Shown: positions 1 to 64,000 of the stretch, in pieces | Layout: each line of letters begins with the position of its first letter | How positions within the stretch are numbered: the stretch's first letter is position 1 | From: Verrucomicrobiota bacterium | Lineage (GTDB): Bacteria > Verrucomicrobiota > Verrucomicrobiia > Chthoniobacterales > JAFAMB01 | Assembly: GCA_019247695.1 (NCBI GenBank) | Contig: JAFBAP010000049.1 | Span: 1 to 64,000, forward strand | Direction of reading: 5' to 3' | DNA length: 64,000 nucleotides | Notes under the pieces: generated by a model | Seen by the model: only the letters and a program-made list of their open reading frames with translations | Databases searched by the model: none | Told to the model about the DNA's origin: nothing | Translations under genes and position numbers: made by a program

Positions 1-1269
1 CTAGATGGTGCTGCGCCTGCCGGCGTCGCGAAGCAGCACGATAACAATCGTCGCGCCGATCATGTCGAACAACGTCAGACAGGCAAACAAGGGACCATAC
101 CCGATCGTTGTCGCCAGGGCGCCGACCACCAGCGAAAAGCTCAAACCCCCCGTCCAGGAAGCGGTGCCCGTAAGCCCGTTGGCAGTCGCCACTTCGTGCG
201 GATCGAACACGTCAGCGCTCAGCGTGTTGAGCAACGCGGAAATCATCTGGTGCGCGAAGCCCCCGATGCAGAACAACGCAATCGCGACGTAAGGGCTGGC
301 CGCCAACCCGATGCAGCCCGGCCCGATCATAAGGATCGCGCCCAAAACAATCCCCGCAATTCGGGAAGGAATGAGTTTCAGCTTGAAATACTTCATCACA
401 AGCGGTGACAGATAACCGCCAAAGATTCCGCCCAGATCCGCCGCGAGAAAGGGCAACCACCCGAAGACCGCGATTTGCTTCAGGTTCATGTGGCGTTCGT
501 TCGCCAGGTAAAGCGGGATCCAGAAATTAAAGGTTTGCCAGGCCGGCTCGGCCAGACAGCGAGGGATGGCAATTCCCCAAAACCGGGCCGACGAGATAAT
601 CTCCCGGACCGGGGGCGGTTTCCGTACTTCCTCGGAGGTCGCTTTCCTTTCCTGACCCGCGAGAATGTACTCACGCTCCCGATCACTTACTAACCAGTGT
701 TGCGCCGGCGGACGGTAGAACAGCCACCAGAGCAGGGCAAAAATGAACCCCAGGCCGCCGGTCACGACGAAGGCCATCTGCCAGCTCGATTGCATCATGA
801 CCCCGATCACCAGCGGCGGTGCCAGCAGGGCCCCGAGTGAGGTGCCCGCGTTGAAATACCCGACTGCGACCGACCGTTCTTTAGCCGGGAACCATTCCGA
901 GATCGCCTTGATGCCGGCCGGAATGGCTGCGGCTTCGCTGAGTCCAAGCAATCCGCGGAAGAAGGCCAGCGAACCCCAGCTGTTGGCGAGCGCATGGAGC
1001 AAGTTTGCTCCGGACCAAGCAACCGCGAATAAGGCGAACCCGAGTTTGAGCCCCAAAAAGTCGAGCACATAGCCGCACACCGCTTGCATGACGGTATAGC
1101 CAACCTGGAAGGCCGCCACGATGTAGGAATATTCCTGGGTCGAGAAACTCAGGCTTTTTTGCAGCACCGGGGCAAGGACCGCAAGGGAGTTGCGTGCCAG
1201 GTAGTTGATGATGGTCCCGAGACAGATCAGCCCGACAATCCACCAGCGGAATCCTTTGATCTTTTTCAT
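1..1269 (-). CDS. MFS transporter, ACS family (hexuronate/organic anion type)
   Basis: This 422-aa protein has the hydrophobic pattern of a 12-helix major facilitator permease. A central cytoplasmic loop lies near residues 190-225, and the N-terminus has the INYLARNSLAV signature typical of the anion:cation symporter family that includes ExuT and phthalate or tartrate carriers. It would import a small organic acid by proton symport across the inner membrane. The ATG at 1267-1269 and the stop at 1-3 are both inside the window, so the gene is complete. The substrate cannot be read from the sequence. No metabolic partner is adjacent within the window, but genes beyond the left edge are unseen. 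Confidence 0.85.
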   Translation of the reverse strand: MKKIKGFRWWIVGLICLGTIINYLARNSLAVLAPVLQKSLSFSTQEYSYIVAAFQVGYTVMQAVCGYVLDFLGLKLGFALFAVAWSGANLLHALANSWGSLAFFRGLLGLSEAAAIPAGIKAISEWFPAKERSVAVGYFNAGTSLGALLAPPLVIGVMMQSSWQMAFVVTGGLGFIFALLWWLFYRPPAQHWLVSDREREYILAGQERKATSEEVRKPPPVREIISSARFWGIAIPRCLAEPAWQTFNFWIPLYLANERHMNLKQIAVFGWLPFLAADLGGIFGGYLSPLVMKYFKLKLIPSRIAGIVLGAILMIGPGCIGLAASPYVAIALFCIGGFAHQMISALLNTLSADVFDPHEVATANGLTGTASWTGGLSFSLVVGALATTIGYGPLFACLTLFDMIGATIVIVLLRDAGRRSTI

Positions 1270-1636
1270 CGTCCTGTTTGGGAACAGCCCTATGGATCAC
1301 GCGCCGCGGCTTTCGGCGCGAAGCGCTGCCCGCGCGGGGTGCTACAAATGTCCGGGGGGCGGCAAACGGAACGCGACGCGCGAAAAACACGAGCGGCCAG
1401 GCGATCGGCAGGCCGCTGAACTTTGTCGCAGGGCAACGGTTGCGGCAACCTAAATTTTTTCGGGCGAGTGATGGATTCCAGCGGCTATGGGGCAGTACAA
1501 TTGCAAGTTGCAGACGATCTTGGGAGGCGCGCGCCCGCCCGCGCGAGGCTCACCCGAGCTTTTTGCAGCCGGCCAGTTAGGCGCATTTTCGGGATGGCCG
1601 GCTAAAAAGAAACGCGGGTAAAACGGAGGCCTCCGA
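1270..1636. other. Intergenic gap, nothing recognised
   Basis: About 370 bases separate the MFS gene from the oxidoreductase gene. The short open frames here look like noise, with GC-rich composition and arginine/proline-rich translations. I see no convincing RNA gene, repeat or terminator. The 5' regions of the MFS gene must lie here, but no clear promoter stands out. Confidence 0.5.
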
Positions 1637-2761
1637 CTAACGGATGGCTGTGCGCCGCTCGGGTTCGAAACAGGCAACGTCGAGGTCAGGGGTTTCTTCG
1701 AGGGCCAACTGGGCGGCGAGCCGTCCCGCATAGGGACCCACCGTTAACCCATAGCGGCCCAGGCCTGTGGCAATGACCAGACCAGGACTTAACCGCGGCC
1801 GTCCGAGCAACGGCAGGCCGTCGCGGGTCATCGGACGGAAGCCAACCCGAATTTCCTCCAACGCGGCCGTTTTCAGGCCAGGGGCGATGCGCAAACCTTC
1901 TTCGAGCACCTCGGCGACACCACCGGCGGTGACACGAAAATCGAATCCCGAACCGCTCTCCCGCGTTGCACCCATCACGACCCGGCCTTCGCCGAAGCCG
2001 AGCAGGTAGTATTCGCTCAGCACGGGCACGATGAGAGGCCAGGTCGCCGTTGAAGCGTCTTCTACCTTGAGATGCAGGATCTGACCCCGTTGCGGTTCAA
2101 CCTCGAGGTGAACCGCGAGCGGCCGGCAGAGAGCGGCTGACCATGCCCCCGCGGCCACGACGACGACGTCCGCCTGGAGAAGTTTGCCCTGCACCCAGGC
2201 GCCGACTCTCGTACGGCCGGTGCGCTCCAACGTGGCCGTTCCGGACCATGGCCGCGCACCGGCTTCAACGGCCGCCCTGTGCAGCGCCGCTCGGACGCTT
2301 TCTCCGGAGACGCGGATGGCCCCGCTCAGGTAGAGACCCGCCAGCGCCGGATCCAGGTGGGGAAACAGCGCTTTCGGGCCACCGGCATCGAGCAAGCGGA
2401 CCTCGCCGACCTCGGTCACCCCGCGATCGAGGTAGCTTTGCAATCGGCGGGCCACCGGCTCCAATTGGTCGCGGGCAGGTGCGACGACCAAGCCCCCGAC
2501 CGGGGCGTAGTCAACTCCGGTTTCGCCGAAGGCAACGAGGCTGGCGACGAGCCCGGGATAATCGCGGACGGCAGCGAACGCGAGCGCTTCGTAACGCGGA
2601 TCGCGGCTTTGCGAAAGCCAGGGACAAATGATACCGGCACCGGCCAACGTGGCTCGTCCCGGGATATCGCCGTCGATCAAATCGACCTCTACGCCGCGCC
2701 GGGCCAGATGAAAGGCGGCACTTGCGCCCACGATGCCCGCGCCCACCACGACCACTCTCAT
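1637..2761 (-). CDS. FAD-dependent oxidoreductase, D-amino-acid/glycine oxidase (DAO) family
   Basis: The 374-aa protein begins with a Rossmann dinucleotide-binding motif, GAGIVG at residues 7-12. It ends with the DAO-family FAD motif around GLVIATGLGRYGLTVGPYAG. The size and layout match soluble DadA/ThiO-like enzymes that oxidise secondary or primary amines of small amino acids using FAD. The closest well-known types are glycine oxidase ThiO and D-amino-acid dehydrogenases. No thiamine genes are adjacent, so ThiO cannot be claimed. It is transcribed alone, 367 bases from the MFS gene and 135 bases from the histidine kinase. The fold call is secure and the substrate is unknown. Confidence 0.85.
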   Translation of the reverse strand: MRVVVVGAGIVGASAAFHLARRGVEVDLIDGDIPGRATLAGAGIICPWLSQSRDPRYEALAFAAVRDYPGLVASLVAFGETGVDYAPVGGLVVAPARDQLEPVARRLQSYLDRGVTEVGEVRLLDAGGPKALFPHLDPALAGLYLSGAIRVSGESVRAALHRAAVEAGARPWSGTATLERTGRTRVGAWVQGKLLQADVVVVAAGAWSAALCRPLAVHLEVEPQRGQILHLKVEDASTATWPLIVPVLSEYYLLGFGEGRVVMGATRESGSGFDFRVTAGGVAEVLEEGLRIAPGLKTAALEEIRVGFRPMTRDGLPLLGRPRLSPGLVIATGLGRYGLTVGPYAGRLAAQLALEETPDLDVACFEPERRTAIR

Positions 2762-2896
2762 GAGGCGGTGATTCTAAGCGCTCGTGTTCACGGCGCGAGC
2801 CGGAATTTACCAGCCCTCAGGCGTTACGAGGTGCGGCGGCGCTTCCAAATTTGAACCTCCATGGCCGTCGAAATAGTATCGGCAAACTTTTGCGCG

Positions 2897-4036
2897 TCAG
2901 AAAGGGTTCGCAACGGGAGGCTGCCCCCCAACGTTGGTATCGGGAGCGGCCGGGAGCGTCACTTCAAAGCAGGTGCCCTCCGCCGTTGATTGCGCCAATC
3001 GGATTCTGCCCCCATGCAAATGGACGATCTCCCGGCAGATGCTCAAGCCGAGCCCGACGCCGCCGGTCTCCCGGTGACGCGCGGCATCGGTGCGGTGGAA
3101 TCGCTGGAAGAGCCGGCCGCGCTCAGGGGCTGGGATCTGGGGCGCCGAATTCTCGATGCGTAACGTCACGCCGGTCCGCCGGTTACTGGCCGACGCGCGA
3201 ATCCAACCGCCGGGGTAATTGTACTTAAGGGCATTATCCAGCAGGTTGAGCAGCAGCCGGCGGGTTAACAGAGGGTCGCCCCGGACGTGGATGCCGGACG
3301 GGACGCCATTTTCGACGCGGATGCCGGCCGGCTCGGCGAGCGCCTCAACGTCTTCGAGCAGTTCATGGCAGAGCGCGGCGAGGTCCACCGGTTCGGGCGT
3401 GATTCGGACTGCGCCGGCGTCCGCCCGAGTGAGGAAAAGCAGTGAATCGCAGAGGCGGTCCAGGTGGTGAATTTCCAAGAGCAGGCGTTCAAAGGATTCT
3501 TCCAGGGCGACCCCCTTCTCGGCGTGCCGAAGCAACGATTCGACCTCGCATTTCATGAGGGTGAGCGGCATGCGGAACTCGTGGGAGGCGTCGGCGGTGA
3601 ACCGTTTAATGTTGAGGACGCTGCGTTCGAGTCGTTCCAGCAGGGCGTTGAACGCCTGGGTAAGGCGGGCGACCTCGTCCGCCGTGCCCGCTTCGGGGAT
3701 ACGCCGGTCCAGGTTACCGATGGTGATGCCGTCGGCCGCGTCGGCCAAGCCGCTGAGCCCTGCAAGGAGCCTGCGGCCGGACGCCCAGGCGATGGCGGCC
3801 GCGACGGCTGCAGCGGCCGGCAAGAGCACGGCGTCGCAGGACAGCAGGGTCATGAGCCCTTCAAACGCTTCGCGCCGTTCGGCCTTGGACGGCACCCGGG
3901 TGTGGTCTTGCGAAAAGGCCTCGAGCTGTTCATGGTAATAGAGCCCGGCGGACAAGGCCGCAAACAGCACCAGGGTCAGGGCTACCAAAACGGCGCACAG
4001 CAGGGCAAAGCGGGAGCGCAGCGAGCGAAATTTCAT
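2897..4036 (-). CDS. Membrane sensor histidine kinase
   Basis: This 379-aa kinase has two transmembrane helices (about residues 11-31 and 64-86) flanking a very short periplasmic loop. A HAMP region (about 88-140) follows, then a HisKA domain with phospho-acceptor His152 in SHEFRMPLT, and a HATPase_c domain ending with the GGVGLGLSI G-box. The usual H-box is SHELRTPL, so Phe and Met replace the common Leu and Thr. The ATG at 4034-4036 overlaps the regulator's TGA in an ATGA junction, which fixes the start. An in-frame upstream extension to 4186 would run through the regulator and is rejected. The short sensor loop suggests sensing within or at the membrane. The partner is the upstream OmpR-type regulator. 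Confidence 0.9.
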   Translation of the reverse strand: MKFRSLRSRFALLCAVLVALTLVLFAALSAGLYYHEQLEAFSQDHTRVPSKAERREAFEGLMTLLSCDAVLLPAAAAVAAAIAWASGRRLLAGLSGLADAADGITIGNLDRRIPEAGTADEVARLTQAFNALLERLERSVLNIKRFTADASHEFRMPLTLMKCEVESLLRHAEKGVALEESFERLLLEIHHLDRLCDSLLFLTRADAGAVRITPEPVDLAALCHELLEDVEALAEPAGIRVENGVPSGIHVRGDPLLTRRLLLNLLDNALKYNYPGGWIRASASNRRTGVTLRIENSAPQIPAPERGRLFQRFHRTDAARHRETGGVGLGLSICREIVHLHGGRIRLAQSTAEGTCFEVTLPAAPDTNVGGQPPVANPF

Positions 4037-4716
4037 GGGTCTTGGGCCACTTTGTAACCGATGCCCCGGACCGTGTGGATGAGCTTGGCCGAAAAGGGGT
4101 CGTCCACCTTGCGGCGCAACCGTTGGACGTAGACGTCCACCACGTTGGTGCCGGGGTCGAAGTGGTAGTCCCACACGCGTTCGCAAATCTGGGTGCGCGT
4201 GAACACCCGGCCGGGGTGCCGCACCAGCAGCTCAAGCAAGGCAAATTCGCGTGCGGTGAGGGCGATCGCTCGGCCGCCGCGCTCCACGACGCGTTCCGCG
4301 GGCCGGACGATGAGGTTGCCCACGCGGAAAAAACTGAACGTCTCTCCGCCCGACCTCCGGATGAGGGCGCGAAGGCGTGCGACCAACTCATCCATCGAGA
4401 ACGGCTTGGGCAGGTAATCGTCCGCCCCGGCGTTCAGGCCTTCGACGCGCTCGGTGACCGACCCGCGGGCGGTCAGGATCAAAACCGGCGTGGCATCCAG
4501 GCGTTCCCTCAGAACGCGCAGCACGCTCAGGCCGTCCCGGCCGGGTAGCATTACGTCCAGGACGACGGCCTCGAAGGATTCAACCCGCATCCGCTCGAGC
4601 GCCTCGTGCCCGTCGCCGCAGAGGCTCACCCCGAGACCCTCGTCGGTGAGGGCCTTCCGGATGAAGCCGGCCACGCGTTTCTCGTCCTCGACCACCAGCA
4701 CGCGCACGCGCAACAT
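4033..4716 (-). CDS. OmpR/PhoB-family response regulator
   Basis: The 227-aa protein has an N-terminal receiver domain with an acidic pocket near residues 10-11, phospho-acceptor Asp54 in VVLDVMLPG, and Lys in the YLPKPF motif. A C-terminal winged-helix DNA-binding domain ends with VRGIGYKV. I chose the ATG at 4714-4716, which follows an AAAGGCAG stretch; a TTG eight codons upstream (4740) is the alternative. It overlaps the kinase gene by four bases, so the two are translationally coupled. The divergent DUF347 gene starts about 260 bases away and is a plausible target, though that is inference. Confidence 0.92.
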   Translation of the reverse strand: MLRVRVLVVEDEKRVAGFIRKALTDEGLGVSLCGDGHEALERMRVESFEAVVLDVMLPGRDGLSVLRVLRERLDATPVLILTARGSVTERVEGLNAGADDYLPKPFSMDELVARLRALIRRSGGETFSFFRVGNLIVRPAERVVERGGRAIALTAREFALLELLVRHPGRVFTRTQICERVWDYHFDPGTNVVDVYVQRLRRKVDDPFSAKLIHTVRGIGYKVAQDP

Positions 4717-4974
4717 TACTGCCTTTGGCGGCCCGGCCAAAATGACAATTCGTTCATGCGGCCTTTCCGATTTTCCCGATCAGCTCACCCTTTATGCGTT
4801 AGCCGGACGGGGGTGCCCAAGTCTCACCGGGCAAATTCGCACGAGACCTAGCCGCGGGTGTGAAGCCCTCGAGCTTGCGAGCCGGATAAATGGCAGAATA
4901 TTCATGCCGGTTTCATCGCCGCTTAATCGAACGCAGTTTTTTTGGCCCTGTTTAACCCGAACCGTGGAGGTATT

Positions 4975-5802
4975 ATGTTTAATTCTTCGGTTAGAGCGTC
5001 GCAACAAAGGGACGGCAGTATGAATCGGACCCCTGACGGCGGTTTGAGCAAGGTGCCTGAGGTCACCTTGGTCTTTTGGATTTTGAAGATGGCCGCGACG
5101 ACGCTGGGCGAAACAGGCGGCGATACGGTCACGATGACACTGAACTGGGGTTATTCCGCCGGCACGGCCCTCTTTCTGGGCGTGCTTATCGTGCTGGTGA
5201 TGGCCCAAATCGTTGCAAGAAGGTTTCATCCTTTTCTCTATTGGGCCACCATCGTCGCCTCGACGACCTTCGGCACCACGATGGCCGATTTCGCCGACCG
5301 TTCGCTCGGGATCGGCTACACCGGCGGTTCCGCCCTGCTGTTAGGTTGCCTCCTTGCGGTGCTTGCCCTTTGGCATCGGGCGCAAGGCACCATCGCGGTA
5401 AACACGGTGTCCACGCCCAGAGTGGAAGCATTCTACTGGACCGCCATCACCGCCTCGCAGACACTGGGCACCGCGCTGGGCGATTGGATGGCGGACACCG
5501 GTGGGTTGGGTTACGAAGGGGGTGCGTTGGCGTTCGCGGCCGGTCTGGCGGTGATTGCAGGGCTTTATTTCTGGACGGGCGTCTCGCGCGTGCTGCTCTT
5601 CTGGGCGGCATTTATCCTCACCCGGCCGCTCGGGGCCAGCGTGGGCGACTTTCTGGATAAGCCGAGAAGTCAGGGTGGCCTGGCCTTCAGCCGACCATTG
5701 GCCTCGGCCGTCATCGCCGCTTTTATTCTCGCGGGTCTGGTCTTGCTGCCGCAGCGGGCCGGGCGCCATCCCGGCGCGTCCCGTCCCGCTTCGGATGGAT
5801 AG
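4975..5802 (+). CDS. DUF347-repeat membrane protein (COG4705 type)
   Basis: The 275-aa protein has four similar segments, each containing a motif like PEVTLVFWILKMAATTLGET or FYWTAITASQTLGTALGD. This is the hallmark of the DUF347 repeat family of integral membrane proteins. About eight to nine hydrophobic helices are visible. The cellular role is not established. The ATG at 4975 follows GTGGAGG closely (four bases), while an ATG at 5020 with AAAGG nine bases upstream is equally possible and would give 260 aa. It is divergent from the OmpR/HisK pair, an arrangement that often marks a regulated target. No function is claimed. Confidence 0.75.
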   Translation: MFNSSVRASQQRDGSMNRTPDGGLSKVPEVTLVFWILKMAATTLGETGGDTVTMTLNWGYSAGTALFLGVLIVLVMAQIVARRFHPFLYWATIVASTTFGTTMADFADRSLGIGYTGGSALLLGCLLAVLALWHRAQGTIAVNTVSTPRVEAFYWTAITASQTLGTALGDWMADTGGLGYEGGALAFAAGLAVIAGLYFWTGVSRVLLFWAAFILTRPLGASVGDFLDKPRSQGGLAFSRPLASAVIAAFILAGLVLLPQRAGRHPGASRPASDG

Positions 5803-6097
5803 CGGCGGGCGCTTAGGACGGCACCCCACCAGCCTGAATTCCCATGGACAAGCATTCAGCTAACCCGGCACCCGCGGAGATGGCCGCCGGAGCGTCAGGT
5901 GCGGCGGGCGTTATCTAAAAGGCTGCGCTGATAGGTAATACCATTTCGACGGCCACGGAGGTAAATTTTTGTCTTGCTTCCCAGGTGCCCTGCGAGTGTT
6001 AGTCCCCTGCCAGTGTTACACCTTTCAGACCGTATAAACGGTCCAGGCCCAACGGGCCGGCAGACGGTTTGATGGCCTGAAGGGCCAAAGGAACTTA

Positions 6098-6219
6098 GCC
6101 CAGGGTTTACCCCATTGCCATTTAGTTAAGGGCGGCAGGCCGGGCGTGGCCTTCGTCCCGCAGGGACGAAAGCAGCCCCACTCGCCCCTAACTAAATGGC
6201 ATTGGAGTTTACCCTGGGA
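6098..6219. repeat. Long nested hairpin inside repeat copy A
   Basis: The arms 6112-6134 and 6183-6205 carry the ATTTAGTTA core and pair at 21 of 23 positions. Pairing continues outward with CCCAGGGT on both sides. The loop itself holds a second small hairpin, TCGTCCCG-CAG-GGACGA. The same structure occurs in copy C at about 26470-26590. Such a stem could fold in DNA as a cruciform or in RNA as a processing or termination structure; which of these applies is unknown. Confidence 0.75.
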
Positions 6220-6239
6220 CGGCGTTTTTCCTACGGCTC

Positions 6240-6296
6240 AGCCCTGAAGGGGCGGCAGAAACCGTGAGCAACACCCTCTGCCGCCCCTTCAGGGCT
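6240..6296. repeat. Perfect 20-bp inverted repeat inside copy A
   Basis: Positions 6240-6259 (AGCCCTGAAGGGGCGG plus CAGA) and 6277-6296 are exact reverse complements with a 17-base loop. Each arm also contains a short internal palindrome, CCCTGAAGGGG. The matching structure in copy C lies at about 26612-26668. No T-run follows, so it does not look like a classical terminator. Confidence 0.8.
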
Positions 6297-6672
6297 CGAT
6301 CGTGATTTGACGGTTACCCAGGGTAAACCCTGGGCTATGTTCTGCCGGCCCATTGGGCCTAAGGCATTTCAACCAAGTACGGAGCATCCTCCGGCACCGG
6401 CACTCCCTGAGCCGAAATTCCCATGGGCTATGTTTTCCCGGCCCGTTGGGCCTATGACCAATTTAACCGGCTACGGAGTACCCTCCGGCGCCGACACCCC
6501 CCCTGAGTCGACATTCTATCGGGCTAACCGTCTGAATGGTACAAGCGCAAAACTCGCCGGCGGCCGAAATCCGTAGCGGCCCGGGACCGGTCTCCCTGCC
6601 GCCGCCTGGAGTTAACAATATTGTCATCTTGCTGTTAACGCTTTGTAAGAAGCCGCGCTTAAACGTGCTGGC

Positions 6673-8412
6673 ATGCCGACCGGGTCTTCGGCCCCAGGCT
6701 TGGTGGAATTGACGCATGGCTTGGGGGGCGCGCACAGGAATAAAATCGCGAGGTTAGACGCGTTCCTTTTCGCGGCTGCCTGCGTTCTGCTCCTGGGGGC
6801 GAAGCTGCTCGCCGTGCTCCATTACCGCATTGATTCAGACGAACCGCAACACTTGCACGTGGTTTGGAACTGGCTGCATGCGGGCGTGGGCTATCGAGAT
6901 TTTTTTGACAATCACGCCCCGTTGTTCCACCTGGTGAGCGCGCCAATTCTGGCCGGCTTTGGCGAACACGCGAGCACCTTGCTCGCGATGAGGTCGGTCT
7001 TGCTGCTCGTCTACGCGGCAAATTTGGTTGCGGCAAGCGCTTTGGCCCGGATGTTCACGACGCCGCATCTGGCCCGGTGGGCAGGCCCGGCGCTCGGGGT
7101 TTTCCCTCCCTTCTTTCTCACCAGCACGGAGTGGCGACCCGATGGGCTTTGGGCTTTGGCGTTTCTCGGATGCCTGAATCTGTTAATCCGCGGCCATTGG
7201 CGGCCGGTAAGGATTTTCTGCGCATTTCTGGTCCTTGGGTTTGGGTTCTGCGTTTCGTTGAAGACCGTGCTGATGCTGGTCGTGTTGTTGCAGGCGTTTG
7301 CGATTCTTTACTTTGCGAGCGTTCGCAGCGCACGGCCGGCCCTGCCGGTGGTTTGCCAATCGGCGGTGGCGGCCCTGCTCGGGTTGGCCCTCTTTCCGGC
7401 CATGCTGGCGCTCTACCTGGCAATGCAGCACGCCTTGCCTTACGCCTGGGAGGCCATGGTCAGCCACAACCTGCTTCCAGAATCCACGCCTGTTGCGACG
7501 AAGGTGACCCGTACTGTTCAATGGCTCCTGGCCCTGGTTCTGCCCGTTAGCGCGAGCGTCCTCGCTTGGAGACGCCTGGAGAGTAGTAATGCGGGCCGGT
7601 ACCGCACTTTCTTAACGTTGATTGCGCTGCTGTTCCTCGTCACTTTGCGCTGCCATTGGCGGTGCGTCACGGCCGAAGATTATCTGCCGTTGCACGCGCT
7701 CCTGGTCCCGTTGGCGCTACCCGCCGTAGCGCACGCCGGGCAGAAAATCGGCGGCGCGCGACCGGCGCGGTGCGTTCCCTGGCTCACCTTCGCGATCTGC
7801 CTTTTGCTGAGCGCGGTCCAAGGTCGACTCTGGGAAAATCGCACCCGCTGCAAGCTTAACCTGGTGGCTAACGCGCTGCGGCTCGCACCGCCGGGGGCTT
7901 ACGTCATGGACGCCAAGGGCGAAACGATCTTTCGGCGCCGTCCCACGCGGCTCGTCTTGGAGCACCTCACCATCCTGCGCATCAAGCACCGCCTTTTAAC
8001 CGATGACATTGCCGAACGGTTGGTTGACCGGCGCGTGGCGGTGGTGAGCGACTGCAAGCTGACCGCCGGCGCGGCCGCACTGGTCAACGTCGAATACCTT
8101 CCCGTCGCCTGGCGGCTGCGGGTCCTGGGCAAGTGGCTGCCGCCCTCATCGACGCAAGGGGGCCAAACCGCGTACGCGTTCGAGGTGAAGATTCCCGAAA
8201 CGTACGTCTTCATCGGCCAAGAAGGCGTGGTGACGGGTGAACTGGACGACGCGCCCCTGACCGGGACGGCGTTTCTCAGCGCCGGGCGCCACCGGTTCCG
8301 CTGCGGGAGGCGCGCCTCGGGCCCGCTGGCGCTCTTTTGGGCCCACGCTCAGGAAGCCGGGTACACCCCGTTCGTGACGCTTGCGCCTGACCGGCGTGGC
8401 GTTGAGGACTGA
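6673..8412 (+). CDS. GT-C type membrane glycosyltransferase (ArnT/PMT-like)
   Basis: The 579-aa protein has about 10-12 hydrophobic helices in its first 400 residues and a soluble C-terminal part (about 400-579). In the first periplasmic loop the motif DSDEPQHLH is followed by a DFFDNHAPLFH segment. This acidic motif after helix 1 is typical of lipid-linked GT-C enzymes, including GT39, GT83 and bacterial family 2 PMT proteins. It would move a sugar from a polyprenyl-phosphate donor to an acceptor outside the inner membrane. Acceptor and sugar cannot be inferred. It stands alone between repeats A and B. An upstream start is possible, but the ATG at 6673 sits just before the hydrophobic part with a plausible leader. 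Confidence 0.75.
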   Translation: MPTGSSAPGLVELTHGLGGAHRNKIARLDAFLFAAACVLLLGAKLLAVLHYRIDSDEPQHLHVVWNWLHAGVGYRDFFDNHAPLFHLVSAPILAGFGEHASTLLAMRSVLLLVYAANLVAASALARMFTTPHLARWAGPALGVFPPFFLTSTEWRPDGLWALAFLGCLNLLIRGHWRPVRIFCAFLVLGFGFCVSLKTVLMLVVLLQAFAILYFASVRSARPALPVVCQSAVAALLGLALFPAMLALYLAMQHALPYAWEAMVSHNLLPESTPVATKVTRTVQWLLALVLPVSASVLAWRRLESSNAGRYRTFLTLIALLFLVTLRCHWRCVTAEDYLPLHALLVPLALPAVAHAGQKIGGARPARCVPWLTFAICLLLSAVQGRLWENRTRCKLNLVANALRLAPPGAYVMDAKGETIFRRRPTRLVLEHLTILRIKHRLLTDDIAERLVDRRVAVVSDCKLTAGAAALVNVEYLPVAWRLRVLGKWLPPSSTQGGQTAYAFEVKIPETYVFIGQEGVVTGELDDAPLTGTAFLSAGRHRFRCGRRASGPLALFWAHAQEAGYTPFVTLAPDRRGVED

Positions 8413-8428
8413 TGGCGCACTGTACTTA

Positions 8429-8600
8429 TACCATTCAGACAGTTATCTCGGTAGAATGTCGGCTAACAGGGGTATCGGCGCCGGAGGATGCTCCGCACCT
8501 TGTTGAACGGGTCTTACACCAATTCAGATAGTTACCCTGGTGGAATTTCGACTGGGTTTCAGCCCCGAAGGGGTGGCAGAACATAGCCCAGGGTTTACCC
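8429..8600 (-). repeat. Partial repeat element, copy B (reverse orientation)
   Basis: The stretch starts with TACCATTCAGACAG (8429-8442), which matches the reverse complement of the right end of copies A and C. The modules GGTAGAATGTCGG, GCGCCGGAGGATGCTCCG and AGCCC-CGAAGGGGTGGCAGAA then follow in reverse order. A second copy of the terminal module begins near 8517 (ACCAATTCAGATAGTTA). It stops at CCCAGGGTTTACCC, just before the stop codon of the hybrid kinase gene. The left-hand half of the element is missing. Confidence 0.7.
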
Positions 8601-10556
8601 CTAACCTTCCCCCGCTGCGCTCGGCGTGAGTTCCGCCAAGACCGTTTTCAAGACGGCCGGATCCACGGGCTTGACCAGGTGCCGAGCGAACCCCGCCTCC
8701 TGGGATTTGCGCCGGTCTTCCGCCTGGCCCCAGCCGGTCACCGCAACCAGGACCGTGTCCTTCGTTTCCGGCCGTTGTCGCAGGGCGCGGCCCACTGCGT
8801 GGCCGTCCATACCGGGCAGCCCGATGTCGAGGAGCACCAGGTGCGGTTTAAACTGCGGGGCCAGCGCCAGGGCGGTGGACCCCTCATAGGCCACCTGGGC
8901 GGCATGGCCAGCCAGGTGCACCACCGCGGCGAGGGCGTCGGCCGCGTCCACGTTGTCGTCCACGACCAACACGCGAAGCTGGGCCGGACCGCTCGCACGG
9001 GCCGTTTGCTCCGCAGCGGCGTCGGGCGCCTCGGGCGTCTGGGGCGTCTGGGGGTTTGGGGCCACCGGCAGCCGCACCACAAACTCGCTGCCTTTGCCTC
9101 GCCCGGGGCTGAAGGCATCCACCTTGCCGCCATGCAGTTCGATCAATTGCTTCACCAAGCTTAAGCCGATCCCTAAGCCCCCGACGGAGCGGTCCAGGCG
9201 CCGGTCCGCCTGCACAAACAGGTTAAAGATCCGCGGCAGCATCATGGGCTCGATGCCGATGCCCGAATCCTGCACCCGCACGGTGGCTTCGGCCTCCGTC
9301 GACGTGAGCCTCACCCAGATCCGGCCCCCCGGGTTGGTGTACTTGGCGGCGTTGTTCAGCAGGTTGCCCAAGGCCTGCTCCAGCCGCGTGCGATCCCCAA
9401 AGACCCGGACAGGCTGGGCCGGGAGGCTCACGCTGAGCTGCTGCTGGCGTTCCTCGCAGTCCAGCCGGGCAGCTTCCACGGCGTGGTCCACCACGGTCTC
9501 CAGGTCGAGCTGTTCTTTGCGCAGCCCGAACCGGCCGCGGTTGAGGCGCGCCAAGTCGACCAGGTCATCCAAGAGCCGGGCCATGTGTTCGATCTGCCGC
9601 CGGGTCATCACCCGCGCCCGCCCCAGCGTGGCGGCGTCGGCGCCGGGCGCCTCCAGGATGTGCATGGCGTTGCGAATCGGGGCCAGCGGATTGCGCAGCT
9701 CATGGGCCAGCACTGCCAGGAACTCGTTTTTCTGGCGGTCCATTTCCTCGAGCATTTCGATTTTGCGCCGTTCGGTCAGGTCCCGGGTGACTTTGGTGAA
9801 GCCTTGCAGGACGTGCTCCTTATCGTGGATGGCCGTGATGACCACGTTGGCCCAAAATCGGCCGCCGTCCTTGCGAACGCGCCAGCCTTCGTCCTCCACG
9901 CAGCCATGTTCCAGTGCCTGGCGCAGTTCCCAGGCCGGCTTACCGGCCTCCAGGGTTTCCGGCGGGTAGAAAATGGAGAAATGCTTTCCAAGGATTTCGT
10001 GCCGCTGGTAACCTTTGAGCCGTTCGGCACCGCGGTTCCAACTGATGACGTAACCCTCCGGGTCGAGCATGAAGATCGCGTAGTCTTGGACACCCTCGAC
10101 CAACATCCGAAAGCGCTCCTCGCTTTGGCGCAACGCCTCTTCGGCTTGTTTGCGCTCGGTCAGATCCCGGGTAATTTTTAGAAAGCCGCGCAGGGCGCCG
10201 GTGGGTGATTTCAGGGCTGTGATGGTCACGTTCGCCCAGAAGCGCGAGCCGTCTTTGCGCAACCGCCAGCCTTCGTCGTTGAAGTGGCCGGTTTGGGCCG
10301 CCGTCTTGAGCTCGTATTCCGGCCAGCCGCGTTCGAGGGGCTCCGGCGGATAAAAAAGGGAAAAGTGTTTGCCGAGGATATCCTCGGCCTTATAGCCCTT
10401 AAGCCGTTCGGCGCCTGCATTCCAACTGGCCACGTAGCCCCGCGCATCGAGCAGAAAGATGGCATAATCCTCGATGCCGGCCACGATCTCGCCGAAATGC
10501 TCCTCGGCGGCTGGCGGTAAAGGCGAGGCGTCTTCAGGTCCGGACGGGTTCGACAT
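8601..10556 (-). CDS. Soluble hybrid histidine kinase, PAS-PAS-HisKA-HATPase-REC
   Basis: The 651-aa protein lacks membrane segments. It has two PAS domains (about residues 20-140 and 147-265) that are close duplicates of each other, sharing motifs such as ERLKGY, ILGKHFS.FYPPE, DEGWR.RKDG and FWANV. Next comes HisKA with phospho-acceptor His285 in LAHELRNPLAPI, then HATPase_c with N-box NLLNNAAKYTNPGG and G-box GGLGIGLSL. A C-terminal receiver domain carries Asp577 in LLDIGLPG and Lys629. It probably senses a cytoplasmic signal through its PAS pockets and passes phosphate to its own receiver, then to an unseen phosphotransfer partner. No response regulator with a DNA-binding domain is adjacent. 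Confidence 0.92.
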   Translation of the reverse strand: MSNPSGPEDASPLPPAAEEHFGEIVAGIEDYAIFLLDARGYVASWNAGAERLKGYKAEDILGKHFSLFYPPEPLERGWPEYELKTAAQTGHFNDEGWRLRKDGSRFWANVTITALKSPTGALRGFLKITRDLTERKQAEEALRQSEERFRMLVEGVQDYAIFMLDPEGYVISWNRGAERLKGYQRHEILGKHFSIFYPPETLEAGKPAWELRQALEHGCVEDEGWRVRKDGGRFWANVVITAIHDKEHVLQGFTKVTRDLTERRKIEMLEEMDRQKNEFLAVLAHELRNPLAPIRNAMHILEAPGADAATLGRARVMTRRQIEHMARLLDDLVDLARLNRGRFGLRKEQLDLETVVDHAVEAARLDCEERQQQLSVSLPAQPVRVFGDRTRLEQALGNLLNNAAKYTNPGGRIWVRLTSTEAEATVRVQDSGIGIEPMMLPRIFNLFVQADRRLDRSVGGLGIGLSLVKQLIELHGGKVDAFSPGRGKGSEFVVRLPVAPNPQTPQTPEAPDAAAEQTARASGPAQLRVLVVDDNVDAADALAAVVHLAGHAAQVAYEGSTALALAPQFKPHLVLLDIGLPGMDGHAVGRALRQRPETKDTVLVAVTGWGQAEDRRKSQEAGFARHLVKPVDPAVLKTVLAELTPSAAGEG

Positions 10557-10873
10557 ACAGCCTTAGGCCTTCAGCTTCCTCCAGATTGCGAAAGGAGGCA
10601 ACAAGAGTTCGGGGCACGCATTAGGTCAAAGGGAGCGTTCAGTCGGCGTGCGTCGGCGCAGGCGGGTGCGCTTCGGCCGTCCGCCAACATCGGACCGCGG
10701 CGAACGCGTTCCGTAAACTTCCTGGGATTTCGCATAAGAGAAGCCACTTTGTAACCCAAAAATTCGGAATCTTTCGTTTGCTTCGCTGCTCGCAACTTAG
10801 GTTAACCCTCAGAAACGGCACGGAACCCCACGGCCTGAGGGCAATTTCTTCCTGAGCCCGTCGTCCCAGGACG
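10557..10873. other. Intergenic gap, nothing firm
   Basis: These 317 bases between the hybrid kinase start and the nikR stop hold no supported gene. The region is less GC-rich near 10730-10800. A short sequence, AACTTAGGTTAAC, near 10795 also occurs at about 60836, but there is not enough context to call it a repeat family. Confidence 0.4.
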
Positions 10874-11302
10874 CTATCCCGGCAGGTTCCTGCCGCTGGA
10901 AGTCAGCGTCAGTTTGCCGTGTTTGACGCCTCGGGCCGCAATCAGATGGTCCGCGACCCTCCTTAAGGCCGGCACGCTTCCACGAACCACAAGCACCTCC
11001 AGGCAGTCGTGGTGATCAAGGTGGACGTGGAGCGTTGAGACGATCGTTTCCAAGTGCTCGTGCTGCAGGTCAGTCAACTTTTGTTGAACCTGCGACCGGT
11101 GGTGATCGTAAACCAGCGTGATCGTTCCGACCGCTTCGCCTTCCCCCATCTCCTGCTGATGGCTCACCAGTTGATCGCGGATCATGTCGCTGATGGCCAG
11201 CGAGCGGTTGCGATACCCTTTTTGGCGCACCATCCGGTCAAACCGGCTGAGCAGCGCCCTGCTTAAAGAAACGCCAAAACGCGCGATCTGGTCCTGGGCC
11301 AC
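10874..11302 (-). CDS. nikR: Nickel-responsive regulator NikR
   Basis: The 142-aa protein has an N-terminal ribbon-helix-helix DNA-binding domain (residues 4-48) and a C-terminal ACT-like metal-sensing domain. The four residues that bind the high-affinity nickel ion in E. coli NikR (His76, His87, His89, Cys95) are matched in spacing by His81, His92, His94 and Cys100. The start is GTG at 11300-11302. It is divergent from the nickel transporter genes, with a candidate operator between them. It should repress nickel uptake when cytoplasmic nickel is sufficient. Identification is strong because motif and context agree. Confidence 0.93.
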   Translation of the reverse strand: MAQDQIARFGVSLSRALLSRFDRMVRQKGYRNRSLAISDMIRDQLVSHQQEMGEGEAVGTITLVYDHHRSQVQQKLTDLQHEHLETIVSTLHVHLDHHDCLEVLVVRGSVPALRRVADHLIAARGVKHGKLTLTSSGRNLPG

Positions 11303-11311
11303 CGGGCCACC

Positions 11312-11339
11312 ACTATACGGCGGCTAACCCGACAATCAA
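11312..11339 (-). promoter_or_regulatory. Candidate nikR promoter
   Basis: Read on the minus strand, TTGATT (11334-11339) and TATAGT (11312-11317) are separated by 16 bases. This would start transcription only a few bases before the GTG start codon, giving a very short or absent leader. It is a prediction from sequence similarity to sigma-70 elements only. Confidence 0.4.
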
Positions 11340-11411
11340 TGTCCCCGTTTAGCGTCGCACTTCAGGGTGAAGGCGGACCCGGAAAAAAAAGACGAGATCA
11401 CGGCGTTTCTA

Positions 11412-11438
11412 GTGACACATTTTTAGAAACCGTATTAC
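11412..11438. promoter_or_regulatory. Candidate NikR operator upstream of the nickel transporter
   Basis: GTGACAC, 13 bases, GTATTAC forms an imperfect inverted repeat in the nikR-nikM gap. It resembles the GTGTTAC-N13/14-GTAACAC type site reported for NikR outside enterobacteria, with 5 of 7 bases matching in each half. GTGACA and TATTAC could also act as -35 and -10 boxes with a 15-base spacer, so bound NikR would block polymerase. The match to the consensus is from memory and partial. Confidence 0.5.
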
Positions 11439-11595
11439 TTACTGGCCTGAATCCGGAGGTTCAGAAGACCGAGACGGCCGTGAGCGCTCGACCCCGCTCA
11501 AAGCAACGCAAGCACCGGCACCGCCGACGGGCCGGCACCGCCGCGGTTTTGGCATCTGACTTTTTGGCTGTGACTGACCTGCATCTCTCCTCGCC

Positions 11596-12669
11596 ATGCA
11601 TATTCCTGACGGTTACCTGAGTCCCTCTACCTGCGCCGTGCTCTACGCCGGGGCAACGCCGTTCTGGGTGATCGCGCTTAAGCGGGTCCGGCGCGCCCTC
11701 AGTGCGCGACTCGTGCCGCTGCTCTCGCTCGTGGCAGCATTTTCATTCGTGGTTATGATGTTCAATCTTCCGTTGCCCGGCGGCACCACCGGACACGCCG
11801 TGGGCATGGGCATCGCCGCGATCGTGCTCGGTCCATGGGCGTCGATCATTGCGATTTCGGTGGCGCTGCTCATCCAGGCCATCTTCTTCGGCGACGGCGG
11901 GATCACCGCTTACGGGGCCAACTGCTTGAACATGGCCATCATCGGGTCGCTGGTGGCGCACCTGCTCTACCGCCTGATCTCCGGAAGGACCCCGGTTGAT
12001 TCGCCGCGCAGAGTCTTTGCGGCGGGAGTCGCCGGCTATCTGGCGATCAATGTCGCGGCGCTCTGCGCGGCGGTTGAATTCGGGATCCAGCCCGCGCTGT
12101 TTCATGACGCTTCCGGCGCCCCGCTCTATGCGCCTTACCCCTTGAGCATTGCCGTCCCGGCGATGCTCATCGGGCACCTCACCTTTGCCGGCCTGGCCGA
12201 GTGCGTCATCTCGGCCGGCGTCGTGGCCTATTTGCAACGGGCCAATCCGTCGCTGCTCCAAGCCACTGCGGGCTCCAGCGAAACTGCGACCGGCTGGCGT
12301 ATGACCCGGCCTTTATGGCTCGGGCTTGCGGCGCTGATGATCCTCACCCCCCTGGGCCTGCTGGCCGCGGGCACCGCCTGGGGTGAATGGGGCGTCGAAG
12401 ACTTCAAAGACCCGAAGGCGCGCGAGCAAATGGCCGTCGCCTCCCACAACCTCGCGCCCCCGGCAGAAGCCCCGAAAGGCCTGGAGCGGCTTTCGTCGAT
12501 TTGGACCGCGCCGATGCCGGATTATGCGCCGCCCTTTTTAAAGAGCAAAGGGCTTGGCTACGTCCTCTCGGCGATGGCGGGCACCGGATTGATCATCCTG
12601 GCGTGCTTACTGATTGACGCACTGCTACGGCCCGGAAGCCGCCGCTCGCAAGGTTCATTGGCGTTATGA
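11596..12669 (+). CDS. ECF-type nickel transporter substrate-binding subunit, NikM-NikN fusion (CbiM family)
   Basis: The 357-aa membrane protein starts with MHIPDGYLSP, the invariant N-terminus of CbiM/NikM proteins whose Met1-His2 region holds the metal. Residues 1-215 form the CbiM-type membrane domain, with the conserved GGTTGHAVGMG loop. A C-terminal extension (about 230-345) has two helices around a periplasmic loop, including PDYAPP and KSKGLGYVLSAMAGT, and resembles NikN/PDGLE. So M and N subunits appear fused. The nearby NikR argues for nickel rather than cobalt. Its TGA overlaps the next ATG (ATGA), so it is coupled to the T subunit. Confidence 0.85.
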   Translation: MHIPDGYLSPSTCAVLYAGATPFWVIALKRVRRALSARLVPLLSLVAAFSFVVMMFNLPLPGGTTGHAVGMGIAAIVLGPWASIIAISVALLIQAIFFGDGGITAYGANCLNMAIIGSLVAHLLYRLISGRTPVDSPRRVFAAGVAGYLAINVAALCAAVEFGIQPALFHDASGAPLYAPYPLSIAVPAMLIGHLTFAGLAECVISAGVVAYLQRANPSLLQATAGSSETATGWRMTRPLWLGLAALMILTPLGLLAAGTAWGEWGVEDFKDPKAREQMAVASHNLAPPAEAPKGLERLSSIWTAPMPDYAPPFLKSKGLGYVLSAMAGTGLIILACLLIDALLRPGSRRSQGSLAL

Positions 12670-13499
12670 AAAAATCCGCCGCGCACCCATTTATTGAGCG
12701 GACCCTCGCAGGCTTGGCCGCCGTTGATGCGCACGCCGGGGAGGCGGCGCGACTGGCCGGCCAGCGCGGCCTTTTGCAAAGCCTCGATCCGCGCGTCAAA
12801 CTCACCGGCGCGCTCCTGCTCATTCTGGCCGCCCTGAGCTCGCGAGCGCTTGGGGTGACGCTGGCCGTTTTCGTCGTTGCGCTGGCGTTCGCACGCCTCT
12901 CGCAAATCCCCCTCCGCCTGCTGGCGACTCGCGTTTGGCTCGGGGTGTTCCTTTTCACAGGCGCCATCGCGTTGCCGGCAGTTTTCACCACCCCGGGCCT
13001 GAGCTTGTGGCGTCTGCCCTTTGCGGGGTGGCCCGTTACCGCGCAGGGGCTGCGTGGCGCGACGCAGTTGCTTCTGCGCGCGGAAACCAGCGCCACTTGG
13101 GTGCTGTTGGTCGTGCTGAGCACCTCGTGGACCCACCTGCTGAAAGCGTTGCGTGCCTTGCGGGTCCCCGTTACGGCGGTGGTCATTCTGGGCATGACGC
13201 ACCGCTACCTTTTTCTGCTCCTGCAGCTTGCGCACGAGCACTTCGAAGCGCGCCGCAGCCGGTCGGTCGGCGCGCTCAGCGCCCGGCAGCGCCGTCAAGT
13301 GGCCGCCTCGAGCGCCGGCGTGCTCCTGGATAAGAGCGTACAACTGAGCGGTGAGGTGTTCTCCGCGATGCAGGCGCGCGGTTTTCGCGGCGAAGTCTAC
13401 ACGCTCGATGATTTCCAAATGCACCCGCGAGACTGGGGTGCGCTGATGGCCTTCGCGGCGCTGGCCGCGCTTGCGTTTTGGCTGGGTACAAGGCCGTAA
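12666..13499 (+). CDS. ECF transporter T component, CbiQ/NikQ family
   Basis: The 277-aa protein has an N-terminal amphipathic part, then five to six membrane helices. A cytoplasmic segment (about residues 185-230) carries the Arg- and Ala-rich coupling helices, with RRSRSVGALSARQRR and FSAMQARGFRG. These sequences link the T subunit to the ATPases in energy-coupling-factor systems. It overlaps the preceding gene by four bases and lies five bases before the ATPase gene, so it is part of one operon. It transmits ATP-driven movement to the NikM subunit. Confidence 0.88.
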   Translation: MKKSAAHPFIERTLAGLAAVDAHAGEAARLAGQRGLLQSLDPRVKLTGALLLILAALSSRALGVTLAVFVVALAFARLSQIPLRLLATRVWLGVFLFTGAIALPAVFTTPGLSLWRLPFAGWPVTAQGLRGATQLLLRAETSATWVLLVVLSTSWTHLLKALRALRVPVTAVVILGMTHRYLFLLLQLAHEHFEARRSRSVGALSARQRRQVAASSAGVLLDKSVQLSGEVFSAMQARGFRGEVYTLDDFQMHPRDWGALMAFAALAALAFWLGTRP

Positions 13500-13504
13500 A
13501 GCCT

Positions 13505-14320
13505 ATGAGCACGACGGTCTTCGATCTGCGTGCCGTGAGTTATCGTTACCCCGAGGTCACGGCCTTGGAAAACGTGACGCTCGCGATCGAAAAGGGCGAG
13601 CGCATCGCCGTGCTGGGGGCCAATGGCTCGGGCAAATCCACGCTGCTGCGCTTGCTGGCCGCCCTGGCCTTTCCGTCCTGCGGCACCCTCTCCTTCTACG
13701 GGAAGCCCTTGACGGAAGGGACCTTCAACGACGAGGCTTTTACGTTCGAGTTCCGCCGTCGCGTCGCCCTGATCTTTCAAAACCCCGACGCGCAGCTTTT
13801 CAGCCCCAGCGTTTTCGATGAAGTGGCCTTCGGCCCGCTGCAACTGCGCTGGCCGAAGGCGCAAATCCTCGAGCGCGTCGACGCGGCGCTCGCGTCGCTG
13901 CAGATCGAGCATTTGAAACACCGCGCGCCGCACCGGCTCTCCGGCGGCGAAAAGAAACGGGTGGCGCTGGCTTCTGTCCTCATCCTCGATCCCGAAGTGC
14001 TGCTGCTGGACGAGCCCACCGCGGGGCTCGATCCGCAGAGCCAAAGCCGGATGATCGATTTCCTGATCGGCTGCGGCGGCGTCAAAACCGCGATTACCTG
14101 CACCCACGAACTGCACATCATTGAAGACGTCGCGGACCGCTGCCTCGTACTTAAAGAGGGCCGCATCGTCGCCGACGGGACGCCCGCGCGCATTCTGGCA
14201 GACGAAAATTTGCTGCAGGAGACCCATTTGCTCCACTCTCACCGCCATCGTCATTCTCCCGGGATCATCCACTCCCATCCTCATTCACACCGCGGGCACG
14301 ATCACACGCACCCGAGTTAA
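13505..14320 (+). CDS. ECF transporter ATPase, CbiO/NikO family, with His-rich tail
   Basis: The 271-aa ABC ATPase has Walker A GANGSGKST at residues 38-46, signature LSGGEKKRVALA, and Walker B VLLLDEPTAGLDPQS. I use the ATG at 13505, five bases after nikQ; an upstream GTG-type start at 13478 would overlap the previous gene. The last 30 residues are an extraordinary His-rich tail with at least ten histidines in HSHRHRHS and HSHPHSHRGHDHTH. Such tails bind nickel or other transition metals and may buffer metal at the transporter or autoregulate it. The tail's role here is inference. Confidence 0.9.
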   Translation: MSTTVFDLRAVSYRYPEVTALENVTLAIEKGERIAVLGANGSGKSTLLRLLAALAFPSCGTLSFYGKPLTEGTFNDEAFTFEFRRRVALIFQNPDAQLFSPSVFDEVAFGPLQLRWPKAQILERVDAALASLQIEHLKHRAPHRLSGGEKKRVALASVLILDPEVLLLDEPTAGLDPQSQSRMIDFLIGCGGVKTAITCTHELHIIEDVADRCLVLKEGRIVADGTPARILADENLLQETHLLHSHRHRHSPGIIHSHPHSHRGHDHTHPS

Positions 14321-14409
14321 CCCTGCCTGATCGATGCCAGCCCGGTGTGCCGCGTTCTAAACACGGGGTCGGTTGCCCGGCAGTAGCAGGTGGTATTTGG
14401 TGATCGACT

Positions 14410-14739
14410 ATGTTTTACCAACTCGAAACCATCCCCACGCGGGAGGTCATCACGTCCTTCAGGGCCAAGATACTTCATTCCGCCAATATGACCTTCACGT
14501 TTTGGGAGGTTGCAGCGGGCGGCGTTTTTCCAGAACACCATCACCCCCATGAGCAAGTGGCCATACTCCTGGAGGGGCGCTTTGAGCTGACCATCGCCGG
14601 TGAAACTTCCGTATTAACGCCCGGTACCGTGGCCATCATCCCCTCCCATGCGCTGCACTCCGGGCGAGCCCTTTCGGACTGCCGAATCTGTGATGTCTTC
14701 TACCCAGTCCGGGAAGACTACGCGACCCGAGTAACCTGA
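14410..14739 (+). CDS. Small cupin-domain protein
   Basis: The 109-aa protein is a single cupin barrel. Its first metal motif is PEHHHPHEQVAILLEGRFE, with clustered His residues and a Glu/Gln. The second motif is around PSHALHSG. Single-domain cupins of this size bind a divalent metal and serve as isomerases, dioxygenases or sensors; the activity here is unknown. It follows the nickel operon by 90 bases on the same strand, so co-transcription is possible but unproven. Confidence 0.8.
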   Translation: MFYQLETIPTREVITSFRAKILHSANMTFTFWEVAAGGVFPEHHHPHEQVAILLEGRFELTIAGETSVLTPGTVAIIPSHALHSGRALSDCRICDVFYPVREDYATRVT

Positions 14740-15136
14740 GGGGATGATTGATTCATGGGGAACGCGCTGCCGGCGTCCCATGCGGAGGGAAGCGGGCCGG
14801 TCGGGGAAGCGGTGGCCAGGGGTTACCGACCGCGATCCCGACACCAAAGCGCGCGAAAAGGGGTTGGTGACCACCGCCCCCGATGAGCGGTCGGGCTCTG
14901 CCGGTCCCCACTCCACGACTTTATTCGCCAGGAACGCGAGCGCTTCAGGACCGGCCAGGATTCGCCGTTGCCGGTCCCTGACCACGACGAACCCGAGCCG
15001 GACCTGTTGCTCTACGGGCGTGAGTCTCACAAAAAATACTGGCAATGTCACATCAGCACCATTTTTGAGAGCCCGCGGCCCTTCCTTGACGTTTCATGAT
15101 TTGTCATGATAAGATGAAATACAGAAAGGAAGAGCC
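14740..15136. other. Gap with one doubtful minus-strand frame
   Basis: About 400 bases separate the cupin gene from the antitoxin gene. A minus-strand frame of 145 codons (14614-15051) overlaps the end of the cupin gene antisense. Its first 70 residues look somewhat protein-like, but I recognise no family, so I do not call it a gene. The antitoxin promoter should be near 15080-15125, where TTTCATGATTTGTCATGATAAG is less GC-rich and contains the direct repeat TCATGAT. Confidence 0.3.
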
Positions 15137-15358
15137 ATGTCCCGGGAAAAGTTCGCCACCCAGGTCGATACCGCCATCCTGACGGCCGTCCGCGCCCTGG
15201 CGCACGACGAAGGCCGGCAGATCCAGGCCCTCGTCGACGAGGCGCTGGCTGACCTGATCGAAAAGCACCGTAAGGCGCGACCGCGCCCCCATGTCATGGC
15301 GGCCTATCTCGGCAGCCATGAGAAATTCGGCAGCCTCTATAAGAAGCTCGCTGAATGA
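15137..15358 (+). CDS. Antitoxin of a Doc-type toxin-antitoxin pair
   Basis: The 73-aa protein begins with a ribbon-helix-helix-like segment (FATQVDTAILTAVRALAHDEGRQIQALVDEAL) expected to bind DNA as a dimer. A flexible C-terminal tail (about 50-73) would cover the toxin. The ATG follows GGAAGAG. Its TGA overlaps the toxin ATG (ATGA), a usual arrangement for toxin-antitoxin operons. It should neutralise the downstream Fic-fold toxin and repress its own promoter. This is not the classical Phd family, and the call rests largely on position and size. Confidence 0.75.
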   Translation: MSREKFATQVDTAILTAVRALAHDEGRQIQALVDEALADLIEKHRKARPRPHVMAAYLGSHEKFGSLYKKLAE

Positions 15359-15732
15359 CCGATTACCTGACGCTTGCCGAAGCGCTCGCCATCCATGACG
15401 ACCAGATCGAGCGCTATGGCGGCGCACCCGGCGTCCGGGATTTAGGCCTTCTCGAGGCCGCTCTCTTCCGGCCGCAGACCGGCTACTACGCCGACTTGAT
15501 TGAGGAAGCGGCCGCGCTCTGGGAAAGCCTCGCCCAAAACCATCCGTTCATCGACGGCAACAAGAGAGTCGCCTTTGCCTGCGCGTATACCTTTCTCGCC
15601 ATCAACGGCGCGCGCATTGCCGCTGATCCGCTTGCGGCGTACGATTTCATCAACGGCCTGTTCCAGGCCCACGATTTCACCTTCAATAACCTGGTCGCCT
15701 GGCTGCGCCGGAACGTCGCCTTCAACCCTTAG
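15355..15732 (+). CDS. doc: Death-on-curing (Doc) family Fic-fold toxin
   Basis: The 125-aa protein carries HPFIDGNKR at residues 63-71, the Doc form of the Fic motif, with Lys where AMPylating Fic proteins have Gly. In phage P1 Doc this motif phosphorylates elongation factor EF-Tu and stops translation. Length and the N-terminal YLTLAEALAIHDDQIERYGG match the family. It overlaps the antitoxin gene by four bases. The active motif is intact, so the pair is probably functional. Confidence 0.9.
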   Translation: MTDYLTLAEALAIHDDQIERYGGAPGVRDLGLLEAALFRPQTGYYADLIEEAAALWESLAQNHPFIDGNKRVAFACAYTFLAINGARIAADPLAAYDFINGLFQAHDFTFNNLVAWLRRNVAFNP

Positions 15733-15853
15733 CGATCGGCTCCCCTCACAAGCGCGCGCGGAACCGGTTACAACCCTTTTCGAAACCGGCCATAAAAGCG
15801 GCGCGGGATCTTGGCGAACCCATCTCCGTGATGGAGCCGCTACTCATTGGGGA

Positions 15854-16237
15854 AACCTAGCGGTCTTCACGCACTTTTTCCTGACCACCTGTCTCGACCA
15901 GGTCGCCTTCATGGAAAACCTCATGCAACCGGACCAACTCCGGACACGCATCCTTCTGTGGACGGACGAGGAGATTCGCCTCGGCAAGCCGCCTCCGAAA
16001 TCCGGCGCTATCCTGGAAGCGCTCCTCTATCGCGGTCAGCTTCCCCGCGCCGGCACCGCCAAAATCCTCGGCACCGGCGACCGCCAAGCCCGCCGCGTTA
16101 TCTCCGCCCTCACGGATGCCGGCGTGCTTGTCTCAGACAGCACGCGCGCTCCCCTTCGCCTGGCCTTTCCCGCCGCCCTCGCCGCGCGGCGGATGCCGGG
16201 CCTCTTTCCCGAACGCAGCGACGTCATAACAGCCTGA
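15854..16237 (+). pseudogene. C-terminal remnant of a Fic-family protein
   Basis: From about 15854 the frame reads as the last 125 or so residues of a larger Fic-domain protein, including HFFLTTCLDQVAFMENL, LWTDEEIRLG and LGTGDRQARRVISALTDAGVL. This is the winged-helix tail that follows the Fic catalytic domain in such proteins. The catalytic part with the HxFx(D/E)GNGR motif is absent. The upstream bases in this frame overlap doc out of frame and show no homology. A short product could still start at the ATG at 15911. I read it as a decayed gene, left beside a second Fic-type system. Confidence 0.65.
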
Positions 16238-16331
16238 CGCCCGGCCGGCGCGCCAAGTGACCTTCAATGCCGGTTGCCGCCGATCGCCTCCCTCTCCTTC
16301 ACGGTGCGGTGAGCTTACGTCCATGGAGTCG

Positions 16332-16361
16332 TTGATATTGTACTACTTTGTAGTATATAAG
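16332..16361 (+). promoter_or_regulatory. Promoter of the mini-XRE gene with embedded palindrome
   Basis: TTGATA (16332-16337) and TATAAG (16356-16361, or ATATAA one base earlier) are spaced 17-18 bases. The perfect palindrome TACTAC-TTT-GTAGTA occupies 16341-16355, in the spacer. The ATG at 16366 lies about where transcription should begin, so the message would be leaderless or nearly so. No Shine-Dalgarno sequence is visible. Confidence 0.65.
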
Positions 16362-16365
16362 GCGA

Positions 16366-16551
16366 ATGACTCTCCCCCAGCGAATCCGGACGCTTCGTCA
16401 GGTGATGGGCCTTTCTCGCGAAGAGTTTGGGGCCCTTTATGCGGCCTCAAGCCGTACGGTGGAAGCATGGGAGCAGGGGCTGAGGACCCCGTCGCATTTT
16501 ATCCGGCGCGATCTGGAAAAGAGGTTTAAGAAACTAAACCTTCCCCCTTGA
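16366..16551 (+). CDS. Minimal XRE-type helix-turn-helix regulator
   Basis: The 61-aa protein is little more than one helix-turn-helix domain. QRIRTLRQVMGLSREEFGAL forms the first helices and SSRTVEAWEQGLRTPS holds the recognition helix, similar to the DNA-binding part of HigA/MqsA-type antitoxins. It has no effector or dimerisation domain beyond this. The palindrome in its own promoter is repeated before the next gene, so autoregulation plus control of that gene is likely. The basic tail RRDLEKRFKKLN may help bind DNA. No toxin is identified with confidence. Confidence 0.75.
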   Translation: MTLPQRIRTLRQVMGLSREEFGALYAASSRTVEAWEQGLRTPSHFIRRDLEKRFKKLNLPP

Positions 16552-16576
16552 ATTTTATACTACATTGTAGTATTCT
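16548..16576 (+). promoter_or_regulatory. Promoter of the 100-aa gene with the same palindrome
   Basis: TTGAAT (16548-16553) and TATTCT (16571-16576) are exactly 17 bases apart. The spacer contains TACTAC-ATT-GTAGTA (16558-16572), which extends to a 17-bp perfect palindrome with flanking A and T. The start codon at 16582 is five bases after the -10 box, implying a leaderless transcript. The geometry is almost identical to the promoter at 16332-16361. Confidence 0.7.
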
Positions 16577-16581
16577 CTCGC

Positions 16582-16884
16582 ATGGCTCAAACTCTCGAAC
16601 GTCCGTCTGCCGCCGATCCCGTTCAGGCCGCAAAGGCACGCCAAGCGGCAACCCAACCGCGGCGCTTGCCGGTTTCGGACCTCAAACGTCGGGGTTGGAC
16701 GGAGGCGATGGTTTCCCGCTTGCTGGGAAAACCGGATGCGTCCGAGCCCAACCCTTACTTCCCACGCGACGGTGCACCGATGAAGTTGTATTCCTTCGAG
16801 CGGATCGCCATGGCCGAAGCCAGCCCGGAGTTTCTCGCCTGGTACGGCCGCCTGGAACGAAAACGGCGAGTCGCCGGCCGCTAA
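16582..16884 (+). CDS. Unknown 100-aa protein under the TACTAC operator
   Basis: This 100-aa protein has a disordered, Ala/Gln-rich N-terminus (1-30). A compact region follows, with LKRRGWTEAMVSRLLGKPD, then NPYFPRDGAPMKLYSFERIAMAE, then a basic tail. The middle part resembles a small helix-turn-helix-like module found in assorted bacterial proteins, where LK.RGWT.....LLG.PD is followed by P.KLY...R. I know no function for it. It is the only gene besides the mini-XRE gene to carry the TACTAC palindrome, so they form a two-gene regulon. It could be a toxin, a second DNA-binding protein or a mobile-element accessory protein. Confidence 0.6.
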   Translation: MAQTLERPSAADPVQAAKARQAATQPRRLPVSDLKRRGWTEAMVSRLLGKPDASEPNPYFPRDGAPMKLYSFERIAMAEASPEFLAWYGRLERKRRVAGR

Positions 16885-17096
16885 AGTCTATCGCGACGAT
16901 CAGCCGGATAATGCTTGGCGGCTCCTGAGGCGAAGACTCGCCTTGGGCAAGCTCCAGCCAGGGGGGCAACCGACGCTCCTTCGGGATCGGGCTGCGGGCG
17001 CCTAAACGGGGCTCCACCCACAAAACGGGCCGTGAAGCACGATTCGGGCTCGGCTAAGGTCGTGAACGACCCGTTTCGATTTTTCCGTTCATTCGT

Positions 17097-17519
17097 ATGG
17101 CAAATCTCACCGTCACCTTCGAGCCTTACGCGGCCGCCGACCTGCGCAATGTCGTGCAGCGGATGGTCGACCTTCATAACGTAGCGAGCACCGGACAGGC
17201 CGAATGGTACCCCGTCGCTTTCTTTCTCCGGGACGAAAATGGGGAGGTCTTGGGCGGTCTGCTCGGGGACATCTGGGCGGGGTGGCTACACATCAGCACG
17301 CTTGCGGTGGCCGCACCGGCGCGCCGGCAGGGCTTTGGCCGGGAACTGATGAAGCACGCAGAGCGTTACGCGTTCTGGCGTGGCTGCGCCGATGCCTTCC
17401 TGGATACGTTCAGTTTTGAAGCGCGGTCGTTCTACGAGAAACTTGGGTACCACGTCTTTGGGGTGCTGGAGAATCGTCCGGCCGGCTACCGGCATTACTT
17501 CATGACGAAACGATTTTGA
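17097..17519 (+). CDS. GNAT-family N-acetyltransferase
   Basis: The 140-aa protein has the GNAT acetyl-CoA site at LAVAAPARRQGFGRELMKHAE (about residues 65-85) and the C-terminal SFEARSFYEKLGYHVFGVLEN segment. The N-terminal half carries the expected beta strands. It would transfer an acetyl group to a small molecule or protein amine in the cytoplasm. The substrate is unknown. It stands alone, 210 bases after the 100-aa gene. Confidence 0.85.
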   Translation: MANLTVTFEPYAAADLRNVVQRMVDLHNVASTGQAEWYPVAFFLRDENGEVLGGLLGDIWAGWLHISTLAVAAPARRQGFGRELMKHAERYAFWRGCADAFLDTFSFEARSFYEKLGYHVFGVLENRPAGYRHYFMTKRF

Positions 17520-17666
17520 AGGGGCATCGGAAACCACCTGTCGGTGAGCGTTTCAGTACGTTTCTTGAGAACTGACTGAGGTCATCGAGCGCGTCTTGGC
17601 CAACGGTCAAGCCGTCGAAAGCACGATCGGCGATGACTCGGCGAACGGCTGGTGCATCCTTGTAAG

Positions 17667-17885
17667 ATGGCTCAAATCCTGATTCCCCTCGGCATTGCGT
17701 TTATCATGGTCGTTTTCCCGGGCCTGTTGTGTATCGCCGGGATCATTTTTCTGGCCCAAAAAGGCCGGTACCGTGATCCGTGGTACCTACCGCTTTACGT
17801 GGCGTGCGGGCTGATGGCGTGCCTTTGCCTTTGGAGTTGCTGGGTGCTCGTGGTCAAGCTGCCCTTGCCCTGGAAAATGCCCTGA
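17667..17885 (+). CDS. Small two-helix membrane protein
   Basis: The 72-aa frame starting at the ATG at 17667 has two strong hydrophobic helices (about residues 3-28 and 40-64), separated by a polar loop with QKGRYRDPWYLP. It is a plausible small inner-membrane protein, but I recognise no family. There is no obvious Shine-Dalgarno sequence, apart from a weak GTAAG before the ATG. It is isolated, and expression is uncertain. Confidence 0.4.
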   Translation: MAQILIPLGIAFIMVVFPGLLCIAGIIFLAQKGRYRDPWYLPLYVACGLMACLCLWSCWVLVVKLPLPWKMP

Positions 17886-18185
17886 CAAGGGGTTCCTCCG
17901 ACCCGGGCCAAGGCTGGAACGGCGGCGCCCCTGACGTACGGTGCCAGCGTGGGCGCATCCCCTCTTTACGGCCGAGGGCGGTAAAGCGTTCCTGCGGGTT
18001 TTCCCCCGGCGAAGCGATTGTCACGCCGAACCATGGGTACCAGGGATCTCCGGAGGACGATCCCGAATCGTGACCTGGTCCCCGTCGAGTGGTACAAGCG
18101 TTCCTACCGGTGTTTTGTCAGCTAAGGCTTGAGACGCCGGAGGTTTTCGGGCGAAGCTGCTTTGTGGTCGCATCGCCGCTGCGAG
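17886..18185. other. Intergenic gap, nothing recognised
   Basis: Three hundred bases lie between the small membrane protein and the end of the minus-strand glycosyltransferase gene. Open frames here are short and Arg/Pro-rich. I see no terminator hairpin with a T-run. Confidence 0.4.
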
Positions 18186-19604
18186 TCACCTTTCGTCCGG
18201 CGGGCATCCCCCGCTGAGGTTGCAGCACGTCAACCCTGAACAGGCATGAGTGCCTGCCGCTGGAACAGCCGGCCTGTTCTCCGGCCGCCACGTTGCCAAA
18301 GGTTCGGGCTTCGCTACCTTGAGCCCCCCTTTGGGGCCTTCAGATAAACCATTCAGAAGGGCCCCTTCGATGAGCCCGGCCGCCCGTTGCGCACCGGGGG
18401 TCAGAGCCATTTGGCGCTGCAGGCGTTGCGCTTGGATGCGGTAATGGGGGTTGCCTAACACCTCCGCAATGGCCGCGCGCAGCCGTTCAACGCTCAGCCG
18501 AGCGACGGGGATTGCCTTGCCCGTACCCGTCCAAGCAACCCGGGCGCCCACCCCGGGTTGGTCCATCGTGACGGGCACGGCGACCATCGGAACGCCGCAG
18601 CTGAGCGATTCCAGCGCGGTATTTAAACCCCCGTGAAAGACGGTGAGGGCCGATTTGCGCAGCAACTCCAATTGCGGCGCGTACCGCACCACAATCGGCT
18701 CACCCGGCAAAGGCCCAAGCGCCTCCGGCGCGAGGTTACCGCCCAAGGAAAGGACCGTTTGCACCGGAAAAGCCGCGCACGCCTCGGCCACAGCCCGAAA
18801 GACGCGTTTCATCCCATTTTGCAGCGTGCCCATCGAGACGAAGACCAGCGGTCGTCCCGGCTCCAGGCGCTCCCAAGGAAAATCCACCGGGCGCCTCGCC
18901 CCCGTCTCCAGAAACGGCCCGGCGTAATGGAAGTGTGGCGCCAAATGGCGTTGCGGAAAATCAAAGGCGGCCGCCACCTGCGCGACTTGCGCCAGGCCCG
19001 AGTAAAAGCCATCCAGGTTCGCCTTGGGCCCCAGGCCCCAGGCTTGGCGTTGCCGGTTAATGAGGGCGCGAAGGCCCGAGGCTAGCAAGCCAACCCTGGC
19101 GTTGCCGGCCTGCGTACGCAACCGTGCCCACGGGCCGGGCTGCGGGCCCGCATGAAACGCACAAAACGGGACCCGCGGGTCCAGGTTAAGCGGCAAAGTC
19201 AAGATGGCCGTTGCGAACGGCAGTCCAAGCCGTTCGGCGACGGTACCGCCGGCAAACTCCGCCTGGTCCACGACCAGGCCGTCGACCCCGGCCGACCGCA
19301 GCGCCCCAGGCGCTTCCCGCAGCACCACAGCCGAGTGCCGGCAGAAACGCTCGAAGATGAACCCCAGGGCCTGCATGCCTTGAAGGCGCCCGAGCCGCTG
19401 GTCTTGCACGCGAAGGGTTCCCAGGGGAAAGTCGGCCTTGCCGATCGGCCAGAAGCCCAGGCCGGCCGCACGCACCAACCGTTCGGCGTCGGGCACCTGG
19501 AAGACGGTGACTTGGTGGCCACGGCGCACCAACGCGCGGCCGAGCGCCGTCAATGGGTGCAAGTGGCCGGTACCCGGAAAACTCAAAATGCCAAAGTGGC
19601 TCAT
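18186..19604 (-). CDS. GT1-family glycosyltransferase (UGT/CrtX/MGT-like)
   Basis: The 472-aa protein has the GT-B fold of UDP-glycosyltransferases. The N-terminal domain begins with FPGTGHLHPLTALGRALVRRGHQVT, which includes the acceptor-side catalytic His region. The C-terminal donor-binding signature is VFHGGLNTALESLSCGVPMVAVPVTMDQPG (about residues 325-355). This combination occurs in zeaxanthin, macrolide and sterol glucosyltransferases. It adds a sugar from a nucleotide donor to a hydrophobic acceptor. The last 50 residues (Pro/Gly/Cys-rich) go beyond the usual end and may be an untidy extension. No carotenoid genes are adjacent. Confidence 0.88.
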   Translation of the reverse strand: MSHFGILSFPGTGHLHPLTALGRALVRRGHQVTVFQVPDAERLVRAAGLGFWPIGKADFPLGTLRVQDQRLGRLQGMQALGFIFERFCRHSAVVLREAPGALRSAGVDGLVVDQAEFAGGTVAERLGLPFATAILTLPLNLDPRVPFCAFHAGPQPGPWARLRTQAGNARVGLLASGLRALINRQRQAWGLGPKANLDGFYSGLAQVAQVAAAFDFPQRHLAPHFHYAGPFLETGARRPVDFPWERLEPGRPLVFVSMGTLQNGMKRVFRAVAEACAAFPVQTVLSLGGNLAPEALGPLPGEPIVVRYAPQLELLRKSALTVFHGGLNTALESLSCGVPMVAVPVTMDQPGVGARVAWTGTGKAIPVARLSVERLRAAIAEVLGNPHYRIQAQRLQRQMALTPGAQRAAGLIEGALLNGLSEGPKGGLKVAKPEPLATWRPENRPAVPAAGTHACSGLTCCNLSGGCPPDER

Positions 19605-19673
19605 AGCGTCAGCGGGGTTGAGGAGACAGATGACTTTGCACGCGGCGGGTCTCTCGCTCCGGTTCTCCCCAGG

Positions 19674-20555
19674 TTAAGGCCGAGCCAGCGCACGGCTGAC
19701 GCCGGGTTGCTGCGCTGCCCCCCTGCGAAGGTGGCTCGCCTCTCTTGAAGCCAGCACGCTGCGGGCCAAGGACGTGCTCAGGACCAAGCAGCCGCCCACC
19801 AACGACCACCCCGACGGGTATTCGTGCGCTGCCACCATCACCCAAACGGGGTTCAAGACGGGCTCGATCATCGTGATCAACGTGGCGTCGAGCGCTTTCA
19901 CTTCCCGAATGGCCCGCGAGTAAAGCAGGTAGGGAATGCCCAGCGACACGGCCCCGAGCATGAGCAGCCACAGGCCGTTTTGCTCAGGCTTATGCACCGG
20001 GAACATCCAGGGACTGGCGGCCGCCACGGCCAGCAGGTTGCCCAGCTGGGTCACCGCTTCGGGCGAGGCCGTGCGCGCCCGGCGCATCAGCATGATTAAC
20101 CACGCCGAGCAAAACCCGCTGCCTAATCCGGCGAGCAATCCCCAGCGGCTGTTCAAGTCCAGTTCGTCGCAGAAAAACAGGGCCACCCCGCTTAGGGCCA
20201 CGGCGATGAGGGCCCAATCGCGCCAGCGGGTCCGCTCGCCCAGCAGCCAGGGCCCGATCAGGGCGATGTGGATCGGGGCCGTGTAATGCAGAAAGACGGC
20301 GTTGGCCGCCGTAGTCAGTTTGGTGGCCAGCACGAACAGGAACATCACGGCGGCATATGCGATGGCGCCGGGCACGGCGCCCCAGGTAAGTTGGCCCAAG
20401 GCCTTGGGCATCACGGCGGCGATGACCGCAAAGGCAATCAGGCTTCGGGCCCCGGCAATGGCCACGGGGTTCCAGTCGATGAACTTGACCCAGAGGCCGC
20501 CCAGCGACCAAAGGACCGCAGTCATGAGCAGCAAGAGCGCGCCTTTTTTCATCAC
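19674..20555 (-). CDS. EamA/DMT-family transporter
   Basis: The 293-aa protein has about ten membrane helices in two EamA repeats. The first is near residues 5-130 (LWSLGGLWVKFIDWNPVAIAGARSLIAF), and the second is near 145-280 (YSRAIREVKALDATLITMIEPVLNPVWV). Such drug/metabolite transporters usually export amino acids or small metabolites across the inner membrane. The substrate is unknown. It may share a transcript with the downstream GT1 gene, which starts 69 bases later on the same strand. Confidence 0.88.
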   Translation of the reverse strand: MMKKGALLLLMTAVLWSLGGLWVKFIDWNPVAIAGARSLIAFAVIAAVMPKALGQLTWGAVPGAIAYAAVMFLFVLATKLTTAANAVFLHYTAPIHIALIGPWLLGERTRWRDWALIAVALSGVALFFCDELDLNSRWGLLAGLGSGFCSAWLIMLMRRARTASPEAVTQLGNLLAVAAASPWMFPVHKPEQNGLWLLMLGAVSLGIPYLLYSRAIREVKALDATLITMIEPVLNPVWVMVAAHEYPSGWSLVGGCLVLSTSLARSVLASREASHLRRGAAQQPGVSRALARP

Positions 20556-20834
20556 TTTAGCCAGGAGGTTGCAGTTAGTTTCCTAGAGCGCTCGCGGTTT
20601 GACGGCTAAGGCGCCGGCGGGCTCCGGAGACACCGATGCGCGTTGGAAGCCAGGGGGCGTTGAGGAACCGCATCGGGGCCCTGCGCGAAGGTAACCAGGG
20701 ATAAGCGTTCGTGTGCATGGCGACTTACAAACCGGTCCGGCACGAAAGGTTTCACCGTGGCAGCAAATTTGGCTTTTCTTTCCTGCCGCCGCCTTATAAG
20801 AGGTCTGTTGGAGGGAGATTTTCATACTTGCCAG

Positions 20835-21128
20835 ATGGAACCGGATGAGAGCTCCGACGCAGCGGCCCCTCCACGGCGTTGGACGCGCATCGGGGCATGG
20901 CCCGGAGGACGCCCAACACCTGGTCTATGGCATCTTTGCCCACCTGCTCGAAGGACGCGTCCCGCGACGGATCGATCCGGTCAAGGGCCATTCCGCTCCT
21001 TTTTGCTTGCTTCCTTTCAGCGCTTCGTGGCCAGCGAAAGCCGCCGGGCGCACGCCGAAAAGCGCGGCGGGCGGGCGGAGTTCATTCGGCTGGACCGGCC
21101 GGATGAGCCGGGGCACGTGCGAATCTAG
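20835..21128 (+). pseudogene. Broken ECF sigma factor gene
   Basis: Pieces of a sigma-70 ECF factor can be read across two frames. MEPDESSDAAAPPRRWT (from 20835) looks like the usual N-terminus. GHGPEDAQHLVYGIFAHLLEG and RVPRRIDPVKG (about 20900-20988, another frame) match region 2. After a one-base slip near 20988-20990, PFRSFLLASFQRFVASE and RRAHAEKRGG continue in the first frame to a TAG at 21126. About 45 codons are missing between the first two pieces, and all of region 4 is gone. The intact form, about 190 aa, commonly sits just before zinc-ribbon kinases like the next gene. The recognition is from family memory, not a search. Confidence 0.65.
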
Positions 21129-21137
21129 AGGGGGCGC

Positions 21138-24100
21138 GTGGCCCCTCCAACTTGCATGAGCGCCGAGCCTTCCATCAAAGCAGCTCCCGGCAACGGGCCG
21201 TGCCGCTGCCCGGTCTGCGGCGCGCCTTGCCCGCCAGGGGACGACGGGCTGGGCTGCCCGGTGTGCCTGCTGCAAGGCGCGCTCGAGGCCGGATCGGAAG
21301 CTGGAGGGAATTCGCCCCACCACGCGCCGTTGCCGCCCGACGCGGGCCGCTTCGCCCATTACGCGCTGGCGCGGCGCGCTGACGGCACCTTTGAGGAACT
21401 GGGCCGCGGAGCCATGGGCGTCACTTACCGTGCCGTTGATACGGCGCTGGGCCGCTCGGTGGCTCTTAAGGTCATTGAGGCGCGGGTGGCCGCCCACCCC
21501 GAAGCCCGGGAACGCTTCTTGCGCGAGGCCCGGGCCGCCGCGCGGCTCTCCCACCCCAACGTCGCCTCGGTGTTTTATTACGGGGTGCGCCCGGCAGACG
21601 GCCAATGCTTCTACGCCATGGAACTGGTCGAGGGCGAAACTTTGGAGGCGCGCCTGCGCCGGGAAGGGCCCTTGCCGGCGGCCGACGCGCTGGCCATCGT
21701 TGCGCAAGTGGCCCGCGCGCTGGGGGCCGCCGAGGCCCAACGCCTGGTGCACCGGGATTTGAAGCCTTCCAATGTGATGCTGGTTGAAGGTGCGGAGCTG
21801 CGCGTCAAGCTCATCGACTTTGGGTTGGCCAAGGCAGCGGCCCACGCCGAGGAGACCCACCTGACCTGCGGAGGCTTTGTGGGCACGCCCGCCTTCGCCA
21901 GCCCGGAGCAATGCGCGGGGGGCGCAGTCGACGTCCGCTCCGACCTCTACGCCTTGGGCGCCACCCTTTGGGAGATGCTCACCGGACGTCCCCCTTTCCG
22001 TGGCTCCCCAACCGAGGTGATGGCTCAGCACCTGGAGGCGCCCTTGCCGCTGGAGCAGCTTAAGGGCGTGCCGCAGCCTGTGGCCGTTTTGCTTGAGGGG
22101 CTTCTTGAGAAAAACCCGGTGCACCGCTTCCAAAATGCGGCCCAACTGCTCCGAGCGGCCTCGGCCGTCACCACCGCCCTCCGGACGGGCCGCCGCCTTA
22201 CGCCTCGACGCTTGCAGAAGCCGTCCCCGGCCGGCTCTCCCGGCGTTAGCCGCCGCCCGTCTGCACAACCACGAGGACCGGAGAAAGTTTCGTTGGCCAG
22301 GTTGCCCGTGACCGGCAACGTCCTGCTGGGTCGAGAAAAAGACCTTGCCTTCCTGGACCAGGCCTGGGCCAATCCGCAGGTCAACGTCGTTTCGGTGGTG
22401 GCCTGGGCGGGCGTAGGCAAATCCACCTTGATTAACCATTGGCTCGGGCGCCTTGCCACCGAGCGTTACCGGTCAGCCGCGCGGGTGTTCGGCTGGTCCT
22501 TTTACCGGCAAGGTACCAGCGGGGGTGCAGCATCGTCCGCGGATGAATTTCTGGACGCTACCTTGCGCTGGTTCGACGACCCGGACCCTTGGCTTGGCAC
22601 GGCCTGGGAGAAAGGCGAACGTTTGGCCAGGTTGGTTGCGCATCACCGAACCTTGCTGGTATTGGATGGCCTGGAACCGCTGCAACACCCGCCCGGCCCT
22701 CAAGAAGGCCGCTTGCGCGAGCCGGCCCTCCAGGCCCTCCTGCGCGAGCTGGCCGCGTTCAACAAAGGCCTTTGCCTGATCACCACGCGGCTACCGGTTG
22801 CCGACCTGGCTGACGGTGAGGGCACCTCCGCCTTGCGCTGCGAACTGGACCACCTCTCCCGTAAAACCGGGGCGCAGTTGCTGGGGGCCCTCGGGGTTAA
22901 AGGGGTGGACGAGGAGTTAGAAGCCGCGAGCGATGACTTCCAGGGTCATTGCCTGGCGCTCACGTTACTGGGCAGCTACCTGGCGGATGCGTATGAGGGC
23001 GACATCCGTCGCCGCGGAGAAGTGTCCAACCGCCTCTCCGACGACGTGCGTCAAGGCACCCACGCCCGCAGGGTGATGGCTTCTTACCAAAACTGGTTCG
23101 GTGAGGGCCCGGAATTGTCGGTGCTGCGGCTGCTGGGGCTCTTTGACCGGCCCGCAGACCCTAGGGCGCTCGAAGCCGTGCTCAGGCTGCCGGCCATCCC
23201 GGGCCTGACGGATTCCCTGACGGACATTACCCCCACCCGATGGCGAGCGTTGGTGGCCAAGCTAAAAAGGGCGAAGCTATTGGCGGGCGAGGACCCGCAC
23301 CAACCGGGTCAATTGGACGCGCATCCGCTGGTGCGCGAGTTTTTCGGTGAACAGCTACGAACCCAACAGCCTGCAGCCTGGCAGGAAGGAAACCGCCGCC
23401 TTTACGAGCACTACCGGGCACTGGCTCCGCCGATGCCGGATAATTTCCGAGACATGGAGCCGCTCTTTCTTGCTGCCGCCTGCGGCTGCCAAGCCGGACG
23501 GCTTCGTGATGCGCTGCATGAGGTTTACATTCCGCGCGTTCAACGGGGGGACGCTCTATTTGCCGGCAACGTCCTCGGGGCCAGGGGCCCGCTCCTCTCC
23601 GTTCTCGTTCGTTTCTTTCAAGACGGACGCTGGGGGACCTTCGTTGAAACAGACGTTGAGGGGCAAAGCCTCACGGTAGAAGATCGGCTCTTCGTGCTCA
23701 TGCAGAGTGCGTTGTACTTGGCCGCCACCCAGTGGATGGGAACACCCGAGGTGCAGCTTTGTTACCAGTGCGCCGAGGCGTTGTGTTGTTCGCTGAAGGA
23801 GCCTCTGCGGCTCTATTTTACGCTCTTGGGGCAGTGGCGCTGTTCCCTGACCACGGACAAACTGCCGGCAACGATGCAGGTTGCTCAGCGACTTTATTCA
23901 CGGGCGCAGAGTCAAAACAACCCTGCGCTCCTGGTGGGGGCCCACAGCGCCATGGCGATGACGCATTACTCCATGGGTGAATTTGAGTCCGGGCAACGAC
24001 ACGCAACCGAAGGCATCCGGATCTGGCGCTCAGGGGGCATACCACCTCATGCAGAAGAGGCCATTGCGCCCGTCATCGTTTGCCTGTGTGAGGAGGCCCT

Positions 24101-24761
24101 AACCGCGTGGCATTTCGGAGGAACAGCTTTATCCCAGGAAACGATGACTGAAGCGATCAGCGTCGCGAGGCAACTGAATGATGCTCATAACCTGGTCATG
24201 GCACTCTGGTACGCCGGGCTCCTCAACCACTGTAGGCGTAAGCCTATGGAAGTGGAACGTTTTGCCTCGGAGGTGATTGAGGTGTCCACGCGCGAGCAGA
24301 TTGGACACTGGTTGGCTGGGTCAGGCATGCTTCGCGGTTGGGCCCGGGGTATGTCCGGCAGCCCGGCGGAAGGCCTACGGTGCATCGAGGACGGACTCCG
24401 CGCCTATCCATCAACATTCGGCCTGCCGTTTTGGCTCGTGCTAAAGGCAGAGGTTTTGTATTTGGAAAATCGCATCGTCGAAGCCCTTGAGGCGTTAAAG
24501 CAATCAGAAACGCTGGTCGAATGGTCCGCAGAACGGTGGTGGTGCGCCGAACTGCACCGGTTTCGCGCGGTGTTTCTGGCGGCCCTCGGGGCGGACGAGG
24601 CTCGAATCGAGGCATCCTTCCGCCACGCCATTCTCACGGCCAGGCAGCAGCGATCGTTCACACTTGCCGCCCGTGCGGAAGAAAGTTATGCGGAATACCG
24701 CGGTGGGAAGACGAGGCGCCCGCACCTACCGGAACCGCCTGGCCAGCCACCTTTTGTTTAG
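21138..24761 (+). CDS. Zinc-ribbon Ser/Thr kinase fused to a STAND-type NTPase and helical repeats
   Basis: The 1207-aa protein has a short N-terminal zinc ribbon (CxxC at 24-27 and 40-43). A complete protein kinase domain (about 75-340) follows, with glycine loop LGRGAMGVTY, Lys111, HRDLKPSN at 205-212 and DFG at 227-229. After a basic Pro-rich linker comes an NTPase with Walker A AWAGVGKST (422-430), the WSFYRQGTSGG segment and Walker B-like LLVLDGLEPL. The last 500 or so residues look like TPR-type helical repeats. All kinase catalytic residues are present. GTG at 21138 follows GAGGGGG; ATG at 21156 is the alternative. It probably acts as a ligand-triggered signalling switch. The decayed sigma gene lies just upstream and a porin 16 bases downstream. 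Confidence 0.88.
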   Translation: MAPPTCMSAEPSIKAAPGNGPCRCPVCGAPCPPGDDGLGCPVCLLQGALEAGSEAGGNSPHHAPLPPDAGRFAHYALARRADGTFEELGRGAMGVTYRAVDTALGRSVALKVIEARVAAHPEARERFLREARAAARLSHPNVASVFYYGVRPADGQCFYAMELVEGETLEARLRREGPLPAADALAIVAQVARALGAAEAQRLVHRDLKPSNVMLVEGAELRVKLIDFGLAKAAAHAEETHLTCGGFVGTPAFASPEQCAGGAVDVRSDLYALGATLWEMLTGRPPFRGSPTEVMAQHLEAPLPLEQLKGVPQPVAVLLEGLLEKNPVHRFQNAAQLLRAASAVTTALRTGRRLTPRRLQKPSPAGSPGVSRRPSAQPRGPEKVSLARLPVTGNVLLGREKDLAFLDQAWANPQVNVVSVVAWAGVGKSTLINHWLGRLATERYRSAARVFGWSFYRQGTSGGAASSADEFLDATLRWFDDPDPWLGTAWEKGERLARLVAHHRTLLVLDGLEPLQHPPGPQEGRLREPALQALLRELAAFNKGLCLITTRLPVADLADGEGTSALRCELDHLSRKTGAQLLGALGVKGVDEELEAASDDFQGHCLALTLLGSYLADAYEGDIRRRGEVSNRLSDDVRQGTHARRVMASYQNWFGEGPELSVLRLLGLFDRPADPRALEAVLRLPAIPGLTDSLTDITPTRWRALVAKLKRAKLLAGEDPHQPGQLDAHPLVREFFGEQLRTQQPAAWQEGNRRLYEHYRALAPPMPDNFRDMEPLFLAAACGCQAGRLRDALHEVYIPRVQRGDALFAGNVLGARGPLLSVLVRFFQDGRWGTFVETDVEGQSLTVEDRLFVLMQSALYLAATQWMGTPEVQLCYQCAEALCCSLKEPLRLYFTLLGQWRCSLTTDKLPATMQVAQRLYSRAQSQNNPALLVGAHSAMAMTHYSMGEFESGQRHATEGIRIWRSGGIPPHAEEAIAPVIVCLCEEALTAWHFGGTALSQETMTEAISVARQLNDAHNLVMALWYAGLLNHCRRKPMEVERFASEVIEVSTREQIGHWLAGSGMLRGWARGMSGSPAEGLRCIEDGLRAYPSTFGLPFWLVLKAEVLYLENRIVEALEALKQSETLVEWSAERWWCAELHRFRAVFLAALGADEARIEASFRHAILTARQQRSFTLAARAEESYAEYRGGKTRRPHLPEPPGQPPFV

Positions 24762-24777
24762 TGAAGCCAATTTCATC

Positions 24778-26163
24778 ATGGATTTGCTTGGCGACTTGAT
24801 GCAGCCGCTTGCTGCCCGGCGCCGAGCGTGCTGCTATGCGTTTCTGAACCTCCTTTTCGCCATCGGAGTAATCCATGCGGCTTCTGCCGACGAGAGGGGT
24901 GACGACGCTTCCATTAACGGGTTCCCCAGCCCTCCGGAAACCCGGCGACTTGCGCCCGAAGAACTCAATGCCCTCCTACCTAAAGGATTTCTCACCCTGT
25001 TCCCGCCTGTCGAAGACACCCTTCTCGGCGACACCGGGGGCTGGCGGTCCGGAATCGGAAAATACGGAATCGGGTTTAGCCTATTCTCCTCAGGTTACGC
25101 CGGCGTTAACGTCCTCAACGGCCAAAGGACGCCCCAGCGTTACGACAAGCAGTCTTTCTCCGTCACCGCCGCCGTGGCTGGAACGCTCACCCTCAACTTG
25201 GACCGAATCTTCCATATCCCCAACGCGCAATTCCTGATAAGCGCAGAGTGGATCGGGACGACGTTCAACCCCGTTGGACCGCGGGCCGTGAACATGAACG
25301 ATCTCCTTTACTACCAAACCTTCTTCAATGGCAAGCTTGGCCTTCAGATCGGCTACCTGGAAAATGACGTCAACTATGCCAACCCGCTCGTCGGCCCAAC
25401 GATCATTACCCCGCCGCTTGGCCCACTCTCCATCATTCCTTATGAAGTGGGAATGAGCCGAAGGCCGTTTTCTTCGCCCGGCATGAACGTGGAGGTTAAA
25501 CCCGACAAGCGAATTTATCTCAAAGGTGGCATTCAACGTTCCCTAAATCCCCAAGGGCCAGAGGTGGAGCACAACCAGAACCCGACCGGTTTTCGCTTCC
25601 GGGCGCCGGGCGACGGATGGATGGTCCTTGGGGAAGCAGGTTACGACACCGGCCTCGTCGCGGGTGAACGTCGCTGCTGGATACGAGGTGGCGGACAATA
25701 CAACTGGAGCAGCTACCTGCATTTTGACACCGGACGTACCGGCCGAGGCAATTGGTGCGCGTACCTGTTTGCGGATCAACAGCTTACTCAGCCCGATCCT
25801 ACCATACCGCTCAAAGGCATTTACCTTGGGGGCACTTGTGCGTACGCTTCCCCTGAGCAGAACGTCTTTTCTCAATATTACGAGGGCCGGATTTACGGAT
25901 TCGGCCTATTTCCCACGCGAGAGTTGGACCAGTGGGAAGTGTCGGTGGACTACAATAAGTGGAGTTCATACGCGGGCCGCGCCGTTAACCGCGCAGGCAT
26001 CAAAAGCTACGGCGATTCGACGTCCGTCAACGTGGGGTACACCGCGCGCTTACGTCCCGGCATGTACGTCGGGCCGGTGATTGCTTACCTCATCCACCCT
26101 GCGTTTACGCCCCGCCTGCATGACGCGCTGACGGTGAGCTTCGATTTCAGCCTTGCTTTGTGA
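24778..26163 (+). CDS. OprB-family carbohydrate-selective porin
   Basis: The product is about 461 aa. After the start at 24778, or the in-frame ATG at 24799, comes a signal peptide with RRR, a hydrophobic core and an AASA cleavage site. The mature protein has the OprB pattern: an early LLGDTGGWRSGIGKYGIGF segment, many alternating aromatic/polar beta strands, and an amphipathic final strand with a terminal hydrophobic residue. It should form a sugar-permeable beta-barrel in the outer membrane. This supports a Gram-negative envelope and fits the sugar operons downstream. The gene follows the kinase by 16 bases and may share its transcript. Confidence 0.82.
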   Translation: MDLLGDLMQPLAARRRACCYAFLNLLFAIGVIHAASADERGDDASINGFPSPPETRRLAPEELNALLPKGFLTLFPPVEDTLLGDTGGWRSGIGKYGIGFSLFSSGYAGVNVLNGQRTPQRYDKQSFSVTAAVAGTLTLNLDRIFHIPNAQFLISAEWIGTTFNPVGPRAVNMNDLLYYQTFFNGKLGLQIGYLENDVNYANPLVGPTIITPPLGPLSIIPYEVGMSRRPFSSPGMNVEVKPDKRIYLKGGIQRSLNPQGPEVEHNQNPTGFRFRAPGDGWMVLGEAGYDTGLVAGERRCWIRGGGQYNWSSYLHFDTGRTGRGNWCAYLFADQQLTQPDPTIPLKGIYLGGTCAYASPEQNVFSQYYEGRIYGFGLFPTRELDQWEVSVDYNKWSSYAGRAVNRAGIKSYGDSTSVNVGYTARLRPGMYVGPVIAYLIHPAFTPRLHDALTVSFDFSLAL

Positions 26164-26354
26164 TTTTTTCCGAAATTGGTGGAACGAGTGATCGGGCGTG
26201 CTCCGGACGTCTGGACCGGCAGCGTCTTTCGAGCTTGGCCGGGTCAGCGCCGACGAAGAACACCTTAAGATCATCCGGAAGGGAGTAACCTCCTGGAACG
26301 ATTGGACACTGAGGAATTTGGGATACCGTATCGGCCTCAGTGCTGCGGATCTTA

Positions 26355-26921
26355 TATCATTTCGACGGCCATAGAGGTAAAAGCTTGTCTTCCCTCCTGG
26401 GTGCCGTGCCGGTGTTACACCTATAAGACCGTATAAGCGGTCCGGGCCCAACGGGCGGGGAGATTTTAGCCCAGGGTTTCACCCCACTGCCGTTTAGTTA
26501 AGGATACAAGGCCGGGCGTGGTCTTCGTCCCGGAGGGACGAAAGCATGCCACCTCGCCCTTAACTAAAGGGCAGTGGGGTTTATCCTCAGGAGGCGCTTT
26601 CGCCTTGACCCAACCCTAAAGGGGCGGCAGAACCCGCGAGCGACGCCTTCTGCCGCCCCTTCAGGGCTCGATCGTGATTTGACGGTTACCCAGGGTAAAC
26701 CCTGGGCTATGGTCTACCGGCCCGTTCCGCCTACGCCTATTGTCGGGACGGTTGAGCGGTCTTTGCCCTGGAGGGGCGGCCGGAAAGGAGCCCCTCTGGG
26801 GCAAAGACCGCTCAGCCAACTTGGAAACCGGTCTAAGACCGGTTCAATCAGGTACGGAGCATCCTCCGGCACCGGCACCCCCCAGAACCGGCATTCTACC
26901 AAAATAACTATCTGAATCGTA
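26355..26921 (+). repeat. MITE-like intergenic repeat, copy C (567 bp)
   Basis: It starts with TATCATTTCGACGG (26355-26368) and ends with CTATCTGAATCGTA (26908-26921). The modules follow copy A in order: GAGGTAAA..TTGTCTTCC, GACCGTATAAGCGGTC, CCCAACGGGC, AGCCCAGGGTTT, the ATTTAGTTA-type hairpin with TCGTCCCG, the CCCC-TTCAGGGCT hairpin, TTACCCAGGGTAAACCC, and GTACGGAGCATCCTCCGG near the right end. The terminal inverted repeats have decayed to about 8 of 14 matches. Unlike copy A, it holds an extra hairpin at 26753-26814. Confidence 0.75.
26753..26814. repeat. Extra 25-bp hairpin inserted in copy C
   Basis: Arms 26753-26777 (TGAGCGGTCTTTGCCC onward) and 26790-26814 pair at 23 of 25 positions around a 12-base loop. 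Copy A lacks it at the equivalent place. It is followed by GGTCTAAGACCGG, another small palindrome. The hairpin could itself be a small inserted palindromic repeat. Confidence 0.75.
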
Positions 26922-27097
26922 TCAGAGGGGTTAACCTCGCGGGAGGCGCGCCTGGTTACCTGCGCGGGCTCAAGCGAGAACGGGACCTGGACGCGCTGAT
27001 TGACCTGAGCCGGGGCATCATCCACCGCGGCCGGGGGTGGGCGCAAGGGTATTTTCCGGGGTAGCGCCCGGCCCGTGGGACGTGTTAGGGTGGTGCC

Positions 27098-27286
27098 ATG
27101 AATTCCCGCAAGAAGGCGGCCAAGGCCGATTCCCGCGAGTGGAAGGCGCCCGAAATACGCGACCTGACGCCTGAAGAAGAGGTCCAACTTGACCGGATGT
27201 GTGAAGAGATCGGACGGTTAGTTTGGGGCGAAAAGTGGCCCGAGGCCCGTGAGCGGGCGCGCCGTCTTAACGGCGGGCGCGGCTGA
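27098..27286 (+). CDS. Small charged hypothetical protein
   Basis: The 62-aa frame starts at an ATG preceded by TTAGGGTGG, a passable ribosome site. It is rich in Lys, Arg and Glu, with a helix-prone stretch DLTPEEEVQLDRMCEEIGRLVWGEKW. It has no membrane or signal segment. I recognise no family. It lies between repeat C and the convergent beta-galactosidase gene. The clean start and amphipathic helix make it somewhat better than a random frame. Confidence 0.35.
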   Translation: MNSRKKAAKADSREWKAPEIRDLTPEEEVQLDRMCEEIGRLVWGEKWPEARERARRLNGGRG

Positions 27287-27399
27287 AGCCAAACCGTCCC
27301 CCGGAATGGGGGTATTGACCGCCGCGCCAATAACCCCGCAATCCAGAGTGCACCGAGCACCTAACCCATCTTCCGCGATCCGTATCGGAGCCCCATCGC

Positions 27400-27430
27400 A
27401 AAAAGGTAGGATCTTTCTCTCCCCCCTACC
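27400..27430 (-). terminator. Possible intrinsic terminator of the minus-strand sugar operon
   Basis: On the minus strand, GGTAGG (27425-27430) pairs with CCTACC (27405-27410) across a 14-base loop. TTTTT follows (27400-27404). The beta-galactosidase stop codon lies within the first arm. The stem is short and the loop large, so strength is doubtful. Confidence 0.35.
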
Positions 27431-29396
27431 CCTTCCGGCGGCCGATGAGAACCCCAGCCGGCGGCAGGTCCGTGCCGCCGGTGAGGATTTCAAGACCTTC
27501 GAAGGATGCGAGCTTAACCGGGTGCGAATTGTAGTTGAAGAAGAAGCGCAGGGTGCCGAACCGGCGGGTTCGCACCCCTTCCGGAAGGTCCATGAGTGGA
27601 AGCTGCTGCTCGGTGGCCACCATTTTCACCAGATCCCCCAGCCACCGCGAATCAGGCAACGTGGCCAGGTAGAAAAACCGGCCGTGCCGGAAAAGCACCC
27701 CCCGGCTATCCTCGAGCCGGGCGAGCGGCTCCAGGTCGGTGGCCACATGTTCGACCCAGATCTCAGCATCATAGCGTTTTCCGTTCCAGTGCACGGCCTC
27801 CGGCGCGAAGTCCGGCAAGGCGTCGACGCGGGTCACCCGCAGGGGTAGCAGTTCCTGAACCGGCCCGGGCGGCAGATTTGGCGGGATGGCGAAGTGGGCG
27901 GTTTTTGAGCCGAGGCGCGGCCCGAACAAGACCACTCCGGTGGAACGCCGTAACGTCTCTAAAAATTCCGGACGCACGATCGGCAAGGGGGGAACCACGA
28001 CGAGCTGATAGCCATTCAGGTCTCCCCCTTGCGGCACGATATCCACGTTTAACCCGTGCTGGCGCAGCGCACGGTAGAATCGAAAAACCTCGGCGAGGTA
28101 GCAAAACGCTTTCGTTTGCGGCTGGATGGTGATCGCCCAGGACGCTTCATAATCGAAGACGAGGGCGACGTCGCCCCGCTGCGGCGTCTGTCCATCAAAC
28201 ACGGAGAGTTCCTCCCTGAGCTGGGTGATTTCTGCGCAGGCGACATCCGGCTCGCCGTCGGGCAGTTGGAGCCCGGCGTGATACTGCTCTTGCGCAAACG
28301 GCGCCTGGCGCCAGCGGAAGTAGCTCACGACTTCGGCTCCGTGCGCAAAGGCCTCCAGCGTCCAGAGCCGCACCATCCCGGGCAGCGGGGCTGGGTTGTA
28401 AGGCGCCCAGTTAACCGGCCCCGGTTGTTGCTCCATGATCCACCACCGGCCACGGCCGCAGGCGCGGTAGAGGTCGTGATGCAGCGGACCGTAATCCGGG
28501 TCGCCGGAACGCAGGAACTCTTTGCGGTGCGTTTCAGAAAAAAAGGGAACCCTCGCGAGATACCCGAGCGGGTAGACGTCCCAGCTCGCAATATCCAGGT
28601 CCCGTCCCACGTCGAAGTGATCGAAATCGGTGAACCCGCCCATAAAATTGTGAGTGATCGGGCGCCCCGGGGAGAGCCGGCGCAACACCTCGATTTGCGC
28701 CTTCTGGAACTCGCGGATCATGTCGGAACTGAACCGGCGGAAATCGAGGCAATGCGCTGGATTGGGTTCGGCCGGCGTACGATTCGGCAGTTCAATCTCG
28801 TCGAAGTCCCGGTATTCCATACTCCAGAACACGTTGCCCCAGGCGTAGTTCAAGGCTCCGATATTCCGGTATCGCTGGCGCAGCCATTCGCGGAAGCGCG
28901 CCCGGGCTGCGGGGGAATAGGAAAGCGCCGTGTCGTGGCAGCCGAGCTCATTATCGATCTGCCAGGCGTGAACCGCCGGGTGATTACCCACCGCTTCAGC
29001 CATGCGCGTCACCATCTGGCGGCATTTGAGCCGGTAGCCTTCGTGGGAAAAGCAGTAATGACGGCGCGAACCGAACCCGAGGGGCAGGCCGTCTTCATCC
29101 AGCGGAATCATGTCGGGCATCGAGTCGACCAACCACTTGGGTGGGCACGCCGTCGGCGTTCCGGCCACGACCGAAAGCTCCTCATTTTGCGCGAGATCCA
29201 GAAAACGTTGGAGCCAGGAGAAATCGAACTGTTCCGGCTCCGGTTCGAACCGGCTCCAGGCGAATTCGGCGACCCGGACGTAACGGATGCCCAAACTGCG
29301 CATCCGTTGCAGATCTGAAGGCCAGCGGCCCTCGTCCCAATGTTCCGGGTAGTAACAAACGCCGAGTGACGGCGTCGAAGGTTTTTGTTGTGTCAT
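27426..29396 (-). CDS. GH42 beta-galactosidase
   Basis: The 656-aa enzyme has the GH42 TIM barrel from the start (GVCYYPEHWDEGRW). The acid/base Glu150 sits in WQIDNELG and the nucleophile Glu322 in MEQQPGPVNW. A trimerisation-type flavodoxin-like domain follows (about 390-590), then a C-terminal beta domain. No signal peptide is present, so it acts in the cytoplasm on imported galactosides. It is the last gene of a minus-strand operon with a sugar ABC transporter and a second GH42 enzyme. Identity within GH42 (galactose versus arabinose specificity) cannot be read. Confidence 0.92.
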   Translation of the reverse strand: MTQQKPSTPSLGVCYYPEHWDEGRWPSDLQRMRSLGIRYVRVAEFAWSRFEPEPEQFDFSWLQRFLDLAQNEELSVVAGTPTACPPKWLVDSMPDMIPLDEDGLPLGFGSRRHYCFSHEGYRLKCRQMVTRMAEAVGNHPAVHAWQIDNELGCHDTALSYSPAARARFREWLRQRYRNIGALNYAWGNVFWSMEYRDFDEIELPNRTPAEPNPAHCLDFRRFSSDMIREFQKAQIEVLRRLSPGRPITHNFMGGFTDFDHFDVGRDLDIASWDVYPLGYLARVPFFSETHRKEFLRSGDPDYGPLHHDLYRACGRGRWWIMEQQPGPVNWAPYNPAPLPGMVRLWTLEAFAHGAEVVSYFRWRQAPFAQEQYHAGLQLPDGEPDVACAEITQLREELSVFDGQTPQRGDVALVFDYEASWAITIQPQTKAFCYLAEVFRFYRALRQHGLNVDIVPQGGDLNGYQLVVVPPLPIVRPEFLETLRRSTGVVLFGPRLGSKTAHFAIPPNLPPGPVQELLPLRVTRVDALPDFAPEAVHWNGKRYDAEIWVEHVATDLEPLARLEDSRGVLFRHGRFFYLATLPDSRWLGDLVKMVATEQQLPLMDLPEGVRTRRFGTLRFFFNYNSHPVKLASFEGLEILTGGTDLPPAGVLIGRRKG

Positions 29397-29459
29397 ACGG
29401 CAGGAAGTAGTGGTGTCGGCTGGTTAATACAGCTATCAGGGCATCCCGGTTGGGTGGGG

Positions 29460-31526
29460 TCAGCGGCGGACAAGGAGCACGCCGTACGGCGGCAGTTCCG
29501 TTCGGCCCTGGAGTTTTTGCGTTCCCAAGAGGTCGAAGGCAGGCGAGTGGAAGGTTACGGCCTGGGGTTGGGAGGTGAAGTTTAAAAGGAAACAGAACCG
29601 TTCGGCCTCATTCGACCGCGTCACGGCCTGGACCTCGGCCGGGATGTCTGCCCAGGAGGCCAACGGGTCTTGAATGGCAAGAGTGTCCAGCAACGCGGCC
29701 GCATTTTGAGGGGTGAAAAAACTGCCGAACTGGACGACGCGCCCCTGTCCCTTCTGGAAGAGGGTCACGGCGGGTTGGCCGGCGTAATAGTCGGAGGCGT
29801 AAGAGGCCAGCACGCGCACTTCCTGCGCCACCGGAGCCAACGCTTCATTGAAGACCGGCGCCTCCAGCGAGGCAGCGGAACCTTCGAAGCGCAGCACAGA
29901 CGTCTCGCCCGGGGTTGTGGCCGTGAAGTCTGCGACCCGCACGCCCGTGAGGTTTTCGTAAAAAGCTTTTCCGCCCGCATCGTAACACCAATGGTTGTGG
30001 TCCCGGTAACCGCCCCAGCAACCGAGCACCAGGGTCCCGCCGCCTTCCACGTAGGCCTGTAAGGCGGGAATATCGGCGGCCGCCAGCACGTGGGCGTGCG
30101 GGAAAAATATGATTTGATAACCTGCCAGATCGCCCGCGTCCTGAACGCCCGAGAGGGGACGTACGTCCGGCCCAAGGTGCCGCTCCGACAAAGCCTGGTA
30201 AACGCTGCGCTGATCGGCCTCCCGATGCCGGCCGGTAAAGTGTTCAATTCGGGCATGCGATTCGTTATCGAAGTCGTACAGGATCGCCGCGGTCGAAACG
30301 CAACGCGTACCGGTCAAGGTTGCGGATAAGCGCTTGATTTCTTCGCCGAGCCGTTGTGCTTCCTCCAGCCGCCAAGTGTTGCGCTCGTCATGATAAAGCA
30401 ACCCGTTCCAATGGGCTTCGGCCCCGTAGGGCAACGAACGCCAGCGGAAAAAGAGCAAACCGTCAGCTCCCTGGGCGATGGAATTCCAGCACCAGAGCCG
30501 CATCTGCCCGGGCTTGGGCGTGGGGTGAAGGTAGTCGGGATTCCCGTTCAGGATGCCGCCGATCTGGCCGCTGGGGCCCGACTGTTGTTCCAAGACCATG
30601 AACTTGGGTGAGAGCCCGCGCATCCGGGACAGGAGCCGAGACTCGGCGCGGTCGCGAAAATGCGGCGGCAACGCAACCTCGCACACCCTGAATTCCGGGT
30701 AGGAATCGTACGACACAAAATCGACGGCTTCCTGCACGAACTTCCAGTGATCCACATTCGTCATCGTCTGGAACGCGTTATGGGTGACGAATTGGTGCGG
30801 CGCGATCCGTTTGATGATCCGGTACTGCATCGCCCCGAAGCCGACCGTCATGTCGGACGTAAACCGGTAAAAGTCCAGCAACAGGCTAGGGTTCTGGTAA
30901 GTGACGGTAGGCCGCGGCAGCCACACCTGGTTCCAGTCGGTGTAGGTCTGGGACCAAAAAGCCGTTCCCCAGGCCTGGTTCAAGGCTTGCAGGGAGCCGT
31001 AACGTTCCCGGCACCAGGAACGAAAGGCCTCGTGATCGCTCGGAGCGAAACTGACGTCCAGGTGGCAGTTCAGCTCATTGTCGATCTGCCACCCGATTAC
31101 CGCCGGATGCGTTTTATAGTGTTCGGCCAGTACCTCGGTGATGCCCTGACACTTCTGCCGATAAACCGGTGCCGTGTAGTTGTACGCTCGCCGCGAACCG
31201 TGCGTCAGACGGGTGCCTTCATAACCTACCCGCGACACCTCCGGGTAACGTTCGGTGAGCCAGGCGGGCGGGGTATAGGTGGGCGTACCCATAATCGCCT
31301 TGAGCCCGTGCTTCCCGCAAAGTTCAAGTGCGCGGTCGAACAAAGAAAAATCGTAACGGCCTTCCTCGGGTTCCCAAACGCTCCAGGCACCCTCCCCCAT
31401 CCGGACCACGTTCATGCCGGTCCGAGCGATGCGCGCAAGGTCTGCGTCCCACCGGTTCTCCGGCCATTGTTCCGGGTAGTAAACTACACCGTAGAGAAAT
31501 GAATCGTAGGAATAGGTCTTGTCCAT
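29460..31526 (-). CDS. GH42 beta-galactosidase, second paralogue
   Basis: The 688-aa enzyme also follows the GH42 plan. YGVVYYPEQWPENRW opens the barrel, Glu151 in WQIDNELN is the acid/base, and Glu313 in VLEQQSGPSG is the nucleophile. A trimerisation domain lies at about 405-610 and a small C-terminal beta domain follows. It is clearly diverged from the neighbouring paralogue: the nucleophile context is SGPSG instead of PGPVNW, so the two probably prefer different galactosides. No export signal is seen. It starts about 190 bases after the permease gene in the same operon. Confidence 0.92.
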   Translation of the reverse strand: MDKTYSYDSFLYGVVYYPEQWPENRWDADLARIARTGMNVVRMGEGAWSVWEPEEGRYDFSLFDRALELCGKHGLKAIMGTPTYTPPAWLTERYPEVSRVGYEGTRLTHGSRRAYNYTAPVYRQKCQGITEVLAEHYKTHPAVIGWQIDNELNCHLDVSFAPSDHEAFRSWCRERYGSLQALNQAWGTAFWSQTYTDWNQVWLPRPTVTYQNPSLLLDFYRFTSDMTVGFGAMQYRIIKRIAPHQFVTHNAFQTMTNVDHWKFVQEAVDFVSYDSYPEFRVCEVALPPHFRDRAESRLLSRMRGLSPKFMVLEQQSGPSGQIGGILNGNPDYLHPTPKPGQMRLWCWNSIAQGADGLLFFRWRSLPYGAEAHWNGLLYHDERNTWRLEEAQRLGEEIKRLSATLTGTRCVSTAAILYDFDNESHARIEHFTGRHREADQRSVYQALSERHLGPDVRPLSGVQDAGDLAGYQIIFFPHAHVLAAADIPALQAYVEGGGTLVLGCWGGYRDHNHWCYDAGGKAFYENLTGVRVADFTATTPGETSVLRFEGSAASLEAPVFNEALAPVAQEVRVLASYASDYYAGQPAVTLFQKGQGRVVQFGSFFTPQNAAALLDTLAIQDPLASWADIPAEVQAVTRSNEAERFCFLLNFTSQPQAVTFHSPAFDLLGTQKLQGRTELPPYGVLLVRR

Positions 31527-31720
31527 GGTTGAGGTTTAAAGGCCATCGGAAGGCGTCCGGAGCTGGCGGTGCGCCTGCCGCCCCGGGGTACCACCACCCG
31601 CCCGTTCCCAGCGTCCCCCAGGGCAAAGGCCGGATCGACCCTCTCAAGACTTGGTGCAGTCACGGAGGCTGTCTCTTACGTAAACCTGTTGGTTCCGGTC
31701 GGAAACGAACGACTCTTGAC

Positions 31721-32683
31721 CTAACCTTTGGTGGCGCCCGCCGTCAGCCCGCCGCGCCAGTATTTACCCAGCACGATGAAGGCGATCAGCAGCGGGAGCA
31801 CGCTGACCAGCGAACCCAGCGCGATAAGGTTATAGACCGGTTTGCCGCCCGCGGCGGAGCTCAGGCTGTTCCAGACGTTCAACCCGAGCGTCAACGGGTA
31901 GAGGCTGTCCTGGCTCAGGACGATCAACGGCAGGAAAAAGTTGTTCCATGCCCCCACGAAACAGAGCAGGGCAACAGTTACCAGGCCCGTTTGCAACAGC
32001 GGCATGCCGATGCGCCAGAAAATCTGTCCCTCACCCGCCCCTTCCAGTCGCGCAGCTTCGATCAACTCATTGGGGAAGGACGAATCCCAGAATACCTTCA
32101 TCAGGTAGAGACCGAATGGGTTAACAAGGCTCGGCAGAATGACGCCTAACATCGAGTTGACGAGGCCGACCTTGTTCAACATCAAAAACAACGGCAAAAC
32201 CAGCGCCGTCGACGGCACCATGATCGTGCCCAGGATGAAGTTGAACAGAAATCCCTTCGCCGGAAAGTCATATTTGGAAAAGGCGTAGCCGCCCATCGCG
32301 CAAATCACGGTGCTGCCGGCCGCGATCGAGAGGGCATAAAGCAGCGAATTGCCGAACCAGCGCACGAAGATCCCATTTTGATAGGTCACGAGGCCGACGA
32401 GGTTCTCCAGGAAATGCGTGGGACTGGCAAACCACAGCCCGAACGTCGAGAAGATCTGGCCGTTGTCCTTGGTCATGGCCACGATGATCCAGGTGGCAGG
32501 TAACAGGCAGTAGAGGAGAAATGCCGCAAGCACGAAGTTCCGTAAGATTCCTGGAACGGGGGAAACGCCGGCATCCTCCCGAGTGGCGGGCGGCGGCGTC
32601 GGCGCGATTACATTTCCGGGAGGCCCTGCAGGAACCGTCGCATCGCCGGGGCCGGTTTGGGAGGGTGATTGTTTCAAGGCCAT
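31721..32683 (-). CDS. Sugar ABC transporter permease, MalG-type (CUT1)
   Basis: The 320-aa protein has a Pro-rich cytoplasmic N-terminus (1-45), then six membrane helices. The EAA loop reads ELIEAARLEGAGEGQIFWRIGMPLLQTGL (about residues 205-235), where the ATPase docks. It pairs with the upstream MalF-type permease. Spacing to that gene is 19 bases. The operon has no ATPase gene, so an MsmX/UgpC-like shared ATPase elsewhere is expected. Confidence 0.92.
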   Translation of the reverse strand: MALKQSPSQTGPGDATVPAGPPGNVIAPTPPPATREDAGVSPVPGILRNFVLAAFLLYCLLPATWIIVAMTKDNGQIFSTFGLWFASPTHFLENLVGLVTYQNGIFVRWFGNSLLYALSIAAGSTVICAMGGYAFSKYDFPAKGFLFNFILGTIMVPSTALVLPLFLMLNKVGLVNSMLGVILPSLVNPFGLYLMKVFWDSSFPNELIEAARLEGAGEGQIFWRIGMPLLQTGLVTVALLCFVGAWNNFFLPLIVLSQDSLYPLTLGLNVWNSLSSAAGGKPVYNLIALGSLVSVLPLLIAFIVLGKYWRGGLTAGATKG

Positions 32684-32702
32684 AAGTCTGCAGGTTCGTT
32701 AA

Positions 32703-33566
<864 letters not shown>

Positions 33567-33611
33567 GGTTTGGGGGTTTTGGATTTCTGGTGAACCCGGC
33601 TTCGCTTCAGC

Positions 33612-35018
33612 TCACTTCGCCTTGACCTCGTAGCCGTCGCCTTTGGCGTTCTTAAGAGATTCGTTCTGCCAGGCGTCCACGGCCTGCTTGGGAGTCATCC
33701 TGCCGCCAAATAATGCGTCGGCCTGCTTATTGAAGTTGTCGTTCACGAAAGCAAACCAAGGCGCCCAGGCGAAGTCCACGTTAACCGCCTTCGAAGCCTG
33801 GACATAGACCTCGGCCACGTTCTGGCCGCCGCAAAACTTGCCCGGGTTTTTGTCGGGCTGGTTAAGGTCAGGCGCGTTAAGCCCGGAAAGCGAGGCGGGG
33901 AAGATGCCGTAACTGTTCCAGTTATTCAGCACCGGCCCTTTGGCCGTGTTCAACCAGATGGCGAAAAGGGTTGCGGCTTTCGGGTGCTTCGATTGTTTGA
34001 GCACCACGTTGCAGCTACCGCCAAAATTGCCGCTGCGAAAGGGCTGATTCTTGTCCCACTGGGGCAGCGGCGCGACGCGCCAGTCGCCGGAGGTCCGCTC
34101 GTTGACTGAGGCGGCCAAAACGCCGGGACCCCAGGCCGCTTCGATGCTTGAGGCAATCTGGCCCCCGGCGATCGCGTTAAAAAATTCGCCGGAGAAACCG
34201 GGGATGGTCGACACCAGTTTCTTCTTTATCAGCCCGTCCCAGTAGGCGAGCACTTTCTCCGACTGCGGGCTGTTCAGGGTTTGAATCCAGCTGTCACCCG
34301 AAGTCTTGAAAAATTCGCCGTTGGCGGCCCAGACCAAGCCCATAAACCAAGGCCCGGTCGTGATGTAAAAATTAGCCATTTTCACCTTGCCGCCGCTTGC
34401 CTGGGCAAGTTTCTCGGCTTGTTGCGCGAATTCATCCCAGGTCGCCGGAACGGTGAGCCCGTACTGATCAAAGATCTTCTTATTATAGAGCAAGGCCAGC
34501 GGACCTGTGTCTTGCGGGATGGCATACACGATTTTCCCGTCGGGTGACACCTGCCCCCACGTCCAGGGCACAAAATAAGCCTTTACGTTGCCGGCTCCGT
34601 ATTTGGCCAGGTCGGCGAGTCCGTCAGTCACGATGAAAGACGGCAGAAAGTCGTACTCGATCTGCGCGACGTCCGGCCCGCCGGAACCCGCCTTGATCAC
34701 GGTTTGCAGCTTCTGGTACTCCGCCGGCCCGCCGCCGACGTTGTTGACGTGCACTTTGATATTGGGGTAAGCCTGCTCGAAAAGGCTGGCAGCTTTGTCC
34801 AAGCCGCTCACCCATGACCAGACTTCCAACGTGATCGGGCCGCTCTCGGCCGGGAACTTGCTGTAATCGGGCTCCCGGTAAGACTCTTGGGCACCGGCCG
34901 GGGCAGGCAGCAAGCCGGCGAGGCCTGCCCATGCCGACACCAGAAGGGCAGCACCGGTGCATCGGGAACGCGAAGGAGAAACCAGCGAAAACCAGCGGTA
35001 AAGGATGGAGTGACGCAT
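33612..35018 (-). CDS. Sugar ABC transporter substrate-binding protein (family 1)
   Basis: From the ATG at 35016-35018 the product is 468 aa with a signal peptide. The basic start MRHSILYRWFSLVSPSRSR is followed by a hydrophobic core ending in PAPAGA. The mature part has the family-1 fold markers LEVWSWVSGLDKAASLFEQAYPNIKVHV, GGPDVAQIEYDFLPSF and PLALLYNKKIFDQYGL. A TTG start at 35066 would add 16 residues and is less likely. It captures a sugar or oligosaccharide, probably a galactoside judged by the two GH42 genes downstream, and opens the operon. Confidence 0.9.
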   Translation of the reverse strand: MRHSILYRWFSLVSPSRSRCTGAALLVSAWAGLAGLLPAPAGAQESYREPDYSKFPAESGPITLEVWSWVSGLDKAASLFEQAYPNIKVHVNNVGGGPAEYQKLQTVIKAGSGGPDVAQIEYDFLPSFIVTDGLADLAKYGAGNVKAYFVPWTWGQVSPDGKIVYAIPQDTGPLALLYNKKIFDQYGLTVPATWDEFAQQAEKLAQASGGKVKMANFYITTGPWFMGLVWAANGEFFKTSGDSWIQTLNSPQSEKVLAYWDGLIKKKLVSTIPGFSGEFFNAIAGGQIASSIEAAWGPGVLAASVNERTSGDWRVAPLPQWDKNQPFRSGNFGGSCNVVLKQSKHPKAATLFAIWLNTAKGPVLNNWNSYGIFPASLSGLNAPDLNQPDKNPGKFCGGQNVAEVYVQASKAVNVDFAWAPWFAFVNDNFNKQADALFGGRMTPKQAVDAWQNESLKNAKGDGYEVKAK

Positions 35019-35258
35019 AGGGGAACTAGGCCCACTGATGAGTGGAGCCGAACTATCCAAGCCCAAAATGGGGTAGTACGCAAGCCCGACCCTCGGGTAC
35101 GCCGGGTGCCGGTGGGCGGGTAAGGTTCGGGTTCAGGGTTCAGAGTTCGGCGGTGCCGCCAGTGCTGGAAGGCGACGTAAGCCAACCCGGCGCGGAACTT
35201 GCCGCCGAATCATCTCGTCATTTCTTCTGGTTGGGTTACCCTCCGCCTCGCCTACAGC

Positions 35259-35726
35259 ATGCAAATCCAACGCGCCGCCGCGGATGACCTGCCCTCGATC
35301 CTCCACCTGCAGAGACGCGCCTATCAGACTGAAGCCGAGCTTTATGGCGACCCCAACCTGCCGCCCTTGCGGCAGACGGCGGCTGAGTTGTTAGCCGAAT
35401 TTGCCGGCAGATGCTTTTTCAAAATCGCTGAGCGCGGGCAGCTGGTGGGTTCGGTACGGTGTTGGTTGGAAGCAAACACGGTGCACATTGAGCGGCTGAT
35501 CGTGCTCCCGGAGTGGCAAGGTAAAGGGCTTGGGACGGCCCTGTTGGCGCGTGCGGAACGGTGCTTTGCCGAGGCATCCTACGCCGAACTGTTCACTGGA
35601 CATCGCAGCGAGAGGAACCTGCGGCTTTATCACCGACTCGGCTACCGTGAGGTAAGGCGTCAAGCCCTCAGCCCGCACCTCACGCTGGTTTTCCTGCGGA
35701 AAGATCTGTCACCAACGCCGAGTTAG
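35259..35726 (+). CDS. GNAT-family N-acetyltransferase
   Basis: The 155-aa protein starts at the ATG at 35259 (MQIQRAAADDLPSILHLQRRAY). It carries the acetyl-CoA motif LIVLPEWQGKGLGTALLARAE and the C-terminal SERNLRLYHRLGYREVRRQ. Its layout is that of single-domain small-molecule acetyltransferases. It is divergent from the sugar-binding-protein gene by about 240 bases. There is no visible link to sugar metabolism. Confidence 0.85.
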   Translation: MQIQRAAADDLPSILHLQRRAYQTEAELYGDPNLPPLRQTAAELLAEFAGRCFFKIAERGQLVGSVRCWLEANTVHIERLIVLPEWQGKGLGTALLARAERCFAEASYAELFTGHRSERNLRLYHRLGYREVRRQALSPHLTLVFLRKDLSPTPS

Positions 35727-36172
35727 CGAGGGTTGTTTTGCCATCAGCAACCGGCCTGGGCAGGCTACTTAGGTCCCGGATCAGGAGGAGGCTTGAGCTT
35801 TTGGACCGTCCCGGACCGGTGGGCCCGGGCCAGCGTGGCCGGTGAGTGTCCCTGGTCTTGCAGACTCGGTTAACCTGACCTCCCGGCGAAAAGTCGACTC
35901 TCCCTCGAGACACGTGCAGTTTGCACGGAAAATGTGGCAAGTACCGCCCATTTGGGCGCAGGCGGCCCGCAAGACGCCTGCTGAGCGCGGGAACCCCGGT
36001 TCCCTCTGCCCCTACCCCGGGAAGCCATCCCCGCCGCTTTTCCCTTTGTATACAACTTTTGACAATAGCTCACCGGCCGGGAAGTGTGGGCTTGTGGCGC
36101 TGGCCCCCTACGATGACAAAGCTCCTTAACCAAATTCGCGCCAGGGCCTATCAACCTACCACACCAAACCTT
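35727..36172. promoter_or_regulatory. Gap upstream of the aldo/keto reductase, with a TTGTATACAA site
   Basis: This 446-base gap contains the perfect 10-bp palindrome TTGTATACAA at 36046-36055, followed at once by CTTTTGACAATAG with a TTGACA -35-like box (36058-36063). Palindromes of this kind are bound by FadR-type GntR regulators such as MdcY, so this may be a control site for the aldo/keto reductase gene. A FadR-type GntR gene exists at 59589, but any link is speculation. Confidence 0.4.
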
Positions 36173-37210
36173 ATGGAAACCCGACCCCTCGGCCGCTCCG
36201 GCTTGCACGTTCCCGTCCTCGCACTCGGCACCATGACCCTCGGCGGCGGTGACTTTTTCAAATACATGGGCGATGTCCAGGCGGACGAAGCCCGACGGCT
36301 CCTGGACGTCTGCCTGGAGGCAGGGCTGAACCTCATAGACACCGCCGACGTCTACTCCCAAGGCGCAAGCGAGCAGGTTGTCGGCGCGGCGATCCAAGGC
36401 CGGCGTGACCAAGTGCTGTTGGCTACCAAAGGCTTTGGCCGTATGGGCCCGGGGGTCCACGACGTCGGCCTGTCACGTCAACACCTGATCAAAGCCTGCG
36501 AAGACTCGCTGCGCCGGCTCGGCACCGACTACCTTGATTTGTATCAGGTCCATACCTTCGATGCGCTCACGCCCGTCGAGGAAACCCTGCGCGCACTTGA
36601 CGACCTCCAGCGCGCGGGAAAGGTGCGCTACGTGGGCTGCTCGAACTTCGCGGGCTGGCACCTGATGAAAAGCCTCGCGATCTCCGAGCGCGAGGGGTTG
36701 GTCCGCTACGTCAGCCAGCAGGTTTATTATTCGCTGCTTCACCGTGACACGGAGAACGAGCTGATTCCGCTGAGCCTGGATCAGGGTGTCGGTATCCTGG
36801 TTTGGAGCCCGCTTTCTTTCGGTCTGCTCGGCGGCCGCTACCGCCGCGGCGCGCCGCAGCCCGATAACACGCGCCTGGCTAACATGGAGGCTCCCGGCAC
36901 CGTGGACTGGGAGCGCCTCTTCCGCATTGTAGAGACGCTCGACGCCATTGGCCGGGAACGGGGCAAAAGCGTGGCGCAAGTGGCGCTTAACTGGCTCCTG
37001 CGCCGGCCCGCAGTTTCCAGCGTCATCATCGGCGCGCGTAACGAGGCGCAGTTGCGGGATAACCTGGGCGCCGTCGGCTGGAGCCTCTCGGAAGCGGAGG
37101 TTCGCCGGCTGGAAGCGGCCGGCGACTTGCCGGAGCCTTACCCTTACTGGCACCAACACAAATACGCGTCCGATCGCAATCCCTTGATCGCCCGCAATTA
37201 CGTGGGGTGA
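36173..37210 (+). CDS. Aldo/keto reductase
   Basis: The 345-aa protein starts at METRPLGRSGL; an upstream in-frame extension to 35921 is not protein-like. The AKR catalytic tetrad is visible as Asp56, Tyr61, Lys86 and His127 in LIDTADVYS, LATKGFG and YQVHTFD. The C-terminal NADP site appears as SVIIGARNEAQLRDNLGAVGW. It reduces or oxidises a sugar-type aldehyde or alcohol with NAD(P)H. It lies 510 bases before the sugar transport locus on the same strand and may belong to that pathway. Confidence 0.9.
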   Translation: METRPLGRSGLHVPVLALGTMTLGGGDFFKYMGDVQADEARRLLDVCLEAGLNLIDTADVYSQGASEQVVGAAIQGRRDQVLLATKGFGRMGPGVHDVGLSRQHLIKACEDSLRRLGTDYLDLYQVHTFDALTPVEETLRALDDLQRAGKVRYVGCSNFAGWHLMKSLAISEREGLVRYVSQQVYYSLLHRDTENELIPLSLDQGVGILVWSPLSFGLLGGRYRRGAPQPDNTRLANMEAPGTVDWERLFRIVETLDAIGRERGKSVAQVALNWLLRRPAVSSVIIGARNEAQLRDNLGAVGWSLSEAEVRRLEAAGDLPEPYPYWHQHKYASDRNPLIARNYVG

Positions 37211-37720
37211 ATTGGGATTGAGGATACGCCCGGCTCCCTCGGCAGGCCGTCCGCGGGCGCCGTGGTTTTCCCGCGATTCAGGAAAAAGAGATTCCAGTGC
37301 GCCCGGGTGCTCAGGCAATGAATGGGAGGACCTGCTCCGGGGCCGGTATCCTGGACGTTGACCGCTGCCGTAAGGTTCGGCGCCCTGACCCGCGGAGTCT
37401 CCCGCTCCCCGATAAAGACGGCCTGCTTCCTACACATTCGCTTTGGAAGCATGCTTGACAGACCAAACGTTTGGCTTTTATTGACCTGGTCAAGAGGCAA
37501 GACCAGTTTTCCGATCAGGCCTTTTCTTGACAGCTGTTTCCCCAAGCTGACTGGCTTTTATGATTCCTCCGAGGTTCGCCGTGCGGATAAAGGGCTTCGG
37601 CAAGTGCCATGCCTCGTTACCCAACTTTTCACGAATCCAAAGGTCATGCTGCCCCTTCAAGAATGACGATCCAGGGCAAGCTGCGTTTCTACCCGTCGAA
37701 GCCCCCTCAGACATCCCTCT
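37211..37720 (+). promoter_or_regulatory. Leader region of the sugar locus, with LacI-type operator in a promoter
   Basis: TTGACA at 37455-37460 and TTTATT or TTATTG at about 37477-37483 are spaced 16-17 bases. The spacer holds the perfect 12-bp palindrome CCAAACGTTTGG (37463-37474). A central CG flanked by A and T is typical of LacI-family operators, so a sugar-responsive repressor is likely. A second TTGACA occurs at 37527-37532. The binding-protein ATG is about 230 bases downstream, leaving a long untranslated leader. No LacI gene is in the window. Confidence 0.55.
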
Positions 37721-38989
37721 ATGAACCCCTCGCCTTCCTTGCCTCTGAACCCTGACGGCCTGACCCGCCGCGGTTTCCTTACCCTCAGCGCCAAGTCCTC
37801 TGCGGCTTTGCTTTTACTTCGTTCGGCGTCTTCGGCCGCAGCGGCCCAGAAGGGCGCGCTTAGTTGGTTTATGTGGGGCAACACCGATCCGGAAATCAAC
37901 CTCTGGAAGGAAATCGCCGGCATCGCCCATAAGCAAGACCCGAACCTCCAGATCGACCTGACCACCGCAGGTTGGGGCGATTACTGGACCAAAATGACGA
38001 TGGAGGCCGCTTCGGGGGGCATGCAGAACATCGTTTCCATTCAGAGCCAGCGAACTCCCCAATTCGCGTCCGCATTCCAGCCGCTCGATCCGTTGGTCAA
38101 GGCACAGAATTTCGACCTCAAGGCGTTCGATGCGACGATCCTGCAGGCATTGACCTTCGACGGGGCCTTGCGCGCGTTACCCTATGACTTTGGGCCCCAC
38201 ATCATCTTCTATAATAAAGACCTGTTCAAACGCGACAACGTCCAGGAACCCAAAGCGGACTGGACCTATGACGAGTTTCTGCAGACGGCTAAGAAGCTAA
38301 CCCACGGTAACCAATACGGCTTCGCCGCGTTTCCTTACCCGGACTTCTGTTTCCCGTTTATCTTGTCGGACGGGGCCACTTACCTGAACGCTCAAGGCGA
38401 GATTGACGTCGTCAACGCCGCTTTCGTTAAGGCGTATGACGCCTACGCGGCGCTCGTCCACCAACTCCACGTTGCGCCGCCGCTGCCCGCCACGCAAGAT
38501 GCCAACACGGGGTGGTCCTTATGGACGGCGGGCAACGCGGCGATGGTGGTCTCGGGCCCCTGGGACGTCGTCAACGCAAAAAGCTCTGCGAAGTTTGAGT
38601 TCGGACTGGCGAGGATCCCTAAAGGCAGCAAGGGTTCGATCACCGTCGTAGGCGGCTCAGGTTTTGGCATTTCGTCCTCCGCCAAGGACCGGAACCTGGC
38701 GTTCAAGGCGATCGCGGCATTGACCAGCGACGAGGCCGAGGAACGCCTGGCCAGCGCCGGCCGCGCTTTTCCCGCGCGGAAAGCCCAACAGCCCTCCTGG
38801 TACAAGAACGCCCCGCCCGGCAGCGAGGAGATACTCAACAGCACCCTCAACGGCGGCGTGGTCCCGTTTAAGACCACGCCAAACTGGCAACAATTTAACC
38901 TTCTCTTCGTGCAATATGGGATTCCGGTGATGAACGGGCAAACGCCGGCGGCCACTGCCCTGCAGCAGGTGCAAGCGCAAGTTTCGTAG
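37721..38989 (+). CDS. Tat-exported sugar ABC transporter substrate-binding protein
   Basis: The 422-aa protein begins with a twin-arginine signal. TRRGFLTLSAK (Arg16-Arg17) precedes a hydrophobic stretch and an SSAAAAQ cleavage area, so it is exported folded. The mature part is a family-1 solute-binding protein, with ALPYDFGPHIIFYNKDLFKRDN and the PWDVVNAKSSAKFEFGLARIPKG segment. It starts a plus-strand operon with two CUT1 permeases and enzymes for a deoxy- or L-sugar. Tat export of a sugar-binding protein is less common than Sec export. Confidence 0.9.
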   Translation: MNPSPSLPLNPDGLTRRGFLTLSAKSSAALLLLRSASSAAAAQKGALSWFMWGNTDPEINLWKEIAGIAHKQDPNLQIDLTTAGWGDYWTKMTMEAASGGMQNIVSIQSQRTPQFASAFQPLDPLVKAQNFDLKAFDATILQALTFDGALRALPYDFGPHIIFYNKDLFKRDNVQEPKADWTYDEFLQTAKKLTHGNQYGFAAFPYPDFCFPFILSDGATYLNAQGEIDVVNAAFVKAYDAYAALVHQLHVAPPLPATQDANTGWSLWTAGNAAMVVSGPWDVVNAKSSAKFEFGLARIPKGSKGSITVVGGSGFGISSSAKDRNLAFKAIAALTSDEAEERLASAGRAFPARKAQQPSWYKNAPPGSEEILNSTLNGGVVPFKTTPNWQQFNLLFVQYGIPVMNGQTPAATALQQVQAQVS

Positions 38990-39003
38990 GAAGCGTCGTC
39001 CCT

Positions 39004-39966
39004 ATGCCCTCCTCGCCTTCCAAGGCGGTGTCGCCTCACAGCAGTATCCCTGCGGAACGCCACCGCCGGGGCGCTAAACCCCGGAAATCCAGCACCGATT
39101 ACACGAAGGCCTCTACCGTGCTCGCCTTTTTGCTGCCGAACGGGCTCGGATTCCTTGGGTTCACGCTGCTACCCCTGCTGGCTGCGTTGGTCATCAGTTT
39201 TTTTAGCTGGCCGGTGCTTGGACAGCACAGGTTCATTGGACTGGAAAACTACATCAGACTTTTCACCAAAGACCCGGTCTTCTTCCGCGTTTTCCTCACC
39301 ACGCTCTATTTTGTCATCGGGTACGTGCCGTTAAATCTCGTCTTGGCGGTGGCCGTCGCCGTGTGGTTGAACAGCGGCATTCGAGGCGGCAAGCTTTTCC
39401 GCCTCATTTTTTTTCTGCCCGTTTTCACCCCCATGGTCGCCAACGCGTTGGTCTGGCGACTGCTGTTGACCCCGCACGGGGTGGTTGACTACGCGTTAAC
39501 CCTGTTTCACCTGCCTTCTCCCAACTGGCTTGGGTCGGACCGCTTGGCCATGCCCGCCATGGTTCTCATGTCAGTCTGGCAAGGGTTTGGCTACAACATG
39601 CTGGTCTTTTCTGCCGGGTTGCGTTCCATCCCGCGCCCTTTATACGAGGCAGCCGCCATCGACGGCGCGAAGCCGTGGACTCGCTTCCGGAGGATCACGC
39701 TCCCCCTGCTGACGCCCTCCATCTTTTTCGGTATGGTGATGACCTTCATCACCTCCTTTCAAGTGTTCGTTCAACCCTACGTGCTGACGGCTGGAGGGCC
39801 CGGGGTAAGCACGACGACCGTGGTCTATTACCTATACAACAACGGGTTCCAATACTTTAAAATGGGTTACGCCTCCGCCATCGGTTGGGTTCTGTTTGCC
39901 GTCATCATGGTGGCCACGGCGCTGCAGTTCGGGCTCCAAAAGCGATTCGTGCACTATGAAAGCTGA
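39004..39966 (+). CDS. Sugar ABC transporter permease, MalF/UgpA-type (CUT1)
   Basis: The 320-aa permease has a Ser/Arg-rich N-terminal tail (1-38), six membrane helices, and the EAA loop PLYEAAAIDGAKPWTRFRRITLPLLTP. It lies 15 bases after the binding-protein gene and overlaps the next permease by 11 bases. Translational coupling suggests a one-to-one complex. Confidence 0.92.
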   Translation: MPSSPSKAVSPHSSIPAERHRRGAKPRKSSTDYTKASTVLAFLLPNGLGFLGFTLLPLLAALVISFFSWPVLGQHRFIGLENYIRLFTKDPVFFRVFLTTLYFVIGYVPLNLVLAVAVAVWLNSGIRGGKLFRLIFFLPVFTPMVANALVWRLLLTPHGVVDYALTLFHLPSPNWLGSDRLAMPAMVLMSVWQGFGYNMLVFSAGLRSIPRPLYEAAAIDGAKPWTRFRRITLPLLTPSIFFGMVMTFITSFQVFVQPYVLTAGGPGVSTTTVVYYLYNNGFQYFKMGYASAIGWVLFAVIMVATALQFGLQKRFVHYES

Positions 39967-40798
39967 CGCTGCCGCCGCCCGAGGGCTTTGGCCGTTTGCC
40001 TCGCAGACGGGGATGATTGTGCTCGCCGCGCTCTGGCTCTTTCCGTTCCTGTGGATGCTGAGTACCGCCCTTAAGCCCAATGCCGAGGTTTTTCAGTTTC
40101 CGCCAAGGCTGTTCGGTTCGTCCGTTCAATGGTCCAATTTCCCGGCTGCCTGGAACGTCGTTCCGTTTGGGCGGTTCATGTTCAACGGGTTGGTGGTGTC
40201 GGGGGTGGGCACGCTGCTGGTGCTGTTTACATCCATCCTTTCGGCTTACGCCTTCGCCCGGCTGCAGTTCTGGCGGCGCGAACAACTCTTCCTGATTTAT
40301 TTGGGAACCCTGATGATTCCTCAAGAAGTCACGGTCGTGCCGTTATTTCTGCTGATGAAATCGCTTGGCTGGGTCAATACCTATCAGGCCTTAATTCTTC
40401 CTTCGGCCTTTACGGCGTTCGGGACGTTTCTGCTCCGTCAGTTTTTCCTTACCATCCCGCGGGATTTTGAAGAGGCCGCGCGCATCGACGGCGCCACCCG
40501 GTGGCAGATCCTCTGGACGGTGATCGTGCCGATGGCCCGGCCGGCAATCGCGGTTCTGGCGCTGTTTACCTTCATCGGTTACTGGAACAATTTTCTCTGG
40601 CCGTTAATCGTCGGCAATACCCGCGAAATGGCCACCGTCCCGGTGGGTCTCAACCTCTTTAACGGCCAACACGGCACCGAGTGGAACTACATGATGGCCG
40701 CGTCCACAATTTCGATTCTGCCGACGGCGATTCTCACGGTGGCGTTACAGAAATACATCATTGAAGGGATTTCCATTTCCGGCTTTGGCGGCCGCTAA
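39956..40798 (+). CDS. Sugar ABC transporter permease, MalG/UgpE-type (CUT1)
   Basis: The 280-aa protein starts at the ATG at 39956, inside the end of the previous gene; earlier in-frame starts are not permease-like. Six helices and the EAA loop DFEEAARIDGATRWQILWTVIVPMARP are present. The C-terminal helix ends with QKYIIEGISISGFGGR. As in the minus-strand operon, no ATPase gene is nearby. Confidence 0.92.
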   Translation: MKADAAAARGLWPFASQTGMIVLAALWLFPFLWMLSTALKPNAEVFQFPPRLFGSSVQWSNFPAAWNVVPFGRFMFNGLVVSGVGTLLVLFTSILSAYAFARLQFWRREQLFLIYLGTLMIPQEVTVVPLFLLMKSLGWVNTYQALILPSAFTAFGTFLLRQFFLTIPRDFEEAARIDGATRWQILWTVIVPMARPAIAVLALFTFIGYWNNFLWPLIVGNTREMATVPVGLNLFNGQHGTEWNYMMAASTISILPTAILTVALQKYIIEGISISGFGGR

Positions 40799-40854
40799 CG
40801 CCGGGCGCGCCAACCGTCCACCCTGCCCTGATAAGCTAAACCCAAGGACCTACA

Positions 40855-42894
40855 TTGAAAGAAGCCGAATTACGCTTTCGTCAAATCCACCTCGACTTCC
40901 ACACCAGCGAATGCATCGAGTCCGTTGGGTCGGGGTTCGACCCGGACGAGTTTGCCGAGACGCTGGCGAGAGCAAACGTCAACTCGATTACTTGCTTTGC
41001 GCGCTGCCACCATGGGTGGCTTTATTTTGACTCGAAAGCCTTTCCCGAACGCAGGCACCCTCACCTGCAGCAGGCGTTGCTTCCCCAGCAGATCGAGGCC
41101 TGCCACCGCCGCGGCATCCGCGTGCCGATCTACCTCACGGTCCAGTGGGATTATTACACAGCGACGCACCACCCGGAGTGGCTGGCCCAGGACGGCGAAG
41201 GCCGGGTGATCGGCACGCCCCCGTTCGAAGCGGGCTTCTACCAGACGCTGTGCGTGAACTCGCCTTACCGTGAATTCCTCAAACAGCACACGGCGGAAGT
41301 GTTGGATCAGTTCCCGACCGACGGCCTGTTTTTCGACATCGTATGGCCCGTCCCCTGCGCCTGCCGTTATTGCCGCGAAAAGATGCTTGCAGCCGGCATG
41401 GAACCCAGCGACGAAGCCGCCCGCAACCGGTTCGGCCTCGAGACCATCAATGAATTCAAGCAGGACATGACGCACTTCGTTCGCAAACGGAACCCGGAGT
41501 GCACGATCTTTTACAACGCGGGGCACGTCGGGCCTCGGCACCGGCCGGTCAAAGGAGCATACAGCCATTTCGAGCTGGAAACGTTGCCCAGCGGCGAGTG
41601 GGGTTACCTGCATTTTCCGGTGACGGTCCGCTACGCCCGAACCCTCGGGCTCGATTGCTTAGGGCAGACCGGCAAGTTTCACACCTCCTGGGGCGACTTT
41701 CACTCTTTCAAGAACCTGGCCGCCCTCCGCTTCGAGTGCCTCCGCATGCTGGCGCACGGCGCCAAGTGCCTGATCGGCGATCAACTCGCACCGGGCGGGC
41801 GCATCGACCCGGACGTTTACCGCTTGGTCGGCGAAGTCTACGGGGAAGTGGCGCGCAAGGAACCCTGGTGCGCCGGCGCGCAGGCCGTGACCGAAATCGG
41901 CGTGCTCACCCCGGAAGAGTTCACCGGCGGCGCGGTGGGCGTGCTGCCCGAGGCCCTGAAAGGCGCGACCCGGCTCCTTGAACAAGGGGGCCACCAGTTT
42001 GACGTGCTGGATTCGGCCAGCGATTTTTCCAAGTACCGCGTCCTGCTGCTGCCCGACCACATCACGGTCAACGAGGAACTGGGGCAAAAGCTGGAAGGCT
42101 ACGTCGCAGGCGGCGGCAGCGTCATCGCCAGCTTCGCTTCCGGGCTGGACGAAACGCGGAGCCGATTCGCCACGGAACTCTTCGGGGTAACGCTCGCCGG
42201 TCCGGGCCCGCGCGACTCGAACGGCAACCTGGTTCGCGGCAAGCCGTTCGAACGCCATGACTACTGCGAGTACCTCCGGCCACAGGGAGAAATCGGCCGC
42301 GGCCTGCCGGCGACCGAACACGCCATGTACCGCCGGGGCATGGCCGTCGGGGCCGGGGCGGAAACCGAAGTGCTTGCGCCGATCGTCGGTTCGTTTTTCG
42401 ACCGGACCTACCGCCATTTCTGTTCCCACCGGCAGACGCCCTCTTCCGGCCGGGAAGTCCAGCCCGGCATCGTCCGTAAAGGCCGCTGCATCTACTTTTC
42501 CAGCCCGATCTTCAGCCAGTACAACGACAACGCCCCGCGCTGGTGCAAGCAGTTGGTTCTGAACGCGCTCGAGCTTTTGCTCCCGGAGCCTCTGGTCCGA
42601 CACGACGGGCCCGGCACGCTGCAGGTGACTCTCACTGAACAAGCGGGACAGGGTCGATGGATCCTGCACCTTTTACATTTTATTCCTGAGCGGCGAAGTG
42701 AAACGATGGACGTCATCGAAGACGTGATCCCGTTATTCAAAGTAAAGGTCCGGGTGAGGGTCCCTCGTTCCGTTCGCGAGGTGGCCGTGGTACCTGAAGC
42801 CGCATTGGTCCCCTTCCGCACGGAAGGCCCCTATGCGGTTTTCGAGATCGATCGAATCGACGGCCATACGATGGTTAGTCTGACGTTTGGTTAG
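40855..42894 (+). CDS. Glycoside hydrolase with GHL6-type barrel and beta-galactosidase trimerisation domain
   Basis: The 679-aa protein starts at TTG (40855) after AAGGA. The N-terminal 380 or so residues form a TIM barrel like the hypothetical glycosyl hydrolase 6 group (QIHLDFHTSE, GLFFDIVW with Asp, GEWGYLHFPV). A flavodoxin-like trimerisation domain (about 385-590) follows, as in GH42. Conserved acidic residues in FFDIVW and LPSGEWG are candidate catalytic ones. There is no signal peptide, so the substrate is imported. Within this locus an alpha-L-fucosidase- or galactosidase-like activity is likely, but specificity is inference. Confidence 0.78.
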   Translation: MKEAELRFRQIHLDFHTSECIESVGSGFDPDEFAETLARANVNSITCFARCHHGWLYFDSKAFPERRHPHLQQALLPQQIEACHRRGIRVPIYLTVQWDYYTATHHPEWLAQDGEGRVIGTPPFEAGFYQTLCVNSPYREFLKQHTAEVLDQFPTDGLFFDIVWPVPCACRYCREKMLAAGMEPSDEAARNRFGLETINEFKQDMTHFVRKRNPECTIFYNAGHVGPRHRPVKGAYSHFELETLPSGEWGYLHFPVTVRYARTLGLDCLGQTGKFHTSWGDFHSFKNLAALRFECLRMLAHGAKCLIGDQLAPGGRIDPDVYRLVGEVYGEVARKEPWCAGAQAVTEIGVLTPEEFTGGAVGVLPEALKGATRLLEQGGHQFDVLDSASDFSKYRVLLLPDHITVNEELGQKLEGYVAGGGSVIASFASGLDETRSRFATELFGVTLAGPGPRDSNGNLVRGKPFERHDYCEYLRPQGEIGRGLPATEHAMYRRGMAVGAGAETEVLAPIVGSFFDRTYRHFCSHRQTPSSGREVQPGIVRKGRCIYFSSPIFSQYNDNAPRWCKQLVLNALELLLPEPLVRHDGPGTLQVTLTEQAGQGRWILHLLHFIPERRSETMDVIEDVIPLFKVKVRVRVPRSVREVAVVPEAALVPFRTEGPYAVFEIDRIDGHTMVSLTFG

Positions 42895-42996
42895 CGTTTC
42901 GGGCGCAGGCGCAGAAGAAGGCGTGAAGGCGATTGCCGGCTGGGCGTTACACCGCGCCCGGAGTTTAGTTGACGAAAGGAAAGTTACTTTAGGCCT

Positions 42997-43959
42997 ATGC
43001 AATACCGCGAACTAGGAAGCACGGGCATGGACGTATCGGTGCTCAGTTTCGGCGCATCGTCGTTCGGCGGCGTCTTCCACCCGGTGAATCTCGATCAATG
43101 CATCGAGACGGTGAGGGTTGCCCTGGACGGCGGCATTAATTTCATCGATGTCTCGCCGGCTTACGGGGAGACACTCGCAGAGACCAATTTGGGCAAGGCA
43201 CTCCGCGGCATCCGCCGCGATCGATACTACCTCGCCACAAAAGTCGGGTCTTACAGTGAGGCGAAGGGCGACTACGATTACTCGGCGGGGCGCACCGAAC
43301 GTAGCCTTCACGAGAGCCTCAAACGGTTGGACTTGAATTATGTGGACCTGATCCAATGCCACGACATCGACTTTGCGGATCACGATCAAATTGTGAACGA
43401 AACGCTTCCCACGTTACACCGCCTTAAGGGGCAAGGGTTGGCGCGGTTTGTCGGCATCACCGGCCTGCCGCTCAAGATTTTCCCGAGCATCCTTGATCGG
43501 GTCGAGCCCGGCACGGTCGATACGATCCTGTCGTTCTGCCATTACGAGTTAAACGACGACTCGCTGACCGACCTGATTCCCTACCTCAAGGAAAAAGGCG
43601 TGGGTATTATCAACGCATCGCCCACCGGCATGGGCCTGCTGACGCCGCAGGGCCCGCCCGCCTGGCACCCCGCCAGCAAGGCCATCGTGGAGGGTTGCCG
43701 CAAAACCGTCGAGTGGTGTCGGGCAAAAGGCATCGACATCATCAAGCTGGCGGTGCAATACTCGTGCTCGCACCCGGACATTGCCACCACGCTGGTAGGC
43801 ACGGCGCAACCCGACGCCATTCGGGCCAACATCGCCTACGTCGACGAGCCGATGGACAATGGGCTTTTGGCCGAAGTGCTTGAGGTCCTTAAGCCGATCC
43901 ACCGTTTTAACTTCACCCGCGGCCGTCCTGAGCACCGCGACCCGCTCGTGGGCAGCTAA
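42997..43959 (+). CDS. Aldo/keto reductase, L-galactose/L-fucose dehydrogenase-like
   Basis: The 320-aa protein has the AKR tetrad Asp51, Tyr56, Lys82 and His122 (FIDVSPAYGE, LATKVGSY, QCHDIDF). Motifs such as YRELGSTGMDVSVLSFGASSFGG and GIINASPTGMGLLTPQGPPAWHPA are those of L-galactose dehydrogenase and related sugar 1-dehydrogenases. It likely oxidises the imported aldose at C1 to the lactone with NAD(P)+. The lactonase-like gene three positions downstream would take the product. It follows the glycosidase by about 100 bases. Confidence 0.82.
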   Translation: MQYRELGSTGMDVSVLSFGASSFGGVFHPVNLDQCIETVRVALDGGINFIDVSPAYGETLAETNLGKALRGIRRDRYYLATKVGSYSEAKGDYDYSAGRTERSLHESLKRLDLNYVDLIQCHDIDFADHDQIVNETLPTLHRLKGQGLARFVGITGLPLKIFPSILDRVEPGTVDTILSFCHYELNDDSLTDLIPYLKEKGVGIINASPTGMGLLTPQGPPAWHPASKAIVEGCRKTVEWCRAKGIDIIKLAVQYSCSHPDIATTLVGTAQPDAIRANIAYVDEPMDNGLLAEVLEVLKPIHRFNFTRGRPEHRDPLVGS

Positions 43960-44030
43960 ACAAAGCTTTTGGGTGGCGTTTCCCCGGGTTGAACGTTCGG
44001 CGGGCCAAACCCATCTAAGAACTGATCCCC

Positions 44031-44420
44031 ATGCTGAAGACCGGAATCCTTAACCCGCACCTTAATTCACTCTTGAGCCGCGTGCGCCACACCAACGCGC
44101 TCGTCATCGCCGACCGCGGCTTTCCATTTTGGCCTGGGATGGAGATCGTGGACCTTTCCCTTGTTGACGGCATCCCGACCGTTTTGCAAGTGCTCCTGGC
44201 CATCCGGACGAACTTTGTCATCGGCCAATCCTTCGTGGCGGAAGAGTTTTTCTCGAGCAACCCGGAGGAAACCCAATCCGCACTCGCCCATGCCCTCGAG
44301 GGCATCCCGATCACGCGCGAACCCCACGTGGCTTTAAAAAAACGGGTGCCTGACGCCATCGGTTTGATCCGGACTGGGGACGCCACGCCTTACGCCAACC
44401 TCATCCTTATTTCTGCTTGA
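44031..44420 (+). CDS. RbsD/FucU-family sugar mutarotase, RbsD-like
   Basis: The 129-aa protein has His20 and Asp28 (VRHTNALVIADRG) and His99, matching the catalytic positions of D-ribose pyranase RbsD. The ending IRTGDATPYANLILIS is of the RbsD rather than the FucU type. It interconverts sugar ring forms or anomers so that the dehydrogenase gets the right substrate form. Its TGA is followed within three bases by the next ATG, so the two are co-translated. Confidence 0.85.
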   Translation: MLKTGILNPHLNSLLSRVRHTNALVIADRGFPFWPGMEIVDLSLVDGIPTVLQVLLAIRTNFVIGQSFVAEEFFSSNPEETQSALAHALEGIPITREPHVALKKRVPDAIGLIRTGDATPYANLILISA

Positions 44421-44422
44421 AT

Positions 44423-45451
44423 ATGAAGACGATCCGCCTTGAGGAACCCGGCCGCCTTGCCCTCCTGTCTACCGAAGGGCCTCCGGCGCCTGCATCGATC
44501 CAGCCCGAGGAAGCGCTCGTGCGCGTTCACCGCATCGGCGTTTGCGGCACCGACATCCATGCCTTCAACGGCAGGCAACCCTTTTTCAATTACCCGCGAA
44601 TCCTCGGTCACGAACTGGGCGTCGAGGTGGTGGCCGTGGGTAGTTCGACCACAAACGTGAAACCGGGCGACCGCTGTTCGGTTGAACCCTACCTCAACTG
44701 CGGCAACTGCATTGCCTGTCGCCGCGGTAAGCCCAACTGTTGCGTACAACTGCAGGTGTTAGGCGTCCACACCGATGGCGGCATGCGCGAGGCCTTTGTT
44801 GTCCCGAGCCGCAAATTGCACCCTTCGGAGCGGCTGACGCTGGATCAGTTGGCCCTGGTCGAAACGCTCGGGATCGGGTGCCACGCCGTGGACCGTGCGT
44901 GCGTTGAGGCGGGCGAATTTGTGCTGGTCATCGGCGCCGGCCCCATTGGGCTGGCCGTGGTGCAATTTGCAATCGAAGCCGGAACGCAAGCCATTGTGCT
45001 CGACATCAACCCGAAACGCCTCGAATTCTGCCGCGAACGGCTGGGCGCCCCTCACGTGATCAATGCCGCGCTCCAGGACCCGCTCGAAGCGCTTAAACAG
45101 GTTACTTCCGGCGATCTGCCGACGGCCGTGTTTGACGCCACCGGCAATCCCAAATCGATGATGGGCGCCTTTGACTACCCCGCCCATGGCGGCCGGATGG
45201 TTTTCGTCGGGTTGTTCCAGGGGGAGGTCACGTTTAACGATCCGAACTTCCACCGGCGTGAGCTCACCCTTTCGGCCAGCCGCAACGCGCGGCCGCAGGA
45301 CTTCACCCGCATCATCCACCTCGTCGAAGCGGGCCGGATTGACACCGGACCGTGGATCACCCATCGCGCTTCGTTTGCCGACGCGGTCACGGAATTTCCC
45401 GCGTGGACTCGGCCCGAGACCGGCGTGATCAAAGCAATGATTGAAGCCTGA
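44423..45451 (+). CDS. Zinc-dependent medium-chain sugar/polyol dehydrogenase
   Basis: The 342-aa protein starts at the ATG at 44423. Catalytic zinc ligands are Cys41, His63 and Glu64 (GVCGTDIH, GHELG). The structural zinc cysteines lie in CGNCIACRRGKPNCC (93-107), and the NAD-binding motif is VIGAGPIGLAVVQFA. This is the threonine/sorbitol dehydrogenase type. In this locus it may oxidise a hydroxyl of the acid intermediate, or serve as an alternative sugar dehydrogenase. Which step it does cannot be settled. Confidence 0.9.
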   Translation: MKTIRLEEPGRLALLSTEGPPAPASIQPEEALVRVHRIGVCGTDIHAFNGRQPFFNYPRILGHELGVEVVAVGSSTTNVKPGDRCSVEPYLNCGNCIACRRGKPNCCVQLQVLGVHTDGGMREAFVVPSRKLHPSERLTLDQLALVETLGIGCHAVDRACVEAGEFVLVIGAGPIGLAVVQFAIEAGTQAIVLDINPKRLEFCRERLGAPHVINAALQDPLEALKQVTSGDLPTAVFDATGNPKSMMGAFDYPAHGGRMVFVGLFQGEVTFNDPNFHRRELTLSASRNARPQDFTRIIHLVEAGRIDTGPWITHRASFADAVTEFPAWTRPETGVIKAMIEA

Positions 45452-45596
45452 TTGGGTGCGCCCTGACCTGGGTCCACGGTGACGTGCACGCACGCCTTCT
45501 CAACCCAACGCGGTCCTGCTAACTATCTGTTGGCGGAAGCACCGGGCCCTTAAGCCCACACCAACGCCGTTCCAACCATCCGCTAACGATAAAAAG

Positions 45597-46433
45597 GTGA
45601 AAATCGACGCCCATCACCACTTCTGGAGGTACTCCGCGGCGCAGTACGGGTGGATCGATGACGCGATGAGCGCCATTCGCCGCGATTTCCTCCCGTCGGA
45701 CTTGGAGAAAGACATTCGCGACGCAGGCATCGACGCCGTTGTCTCGGTGCAGGCACGGCAGACGCTCGAAGAAACGCGTTGGTTACTGACCATGGCCGCC
45801 CAGCATGATTTTATCAAAGGCGTGGTCGGCTGGGTGCCCCTGGCCGAACCTTCCCTCCGCGACGAGTTGGACCGGTTCCGGGGTGACCGTCGGTTGCGGG
45901 CCGTTCGTCACGTGGTCCAGGCCGAATCGGACGGTTACCTGCTGCGCGAAGATTTCAACGCCGGGGTGTCCGTCCTGCGGGAGACAGGGCTTGCCTACGA
46001 CCTGCTCATTTACGAGCGCCAATTACCCGAAGCCATCCGCTTTGTGGATCGGCACCCGCAGCAGGTTTTCGTGCTTGACCACCTGGCCAAACCGCGCGTT
46101 AAAGAGAACCTGCTTGAACCGTGGCGCCGAAATCTCAAGGAGCTTGCCCGGCGCGAGAACGTGTACGCCAAGGTCTCCGGCCTGGTCGCGGAGGCTGATT
46201 ACCACGCTTGGACCGAAGCGCAACTTCGTCCGTATTTGGAGACGGCGCTGGAGGCGTTTGGCCCGCACCGGCTGATGTTCGGCTCCGACTGGCCGGTCTG
46301 CTTGGTGGCGTGCCCCTACCGGCGTTGGTACGACGTGGTGCACCGCTTTGCCGCCTCACTCTCGCCCGAAGAGCAAGCAAGCCTGTTTGGTCGCACGGCG
46401 GCGTGCGCCTATCGCCTGCATGAGGCGTCGTAA
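45597..46433 (+). CDS. Amidohydrolase-2 family lactonase (L-fuconolactonase-like)
   Basis: The 278-aa protein starts with GTG and reads KIDAHHHFWRYSAAQYGWIDD, the typical opening of L-fucono- and L-rhamnono-lactonases. The HxH metal motif comes first, with FVLDHLAKPRVK in the middle and RLMFGSDWPVCL carrying the late Asp. It would open the sugar lactone made by the aldo/keto reductase. The next enzymes of the known pathway, a fuconate-type dehydratase and a diketo-acid hydrolase, are not in the window. Confidence 0.88.
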   Translation: MKIDAHHHFWRYSAAQYGWIDDAMSAIRRDFLPSDLEKDIRDAGIDAVVSVQARQTLEETRWLLTMAAQHDFIKGVVGWVPLAEPSLRDELDRFRGDRRLRAVRHVVQAESDGYLLREDFNAGVSVLRETGLAYDLLIYERQLPEAIRFVDRHPQQVFVLDHLAKPRVKENLLEPWRRNLKELARRENVYAKVSGLVAEADYHAWTEAQLRPYLETALEAFGPHRLMFGSDWPVCLVACPYRRWYDVVHRFAASLSPEEQASLFGRTAACAYRLHEAS

Positions 46434-46684
46434 GATGCGGATGTGCGGCCTCTACGCGGTTGCGCGCACAAGCCGGCGCATCGGCGCAAAGCGTTCCGCG
46501 AATCGAGAGATCTACGCTGCACGCCGCGGACGGTTAAAAACAGGAGTTACCTACACTTTTTTGTTTTCCGTGCAAGTGCCGGGAACGGCTGCAGTCAGGC
46601 GTTTTCGCGACCGGCCCAATGGGGTCGCACAGAGACGGCCTGCCCACGTAAGACAAATGATAGCTTTTGTGATACGCTAGGGCC

Positions 46685-46906
46685 ATGGCCGACCACGCCT
46701 CCACGACGCGCACCCGTTTCCAAGAAGCCTTGGAAGCCGTGCACGTACTGCCCGAAGGAAACGGCTGGACGGTGATGCAGGCCGGGCACGACCCGCAGGC
46801 GTTCGCCGATCGAGAAACGGCCTTGCAAGCGGCCCAACGTTCTGCGGCCTTGCGCCGCGTAAGCGTTTTGGTGCACGAATCAGAGCGTGCCACCCGGACC
46901 GAGTGA
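46685..46906 (+). CDS. DUF2188-like small protein
   Basis: The 73-aa protein contains AVHVLPEGNGWTVMQAGHDPQAFADRETALQAAQRSA, the pattern of DUF2188 (a pro-gly-w-V strand, then a helix with A.E.A). The function of this family is unknown. It overlaps the next gene by 20 bases, so the two are likely made together. The short upstream region, 250 bases, is less GC-rich near 46540-46680. Confidence 0.6.
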   Translation: MADHASTTRTRFQEALEAVHVLPEGNGWTVMQAGHDPQAFADRETALQAAQRSAALRRVSVLVHESERATRTE

Positions 46907-47558
46907 GGACCAGCGGCCGACGAAGCGGGCCGTGTTCATCAATTGCCCTTTCGATGCGGCTTATCAGCCGATGTTTGACGCCATCGTCTTTGCCGTCCAC
47001 CGGTGCGGTTTCCTGGCCCGGTGCGCCCGCGAGGACGGCGACAGCGACCAGGTGCGGATCGACAAGCTCGTGCAAATGATCGCCGAGTGCGAACTCGGCA
47101 TCCACGACTTGAGCCGGGTCGACACCGAAGGCCGGCTGCCGCGCTTCAACATGCCCTTTGAACTGGGGCTTTTCATCGGCGCGCAACGCTACCGGCCGGA
47201 AGGCCAGCGGCCTATCGGGGGCTTGGTCCTCGAAGCCGAACCGTACCAGCACCAGCGCTTCCTTTCAGATTTGGCGGGCAACGACTTTGAGGCGCACCAC
47301 GGCAGCCCGGCCGAGGCGGTCAACGCCGTTCGAAAATTCCTGGCCGGCCATTCCCAGGCGCCGGTGCCCGGCGGCCGCCAGATCCTCCAAGACCACGACT
47401 TTTTTCGTAAAATCGTGCTGCCCGTGCTGCTTGAAGGCCGTCAGCAGGACCTCGAGTCGCTGACTTTTCGCGAGTTTCGGGATTACGTGCAACAGGTGGT
47501 TGACCGGCAAGTGGCCGAGCGGGGTTCTCGGTCTGCGCCCCCATCCACCGGCCCTTAA
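46887..47558 (+). CDS. Predicted TIR/nucleoside-deoxyribosyltransferase-like protein
   Basis: The 223-aa protein starts with GTG inside the DUF2188 gene. Residues 15-150 form a Rossmannoid domain: AVFINCPFD (16-23), VFAVHRCGFLARCA, IAECELGIHDLSRVD (65-79), then FNMPFELGLFIGA with Glu92. A CPFD start, a DLS strand and a final FELG glutamate resemble nucleotide- or NAD-cleaving domains of the TIR/deoxyribosyltransferase type. The C-terminal 60 residues are helical. The family appears scattered in bacteria and is usually called hypothetical. The stop codon TAA falls inside a fragment of the intergenic repeat. A role in defence is speculation. Confidence 0.6.
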   Translation: MPPGPSEDQRPTKRAVFINCPFDAAYQPMFDAIVFAVHRCGFLARCAREDGDSDQVRIDKLVQMIAECELGIHDLSRVDTEGRLPRFNMPFELGLFIGAQRYRPEGQRPIGGLVLEAEPYQHQRFLSDLAGNDFEAHHGSPAEAVNAVRKFLAGHSQAPVPGGRQILQDHDFFRKIVLPVLLEGRQQDLESLTFREFRDYVQQVVDRQVAERGSRSAPPSTGP

Positions 47559-47575
47559 CTAAATGGCAGTGGACT
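47552..47575. repeat. Fragment of the intergenic repeat (copy D)
   Basis: CCCTTAACTAAATGGCAGTG starting at 47552 equals one arm of the ATTTAGTTA hairpin seen in copies A and C. It is followed by GACTAAACCC, reminiscent of the next module. The TAA at 47556-47558 ends the preceding gene. Only this arm is present. Confidence 0.65.
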
Positions 47576-47636
47576 AAACCCGAGCAAGGCAAGCGTCAGG
47601 GAAGCGCCACGGTGTGGGGATGACTGAGCCATGAGT

Positions 47637-48224
47637 TCATAGCGTGTCCTGCGGTTTACTTTTGGAGGGGCTACCGTCCCACCCCAGGCGCTCAATCTGC
47701 TTGGCGGCATTGTCGATGATGTCGGTCACCGCCGCGAGCTGGTCAGGGGGCAACTGGTCGCCGCGCATGCGGAGCACCATCCGGAGATTCTCCATCGCCC
47801 GCATGATCGGGCCGGAACGGTCGCGCGCGTGCCGCTCGCCGGCCTGTTGCAACCGGTGCAGGATGGCATCCGTCATCTCGCGGTTGGCATCAAGTTCGCG
47901 CCGCCCTTGATCCGTGATCGAATAGAGTTTGCGCGTGCCTTCGACGGTGACCGCAGCCAGTCCCATCTCCTCCAGCATGGTGAGCGTGGGATAAATAATG
48001 CCCGGGCTGGGCGCATGGGCACCGCCCATCTGGTTCTCGATCAGCTTGATGATTTCGTAGCCGTGGCGCGGGGCGTCGCTGATCAGGTGCAGGATGACGA
48101 AACGCAGGTCACCGCTCTCAAAAAAGCGGCCCGGCCCTCCGCCGCGATGCCCGCGGCCTTCGTGTTCGAATCGACCTCGGCCGAAGTGCCTGTCCTCATA
48201 AGGGTGTCCGTGGAAAGATTTCAT
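47637..48224 (-). CDS. PadR-family transcriptional regulator
   Basis: I place the start at the ATG at 48222-48224, giving 195 aa, because the likely promoter overlaps two upstream in-frame ATGs (48251 and 48326). An N-terminal His/Arg/Gly-rich segment (HFGRGRFEHEGRGHRGGG) precedes the PadR winged helix (LRFVILHLISDAPRHGYEIIKLIENQMGG, then PSPGIIYPTLTMLEEMGL). A C-terminal coiled helix for dimerisation follows. PadR proteins repress efflux or detoxification genes in response to small molecules. The His-rich leader could bind metal, which is inference. Confidence 0.85.
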   Translation of the reverse strand: MKSFHGHPYEDRHFGRGRFEHEGRGHRGGGPGRFFESGDLRFVILHLISDAPRHGYEIIKLIENQMGGAHAPSPGIIYPTLTMLEEMGLAAVTVEGTRKLYSITDQGRRELDANREMTDAILHRLQQAGERHARDRSGPIMRAMENLRMVLRMRGDQLPPDQLAAVTDIIDNAAKQIERLGWDGSPSKSKPQDTL

Positions 48225-48230
48225 GGCTTC

Positions 48231-48277
48231 TATCGAGATATGCTTTTTCATAGTACGATATATCGCGATATGCGCAA
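48231..48277 (-). promoter_or_regulatory. PadR promoter with two TATCNCGATA palindromes
   Basis: On the minus strand, TTGCGC (48272-48277) and TACTAT (48250-48255) are 16 bases apart. The spacer contains the perfect palindrome ATATCGCGATAT (48260-48271), and a near copy, TATCTCGATA (48231-48240), lies just before the start codon. Centres are 30 bp apart, about three helical turns, so two PadR dimers could bind on the same face. Autorepression is likely. Confidence 0.6.
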
Positions 48278-48658
48278 CCTGTTTCTGATTTTGATAGAGG
48301 CTTTCGGTCAGGAATGACCGCATCACCGGCTTGGACTTCGAGGCGCTGGTGTCGGCGGACGGTCGACCCCGCCCAACAGGACGCCCCGGCCTAAAGCGAC
48401 CGGCTGTGCCGTGAAGCCACCACCATTCACCTTATGAGCGCCCTGTGAAACGTATATGAACTTTACCCCGCCGGGAGCGATCATATACTCCGTCAAAGCG
48501 CCCGCCCACGAGCGGCCCGGGCGGCGATAAACGGCCGAAACCTGGTGGACGTTTGGCCTCGACACCCCTCTCGCGCCTGCGGTAGAAAAAGGGCTTGCCT
48601 CCGGTTCCTGCCACAGTCAGGGACCTCCGACCAGAGCTTCGCTTTTCCCTTTGCGCCC

Positions 48659-49726
48659 ATGAATGCACCCGGTTCGAATCCAACACCGAACCGCTTCTCC
48701 CTCCCTTCAGCCCTCGCCTTGATCGTTGGCGCGGCGCTGCTGTTGCCGAGCTTGGGGCAAATGAGTGGTCAACCGCAGCAAAGCGCCAGTGCCGGTGCGG
48801 CTTCCGGCACGCCGCAGCCGGGTCCGGTCCACGCCTTGAAGGTCACCGTGCTTTCCACCATGCTGACCGACGCGGCGGGCGTGGGCGAATGGGGCTTTTC
48901 CGCTCTGGTGGAGGTCGCGGGCAAACGCCTGCTCTTTGACGCCGGCGGCCGGCCCGATACCGTGCTCAACAACGCGCGTGAACTCGGCATCGACCTTTCA
49001 GGCGTTGAAGACGCCATCCTCTCGCATCATCACTGGGATCATGTCACGGGCCTGGTAACCTTGCGGCGCGAACTGTCCAAGGCCAACCCCAACGCCCTTT
49101 GCCGCGCGCACGTCGGCCGCGGCATTTTCCTGGAGCGATTGATCCCGCCGGGCGCGATGGCCTCAGGCAGGATGTCCATGGCCGAAGTCAAAAGCGGCTA
49201 CGAAGCGCTCGGGGGCAAATTCATCGAGTACGCCGAACCCAAGGAGCTCTTTGCCGGCGTGTGGCTCACCGGTCCGGTCCCGCGGCCCTACCCGGAAAAG
49301 AATTACCCGGCGGGCATCCACCTGCGCGATCCCAGCGGGAAACTGCTGGAGGACAACATCCCGGAGGATCAATCGCTGGTCCTCGACACCGCTAAGGGCT
49401 TGGTTGTGCTGACCGGCTGCGGTCACGCGGGGCTCATTAACATCCTGACTTATGCGCGCCAGACGGTGCGGCCGGACACGCCGGTGTACGCCGCCCTCGG
49501 CGGGTTCCACTTGTTTGCGGCAAAGGCGGACGCGCTCGCCTGGACCGCTGACAAGTTGAAAGGATTCGGGGTGGCGCAGATCCTGGGTGCCCACTGCACC
49601 GGCATCGAGCCGGTTTACTATTTCCGTGAGCGCCTGGGGTTGGAACGCAAGGCGTGCGTGGTTGGCGCGGTGGGTGCATCCTTCGACTTGGCCCAGGGCA
49701 TCCACCCGGGCAACATCGCGCAATAA
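48659..49726 (+). CDS. Exported metallo-beta-lactamase-fold hydrolase (COG1237-like)
   Basis: From the ATG at 48659 the product is 355 aa, with a signal peptide (FSLPSALALIVGAALLLPSLGQ). The metal motif SHHHWDH starts the MBL active site, with later His in TGCGHAGLINI and GAHCTGIEPV. The order resembles the dihydropterin-related MBL group often annotated as 7,8-dihydropterin-6-methyl-aminobenzene-phosphate synthase. Being exported, it probably hydrolyses an extracytoplasmic substrate rather than a pterin. It is divergent from the PadR gene and may be its target. Confidence 0.82.
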   Translation: MNAPGSNPTPNRFSLPSALALIVGAALLLPSLGQMSGQPQQSASAGAASGTPQPGPVHALKVTVLSTMLTDAAGVGEWGFSALVEVAGKRLLFDAGGRPDTVLNNARELGIDLSGVEDAILSHHHWDHVTGLVTLRRELSKANPNALCRAHVGRGIFLERLIPPGAMASGRMSMAEVKSGYEALGGKFIEYAEPKELFAGVWLTGPVPRPYPEKNYPAGIHLRDPSGKLLEDNIPEDQSLVLDTAKGLVVLTGCGHAGLINILTYARQTVRPDTPVYAALGGFHLFAAKADALAWTADKLKGFGVAQILGAHCTGIEPVYYFRERLGLERKACVVGAVGASFDLAQGIHPGNIAQ

Positions 49727-49995
49727 CTGGAGAGCTCACCAACGGCGGAGCCGCAGGTTCTAACGGTTCACCGCTTTGAGGCCACCCGAACGGCCCTTCC
49801 GGCAGCATGCCGAAGACAGCCCGCTGACGCTGCTGCTCCACGCGCTCTGGGCGCTGCAGGCGTTACACAGGTTTTCAAGTTGGTTGAGCTGCTCGTCGCG
49901 CGGGTGAGATGGCCAGAGCGGGGGGCCGGTGGCCTTGCTTGCTCCGGCCGACCGAGCCGATTTGAGCCCCGAAGCGGCGGCAGAACCCAGCCTTA
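49727..49995. other. Gap before repeat E, nothing firm
   Basis: About 270 bases have no supported gene. The stretch GGTTTTCAAGTTGGTTGAGC near 49871 recurs with one change near 60643, hinting at a short dispersed sequence, but the flanks do not match. Confidence 0.35.
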
Positions 49996-50291
49996 TACCA
50001 TTCAATTGCGACCGGGTTTCAGCCCCGAAGTGGCAGGAGAACCTAGCCCAGGGCTTTACTCGACTGCCATTTAGTTAAGGGCCGCTGGATGGGGGCGCTT
50101 TGGTCCCGGAGCGACGCCTTATGCCGCCCTTTCAGGGCTCGATCGAGGGAGGAGTGCACGCCCTGGATCAACCCCTGGGCTAGGGTCTCCCGGCCCGTTG
50201 GGCCTAGACCGTTTATACGGTCTGATAGGTTTAACTCCGGCACGGCACCTGGGAAGGAAGACAAGATTTTACCTCCATGGCCGAAACGGTA
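49996..50291 (-). repeat. MITE-like intergenic repeat, copy E (296 bp, reverse, internally deleted)
   Basis: Read in reverse, it begins TACCGTTTCGGCCATGG and continues GAGGTAAAATCTTGTCTTCC, GACCGTATAAACGGTC, GGCCCAACGGGCCGGG, AGCCCAGGGG. Later come the CCCTTAACTAAATGGC arm and the right-end-type TACCATTC at 49996. So both termini of copies A and C are present while much of the middle is shortened. This shows that the element is a unit found in both orientations. Confidence 0.7.
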
Positions 50292-50543
50292 TAAGCTGAA
50301 CGTGTCCCCACTGCAGGCCGTGGCGCGGGCGTGAGCCTGCGGGAGGAATGGTGTGCCCAAATTCAGGAAAATGCCTGAATCCGGGCGCAGAAACGGCCGC
50401 AAAATCCTGCCCATATCGCCGTTATTAACCTAAAATCCCCGAACTAATCCGGAAGATCGTCACTTTTTCAGCGCCCTGCCAGGCTGGCAGACGCGACTGC
50501 GGCGTACCGGTGGCGTTGCGCAACGGTCAGAACCATAAAGTTT
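50292..50543. other. Gap upstream of the DUF305 gene
   Basis: There is no gene in these 250 bases. The small hairpin CAGGCATTTTCCTGAAT-like sequence near 50365 (ATTCAGG and CCTGAAT around AAAATG) is visible. No clear promoter was identified. Confidence 0.35.
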
Positions 50544-50918
50544 ATGCGTACCTCTTCCCTGCTCGTTACTCTCGCACTCGGGATAACCATACTCCGGACG
50601 GCCTCGCCTTCGAATCCGGAACCGACGCCGGACATTGCGTTAGACCAGGCCATGGCTGCGATGCACTCGGCGATGGCTAAGATTCGGTGCTCCGGGAACC
50701 CGGACGCCGATTTCGCCCGGATGATGATTCCCTATCATCAGGGAGCGATCGACATGGCGAAAGTCGAACTGCACTTCGGCAAGGACCTTCGCCTGCGGCG
50801 CTTGGCTCAGGAGATCATCGTCACTCAGCAGTCCGAGATCCAAGTGATGCGGGCCGCGCTCGAAGCTTACGACCTTTCTTCCGCCGACCCGAAGCGTAAC
50901 AACTGGTGCACCCCATGA
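50544..50918 (+). CDS. DUF305 exported ferritin-like protein
   Basis: The 124-aa protein has an N-terminal signal peptide (SLLVTLALGITILRTAS). The DUF305 core follows: DADFARMMIPYHQGAIDMAKVELHFGKDLRLRRLAQEIIVTQQSEIQVMRAAL. The HQGAIDMA helix and the QQSEI helix with a Met are the family's metal-site elements. Such proteins are often linked to copper handling. The TGA overlaps the ATG of the beta-propeller gene (ATGA), so the two probably work together in the periplasm. Confidence 0.88.
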   Translation: MRTSSLLVTLALGITILRTASPSNPEPTPDIALDQAMAAMHSAMAKIRCSGNPDADFARMMIPYHQGAIDMAKVELHFGKDLRLRRLAQEIIVTQQSEIQVMRAALEAYDLSSADPKRNNWCTP

Positions 50919-52381
50919 TCAAACGACTTCGTCACTGCCTCGCATCGGCGTTGCTCTTTTGCGCAGGGACCGGCGCCGGCCTTGCGGCCCAAGCGCCGCA
51001 TGCTGCCAGTGATCCCGACGTCCCCCTCAGCGCGCACGATCGCGTCTACACGGCCGACCAAACCTCGAACACGGTCTCGGTTTACGATCCTTCCCGCAAC
51101 CAGCTTCTTGGTGTGCTTCGGCTCGGGGACGTGACGCCCCAGAACTTGAGCCCGCTTTACCGTGGCCAGTTGCTCGTCCATGGGCTCGGGTTCTCCTTCG
51201 ATCACAAGACGGTAGCCGTCGTCTCGATCGGGTCCAATTCCGTGACCTTCCTCGACGCCGCGACTAACGCCGTCAAGTACGTCACGTACGTCGGCCGGTC
51301 GCCGCACGAACCGTTTTTCACCCCCGACGGCAGCGAGCTCTGGGTCACGGTCCGGGGCGAAGACTACGTGTCGGTGATCGATCCGGCCACTTATCAGGAG
51401 AAAGACCGGATTGTGGTCGGCAACGGGCCCGGCATGACGGTCTTTCGGCCCGACGGCAAGTACGCCTTCGTCTGTTCCAGCTTCATCCCGGAAACCAAGG
51501 TCGTGGAGGTTCAGACGCACCGAATCGTGGCCACCGTGCCCCAGGCGTCCCCGTTTTCACCGAACATTGCGGCCACGCCGGACGGCCGGCAGGTCTGGTT
51601 TACCCTCAAAGACGTGGGCAAAGCCCAGCTGTTTCGGGCTGAGCCCCCGTTTGAGGTCTTGGCCACTCTGGACACCGGCCCCATCACCAACCACGTCAAT
51701 TTTGTGCGTAACCGGAACGGCCAATTCGCGTACGTCACCGTCGGAGGCGAAAACCGGGTCAAGGTCTACACGACGACCGACGCGCCCGAGTTGGTGGCCA
51801 CCATTCCGACGGGCGAACTGCCGCACGGCATCTGGCCCTCCGGCGATGGGACCCGCGTGTACGTGGCGCTGGAAAACGGGACCGGCATCAACGTGATCAA
51901 CGCGTTGACCAACCAGGTGGAGGCCAGGATCAACGGGGGCCAGTCGTCGCAAGCCCTCGTGTACGTGCCGGGGGCGGTGCCGACGGGAGACGGCTTGGCG
52001 CACCTCGAACCGCTGTCCGCCTCGGGCTTGGCGGAGCACCTCTTGTTGGGGCCGCCCGGCAGCTCGTCCCAAGCGGCGCCCACGACCGTCACGCTCGATA
52101 ACCAGGGCCTGATCGACCTGCTGCAGGCCGCGGTCACCGGGCTAAAACCCGAGGCCGCGTACCGCTTGGCGCTCGTGCGGGACCGGGCGGACCCGTACCG
52201 GGAATTTGAGCCTTTGAGTACGTTCCAAACCAACGCGGCCGGCGCCGCGATCGTCAACACGCTGGGTCCCCTTCGCCGGGTGATGGCCGGCTCGGCCGCC
52301 TCCGATGACCGGCGTTACCTGGTGATCGTGCCGGTGGAGGAAGGCAACCGGCCCGAGCCCGTGCAGGTCCAGCGGGAGTGA
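50915..52381 (+). CDS. Exported YncE/YVTN-type beta-propeller protein
   Basis: The 488-aa protein has a signal peptide (HCLASALLFCAGTGAGLAAQA). Repeated YVTN-like blades run from 45 to about 360, with units such as RVYTADQTSNTVSVYDP, KYAFVCSSFIPETKVVEV and RVYVALENGTGINVINALTNQVEARI. The last 120 residues (SSQAAPTTVTLDNQGLIDLL and onward) look like a separate small beta domain. Such propellers bind partners or metal in the periplasm; the function is unknown. Coupling to DUF305 suggests a metal or redox role. Confidence 0.82.
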   Translation: MIKRLRHCLASALLFCAGTGAGLAAQAPHAASDPDVPLSAHDRVYTADQTSNTVSVYDPSRNQLLGVLRLGDVTPQNLSPLYRGQLLVHGLGFSFDHKTVAVVSIGSNSVTFLDAATNAVKYVTYVGRSPHEPFFTPDGSELWVTVRGEDYVSVIDPATYQEKDRIVVGNGPGMTVFRPDGKYAFVCSSFIPETKVVEVQTHRIVATVPQASPFSPNIAATPDGRQVWFTLKDVGKAQLFRAEPPFEVLATLDTGPITNHVNFVRNRNGQFAYVTVGGENRVKVYTTTDAPELVATIPTGELPHGIWPSGDGTRVYVALENGTGINVINALTNQVEARINGGQSSQALVYVPGAVPTGDGLAHLEPLSASGLAEHLLLGPPGSSSQAAPTTVTLDNQGLIDLLQAAVTGLKPEAAYRLALVRDRADPYREFEPLSTFQTNAAGAAIVNTLGPLRRVMAGSAASDDRRYLVIVPVEEGNRPEPVQVQRE

Positions 52382-52498
52382 ATGAACTCAACGAGCGTTG
52401 CTCGCCCAACGCATCCGGGTGCATGACCAGCGAGGCAAGAGTGGAACTGATTTTTCGTCCCAGGCCACCGCTACCTTAAAGCGGTCGAGGAGAGCGGC
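52382..52498. other. Short gap, ribosome site before the transposase remnant
   Basis: About 117 bases with no gene. GAGGAGAG at about 52485-52493 is a strong ribosome-binding site before the ATG at 52499, suggesting that the remnant below keeps the original gene start. Confidence 0.35.
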
Positions 52499-52735
52499 AT
52501 GAGGATTAAGGTCCAACTCACCGTGGAGTCTGGCGGGGATGAATCGGAAACGCTCCGAGGTGTGTGCCTGCAACGGGCAAGCTTGCGGTTGCGCAGACCA
52601 TCGACTCCGCATGTCGTCGGGTCAGTTCGTTGGAGCAAATGCGTAATCGCGCTTGGGCGCGTTCCCGGGTTTTTCAATGACGATAAACGGCGTTTCGATG
52701 CGCCGCTATTTTCCGGGTTTGTTGCTCATTTCTAA
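52499..52735 (+). pseudogene. Possible ISKra4-type transposase N-terminal remnant
   Basis: The frame starts MRIKVQLTVESGGDESETL followed by RGVCLQRASL, which resembles the first 30 residues of ISKra4-family transposases (hydrophobic strand, acidic stretch, then C-L-x-R). After that the translation loses any resemblance, and no DDE catalytic part follows. It is probably the stub of a lost insertion element. I rely on memory of the family pattern, so the call is tentative. No terminal inverted repeats were found. Confidence 0.35.
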
Positions 52736-52740
52736 ACGGA

Positions 52741-53556
52741 TCACGAGTCCAGGAAATCGATAACGGCCGCGCTGAAGCGCACCGGATCCTGTTCGAACAT
52801 CGGATGGGTCGCGTTCGGGATCAGCGTGGCCCGCGCGCCCGGCACGTGCGCCGCCAGAACGCGCAGGATCACCGGGAGCGAGCCGGACGTCTCCTGCCCG
52901 CCGATGAACAGCGTCGGCACGCGGATCGATTTCGCATCGGCCCGTGAATAGGGCTGACGCTGCTCGTTGAGCTGCCCCAGCAGGGTGTAGGCGTTGTCGC
53001 GAAGCTCCTGCCGGGCGGCTGCGGGCAGCCGCCGCCAAGCGCCCTCACCCTCGACCCCATCGAGAAAGCGGCTCAAGCCGCCATCGACGTCTCCCGAGGC
53101 TATCTTTTCCGCCGCGGCCGCCACGTGGGCGCGCAACGGGGGAAAAGCCGCAGCGGCCGGATCGGAGACCGCCAGCGAGGGATCCAGATCACCCCCGGGC
53201 TCCGCCAGAATCAGCTTGCGCACGAGGTCCGGCCGGCGTTGCGCCACCCGGAAGGCGAGGTGCCCGCCACGAGAATGGCCCAGCAGGTGGAGGGCGCCAA
53301 CCCCCAGGCCCTCGATGAAGGCCACCACGTCGGCTACGTGCTGGCCGACCGTGAAGCCGGGGCCCCGGCCGTCCCAGCGTTCGGGAAAGAAGTGCCGCAG
53401 GCTGAGCGCGATAACCCGGTGCCGGCGGGACAAGGGCCCCAACACCGGCGACCAGACCCGAAAATCGCACAGCGAGCCGTGGATGCAGACGAGGGGCGGG
53501 CCTTGCCCCACCTCAAGGTAAGCCAAGTTATAATCGTTGACGCGAAGGTGCTTCAT
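52741..53556 (-). CDS. Alpha/beta hydrolase
   Basis: The 271-aa protein has the oxyanion HGS motif (CIHGSLCDFRVW), nucleophile Ser95 in GHSRGG, and a late His in NATHPMFEQDP. The acid position in FIGGQETSG carries Glu where Asp is more usual. This is the general epoxide hydrolase/esterase/haloperoxidase-like fold, cytoplasmic and without a signal. The exact substrate is unknown. It is convergent with the preceding remnant. Confidence 0.88.
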   Translation of the reverse strand: MKHLRVNDYNLAYLEVGQGPPLVCIHGSLCDFRVWSPVLGPLSRRHRVIALSLRHFFPERWDGRGPGFTVGQHVADVVAFIEGLGVGALHLLGHSRGGHLAFRVAQRRPDLVRKLILAEPGGDLDPSLAVSDPAAAAFPPLRAHVAAAAEKIASGDVDGGLSRFLDGVEGEGAWRRLPAAARQELRDNAYTLLGQLNEQRQPYSRADAKSIRVPTLFIGGQETSGSLPVILRVLAAHVPGARATLIPNATHPMFEQDPVRFSAAVIDFLDS

Positions 53557-54175
53557 CGAACGCTCCTCGGCCGGGGACGAACCCCGTGCCGCATGATTTC
53601 TGAACGCTTACCACACAAAAACCGGTAATTCCCAGCCCACGCCGCCGGTCCCGCATCCGGCCATCGGAACCGCACCGCCATCGTTGGGTGATCCAGGGTG
53701 TGACTGACCGAATGCAAACCGATTGGGCTGGCGATTGTCACGACGATTTCGATTGGTTGAGAGCCGCAGAGGACGACCCTGCCCCGTCGCGCAAGCGTTC
53801 GTGCTGGTTTCTGGCGGTTCTCCCGAAGGGCGCGAGCGGAGGGAAAACCGCGGAAAATCTCGCAACTCCCCCGCACCCAGACTGGAGCTTCGTCAAGGGA
53901 GGGAACGGAATAAACAGCGAAGGCTTGCGCGAGCAGTTTTATGCCGGCTCCCGACCTTGCGCGAGCCCTGGGAGGAGGCAACGACCCTCCCCTGCCGTGG
54001 CACGTGCCTATCTGCAGGATGCGTGGACCCGCATTTGGCCCACCGTTGATCCGGGAGGCGGAACCCCTGACCCCGGTTCTCGGAAATGGAACGGCTGGAG
54101 AACACCCCCGCACACCCGAAAGGGGTATTGTCCTCCCTCGCGTCCGCGTGATTTCCTGCGGTCAGATCGACCCCT
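53557..54175. other. Long gap without recognised genes
   Basis: About 620 bases lie between the hydrolase start and the DUF4189-like gene. Several overlapping frames of 100-190 codons exist on both strands, but none shows domain motifs. GC content keeps frames open by chance. I see no hairpin-repeat modules of the A/C/E family here. Confidence 0.4.
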
Positions 54176-54613
54176 ATGAAAGCACGTTTATGCATCCTTG
54201 GCCTCCTCGCCGTCGCAAGCCTCCTCCTTGCCCCGGCTCGCGCCGCCTCCGCCGTCGCACTCGGCACCAACGGCCACTGGGCCACCTGCCACTTCGGCAA
54301 CCAGCCCCTGGCGGTCGTCGAGAAAAGAGCGATCGAAAGCTGCCGGCTTGCCGGGGGCATCAACCCCCGGGTGATCGCGTCCAGCGCCAGCCCCGGCTAT
54401 GCGGCCGTCGCCTACTCCCGCGCCCGGACGACTTCTGCCACGGACGCAACCGGCGCCCGTGGCACCAGCGCGTGGGCGATCGGGTGCGCGTTTGGGGCCC
54501 CGACCCAAAACGGCGCCAACCGCCAGGCGATTGAGAACTGCCGAAAGCACGGGGGCACCAAGCCGGAGGTCCGGAGCACCTGGTTGGACGCGGCCCAAGG
54601 TTTCCGCCTGTAG
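54176..54613 (+). CDS. Exported DUF4189-like protein
   Basis: The 145-aa protein has a signal peptide (LCILGLLAVASLLLAPARAAS). A secreted domain follows with AVALGTNGHWATCHFGNQPLAVVEKRAIESCRLAGG, then AWAIGCAFG and a second AIENCRKHGG. The repeated pattern of Ala-Ile-x-x-Cys helices after a small beta stretch resembles DUF4189 and related eukaryote-like domains. The cysteines, at least four, probably form disulfides. The function is unknown. Confidence 0.6.
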   Translation: MKARLCILGLLAVASLLLAPARAASAVALGTNGHWATCHFGNQPLAVVEKRAIESCRLAGGINPRVIASSASPGYAAVAYSRARTTSATDATGARGTSAWAIGCAFGAPTQNGANRQAIENCRKHGGTKPEVRSTWLDAAQGFRL

Positions 54614-54986
54614 AGAAGAAACCCCGTTAAAGGTCCTTCAAAAGACGCCGGGTGGCCAAGGCCAATACGGTACACAAGCGTTACGGTGTTTGGCCGAGGG
54701 CTTGCGCCGCTTCAAGGGCAAAGAAGCTGCGCGCGTGCCGCATCTGGCGCACTCCCACGGCTAACGGCCATGAGATTCGGCGGTCTTACGATCGGCTCCC
54801 GACCGGAGACCGCGGGCTATGGACCGGTCCCTCCCTGAGCGTACCGCAACATTTTTATTTTATGATCCCCCGGTGAGCGCCGAGCCGCGCCGCCGTCCAA
54901 TCGGGCGATGTTCGCGGCAGCGGCGCAACCAGGGCAAAGCGATGGCCTGATCGGGACCGGCAGCAGGAGCCGCAGGACGGGCGTCG
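54614..54986. other. Gap, nothing recognised
   Basis: About 370 bases between the DUF4189-like gene and the convergent binding-protein gene. A T-rich stretch, ACATTTTTATTTTATGATCCC, near 54850 has no adjoining strong hairpin. No gene is supported. Confidence 0.4.
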
Positions 54987-56045
54987 TCACTGCTTCGTGC
55001 TTGCCTCAGCCGTCTTCCCCTGATTCATGTTTGCCTCGATCGCCTTCTTGGCCTCCTCTTGCGTGTATTCATGGCTGGCGACGCCCCCGGCGGGGATGTT
55101 GGGCAACGCCGCCTCGAAGTCGTCCTGCGTGAACTGGAGGTACGGCACGATCAGGTCATGAGGAATGTCCTTGTGCCCGTCCAGGATCTGTTGCGCCACC
55201 CAGAACGCAAGGGTGCAGACGCCGGGCGCGATGGACGCCGACCACGTGGAATAGCCGTTCTTATCCTTTTGTTCTTTCCACCAGGCGAGCTCATCCTGGC
55301 GGTTGCCCATGGTAATAATCGGCAGCTTGCGTTTGGCCGCGATGAAGGCTTGCGCGGCGCCGTACCCATCCCCGCCCTGGTCCACGACGCCCACGATTTC
55401 GGGAAGGGACGGCAGGACCGTGGCGACCGCCTTTTGCGCAGTGGTCTGGTCCCAGTCGCCCTCAACGCTGCTGACGAGCTTGAAGTCCGGATGCTTTTGG
55501 ACCCCTTCCACAATCCCGCTATGGATCGCGTCGTCGATCGAGGTGCCGGCAAGGCCGCGGATCTCCAGCAAGTTGCCGCCTTTGGGCAGCGATTTGGCCA
55601 GGTGCTCGACTTCCTGCTCGCCATAATCCTTGAAGTTGACCACCACGCGCCAGGCGCAAGGCTCGGTGACGATCCCATCGAATGACACGACCACGATGCC
55701 GGCGTCACAGGCCTGCTTGATAGCGCCGTTCAAGGCATCGGGTGAGGACGCGTTAATGACGATCGCGTTGTAACCCTGCAGGATCAGATTCTGAATCTGG
55801 GCTGCCTGGGTCGGTACCTCCTTGTCGGCCGTGGTGAACACGTCGGCCGCGGCAACGATACCGTCTGCCACCGCTTTTCTGGTGACGATGTCCCAACTCT
55901 TCAACATGGCTTGCCGCCAGGAATTACCGGCATAGTTGTTGGAGAACGCGATGCGCATTTTACTGGTGTCTGCGTGGCTCGCGTCAGCCAACGCAACTCC
56001 CATTACAGCCGCCAGTAGAAGCCTGCTGCAGGTACGTGTCTTCAT
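54987..56045 (-). CDS. Sugar-binding protein of RbsB/CUT2 type (divergent)
   Basis: The 352-aa protein has a signal peptide (MKTRTCSRLLLAAVMGVALADASHA). The periplasmic-binding fold of type I follows, with MRIAFSNNYAGNSWRQAMLKSW, QIQNLILQGYNAIVINASSPDAL and GVVDQGGDGYGAAQAF. It belongs to the ribose/galactose-type family. It is divergent from the CUT2 permease gene by about 460 bases. As a second binding protein exists at 58399, it may serve the same permease with another ligand. Confidence 0.88.
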   Translation of the reverse strand: MKTRTCSRLLLAAVMGVALADASHADTSKMRIAFSNNYAGNSWRQAMLKSWDIVTRKAVADGIVAAADVFTTADKEVPTQAAQIQNLILQGYNAIVINASSPDALNGAIKQACDAGIVVVSFDGIVTEPCAWRVVVNFKDYGEQEVEHLAKSLPKGGNLLEIRGLAGTSIDDAIHSGIVEGVQKHPDFKLVSSVEGDWDQTTAQKAVATVLPSLPEIVGVVDQGGDGYGAAQAFIAAKRKLPIITMGNRQDELAWWKEQKDKNGYSTWSASIAPGVCTLAFWVAQQILDGHKDIPHDLIVPYLQFTQDDFEAALPNIPAGGVASHEYTQEEAKKAIEANMNQGKTAEASTKQ

Positions 56046-56505
56046 GTGTTTCTTACCTTGTCGAATAGATGCTTAAACCGTGGTTCGCTACTGCCGCGGG
56101 CCGCAGCAGACGCGTGGTAGAGGCTTTCCCGCCTGGCACGGGGAACGGCGCATGCTTCGGCTTGTGATGCGATAAAAGGAAGTTCGGGAACACTTGGGGG
56201 GAAGCTACCTCGACCCGCAGGAATGCTTCGAGCGCGGCGCTGACCGGCTAGTTTACATCGGAACGCCGGTTAAGCAACTTTAATTTGGCTGCAAACGACG
56301 ACTGGACTGGCTGTCCGTTGGCCTGACCAATTATTTGCTTGACCTTTTGTCCCAAAAACGGCTAATTGCACCGCTGAGCTCGCGACAAAGCCGTCCCCCT
56401 TTTCAGAGTGTTTTGGACGCGGGCCGGCCGGTTTTTTGCGTTTGGCAGAAACTCGGTAATGGTTGGACCGCCTGCTTTGGCACTGCCTGGAATATCGCTT
56501 GCGAA
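56046..56505. promoter_or_regulatory. Divergent promoter region of the CUT2 locus
   Basis: This 460-base gap must hold the promoters of both the binding protein (minus) and the permease operon (plus). TTGACC at 56339-56344 followed 17 bases later by CTAATT (56362-56367) is a weak plus-strand candidate. A frame open from 56335 into the permease has no permease-like residues before the ATG at 56506. No clear operator palindrome was seen. Confidence 0.35.
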
Positions 56506-57555
56506 ATGAAGACGAACCTCGCCTGTTCTCATGACAAGGCCTCTGTTCCCGGCGGAAACGAAGCGGCAGGCCACCACCTCATCGGCCTGGCTCTTGCAGG
56601 CCTGCGATTCGGCCCTGGCTTCATTCTTGCGGCGCTCGTGCTAACCCTGGGCCTCAGCTCACCGTATTTCTTTACGGCGCGAAATCTTGGAAACGTCCTC
56701 GCGCAAACCGCGACCATAGCGGTTCTGGCGATGGGCCAACACCTCGTCATTTTGACCCGCGGGATTGATCTATCCGTCGGATCGGTCTTGGCCCTTTCAT
56801 CGGTTGCCGGCGCACTGGTCTACAGGGAGGTGCACTCGAGCGCGGTCGTCATCGCGTCGATGCTAGGAACCGGCTTGGCCGCGGGTTTTATCAACGGATT
56901 CGTCTATGTATGGGGGCGCCTTCCGCACCCGTTCATCGTCACCCTGGCGACCCTTAGCATTGCGAGAGGGCTCGCCCTTGAACTGGCTGGAGGCGCGGCC
57001 ATTCCGGGGATGCCCGCCACGATTCTCTTCCTGGGCGGCGGCTCAATCGGCGGCGTGCCGACGTCGGCATTGGTCGCCGGAGGCGTGGCGCTTGTCCTGG
57101 CCGGTATGGCCCGGTGGCTCGTGTGGGGTCGATGGATCTACTCGGTTGGCGGGAACCCGGATGCGGCACGGCGGGTTGGGATACCGATGAGGGGCGTTCT
57201 GTTGTCCGTTTACATGATCTGCGGCATCACCGCGGGAATCGGTGCAGTCCTAACCTCGGGGCGGACAGCGGCCGGATCTCCTCTTTTTGGCAACCTGGCT
57301 GAACTCGATTCGATTGCGGCGGTTATCATCGGAGGAGCGAGTTTCCTCGGGGGTCGCGGTCATATCGGAAACGCGCTGACCGGAGCGTTGATGATTGGAG
57401 TTATCCGAAACGCTCTCAACCTTCTAAACGTGGACATCTTTTTTCAGCTGATCGCCATCGGTATAATCATCGTCCTGGCGGTTGAAGCGGATGTCCTGCG
57501 TGGAAGACTCGAAGAGCGGTTCCGTATGATACAATCGTTGAGGGTAAATCAGTGA
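56506..57555 (+). CDS. Sugar ABC transporter permease, RbsC-type (CUT2)
   Basis: The 349-aa protein starts at the ATG at 56506. It has eight to ten helices, with the RbsC-family motifs VLAMGQHLVILTRGIDLSVGSVLALSS, GLAAGFINGFVYVWGRLPHPFIVTLATL and SIAAVIIGGASFLGGRGHIGNALTGAL. It forms the membrane pore, probably as a homodimer. Its TGA overlaps the ATPase GTG (GTGA). Confidence 0.92.
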   Translation: MKTNLACSHDKASVPGGNEAAGHHLIGLALAGLRFGPGFILAALVLTLGLSSPYFFTARNLGNVLAQTATIAVLAMGQHLVILTRGIDLSVGSVLALSSVAGALVYREVHSSAVVIASMLGTGLAAGFINGFVYVWGRLPHPFIVTLATLSIARGLALELAGGAAIPGMPATILFLGGGSIGGVPTSALVAGGVALVLAGMARWLVWGRWIYSVGGNPDAARRVGIPMRGVLLSVYMICGITAGIGAVLTSGRTAAGSPLFGNLAELDSIAAVIIGGASFLGGRGHIGNALTGALMIGVIRNALNLLNVDIFFQLIAIGIIIVLAVEADVLRGRLEERFRMIQSLRVNQ

Positions 57556-58325
57556 CCGGCCCCCCGATAAAGCACGAACTGCGTTCTCCTGAACTGGTGG
57601 TCAGGAATCTATCGAAGCGGTTCGGAGCCATCGTAGCCCTGGACGATGTCAGTTTAGAGGTGAATCGCGGGCAAGTGCTGGCCCTGCTCGGCGACAACGG
57701 TGCCGGGAAGTCAACCCTGATCAAATGTATAAGTGGTGTTCACCAGCTTGATTCGGGCATCATCGAACTAGGCGGGCAACCGGTGCACATTCGTTCGCCG
57801 GCGGACGCCCGGCGACTTGGAATTGAAACGGTTTATCAGGACCTGGCGCTTTTTGACAATCTTGGCCCGAGCGCAAACTTCTATGCAGGCCGGGAGTTGG
57901 CGGGCCCGCCGTGGCTACCTCGTGGGATGCGGCTCCTGCGCGGGCGCGAGATGAATGAGACCACGCGCAGGCTGCTCGATCAACTGCGTGTAAGACTGCC
58001 GAGCTTTGATGCGCTCATCGGGCTGATGTCAGGAGGTCAACGCCAGGCAATTGCGGTTGCCCGGGCAACGGCCTTTGCAACGCGCGTGGTCATTTTAGAC
58101 GAGCCGACCGCGGCGTTAGGCGTTCGTGAAACCAAGCAGGTTCTCGAGTTGATCGTACAACTGCGCAATCAGGACAGCGCCGTGATCCTGATAACGCACA
58201 ACCTGGATCACGTCATCGAAATTGCCGACCGGGCAGTCGTCATGCGGCGTGGCCGTAATGCCGGGGAAACCAAACCGAAACCGGAAAATCGACAAGAGAT
58301 CGTATCGATGATCGTAGGGGCCTAA
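57552..58325 (+). CDS. Sugar ABC transporter ATPase, single-domain CUT2 type (FrcA-like)
   Basis: The 257-aa ATPase has Walker A GDNGAGKST (47-55), signature MSGGQRQAIAVARA, and Walker B VVILDEPTAALGVRET. Only one nucleotide-binding domain is present, unlike RbsA with two (about 500 aa), so it resembles FrcA of fructose uptake systems. It starts with GTG overlapping the permease stop. Confidence 0.92.
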   Translation: MTGPPIKHELRSPELVVRNLSKRFGAIVALDDVSLEVNRGQVLALLGDNGAGKSTLIKCISGVHQLDSGIIELGGQPVHIRSPADARRLGIETVYQDLALFDNLGPSANFYAGRELAGPPWLPRGMRLLRGREMNETTRRLLDQLRVRLPSFDALIGLMSGGQRQAIAVARATAFATRVVILDEPTAALGVRETKQVLELIVQLRNQDSAVILITHNLDHVIEIADRAVVMRRGRNAGETKPKPENRQEIVSMIVGA

Positions 58326-58398
58326 GCGGGGTCATTCTCAACCGTGCCGGTGCTTTTGCTGGGCGAGCATTGGCGCGGCAATCTCCCAGCCCAACATC

Positions 58399-59328
58399 AT
58401 GGAAAAAGTGAAAATACCAATATCAACCAGGTTAGTTCGGTTCCTCCTGCTAAGCATAAGCCTAGCAGCATCTGCGCATGCGGAAGCGATCAAGGTAGGA
58501 TTCATTACAAAATTCCCCGCTGATTTCTTTTTCACGCTGCAAAATGCCGCGAAGGAATACGCCTCAAAGAATTCGGATGTGCAGATTGTCTTTGGTCAAG
58601 GCCAGTCGGCCACTGATACGGCCGGTCAGATCAATCTGATCGAGTCGATGGTTTCCCAAGGGGTTAAAGGGATCGCGATCACGCCCGTCAGTCCCGAGCT
58701 CATTCCGGCGCTTGATAAGGCGGTGGCCGCCGGGGTGAAAGTCGTGCTTATGGACAATGACCTTCCGAGCTGGAACGCAAAGAGCGCGGTGGTTGCCACC
58801 AATAATCTGGAGGGCGGAAAGCTCGCCGGCAAATGGCTCGCCACTAAACTGAAGGCCGGCGACAAGATGGCCGTTCTCGAGGGGGTCCCTGGGGTGCCCG
58901 CTCTGGACGACCGGGTCAAAGGCATGATCGCGGGTCTGGGGGGACTTGAGGTCAAAGTGGTTGGAAAGGCACCCACGAACTGCACCAGGGAACTCGGCGT
59001 TTCAGGGGCCGAAGACCTCCTGACGGCCAACCCAGGGGTTGCCGCGATCTATTCTGCGTGCGGACCGCCGGCGCTCGGAGCCATCCAGGCAATCGCCCAT
59101 TCGGGCAGCAAGCAGCATATCATCCTGGTCGGATTCGATGCGCTTCCCGAAGAAATCAAGGAGATCAACGCTGGGAATGAGGATGCTTCGGTCGCGCAAT
59201 TTCCAAAGAAAATCGGAGAACTCGGCGTCAGCACGCTGGTGAAGGTGATCAAAGGCGAAACCGTACCTCCTTTCGTCGATACCGGTACCGCTATCGTGAC
59301 AAAGGAGAATGTGAACGAGTTCGAATAG
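58399..59328 (+). CDS. Sugar-binding protein of RbsB/CUT2 type
   Basis: The 309-aa protein has a signal peptide (LVRFLLLSISLAASAHA). A type-I binding fold follows, with IKVGFITKFPADFFFTLQNAAKEYA, INLIESMVSQGVKGIAITPVSPELIPAL and VVLMDNDLPSWNAKSAVVATNN. It lies 73 bases after the ATPase gene, so it is the operon's own binding protein. Confidence 0.9.
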   Translation: MEKVKIPISTRLVRFLLLSISLAASAHAEAIKVGFITKFPADFFFTLQNAAKEYASKNSDVQIVFGQGQSATDTAGQINLIESMVSQGVKGIAITPVSPELIPALDKAVAAGVKVVLMDNDLPSWNAKSAVVATNNLEGGKLAGKWLATKLKAGDKMAVLEGVPGVPALDDRVKGMIAGLGGLEVKVVGKAPTNCTRELGVSGAEDLLTANPGVAAIYSACGPPALGAIQAIAHSGSKQHIILVGFDALPEEIKEINAGNEDASVAQFPKKIGELGVSTLVKVIKGETVPPFVDTGTAIVTKENVNEFE

Positions 59329-59588
59329 CCGTCCCCTGGTTGCCACACTGACGTGGGGCTCGCGGCTGCATGGCTGGCAGACGCCCCGTCGGGCACGTCC
59401 TGGGGTCATCGGTGAGTGAAATGGAGCTTTTGTTTATGGGATTGGGAGCAGAGAATTCGTGGCAACAAAGGGCTTGTTCACAGGGCGCACCGGGTGAGGG
59501 TTTCACGTCAGTAAGGTCGTGAGGCGCTATGGTCAGATGACCCGGCCACGCTTTGGCACGCTTTGCATCCGTGTTATAAAGGTCTTCC

Positions 59589-60374
59589 ATGCCGATCCAG
59601 GTCATCGAGCCGCGCCGCCTTTACGTGCAGATCGCCGATCAAATCCGGTCGTTGATCGACAATGGCGAGTTTTCGCCCGGGAGTCGTCTCCCGACCGAAC
59701 GAGAACTGGCCAAGCGGCTCGGCGTTTCCCGGCCGTCCGTGCGTGAGGCGCTGATTGCCTTGGAGGCGGAAGGCTATGTCGACGTGCGCCCGGGCTCGGG
59801 CATCCTGGTCACAAACCCCCAAGGCGCAACGGGGGGGTTTTGGAGCGATGAGGGGCCGCTGGAAATCCTGCAGGCCCGGTGCCTGATCGAAGGGGAGATC
59901 GCGGCGGAGGTTGCGCCGGCGGTCCGGAAGAAGGACATCGCCGCGCTCGAGCAGATTGTCCTGCAGATGGAAGGTGCAGCAGATGCGTCCACCCGTCTGA
60001 CCGCCGACCGGCAGTTTCACCAGTACATCGCGGCGAAGCTTGCGAACAAGGTGCTGCTCCGGCTGGTGACGGAACTGTTCTATCAGCGCGATGGCCCGCT
60101 GGCCCGTCAGTTCGCAACCCATTTTGACAACGCCAAAAGCTGGACGGAGGCTTCGGACGAACACCGTCAGATCGTGGCGGCGCTGGCGACGCGCGACGCC
60201 GAACGAGCCCGCAAGGCGATGCGCGACCACCTGCGAAAAGCGTATAAGCGTTGGGCCCAGGACCTGGAGCGCGGCGCTCGAACCGGCTCCCGCCATGCCC
60301 CGCGCCGGCGCTCCTCGATCGACGCAGACGGCGCGGTGCCGATTGCGCGAGGCGAGTCGAGCGCACGCGGCTAA
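59589..60374 (+). CDS. FadR-type GntR transcriptional regulator
   Basis: The 261-aa protein has an N-terminal winged helix (LYVQIADQIRSLIDNGEFSPGSRLPTERELAKRLGVSRPSVREALIALEAEGYVDVRPGSG). A C-terminal FCD ligand domain (about 88-225) carries the metal-binding Asp/His pattern (ADRQFHQYIA, DEHRQIVAAL, MRDHLRKAY). This subfamily usually responds to sugar acids or organic acids. It lies 260 bases after the CUT2 genes on the same strand and may control them. The final 35 residues are basic and disordered. Confidence 0.88.
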   Translation: MPIQVIEPRRLYVQIADQIRSLIDNGEFSPGSRLPTERELAKRLGVSRPSVREALIALEAEGYVDVRPGSGILVTNPQGATGGFWSDEGPLEILQARCLIEGEIAAEVAPAVRKKDIAALEQIVLQMEGAADASTRLTADRQFHQYIAAKLANKVLLRLVTELFYQRDGPLARQFATHFDNAKSWTEASDEHRQIVAALATRDAERARKAMRDHLRKAYKRWAQDLERGARTGSRHAPRRRSSIDADGAVPIARGESSARG

Positions 60375-60932
60375 TCCGGCACGGACGGTCAAATGATTTG
60401 GATCGATCATCCAAAGGCGCCTATGTCCTTCGAAATCACCTGAAACGTGCATGCACCCGAGAAACCCTGCCAGGGGCGCGCCTCGAGGTACTCCTCCGAG
60501 AAGCGGCGCTGCCCGGCGCCGGGCAGTTTGTGCTTCCGGGACCGCCATCGGCGCAGCCGTTGCCGCCCGTAGCCGGCCACCCTCCGGTGGGCTCGGACGG
60601 ACCGAACCGGCAGGCACGCCCACGTGCCCGCAGCCTGCACCGGTTTTCAAGTTGGTCGAGCGGTCGTTGTCCCGGAGGGACAGCCGGACAGTGGCCAGGG
60701 ACTTCAGCTCTTGGACGGAGCATTTAAGGGGGAATGAGGGAATGCGTCCCATCGGGACGCCTGAAGGCGTGACACCAAGCCCAGCGGACGTCGTCTCAGA
60801 AGCGGCCTTGTCGCCCGCAAAACTGGCGCTCCGGAACTTAGGTTAACAGGCCCAAGGCGATAAGTCCGGCACGGCGCTTCCGGCCGCCGCAGGCGATCGG
60901 CCCGAGGCGCATAGCCAAGCCGCGACCCGCGC
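60375..60932. repeat. Gap with short GTCCC-GGGAC hairpins
   Basis: No gene is supported here. Two small hairpins stand out: TGTCCCGGAGGGACA near 60668 and GCGTCCCATCGGGACGC near 60742. They resemble the TCGTCCCG-GGGACGA hairpin in the A and C repeats. GGTTTTCAAGTTGGTCGAGC near 60643 also recurs near 49871. They may be remnants of another dispersed repeat family. Confidence 0.4.
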
Positions 60933-61598
60933 TCAGGCTTGGCGGCGGCGCTGGCGTTTGAACCGCCGTCGCCGGCGCTCCAACCGGCGCTGGCGGGCCA
61001 GTCCGGCCAGCACGATTGAGGTGCGGGGCGAGCGCACGGGCGCCGCGGTTTGGAACCGCAATGAAAGCGAGGAAACAGGGCCAGCGTTGCTCATGGTGAC
61101 GCTTTTCTTAACGCACGCTCTTTTGACGGTAAATGGAACGAAAGGTCCGGCCGGAACCCGGCTCGGGGCAAAGGCGACAACCCGGCGTGATAACCCTGTA
61201 ATCCGGCATGCGCCGCCTCCCCGGGCCGCGAAGGTTGCGGTGGTGGATCGAACGACTGCACCGCGAAGGTACACGGGCCGTATGCCGCATTTCGTTCCTA
61301 ACGTGAAGGGGGTGAGGCGTTCACTCCGGTTTTTCGCTCCGAGGTAGCGACTCCATGCCACGCTTTCCTTCATGCTCCCGCTCCAAAGGACGATCGGACC
61401 CGCCCCGCTCACCGCCGGTAAAGGGAAGAGGAACATCCAACCCCAGGGGTTCGAACTCGTCCAGTCGACAGAACCTTTTCCCAACGATTCAGTGAAGGTA
61501 GTTGGAACGATTGGGCCGTACGGCCCTTGCACCGCCTCAAAATCACTCATGAACGCCGCCCGCGGGTTTGAGGCCGCTCGGCGCTTGGTAACGGCCAT
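60933..61598 (-). other. Unassigned open frame, doubtful gene
   Basis: A minus-strand frame of 221 codons is open here, overlapped by plus-strand frames of 129 and 92 codons. None shows a domain, a signal peptide or a good ribosome site. The minus translation ends with a very basic tail (RRRRRFKRQRRRQA). The plus frame at 61372-61650 reads reasonably (VKVVGTIGPYGP). I cannot choose a strand, and the region may hold a decayed gene. Confidence 0.2.
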
Positions 61599-61815
61599 AG
61601 AACGCCGGAACGGCGAGGCGATGATTGCTCGGCCTTTCCGAAAGGGATGATGGCCCGCTGGGGAGCGGGGCCTGTTTCACCCGTTATTTCGGACAGGGTT
61701 GGTTGGCAGGGGCGGTGACGGTTTCGGTTACGCCTGTCACCATGGCTTGAAGTATTCTAAAACGATTTGTATTTATAGCGTAGAGAGCGACAGCTGGCGT
61801 TCTCATCTTCTGTTC

Positions 61816-61882
61816 TATAATGAGGTTCAACTATCGGGAAACCCGGGCTGATAATAGGATCGATGATAATTATTATATCATC
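61816..61882 (+). promoter_or_regulatory. AT-rich control region before the hybrid kinase
   Basis: TATAAT at 61816-61821 is a consensus -10 box with only a weak -35 upstream. Downstream, GATGATA-N7-TATCATC (61862-61868 and 61876-61882) is a perfect inverted repeat in a local AT-rich island. It lies about 50 bases before the kinase start and could be an operator or a leader hairpin. Confidence 0.4.
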
Positions 61883-61929
61883 TTGTAATTGCGAGGTGCC
61901 GTGAACCGTTGACTGAGGACGCCCCATCG

Positions 61930-63858
61930 ATGACGTTGAATTCTTCATCGGCCGAAGCCGTAGGGACCAGCGAGGACGGCAGAAAGCGACAAGTCATGGC
62001 GGCACAGGTTCGGTTGCTTTATGGCAATGCGAACCTGGTATTCGCGGTCACCTTGGTCGCCGCGTCGATCTTGGGCCGCCTTCAATGGGAGGTCATTGCC
62101 CATCCAATCGTCCTCGGTTGGTGCCTGTACATGTTTTTGGTGGCTATCGGCAGGTTCACGCTGGCGCGCCGGTACCGGCGCAGGTCGCCGTCGAACCTCG
62201 AGACGGCGGGGTGGTGCGCCGGGTTTGTGGTGGGCACCGGCTTTGCCGGAACGGGATGGGGTGCAGCCGGCATTCTGCTGTACCCGGAAAGCCAGCCCGT
62301 GAATGAACTCTTTCTCATTTTCATGCTCGGCGGGATGATGCTGGGCGCGGCCCCAATCCTTGCGGCGCGGCCGGAGGCGTATCGGGCGTTTCTCATCCCG
62401 GCCGGACTCGCGCCTACCGCACGCCTGGCGCTCTGCGGCGATGAGACCCACCTGGCGATGGCGCTGATGGCCGGCCTGTTCACTCTTGCCACCCTCAGCA
62501 CGACCAGACGCATCCACCTGACGATCGCCTCATCATTGAACTTACAGTTTGAAAATGCGGCGCTGGTGGAAAAGTTGCAAGCAGCCCGGCAACGTGCGGA
62601 GGCCCTGAATGAGCAACTCGAGCGTCGGGTCCAGGCGCGCACGGCCGAACTTCACCGGTCAACCCAGCAACTGCAGGTTGAGATTACGCAGCGTGAACAG
62701 ATCGAAGAGCAGTTGCTGCGTGCACGCAAGCTCGAATCGCTCCGGGTGCTGGCAGGCGGCATCGCACACGATTTCAACAACTTCTTGGCCGTCGTGCAAG
62801 GGAACGTCGAGCTGGCCAAGGCGCGGCTCAATCGAGACGCGCCGGTGCAGGCGATCCTAGACGAAATGGCGAGCGCATGTAAACGCGCGGCATTCCTCTC
62901 GTCCCAGTTGCTGACCTTCTCAAAAGGCGGCGCGCCGGTCCGTCGCTTGGTCTCGCTTGCCCAGCTCATCATGGACGCGGTCCCCTTGGCACGGGCTGGG
63001 GCCCAGACCCGCTTCGACGTGCACGTTCCGGAGAACCTCCGCTCTGCCGAGGTCGATCCGGGCCAGATCGGCCAAGTGCTCCACAACGTCCTCCTCAATG
63101 CGCGGCAGGCAATGTCTGAGGGCGGAACCATCGAGGTTCGCGCGGAAAACGTTAACCTCAAAACTGCGGCGGGTATGGAATCACGTGTAAGGATTTCCAT
63201 CCGGGACCACGGAGCCGGCATACCTGACGATGTGCTCCCTCATATCTTCGACCCCTATTTCACCACCAAGCCCGGCGGCAGCGGCCTTGGGCTGGCGACC
63301 GCCTACGCCATCATCACCAAACACGGCGGCAATTTATCCGTACAAACCAAACTTGGGGACGGGACGGTCTTCACCATTGATCTGCCCGCCTCGGAGGAGA
63401 ATCCTGAACCGCAGGCCCCGCTTACCGCCCCGATACAAACGGGGACGGGGCGACTGTTGGTCATGGACGATGAAGAGGCAGTCCGTAAGGTGGTGGTTGG
63501 CGTGTTAACCACGCTCGGCTACGAGGTGCAAGCTGCCGGGGATGGGGCCGAGGCCATTGTCCTGTTCGGGAACGCAAAAGCGTGCGGCCGCGATTTTGAC
63601 GCCGTTGTGCTGGACCTCACCGTGAGCGGAGGGATGGGAGGCCTCGAAGCGGCCGCGCGGCTCAGGGAGTTAGATCCTTTGGTCAAACTCATCGTTTCCA
63701 GCGGTTACTCGGATGCACCGGTCCTCTCGGATTTGGGGAAGTACGGCTTTGACGACTTGATTCCGAAGCCGTGGACGATCGCCGAACTGAGCGAGGTGGT
63801 CCGACGGGTGCTTCAATCGGATTCCAATCGCCACGCCAAATCGAGCGTATCCGGCTGA
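61930..63858 (+). CDS. Membrane hybrid histidine kinase with receiver domain
   Basis: From the ATG at 61930, after GAGGA, the protein is 642 aa. A TTG at 61909 is also possible. The N-terminal 185 residues form about six membrane helices. A coiled coil (about 205-265) leads to HisKA with His280 in GGIAHDFNNFLAVV, the form found in NtrB-like kinases. HATPase_c follows (LLNARQAMSEGG, GSGLGLATAYAI). A C-terminal receiver carries Asp562 in VVLDLTVSGGMGG and Lys in LIPKPW. No DNA-binding regulator is adjacent. It senses a signal through the membrane domain, which has no extended periplasmic loop. Confidence 0.9.
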   Translation: MTLNSSSAEAVGTSEDGRKRQVMAAQVRLLYGNANLVFAVTLVAASILGRLQWEVIAHPIVLGWCLYMFLVAIGRFTLARRYRRRSPSNLETAGWCAGFVVGTGFAGTGWGAAGILLYPESQPVNELFLIFMLGGMMLGAAPILAARPEAYRAFLIPAGLAPTARLALCGDETHLAMALMAGLFTLATLSTTRRIHLTIASSLNLQFENAALVEKLQAARQRAEALNEQLERRVQARTAELHRSTQQLQVEITQREQIEEQLLRARKLESLRVLAGGIAHDFNNFLAVVQGNVELAKARLNRDAPVQAILDEMASACKRAAFLSSQLLTFSKGGAPVRRLVSLAQLIMDAVPLARAGAQTRFDVHVPENLRSAEVDPGQIGQVLHNVLLNARQAMSEGGTIEVRAENVNLKTAAGMESRVRISIRDHGAGIPDDVLPHIFDPYFTTKPGGSGLGLATAYAIITKHGGNLSVQTKLGDGTVFTIDLPASEENPEPQAPLTAPIQTGTGRLLVMDDEEAVRKVVVGVLTTLGYEVQAAGDGAEAIVLFGNAKACGRDFDAVVLDLTVSGGMGGLEAAARLRELDPLVKLIVSSGYSDAPVLSDLGKYGFDDLIPKPWTIAELSEVVRRVLQSDSNRHAKSSVSG

Positions 63859-64000
63859 CCAACTGCACGGACGACGAGCGGAAGGGCTGGCAAGCGCACG
63901 GCGTAAGTATGTATAGGCGTGGTTCGGACCACGCGCAGGCCTCTCCGGCGACCGGCAAGATTCTCGGGTGTCGCGGTTTCACCGCCAGACCTCTGCGTAA
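63859..64000. other. Right edge, nothing recognised
   Basis: The last 142 bases after the hybrid kinase show no gene start or hairpin that I can support. Confidence 0.4.

Follow-up and report, generated by a model that had tools for sequence, protein, structure and literature searches.

A composite family of gene-less mobile repeats in a Verrucomicrobiota bacterium, with a probable REPIN-like Acido-Lenti-1 core inside MITE ends

Hairpin-rich repeats were characterized in a 64,000-nucleotide stretch of DNA from a Verrucomicrobiota bacterium (GenBank assembly GCA_019247695.1, contig JAFBAP010000049.1, positions 1 to 64,000), here called the window. The repeats are probably a composite non-autonomous mobile family of at least three layers: an outer MITE, a REPIN-like core of AL hairpins and a further hairpin, Bhp, in the AL loop. 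The copies share termini and a target duplication, and their interiors follow an inverted grammar. AL-ended Y1 units occur in several genera, and one such unit is boundary-exact in two genomes of the same genus. In the explanation that we favor, the outer MITE, with imperfect terminal inverted repeats (TIRs) of about 14 bp, would insert at CTNAG, produce a 3-bp TNA duplication and be mobilised in trans. The inner inverted AL pair around the Chp hairpin would be a REPIN-like remnant of a Y1 (HUH, PF01797) transposon, which in its intact form would have the transposase gene between the Chp arms. Bhp would be a further hairpin element that inserted in the AL hairpin loop. The nest may move as a whole by means of the outer ends, and the copies would mostly be passengers that are tolerated downstream of genes.

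A preliminary description of the window had proposed that three copies, A, C and E, have common ends with imperfect TIRs, that copies B and D are fragments and that no protein is encoded, and each of these points held. BLAST of the window identified A, C and E as genuine and mutually alignable, with 75% identity between A and C over 424 bp (E=6e-87), and tied the fragments B and D to them. The termini agree to the base, reading TAA/TACC...GGTA/CAA in A, TTA/TATC...CGTA/TCA in C and CTTA/TACC...GGTA/TAAG in E, where a slash marks the element boundary, and the TIRs of about 14 bp read TACCATTTCGACGG and TACCATTCAGACRG. No sign of a gene was seen in A, C or E; the overlapping ORFs are mechanical only.

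Copy A (5939-6541, plus strand) is a full composite in the order L, AL(-) with Bhp in its loop, Chp, AL(+) and R, and its R/AL part is tandemly duplicated. It is flanked by TAA and CAA, a single mismatch to the TNA duplication. The left TIR, TACCATTTCGACGG, occupies 5939-5952 (plus), and the L module occupies 5940-6005 (plus; nhmmer, 64.2 bits). Between L and AL(-), at 6028-6058, small hairpins GACCGTATAAACGGTC and GGCCCAACGGGCC were read from the sequence, with no strand assigned. The AL(-) arm (6074-6112, minus; nhmmer, 44.2 bits, with a weak Rfam match of 18.6 bits) is Acido-Lenti-1-like, and its loop is split by the Bhp hairpin element (6106-6211, no strand), which has TTTA direct repeats at 6106-6109 and 6208-6211. 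The Chp hairpin, AGCCCTGAAGGGGCGGCAGA...TCTGCCGCCCCTTCAGGGCT, follows at 6240-6296 (no strand); at another locus, L186, a Y1 gene lies between its two arms. The AL(+) arm (6317-6360, plus) matches Rfam RF01687, Acido-Lenti-1, at 37.9 bits (gathering threshold 37). A second, partial AL(+) at 6422-6453 (plus; 25.7 bits) belongs to the tandemly duplicated right part, a 78% direct repeat of 96 bp. The R module (6474-6541, plus; 59.5 bits) ends in the right TIR, CCGTCTGAATGGTA, at 6528-6541.

Copy C (26355-26921, plus; flanks TTA and TCA) is also a full composite, with one extra long hairpin at about 26750-26817. Copy E (49996-50291, minus; flanks TTA and TAA) is shortened and has both termini; the sub-terminal part of its R side is a variant that the R model did not detect. 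Copy B (8429-8600, minus) joins AL(-) to an R end, which has its terminus at 8429 and CTTA as flank, and to another R-like part, and copy D (47534-47581, plus; 27.8 bits) is half of a Bhp hairpin. An L-end fragment at 2847-2878 (minus; 87.5% over 32 bp, 18.6 bits) was absent from the preliminary description. The window also holds an 81% direct repeat of 64 bp (9831-9893 and 10215-10277) that is unrelated to the family and lies inside or beside a long ORF.

When copy A was used as the query, at least 153 matching pieces were found in its own genome (5.19 Mb in 191 contigs). The 15-base terminal pattern ATACCATTYMGAYRG gave 183 matches with at most one mismatch in these 5.19 Mb, compared to 0 for the reversed control. 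L and R profiles were derived from 1.74 Mb of this genome and later run on 2.07 Mb of it. Conserved end columns run inward from TACC.../...GGTA; outside them only TNA plus a preferred C and G are conserved, giving the flank pattern C-TNA-(element)-TNA-G and the target CTNAG. A target duplication, a check that the preliminary description had named, was found: the 3-bp flanks were identical in 17 of 49 terminus-to-terminus copies, compared to a mean of 6.6 on shuffling of the right flanks (p<=1e-4, 20,000 trials). No enrichment was seen in these 49 copies for the other duplication lengths tested. The duplication is imperfect, with at least one mismatch, in 32 of the 49, and A, C and E themselves are imperfect. 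Terminus-to-terminus copies range from 89 to 986 bp and have no transposase gene inside. With its coincident imperfect TIRs of about 14 bp, its duplication of fixed length and its lack of genes, the outer layer is a MITE.

A TNA target with a 3-bp repeat is given for the IS1031 group of IS5 (PMC12016507). The outer layer has this TNA target with an exclusive 3-bp duplication; membership in the IS1031 group is not claimed, since neither of the two PF13340 loci is bounded by the same TIRs. A TA-only (IS630-like) duplication was a first idea and was dropped because the flanks show C-TNA-G and only length 3 is enriched. The TNA at the ends resembles stop codons, and stop-codon targeting was also rejected, with exact coincidence with a gene stop in 4 of 44 copies (simple ORF caller). 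On contig C59, right of 12827, the flank of a copy matches C25, C27, C15, C8, C54 and C56 at 7-base shifts, indicating a dispersed 7-base tandem repeat in this genome.

The preliminary description had proposed a search for an autonomous transposase that shares the outer ends; none was found among families PF01609, PF13340 and PF13359 or the end pairs listed in this incomplete genome. The two PF13340 loci are not bounded by outer-type ends. The inspected TIR pairs lying 0.7-4 kb apart hold ordinary genes and tandem copies, with no plausible transposase. None of the DDE loci L179-L184, L227 and L228 is bounded by the TIRs, and L183 adjoins an inserted copy; there (L183:90-156, the start of C170) the copy abuts a DDE_Tnp_1 gene fragment, as if inserted into a transposase gene. 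In view of this negative result the mobiliser is inferred: it would act in trans and be a DDE transposase, either of the IS5/IS1031 type or with a matching target preference. A search of the genome for empty sites by joined flanks found none, and for three sites compared with nine relatives only parts of single flanks matched, with no empty site. Exact scans of a genome contig collection with the L-end and AL patterns, and of a viral contig collection with the L-end pattern, gave no match.

The core has a fixed and inverted order: L, AL(-), hairpins, AL(+), R. AL is the inner neighbor of 65 of 87 L ends and 83 of 117 R ends, and as direct inner neighbor it is in the minus orientation beside L in 65/65 cases and in the plus orientation beside R in 83/84. 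Modules in random order, which the preliminary description had named as the outcome that would contradict it, were not seen. Its claim that the internal modules keep the same order stands for their orientation, but the kind and number of modules differ between copies. The orientation rule follows from the symmetry of the core, an inverted pair in its own right, and alone is no proof that core and ends move together. The AL module matches Rfam RF01687, Acido-Lenti-1, above the gathering threshold, with the 37.9 bits of copy A and up to 50.6 bits elsewhere. Acido-Lenti-1 was described in 2010 as a candidate structured RNA (PMC2864571), and Rfam files it as an sRNA gene. AL is present in hundreds of copies, in both orientations, and across the phylum. 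As a multi-copy inverted hairpin pair, the AL core has the arrangement of a REPIN. Apart from Acido-Lenti-1, no group II intron or other known RNA matched Rfam above threshold, and the microRNA-like Rfam matches were below threshold and are chance matches on the Chp palindrome.

The core was linked to a transposase at the own-genome locus L186, where two Chp arms enclose an IS200-like Y1_Tnp gene of 154 aa; AL(-) lies upstream of it and AL(+) downstream, with an L end farther out. In G001, the genome of another species in the genus, the Y1_Tnp Pfam model gave one match, which is flanked as in L186 and has no MITE ends. The alignment of the two units, of about 730 bp, spans them from one outer AL hairpin to the other (1343-2072 vs 1337-2065); beyond these hairpins no collinear match was reported and the flanks are unrelated. 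Y1 genes were surveyed with the Pfam model (PF01797) in 12 genomes, mostly AL-rich ones. Inverted AL pairs bracket Y1 genes at L199, L211, L212, L216 and L220, and AL copies lie near the Y1 loci L200, L204 and L221. The RAYT-type arrangement, a Y1 gene flanked by the same repeats, is present at L186, L205, L199, L211, L212, L216 and L220, and no AL pairs were found at three DDE control loci. Among Y1 genes that carry the YxxxQxxHH motif, 13 of 20 have detectable inverted repeats on their flanks, compared to 1 of 11 other Y1 genes; 11 of the 20 motif-bearing genes have no Rfam- or profile-detected AL close by. Of 145 genomes from the phylum, 20 have both AL and the L186 protein, 5 have AL only, 5 have the protein only and 115 have neither (Fisher 1.3e-15, a statistic that ignores the relatedness of the genomes). 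Because the genomes are related and the survey of Y1 flanks covered mostly AL-rich ones, such p-values overstate the significance; neither the boundary-exact unit nor the inverted placement rests on them.

The L186 protein has the motifs DHVH, WQ and YVANQAQHH (YxxxQxxHH), which are the set of subclass 1.2, a subclass reported with no REPs, a Cyanobacteria/Bacteroidetes distribution and no IS properties (PMC6006769). Assignment to IS200/IS605 subclass 1.1 (W[TS], Y[IV]ENQ) was rejected on the WQ and YVANQAQHH motifs, and the protein scored 53 bits against the curated NCBIfam model of IS200, below the cut-off of 55. Either subclass 1.2 has REPs in this phylum, or these Y1 proteins are a sister group. 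Since the motifs fit a subclass without a reported REP, the core is said here to work like a REPIN, outside the described RAYT groups. We infer that the Y1 protein acts on AL. Within the freely readable literature, the accessible text of the 2010 Acido-Lenti-1 description contains no AL-Y1 link, which may exist elsewhere. Remnants of L186-type Y1 genes were also seen in this genome at C176:5878-6058 and C93:5030-5116; in the former, the matches to residues 2-28 and 117-149 are adjacent, as after an internal deletion.

The third layer is seen in copy A, where Bhp splits the loop of the AL hairpin CCCAGGG-TTTA-CCCTGGG and TTTA remains on each side. These Bhp/AL-loop junctions recur. At C112:24466-24901, the position of Chp is occupied by a different long hairpin (CTAAGGCGTCACGCCTGTACGCCC...), which is nearly perfect and of which portions are found again in other copies. 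By eye, C27:40869-41483 contains about six concentric inverted layers. The family and its hairpins account for about 2.5% of the sampled sequence, in which copies are overrepresented. At C84:79772-80025, an AL pair without MITE ends lies in the middle of another palindrome (ccggtttt...aaaaccgg), so that the pair itself may have landed in one. Four copies (C112:40873-41452, C132:28817-29227, C48:4151-4701 and C95:9424-9852, partly in L003, L045, L008 and L039) have extra flanking sequence in common, the left flank in 4/4 and the right flank in three (not C132). These flanks resemble mutual inverted repeats, GGGTCAGTTGTCAAAGTTGTTGGCATTGAT and GGGTCATTTGTCAAAGTTGTGGTCATTAAT, and are a possible outermost mobile layer.

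The preliminary description had read the family as a single non-autonomous MITE with nested hairpins. Its non-autonomous mobility is borne out by the genome-wide termini, the CTNAG target and the 3-bp TNA duplication, but its unity is not. One MITE family with one autonomous parent, in which AL and the other hairpins are plain interior without mobility of their own, would account for AL being the inner neighbor of most ends (65/87 for L, 83/117 for R) and for the many sites, marked by target duplications, at which full copies keep one order. However, AL pairs are present without MITE ends, 16 clusters that lie away from contig ends being without both L and R; AL-Chp-AL is also seen without MITE ends, and L-R copies of 89-99 bp exist without most of the core. 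AL is also phylum-wide, whereas searches of relatives yielded no L or R ends, and the G001 AL-Y1 unit has no MITE ends. These observations point to a core that is a separate REPIN-like element, and a single MITE is in our judgement unlikely.

Folding and gene context bear on two further explanations. The folds of copies A and C are far deeper than those of shuffled sequences (z of -19 with 20 shuffles and -12 with 100), and double-change cells in AL number 40, compared to a shuffle mean of 14 and maximum of 24. Pair-preserving change is slightly above shuffles in L (19, against a shuffle mean of 8 and maximum of 16) and not above them in Chp (8 vs mean 8.0), Bhp or R. The compensating differences that had been noted in the stems therefore hold for AL but not for Chp. 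The AL covariation, the deep folds and the sRNA entry in Rfam would all suit a functional structured sRNA that lies close to Y1 genes either because mobile elements picked it up or because it regulates the transposase. However, a nested palindrome is expected to fold deeply anyway, a DNA hairpin read by an HUH protein yields the same covariation, and AL stands as inverted pairs at both ends of Y1 units and in hundreds of copies in both orientations; we regard the sRNA explanation as very improbable. Under a simple ORF-based gene model, convergent-gene intervals hold 21 of 44 copies (22% expected) and divergent regions hold 2 of 44 (25% expected), as would be seen if the structured repeats, whatever their origin, were kept for a role in termination or mRNA stability at mRNA 3' ends. 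Such effects have been reported for REPs and MITEs (PMC3733652). The convergent bias is also consistent with purging of insertions near promoters, which predicts the same pattern, and no conserved orthologous position was seen in relatives. A 3'-end role would be an effect rather than an origin and is compatible with the composite explanation; as an account of the family, we regard it too as very improbable.

The composite family resembles several known systems in part. Like REPIN/RAYT systems (PMC3116915; TnpA_Y1 classes, PMC6006769), the AL core has inverted hairpin pairs in many copies per genome and one intact Y1 transposase gene with these hairpins on its flanks. Unlike them, the AL-linked Y1 protein has subclass 1.2 motifs, the hairpin is Acido-Lenti-1 and the pair sits inside a TIR element. 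AL passes the threshold of RF01687, yet it acts here as the paired terminal repeat of a mobile unit, in contrast to its original description as a candidate structured RNA (PMC2864571). The outer layer shares short TIRs, the absence of genes and the 3-bp TNA duplication with bacterial MITEs and the IS1031 group of IS5 (PMC12016507), but its TIR differs from the published IS1031-group example (GAACCTGTC...) and its interior consists of other mobile hairpins. BIMEs and REP-targeting IS (PMC1525189, PMC2817692), judged from the accessible parts of these papers, likewise present mosaics of palindromes and elements inserted in the palindromes of others. In contrast to what is accessible there, the inserted parts in this family are gene-less, concentric hairpins, and the stack has TIRs and target duplications.

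More broadly, Acido-Lenti-1 may be the end repeat of phylum-wide, subclass 1.2-like Y1 transposons and not an RNA gene, and hairpin elements may land in one another's tips, forming concentric nests that are carried by an unrelated outer MITE of the DDE type. This wider proposal is tentative and, in our estimation, falls somewhat short of probable. It would give an orphan Rfam family from 2010 a concrete proposed identity. The subclass 1.2-like Y1 proteins, for which neither REPs nor IS properties are described (PMC6006769), would gain a repeat partner and with it a testable substrate. One bacterial genome is also shown to hold at least three kinds of gene-less mobile hairpin in nested stacks.
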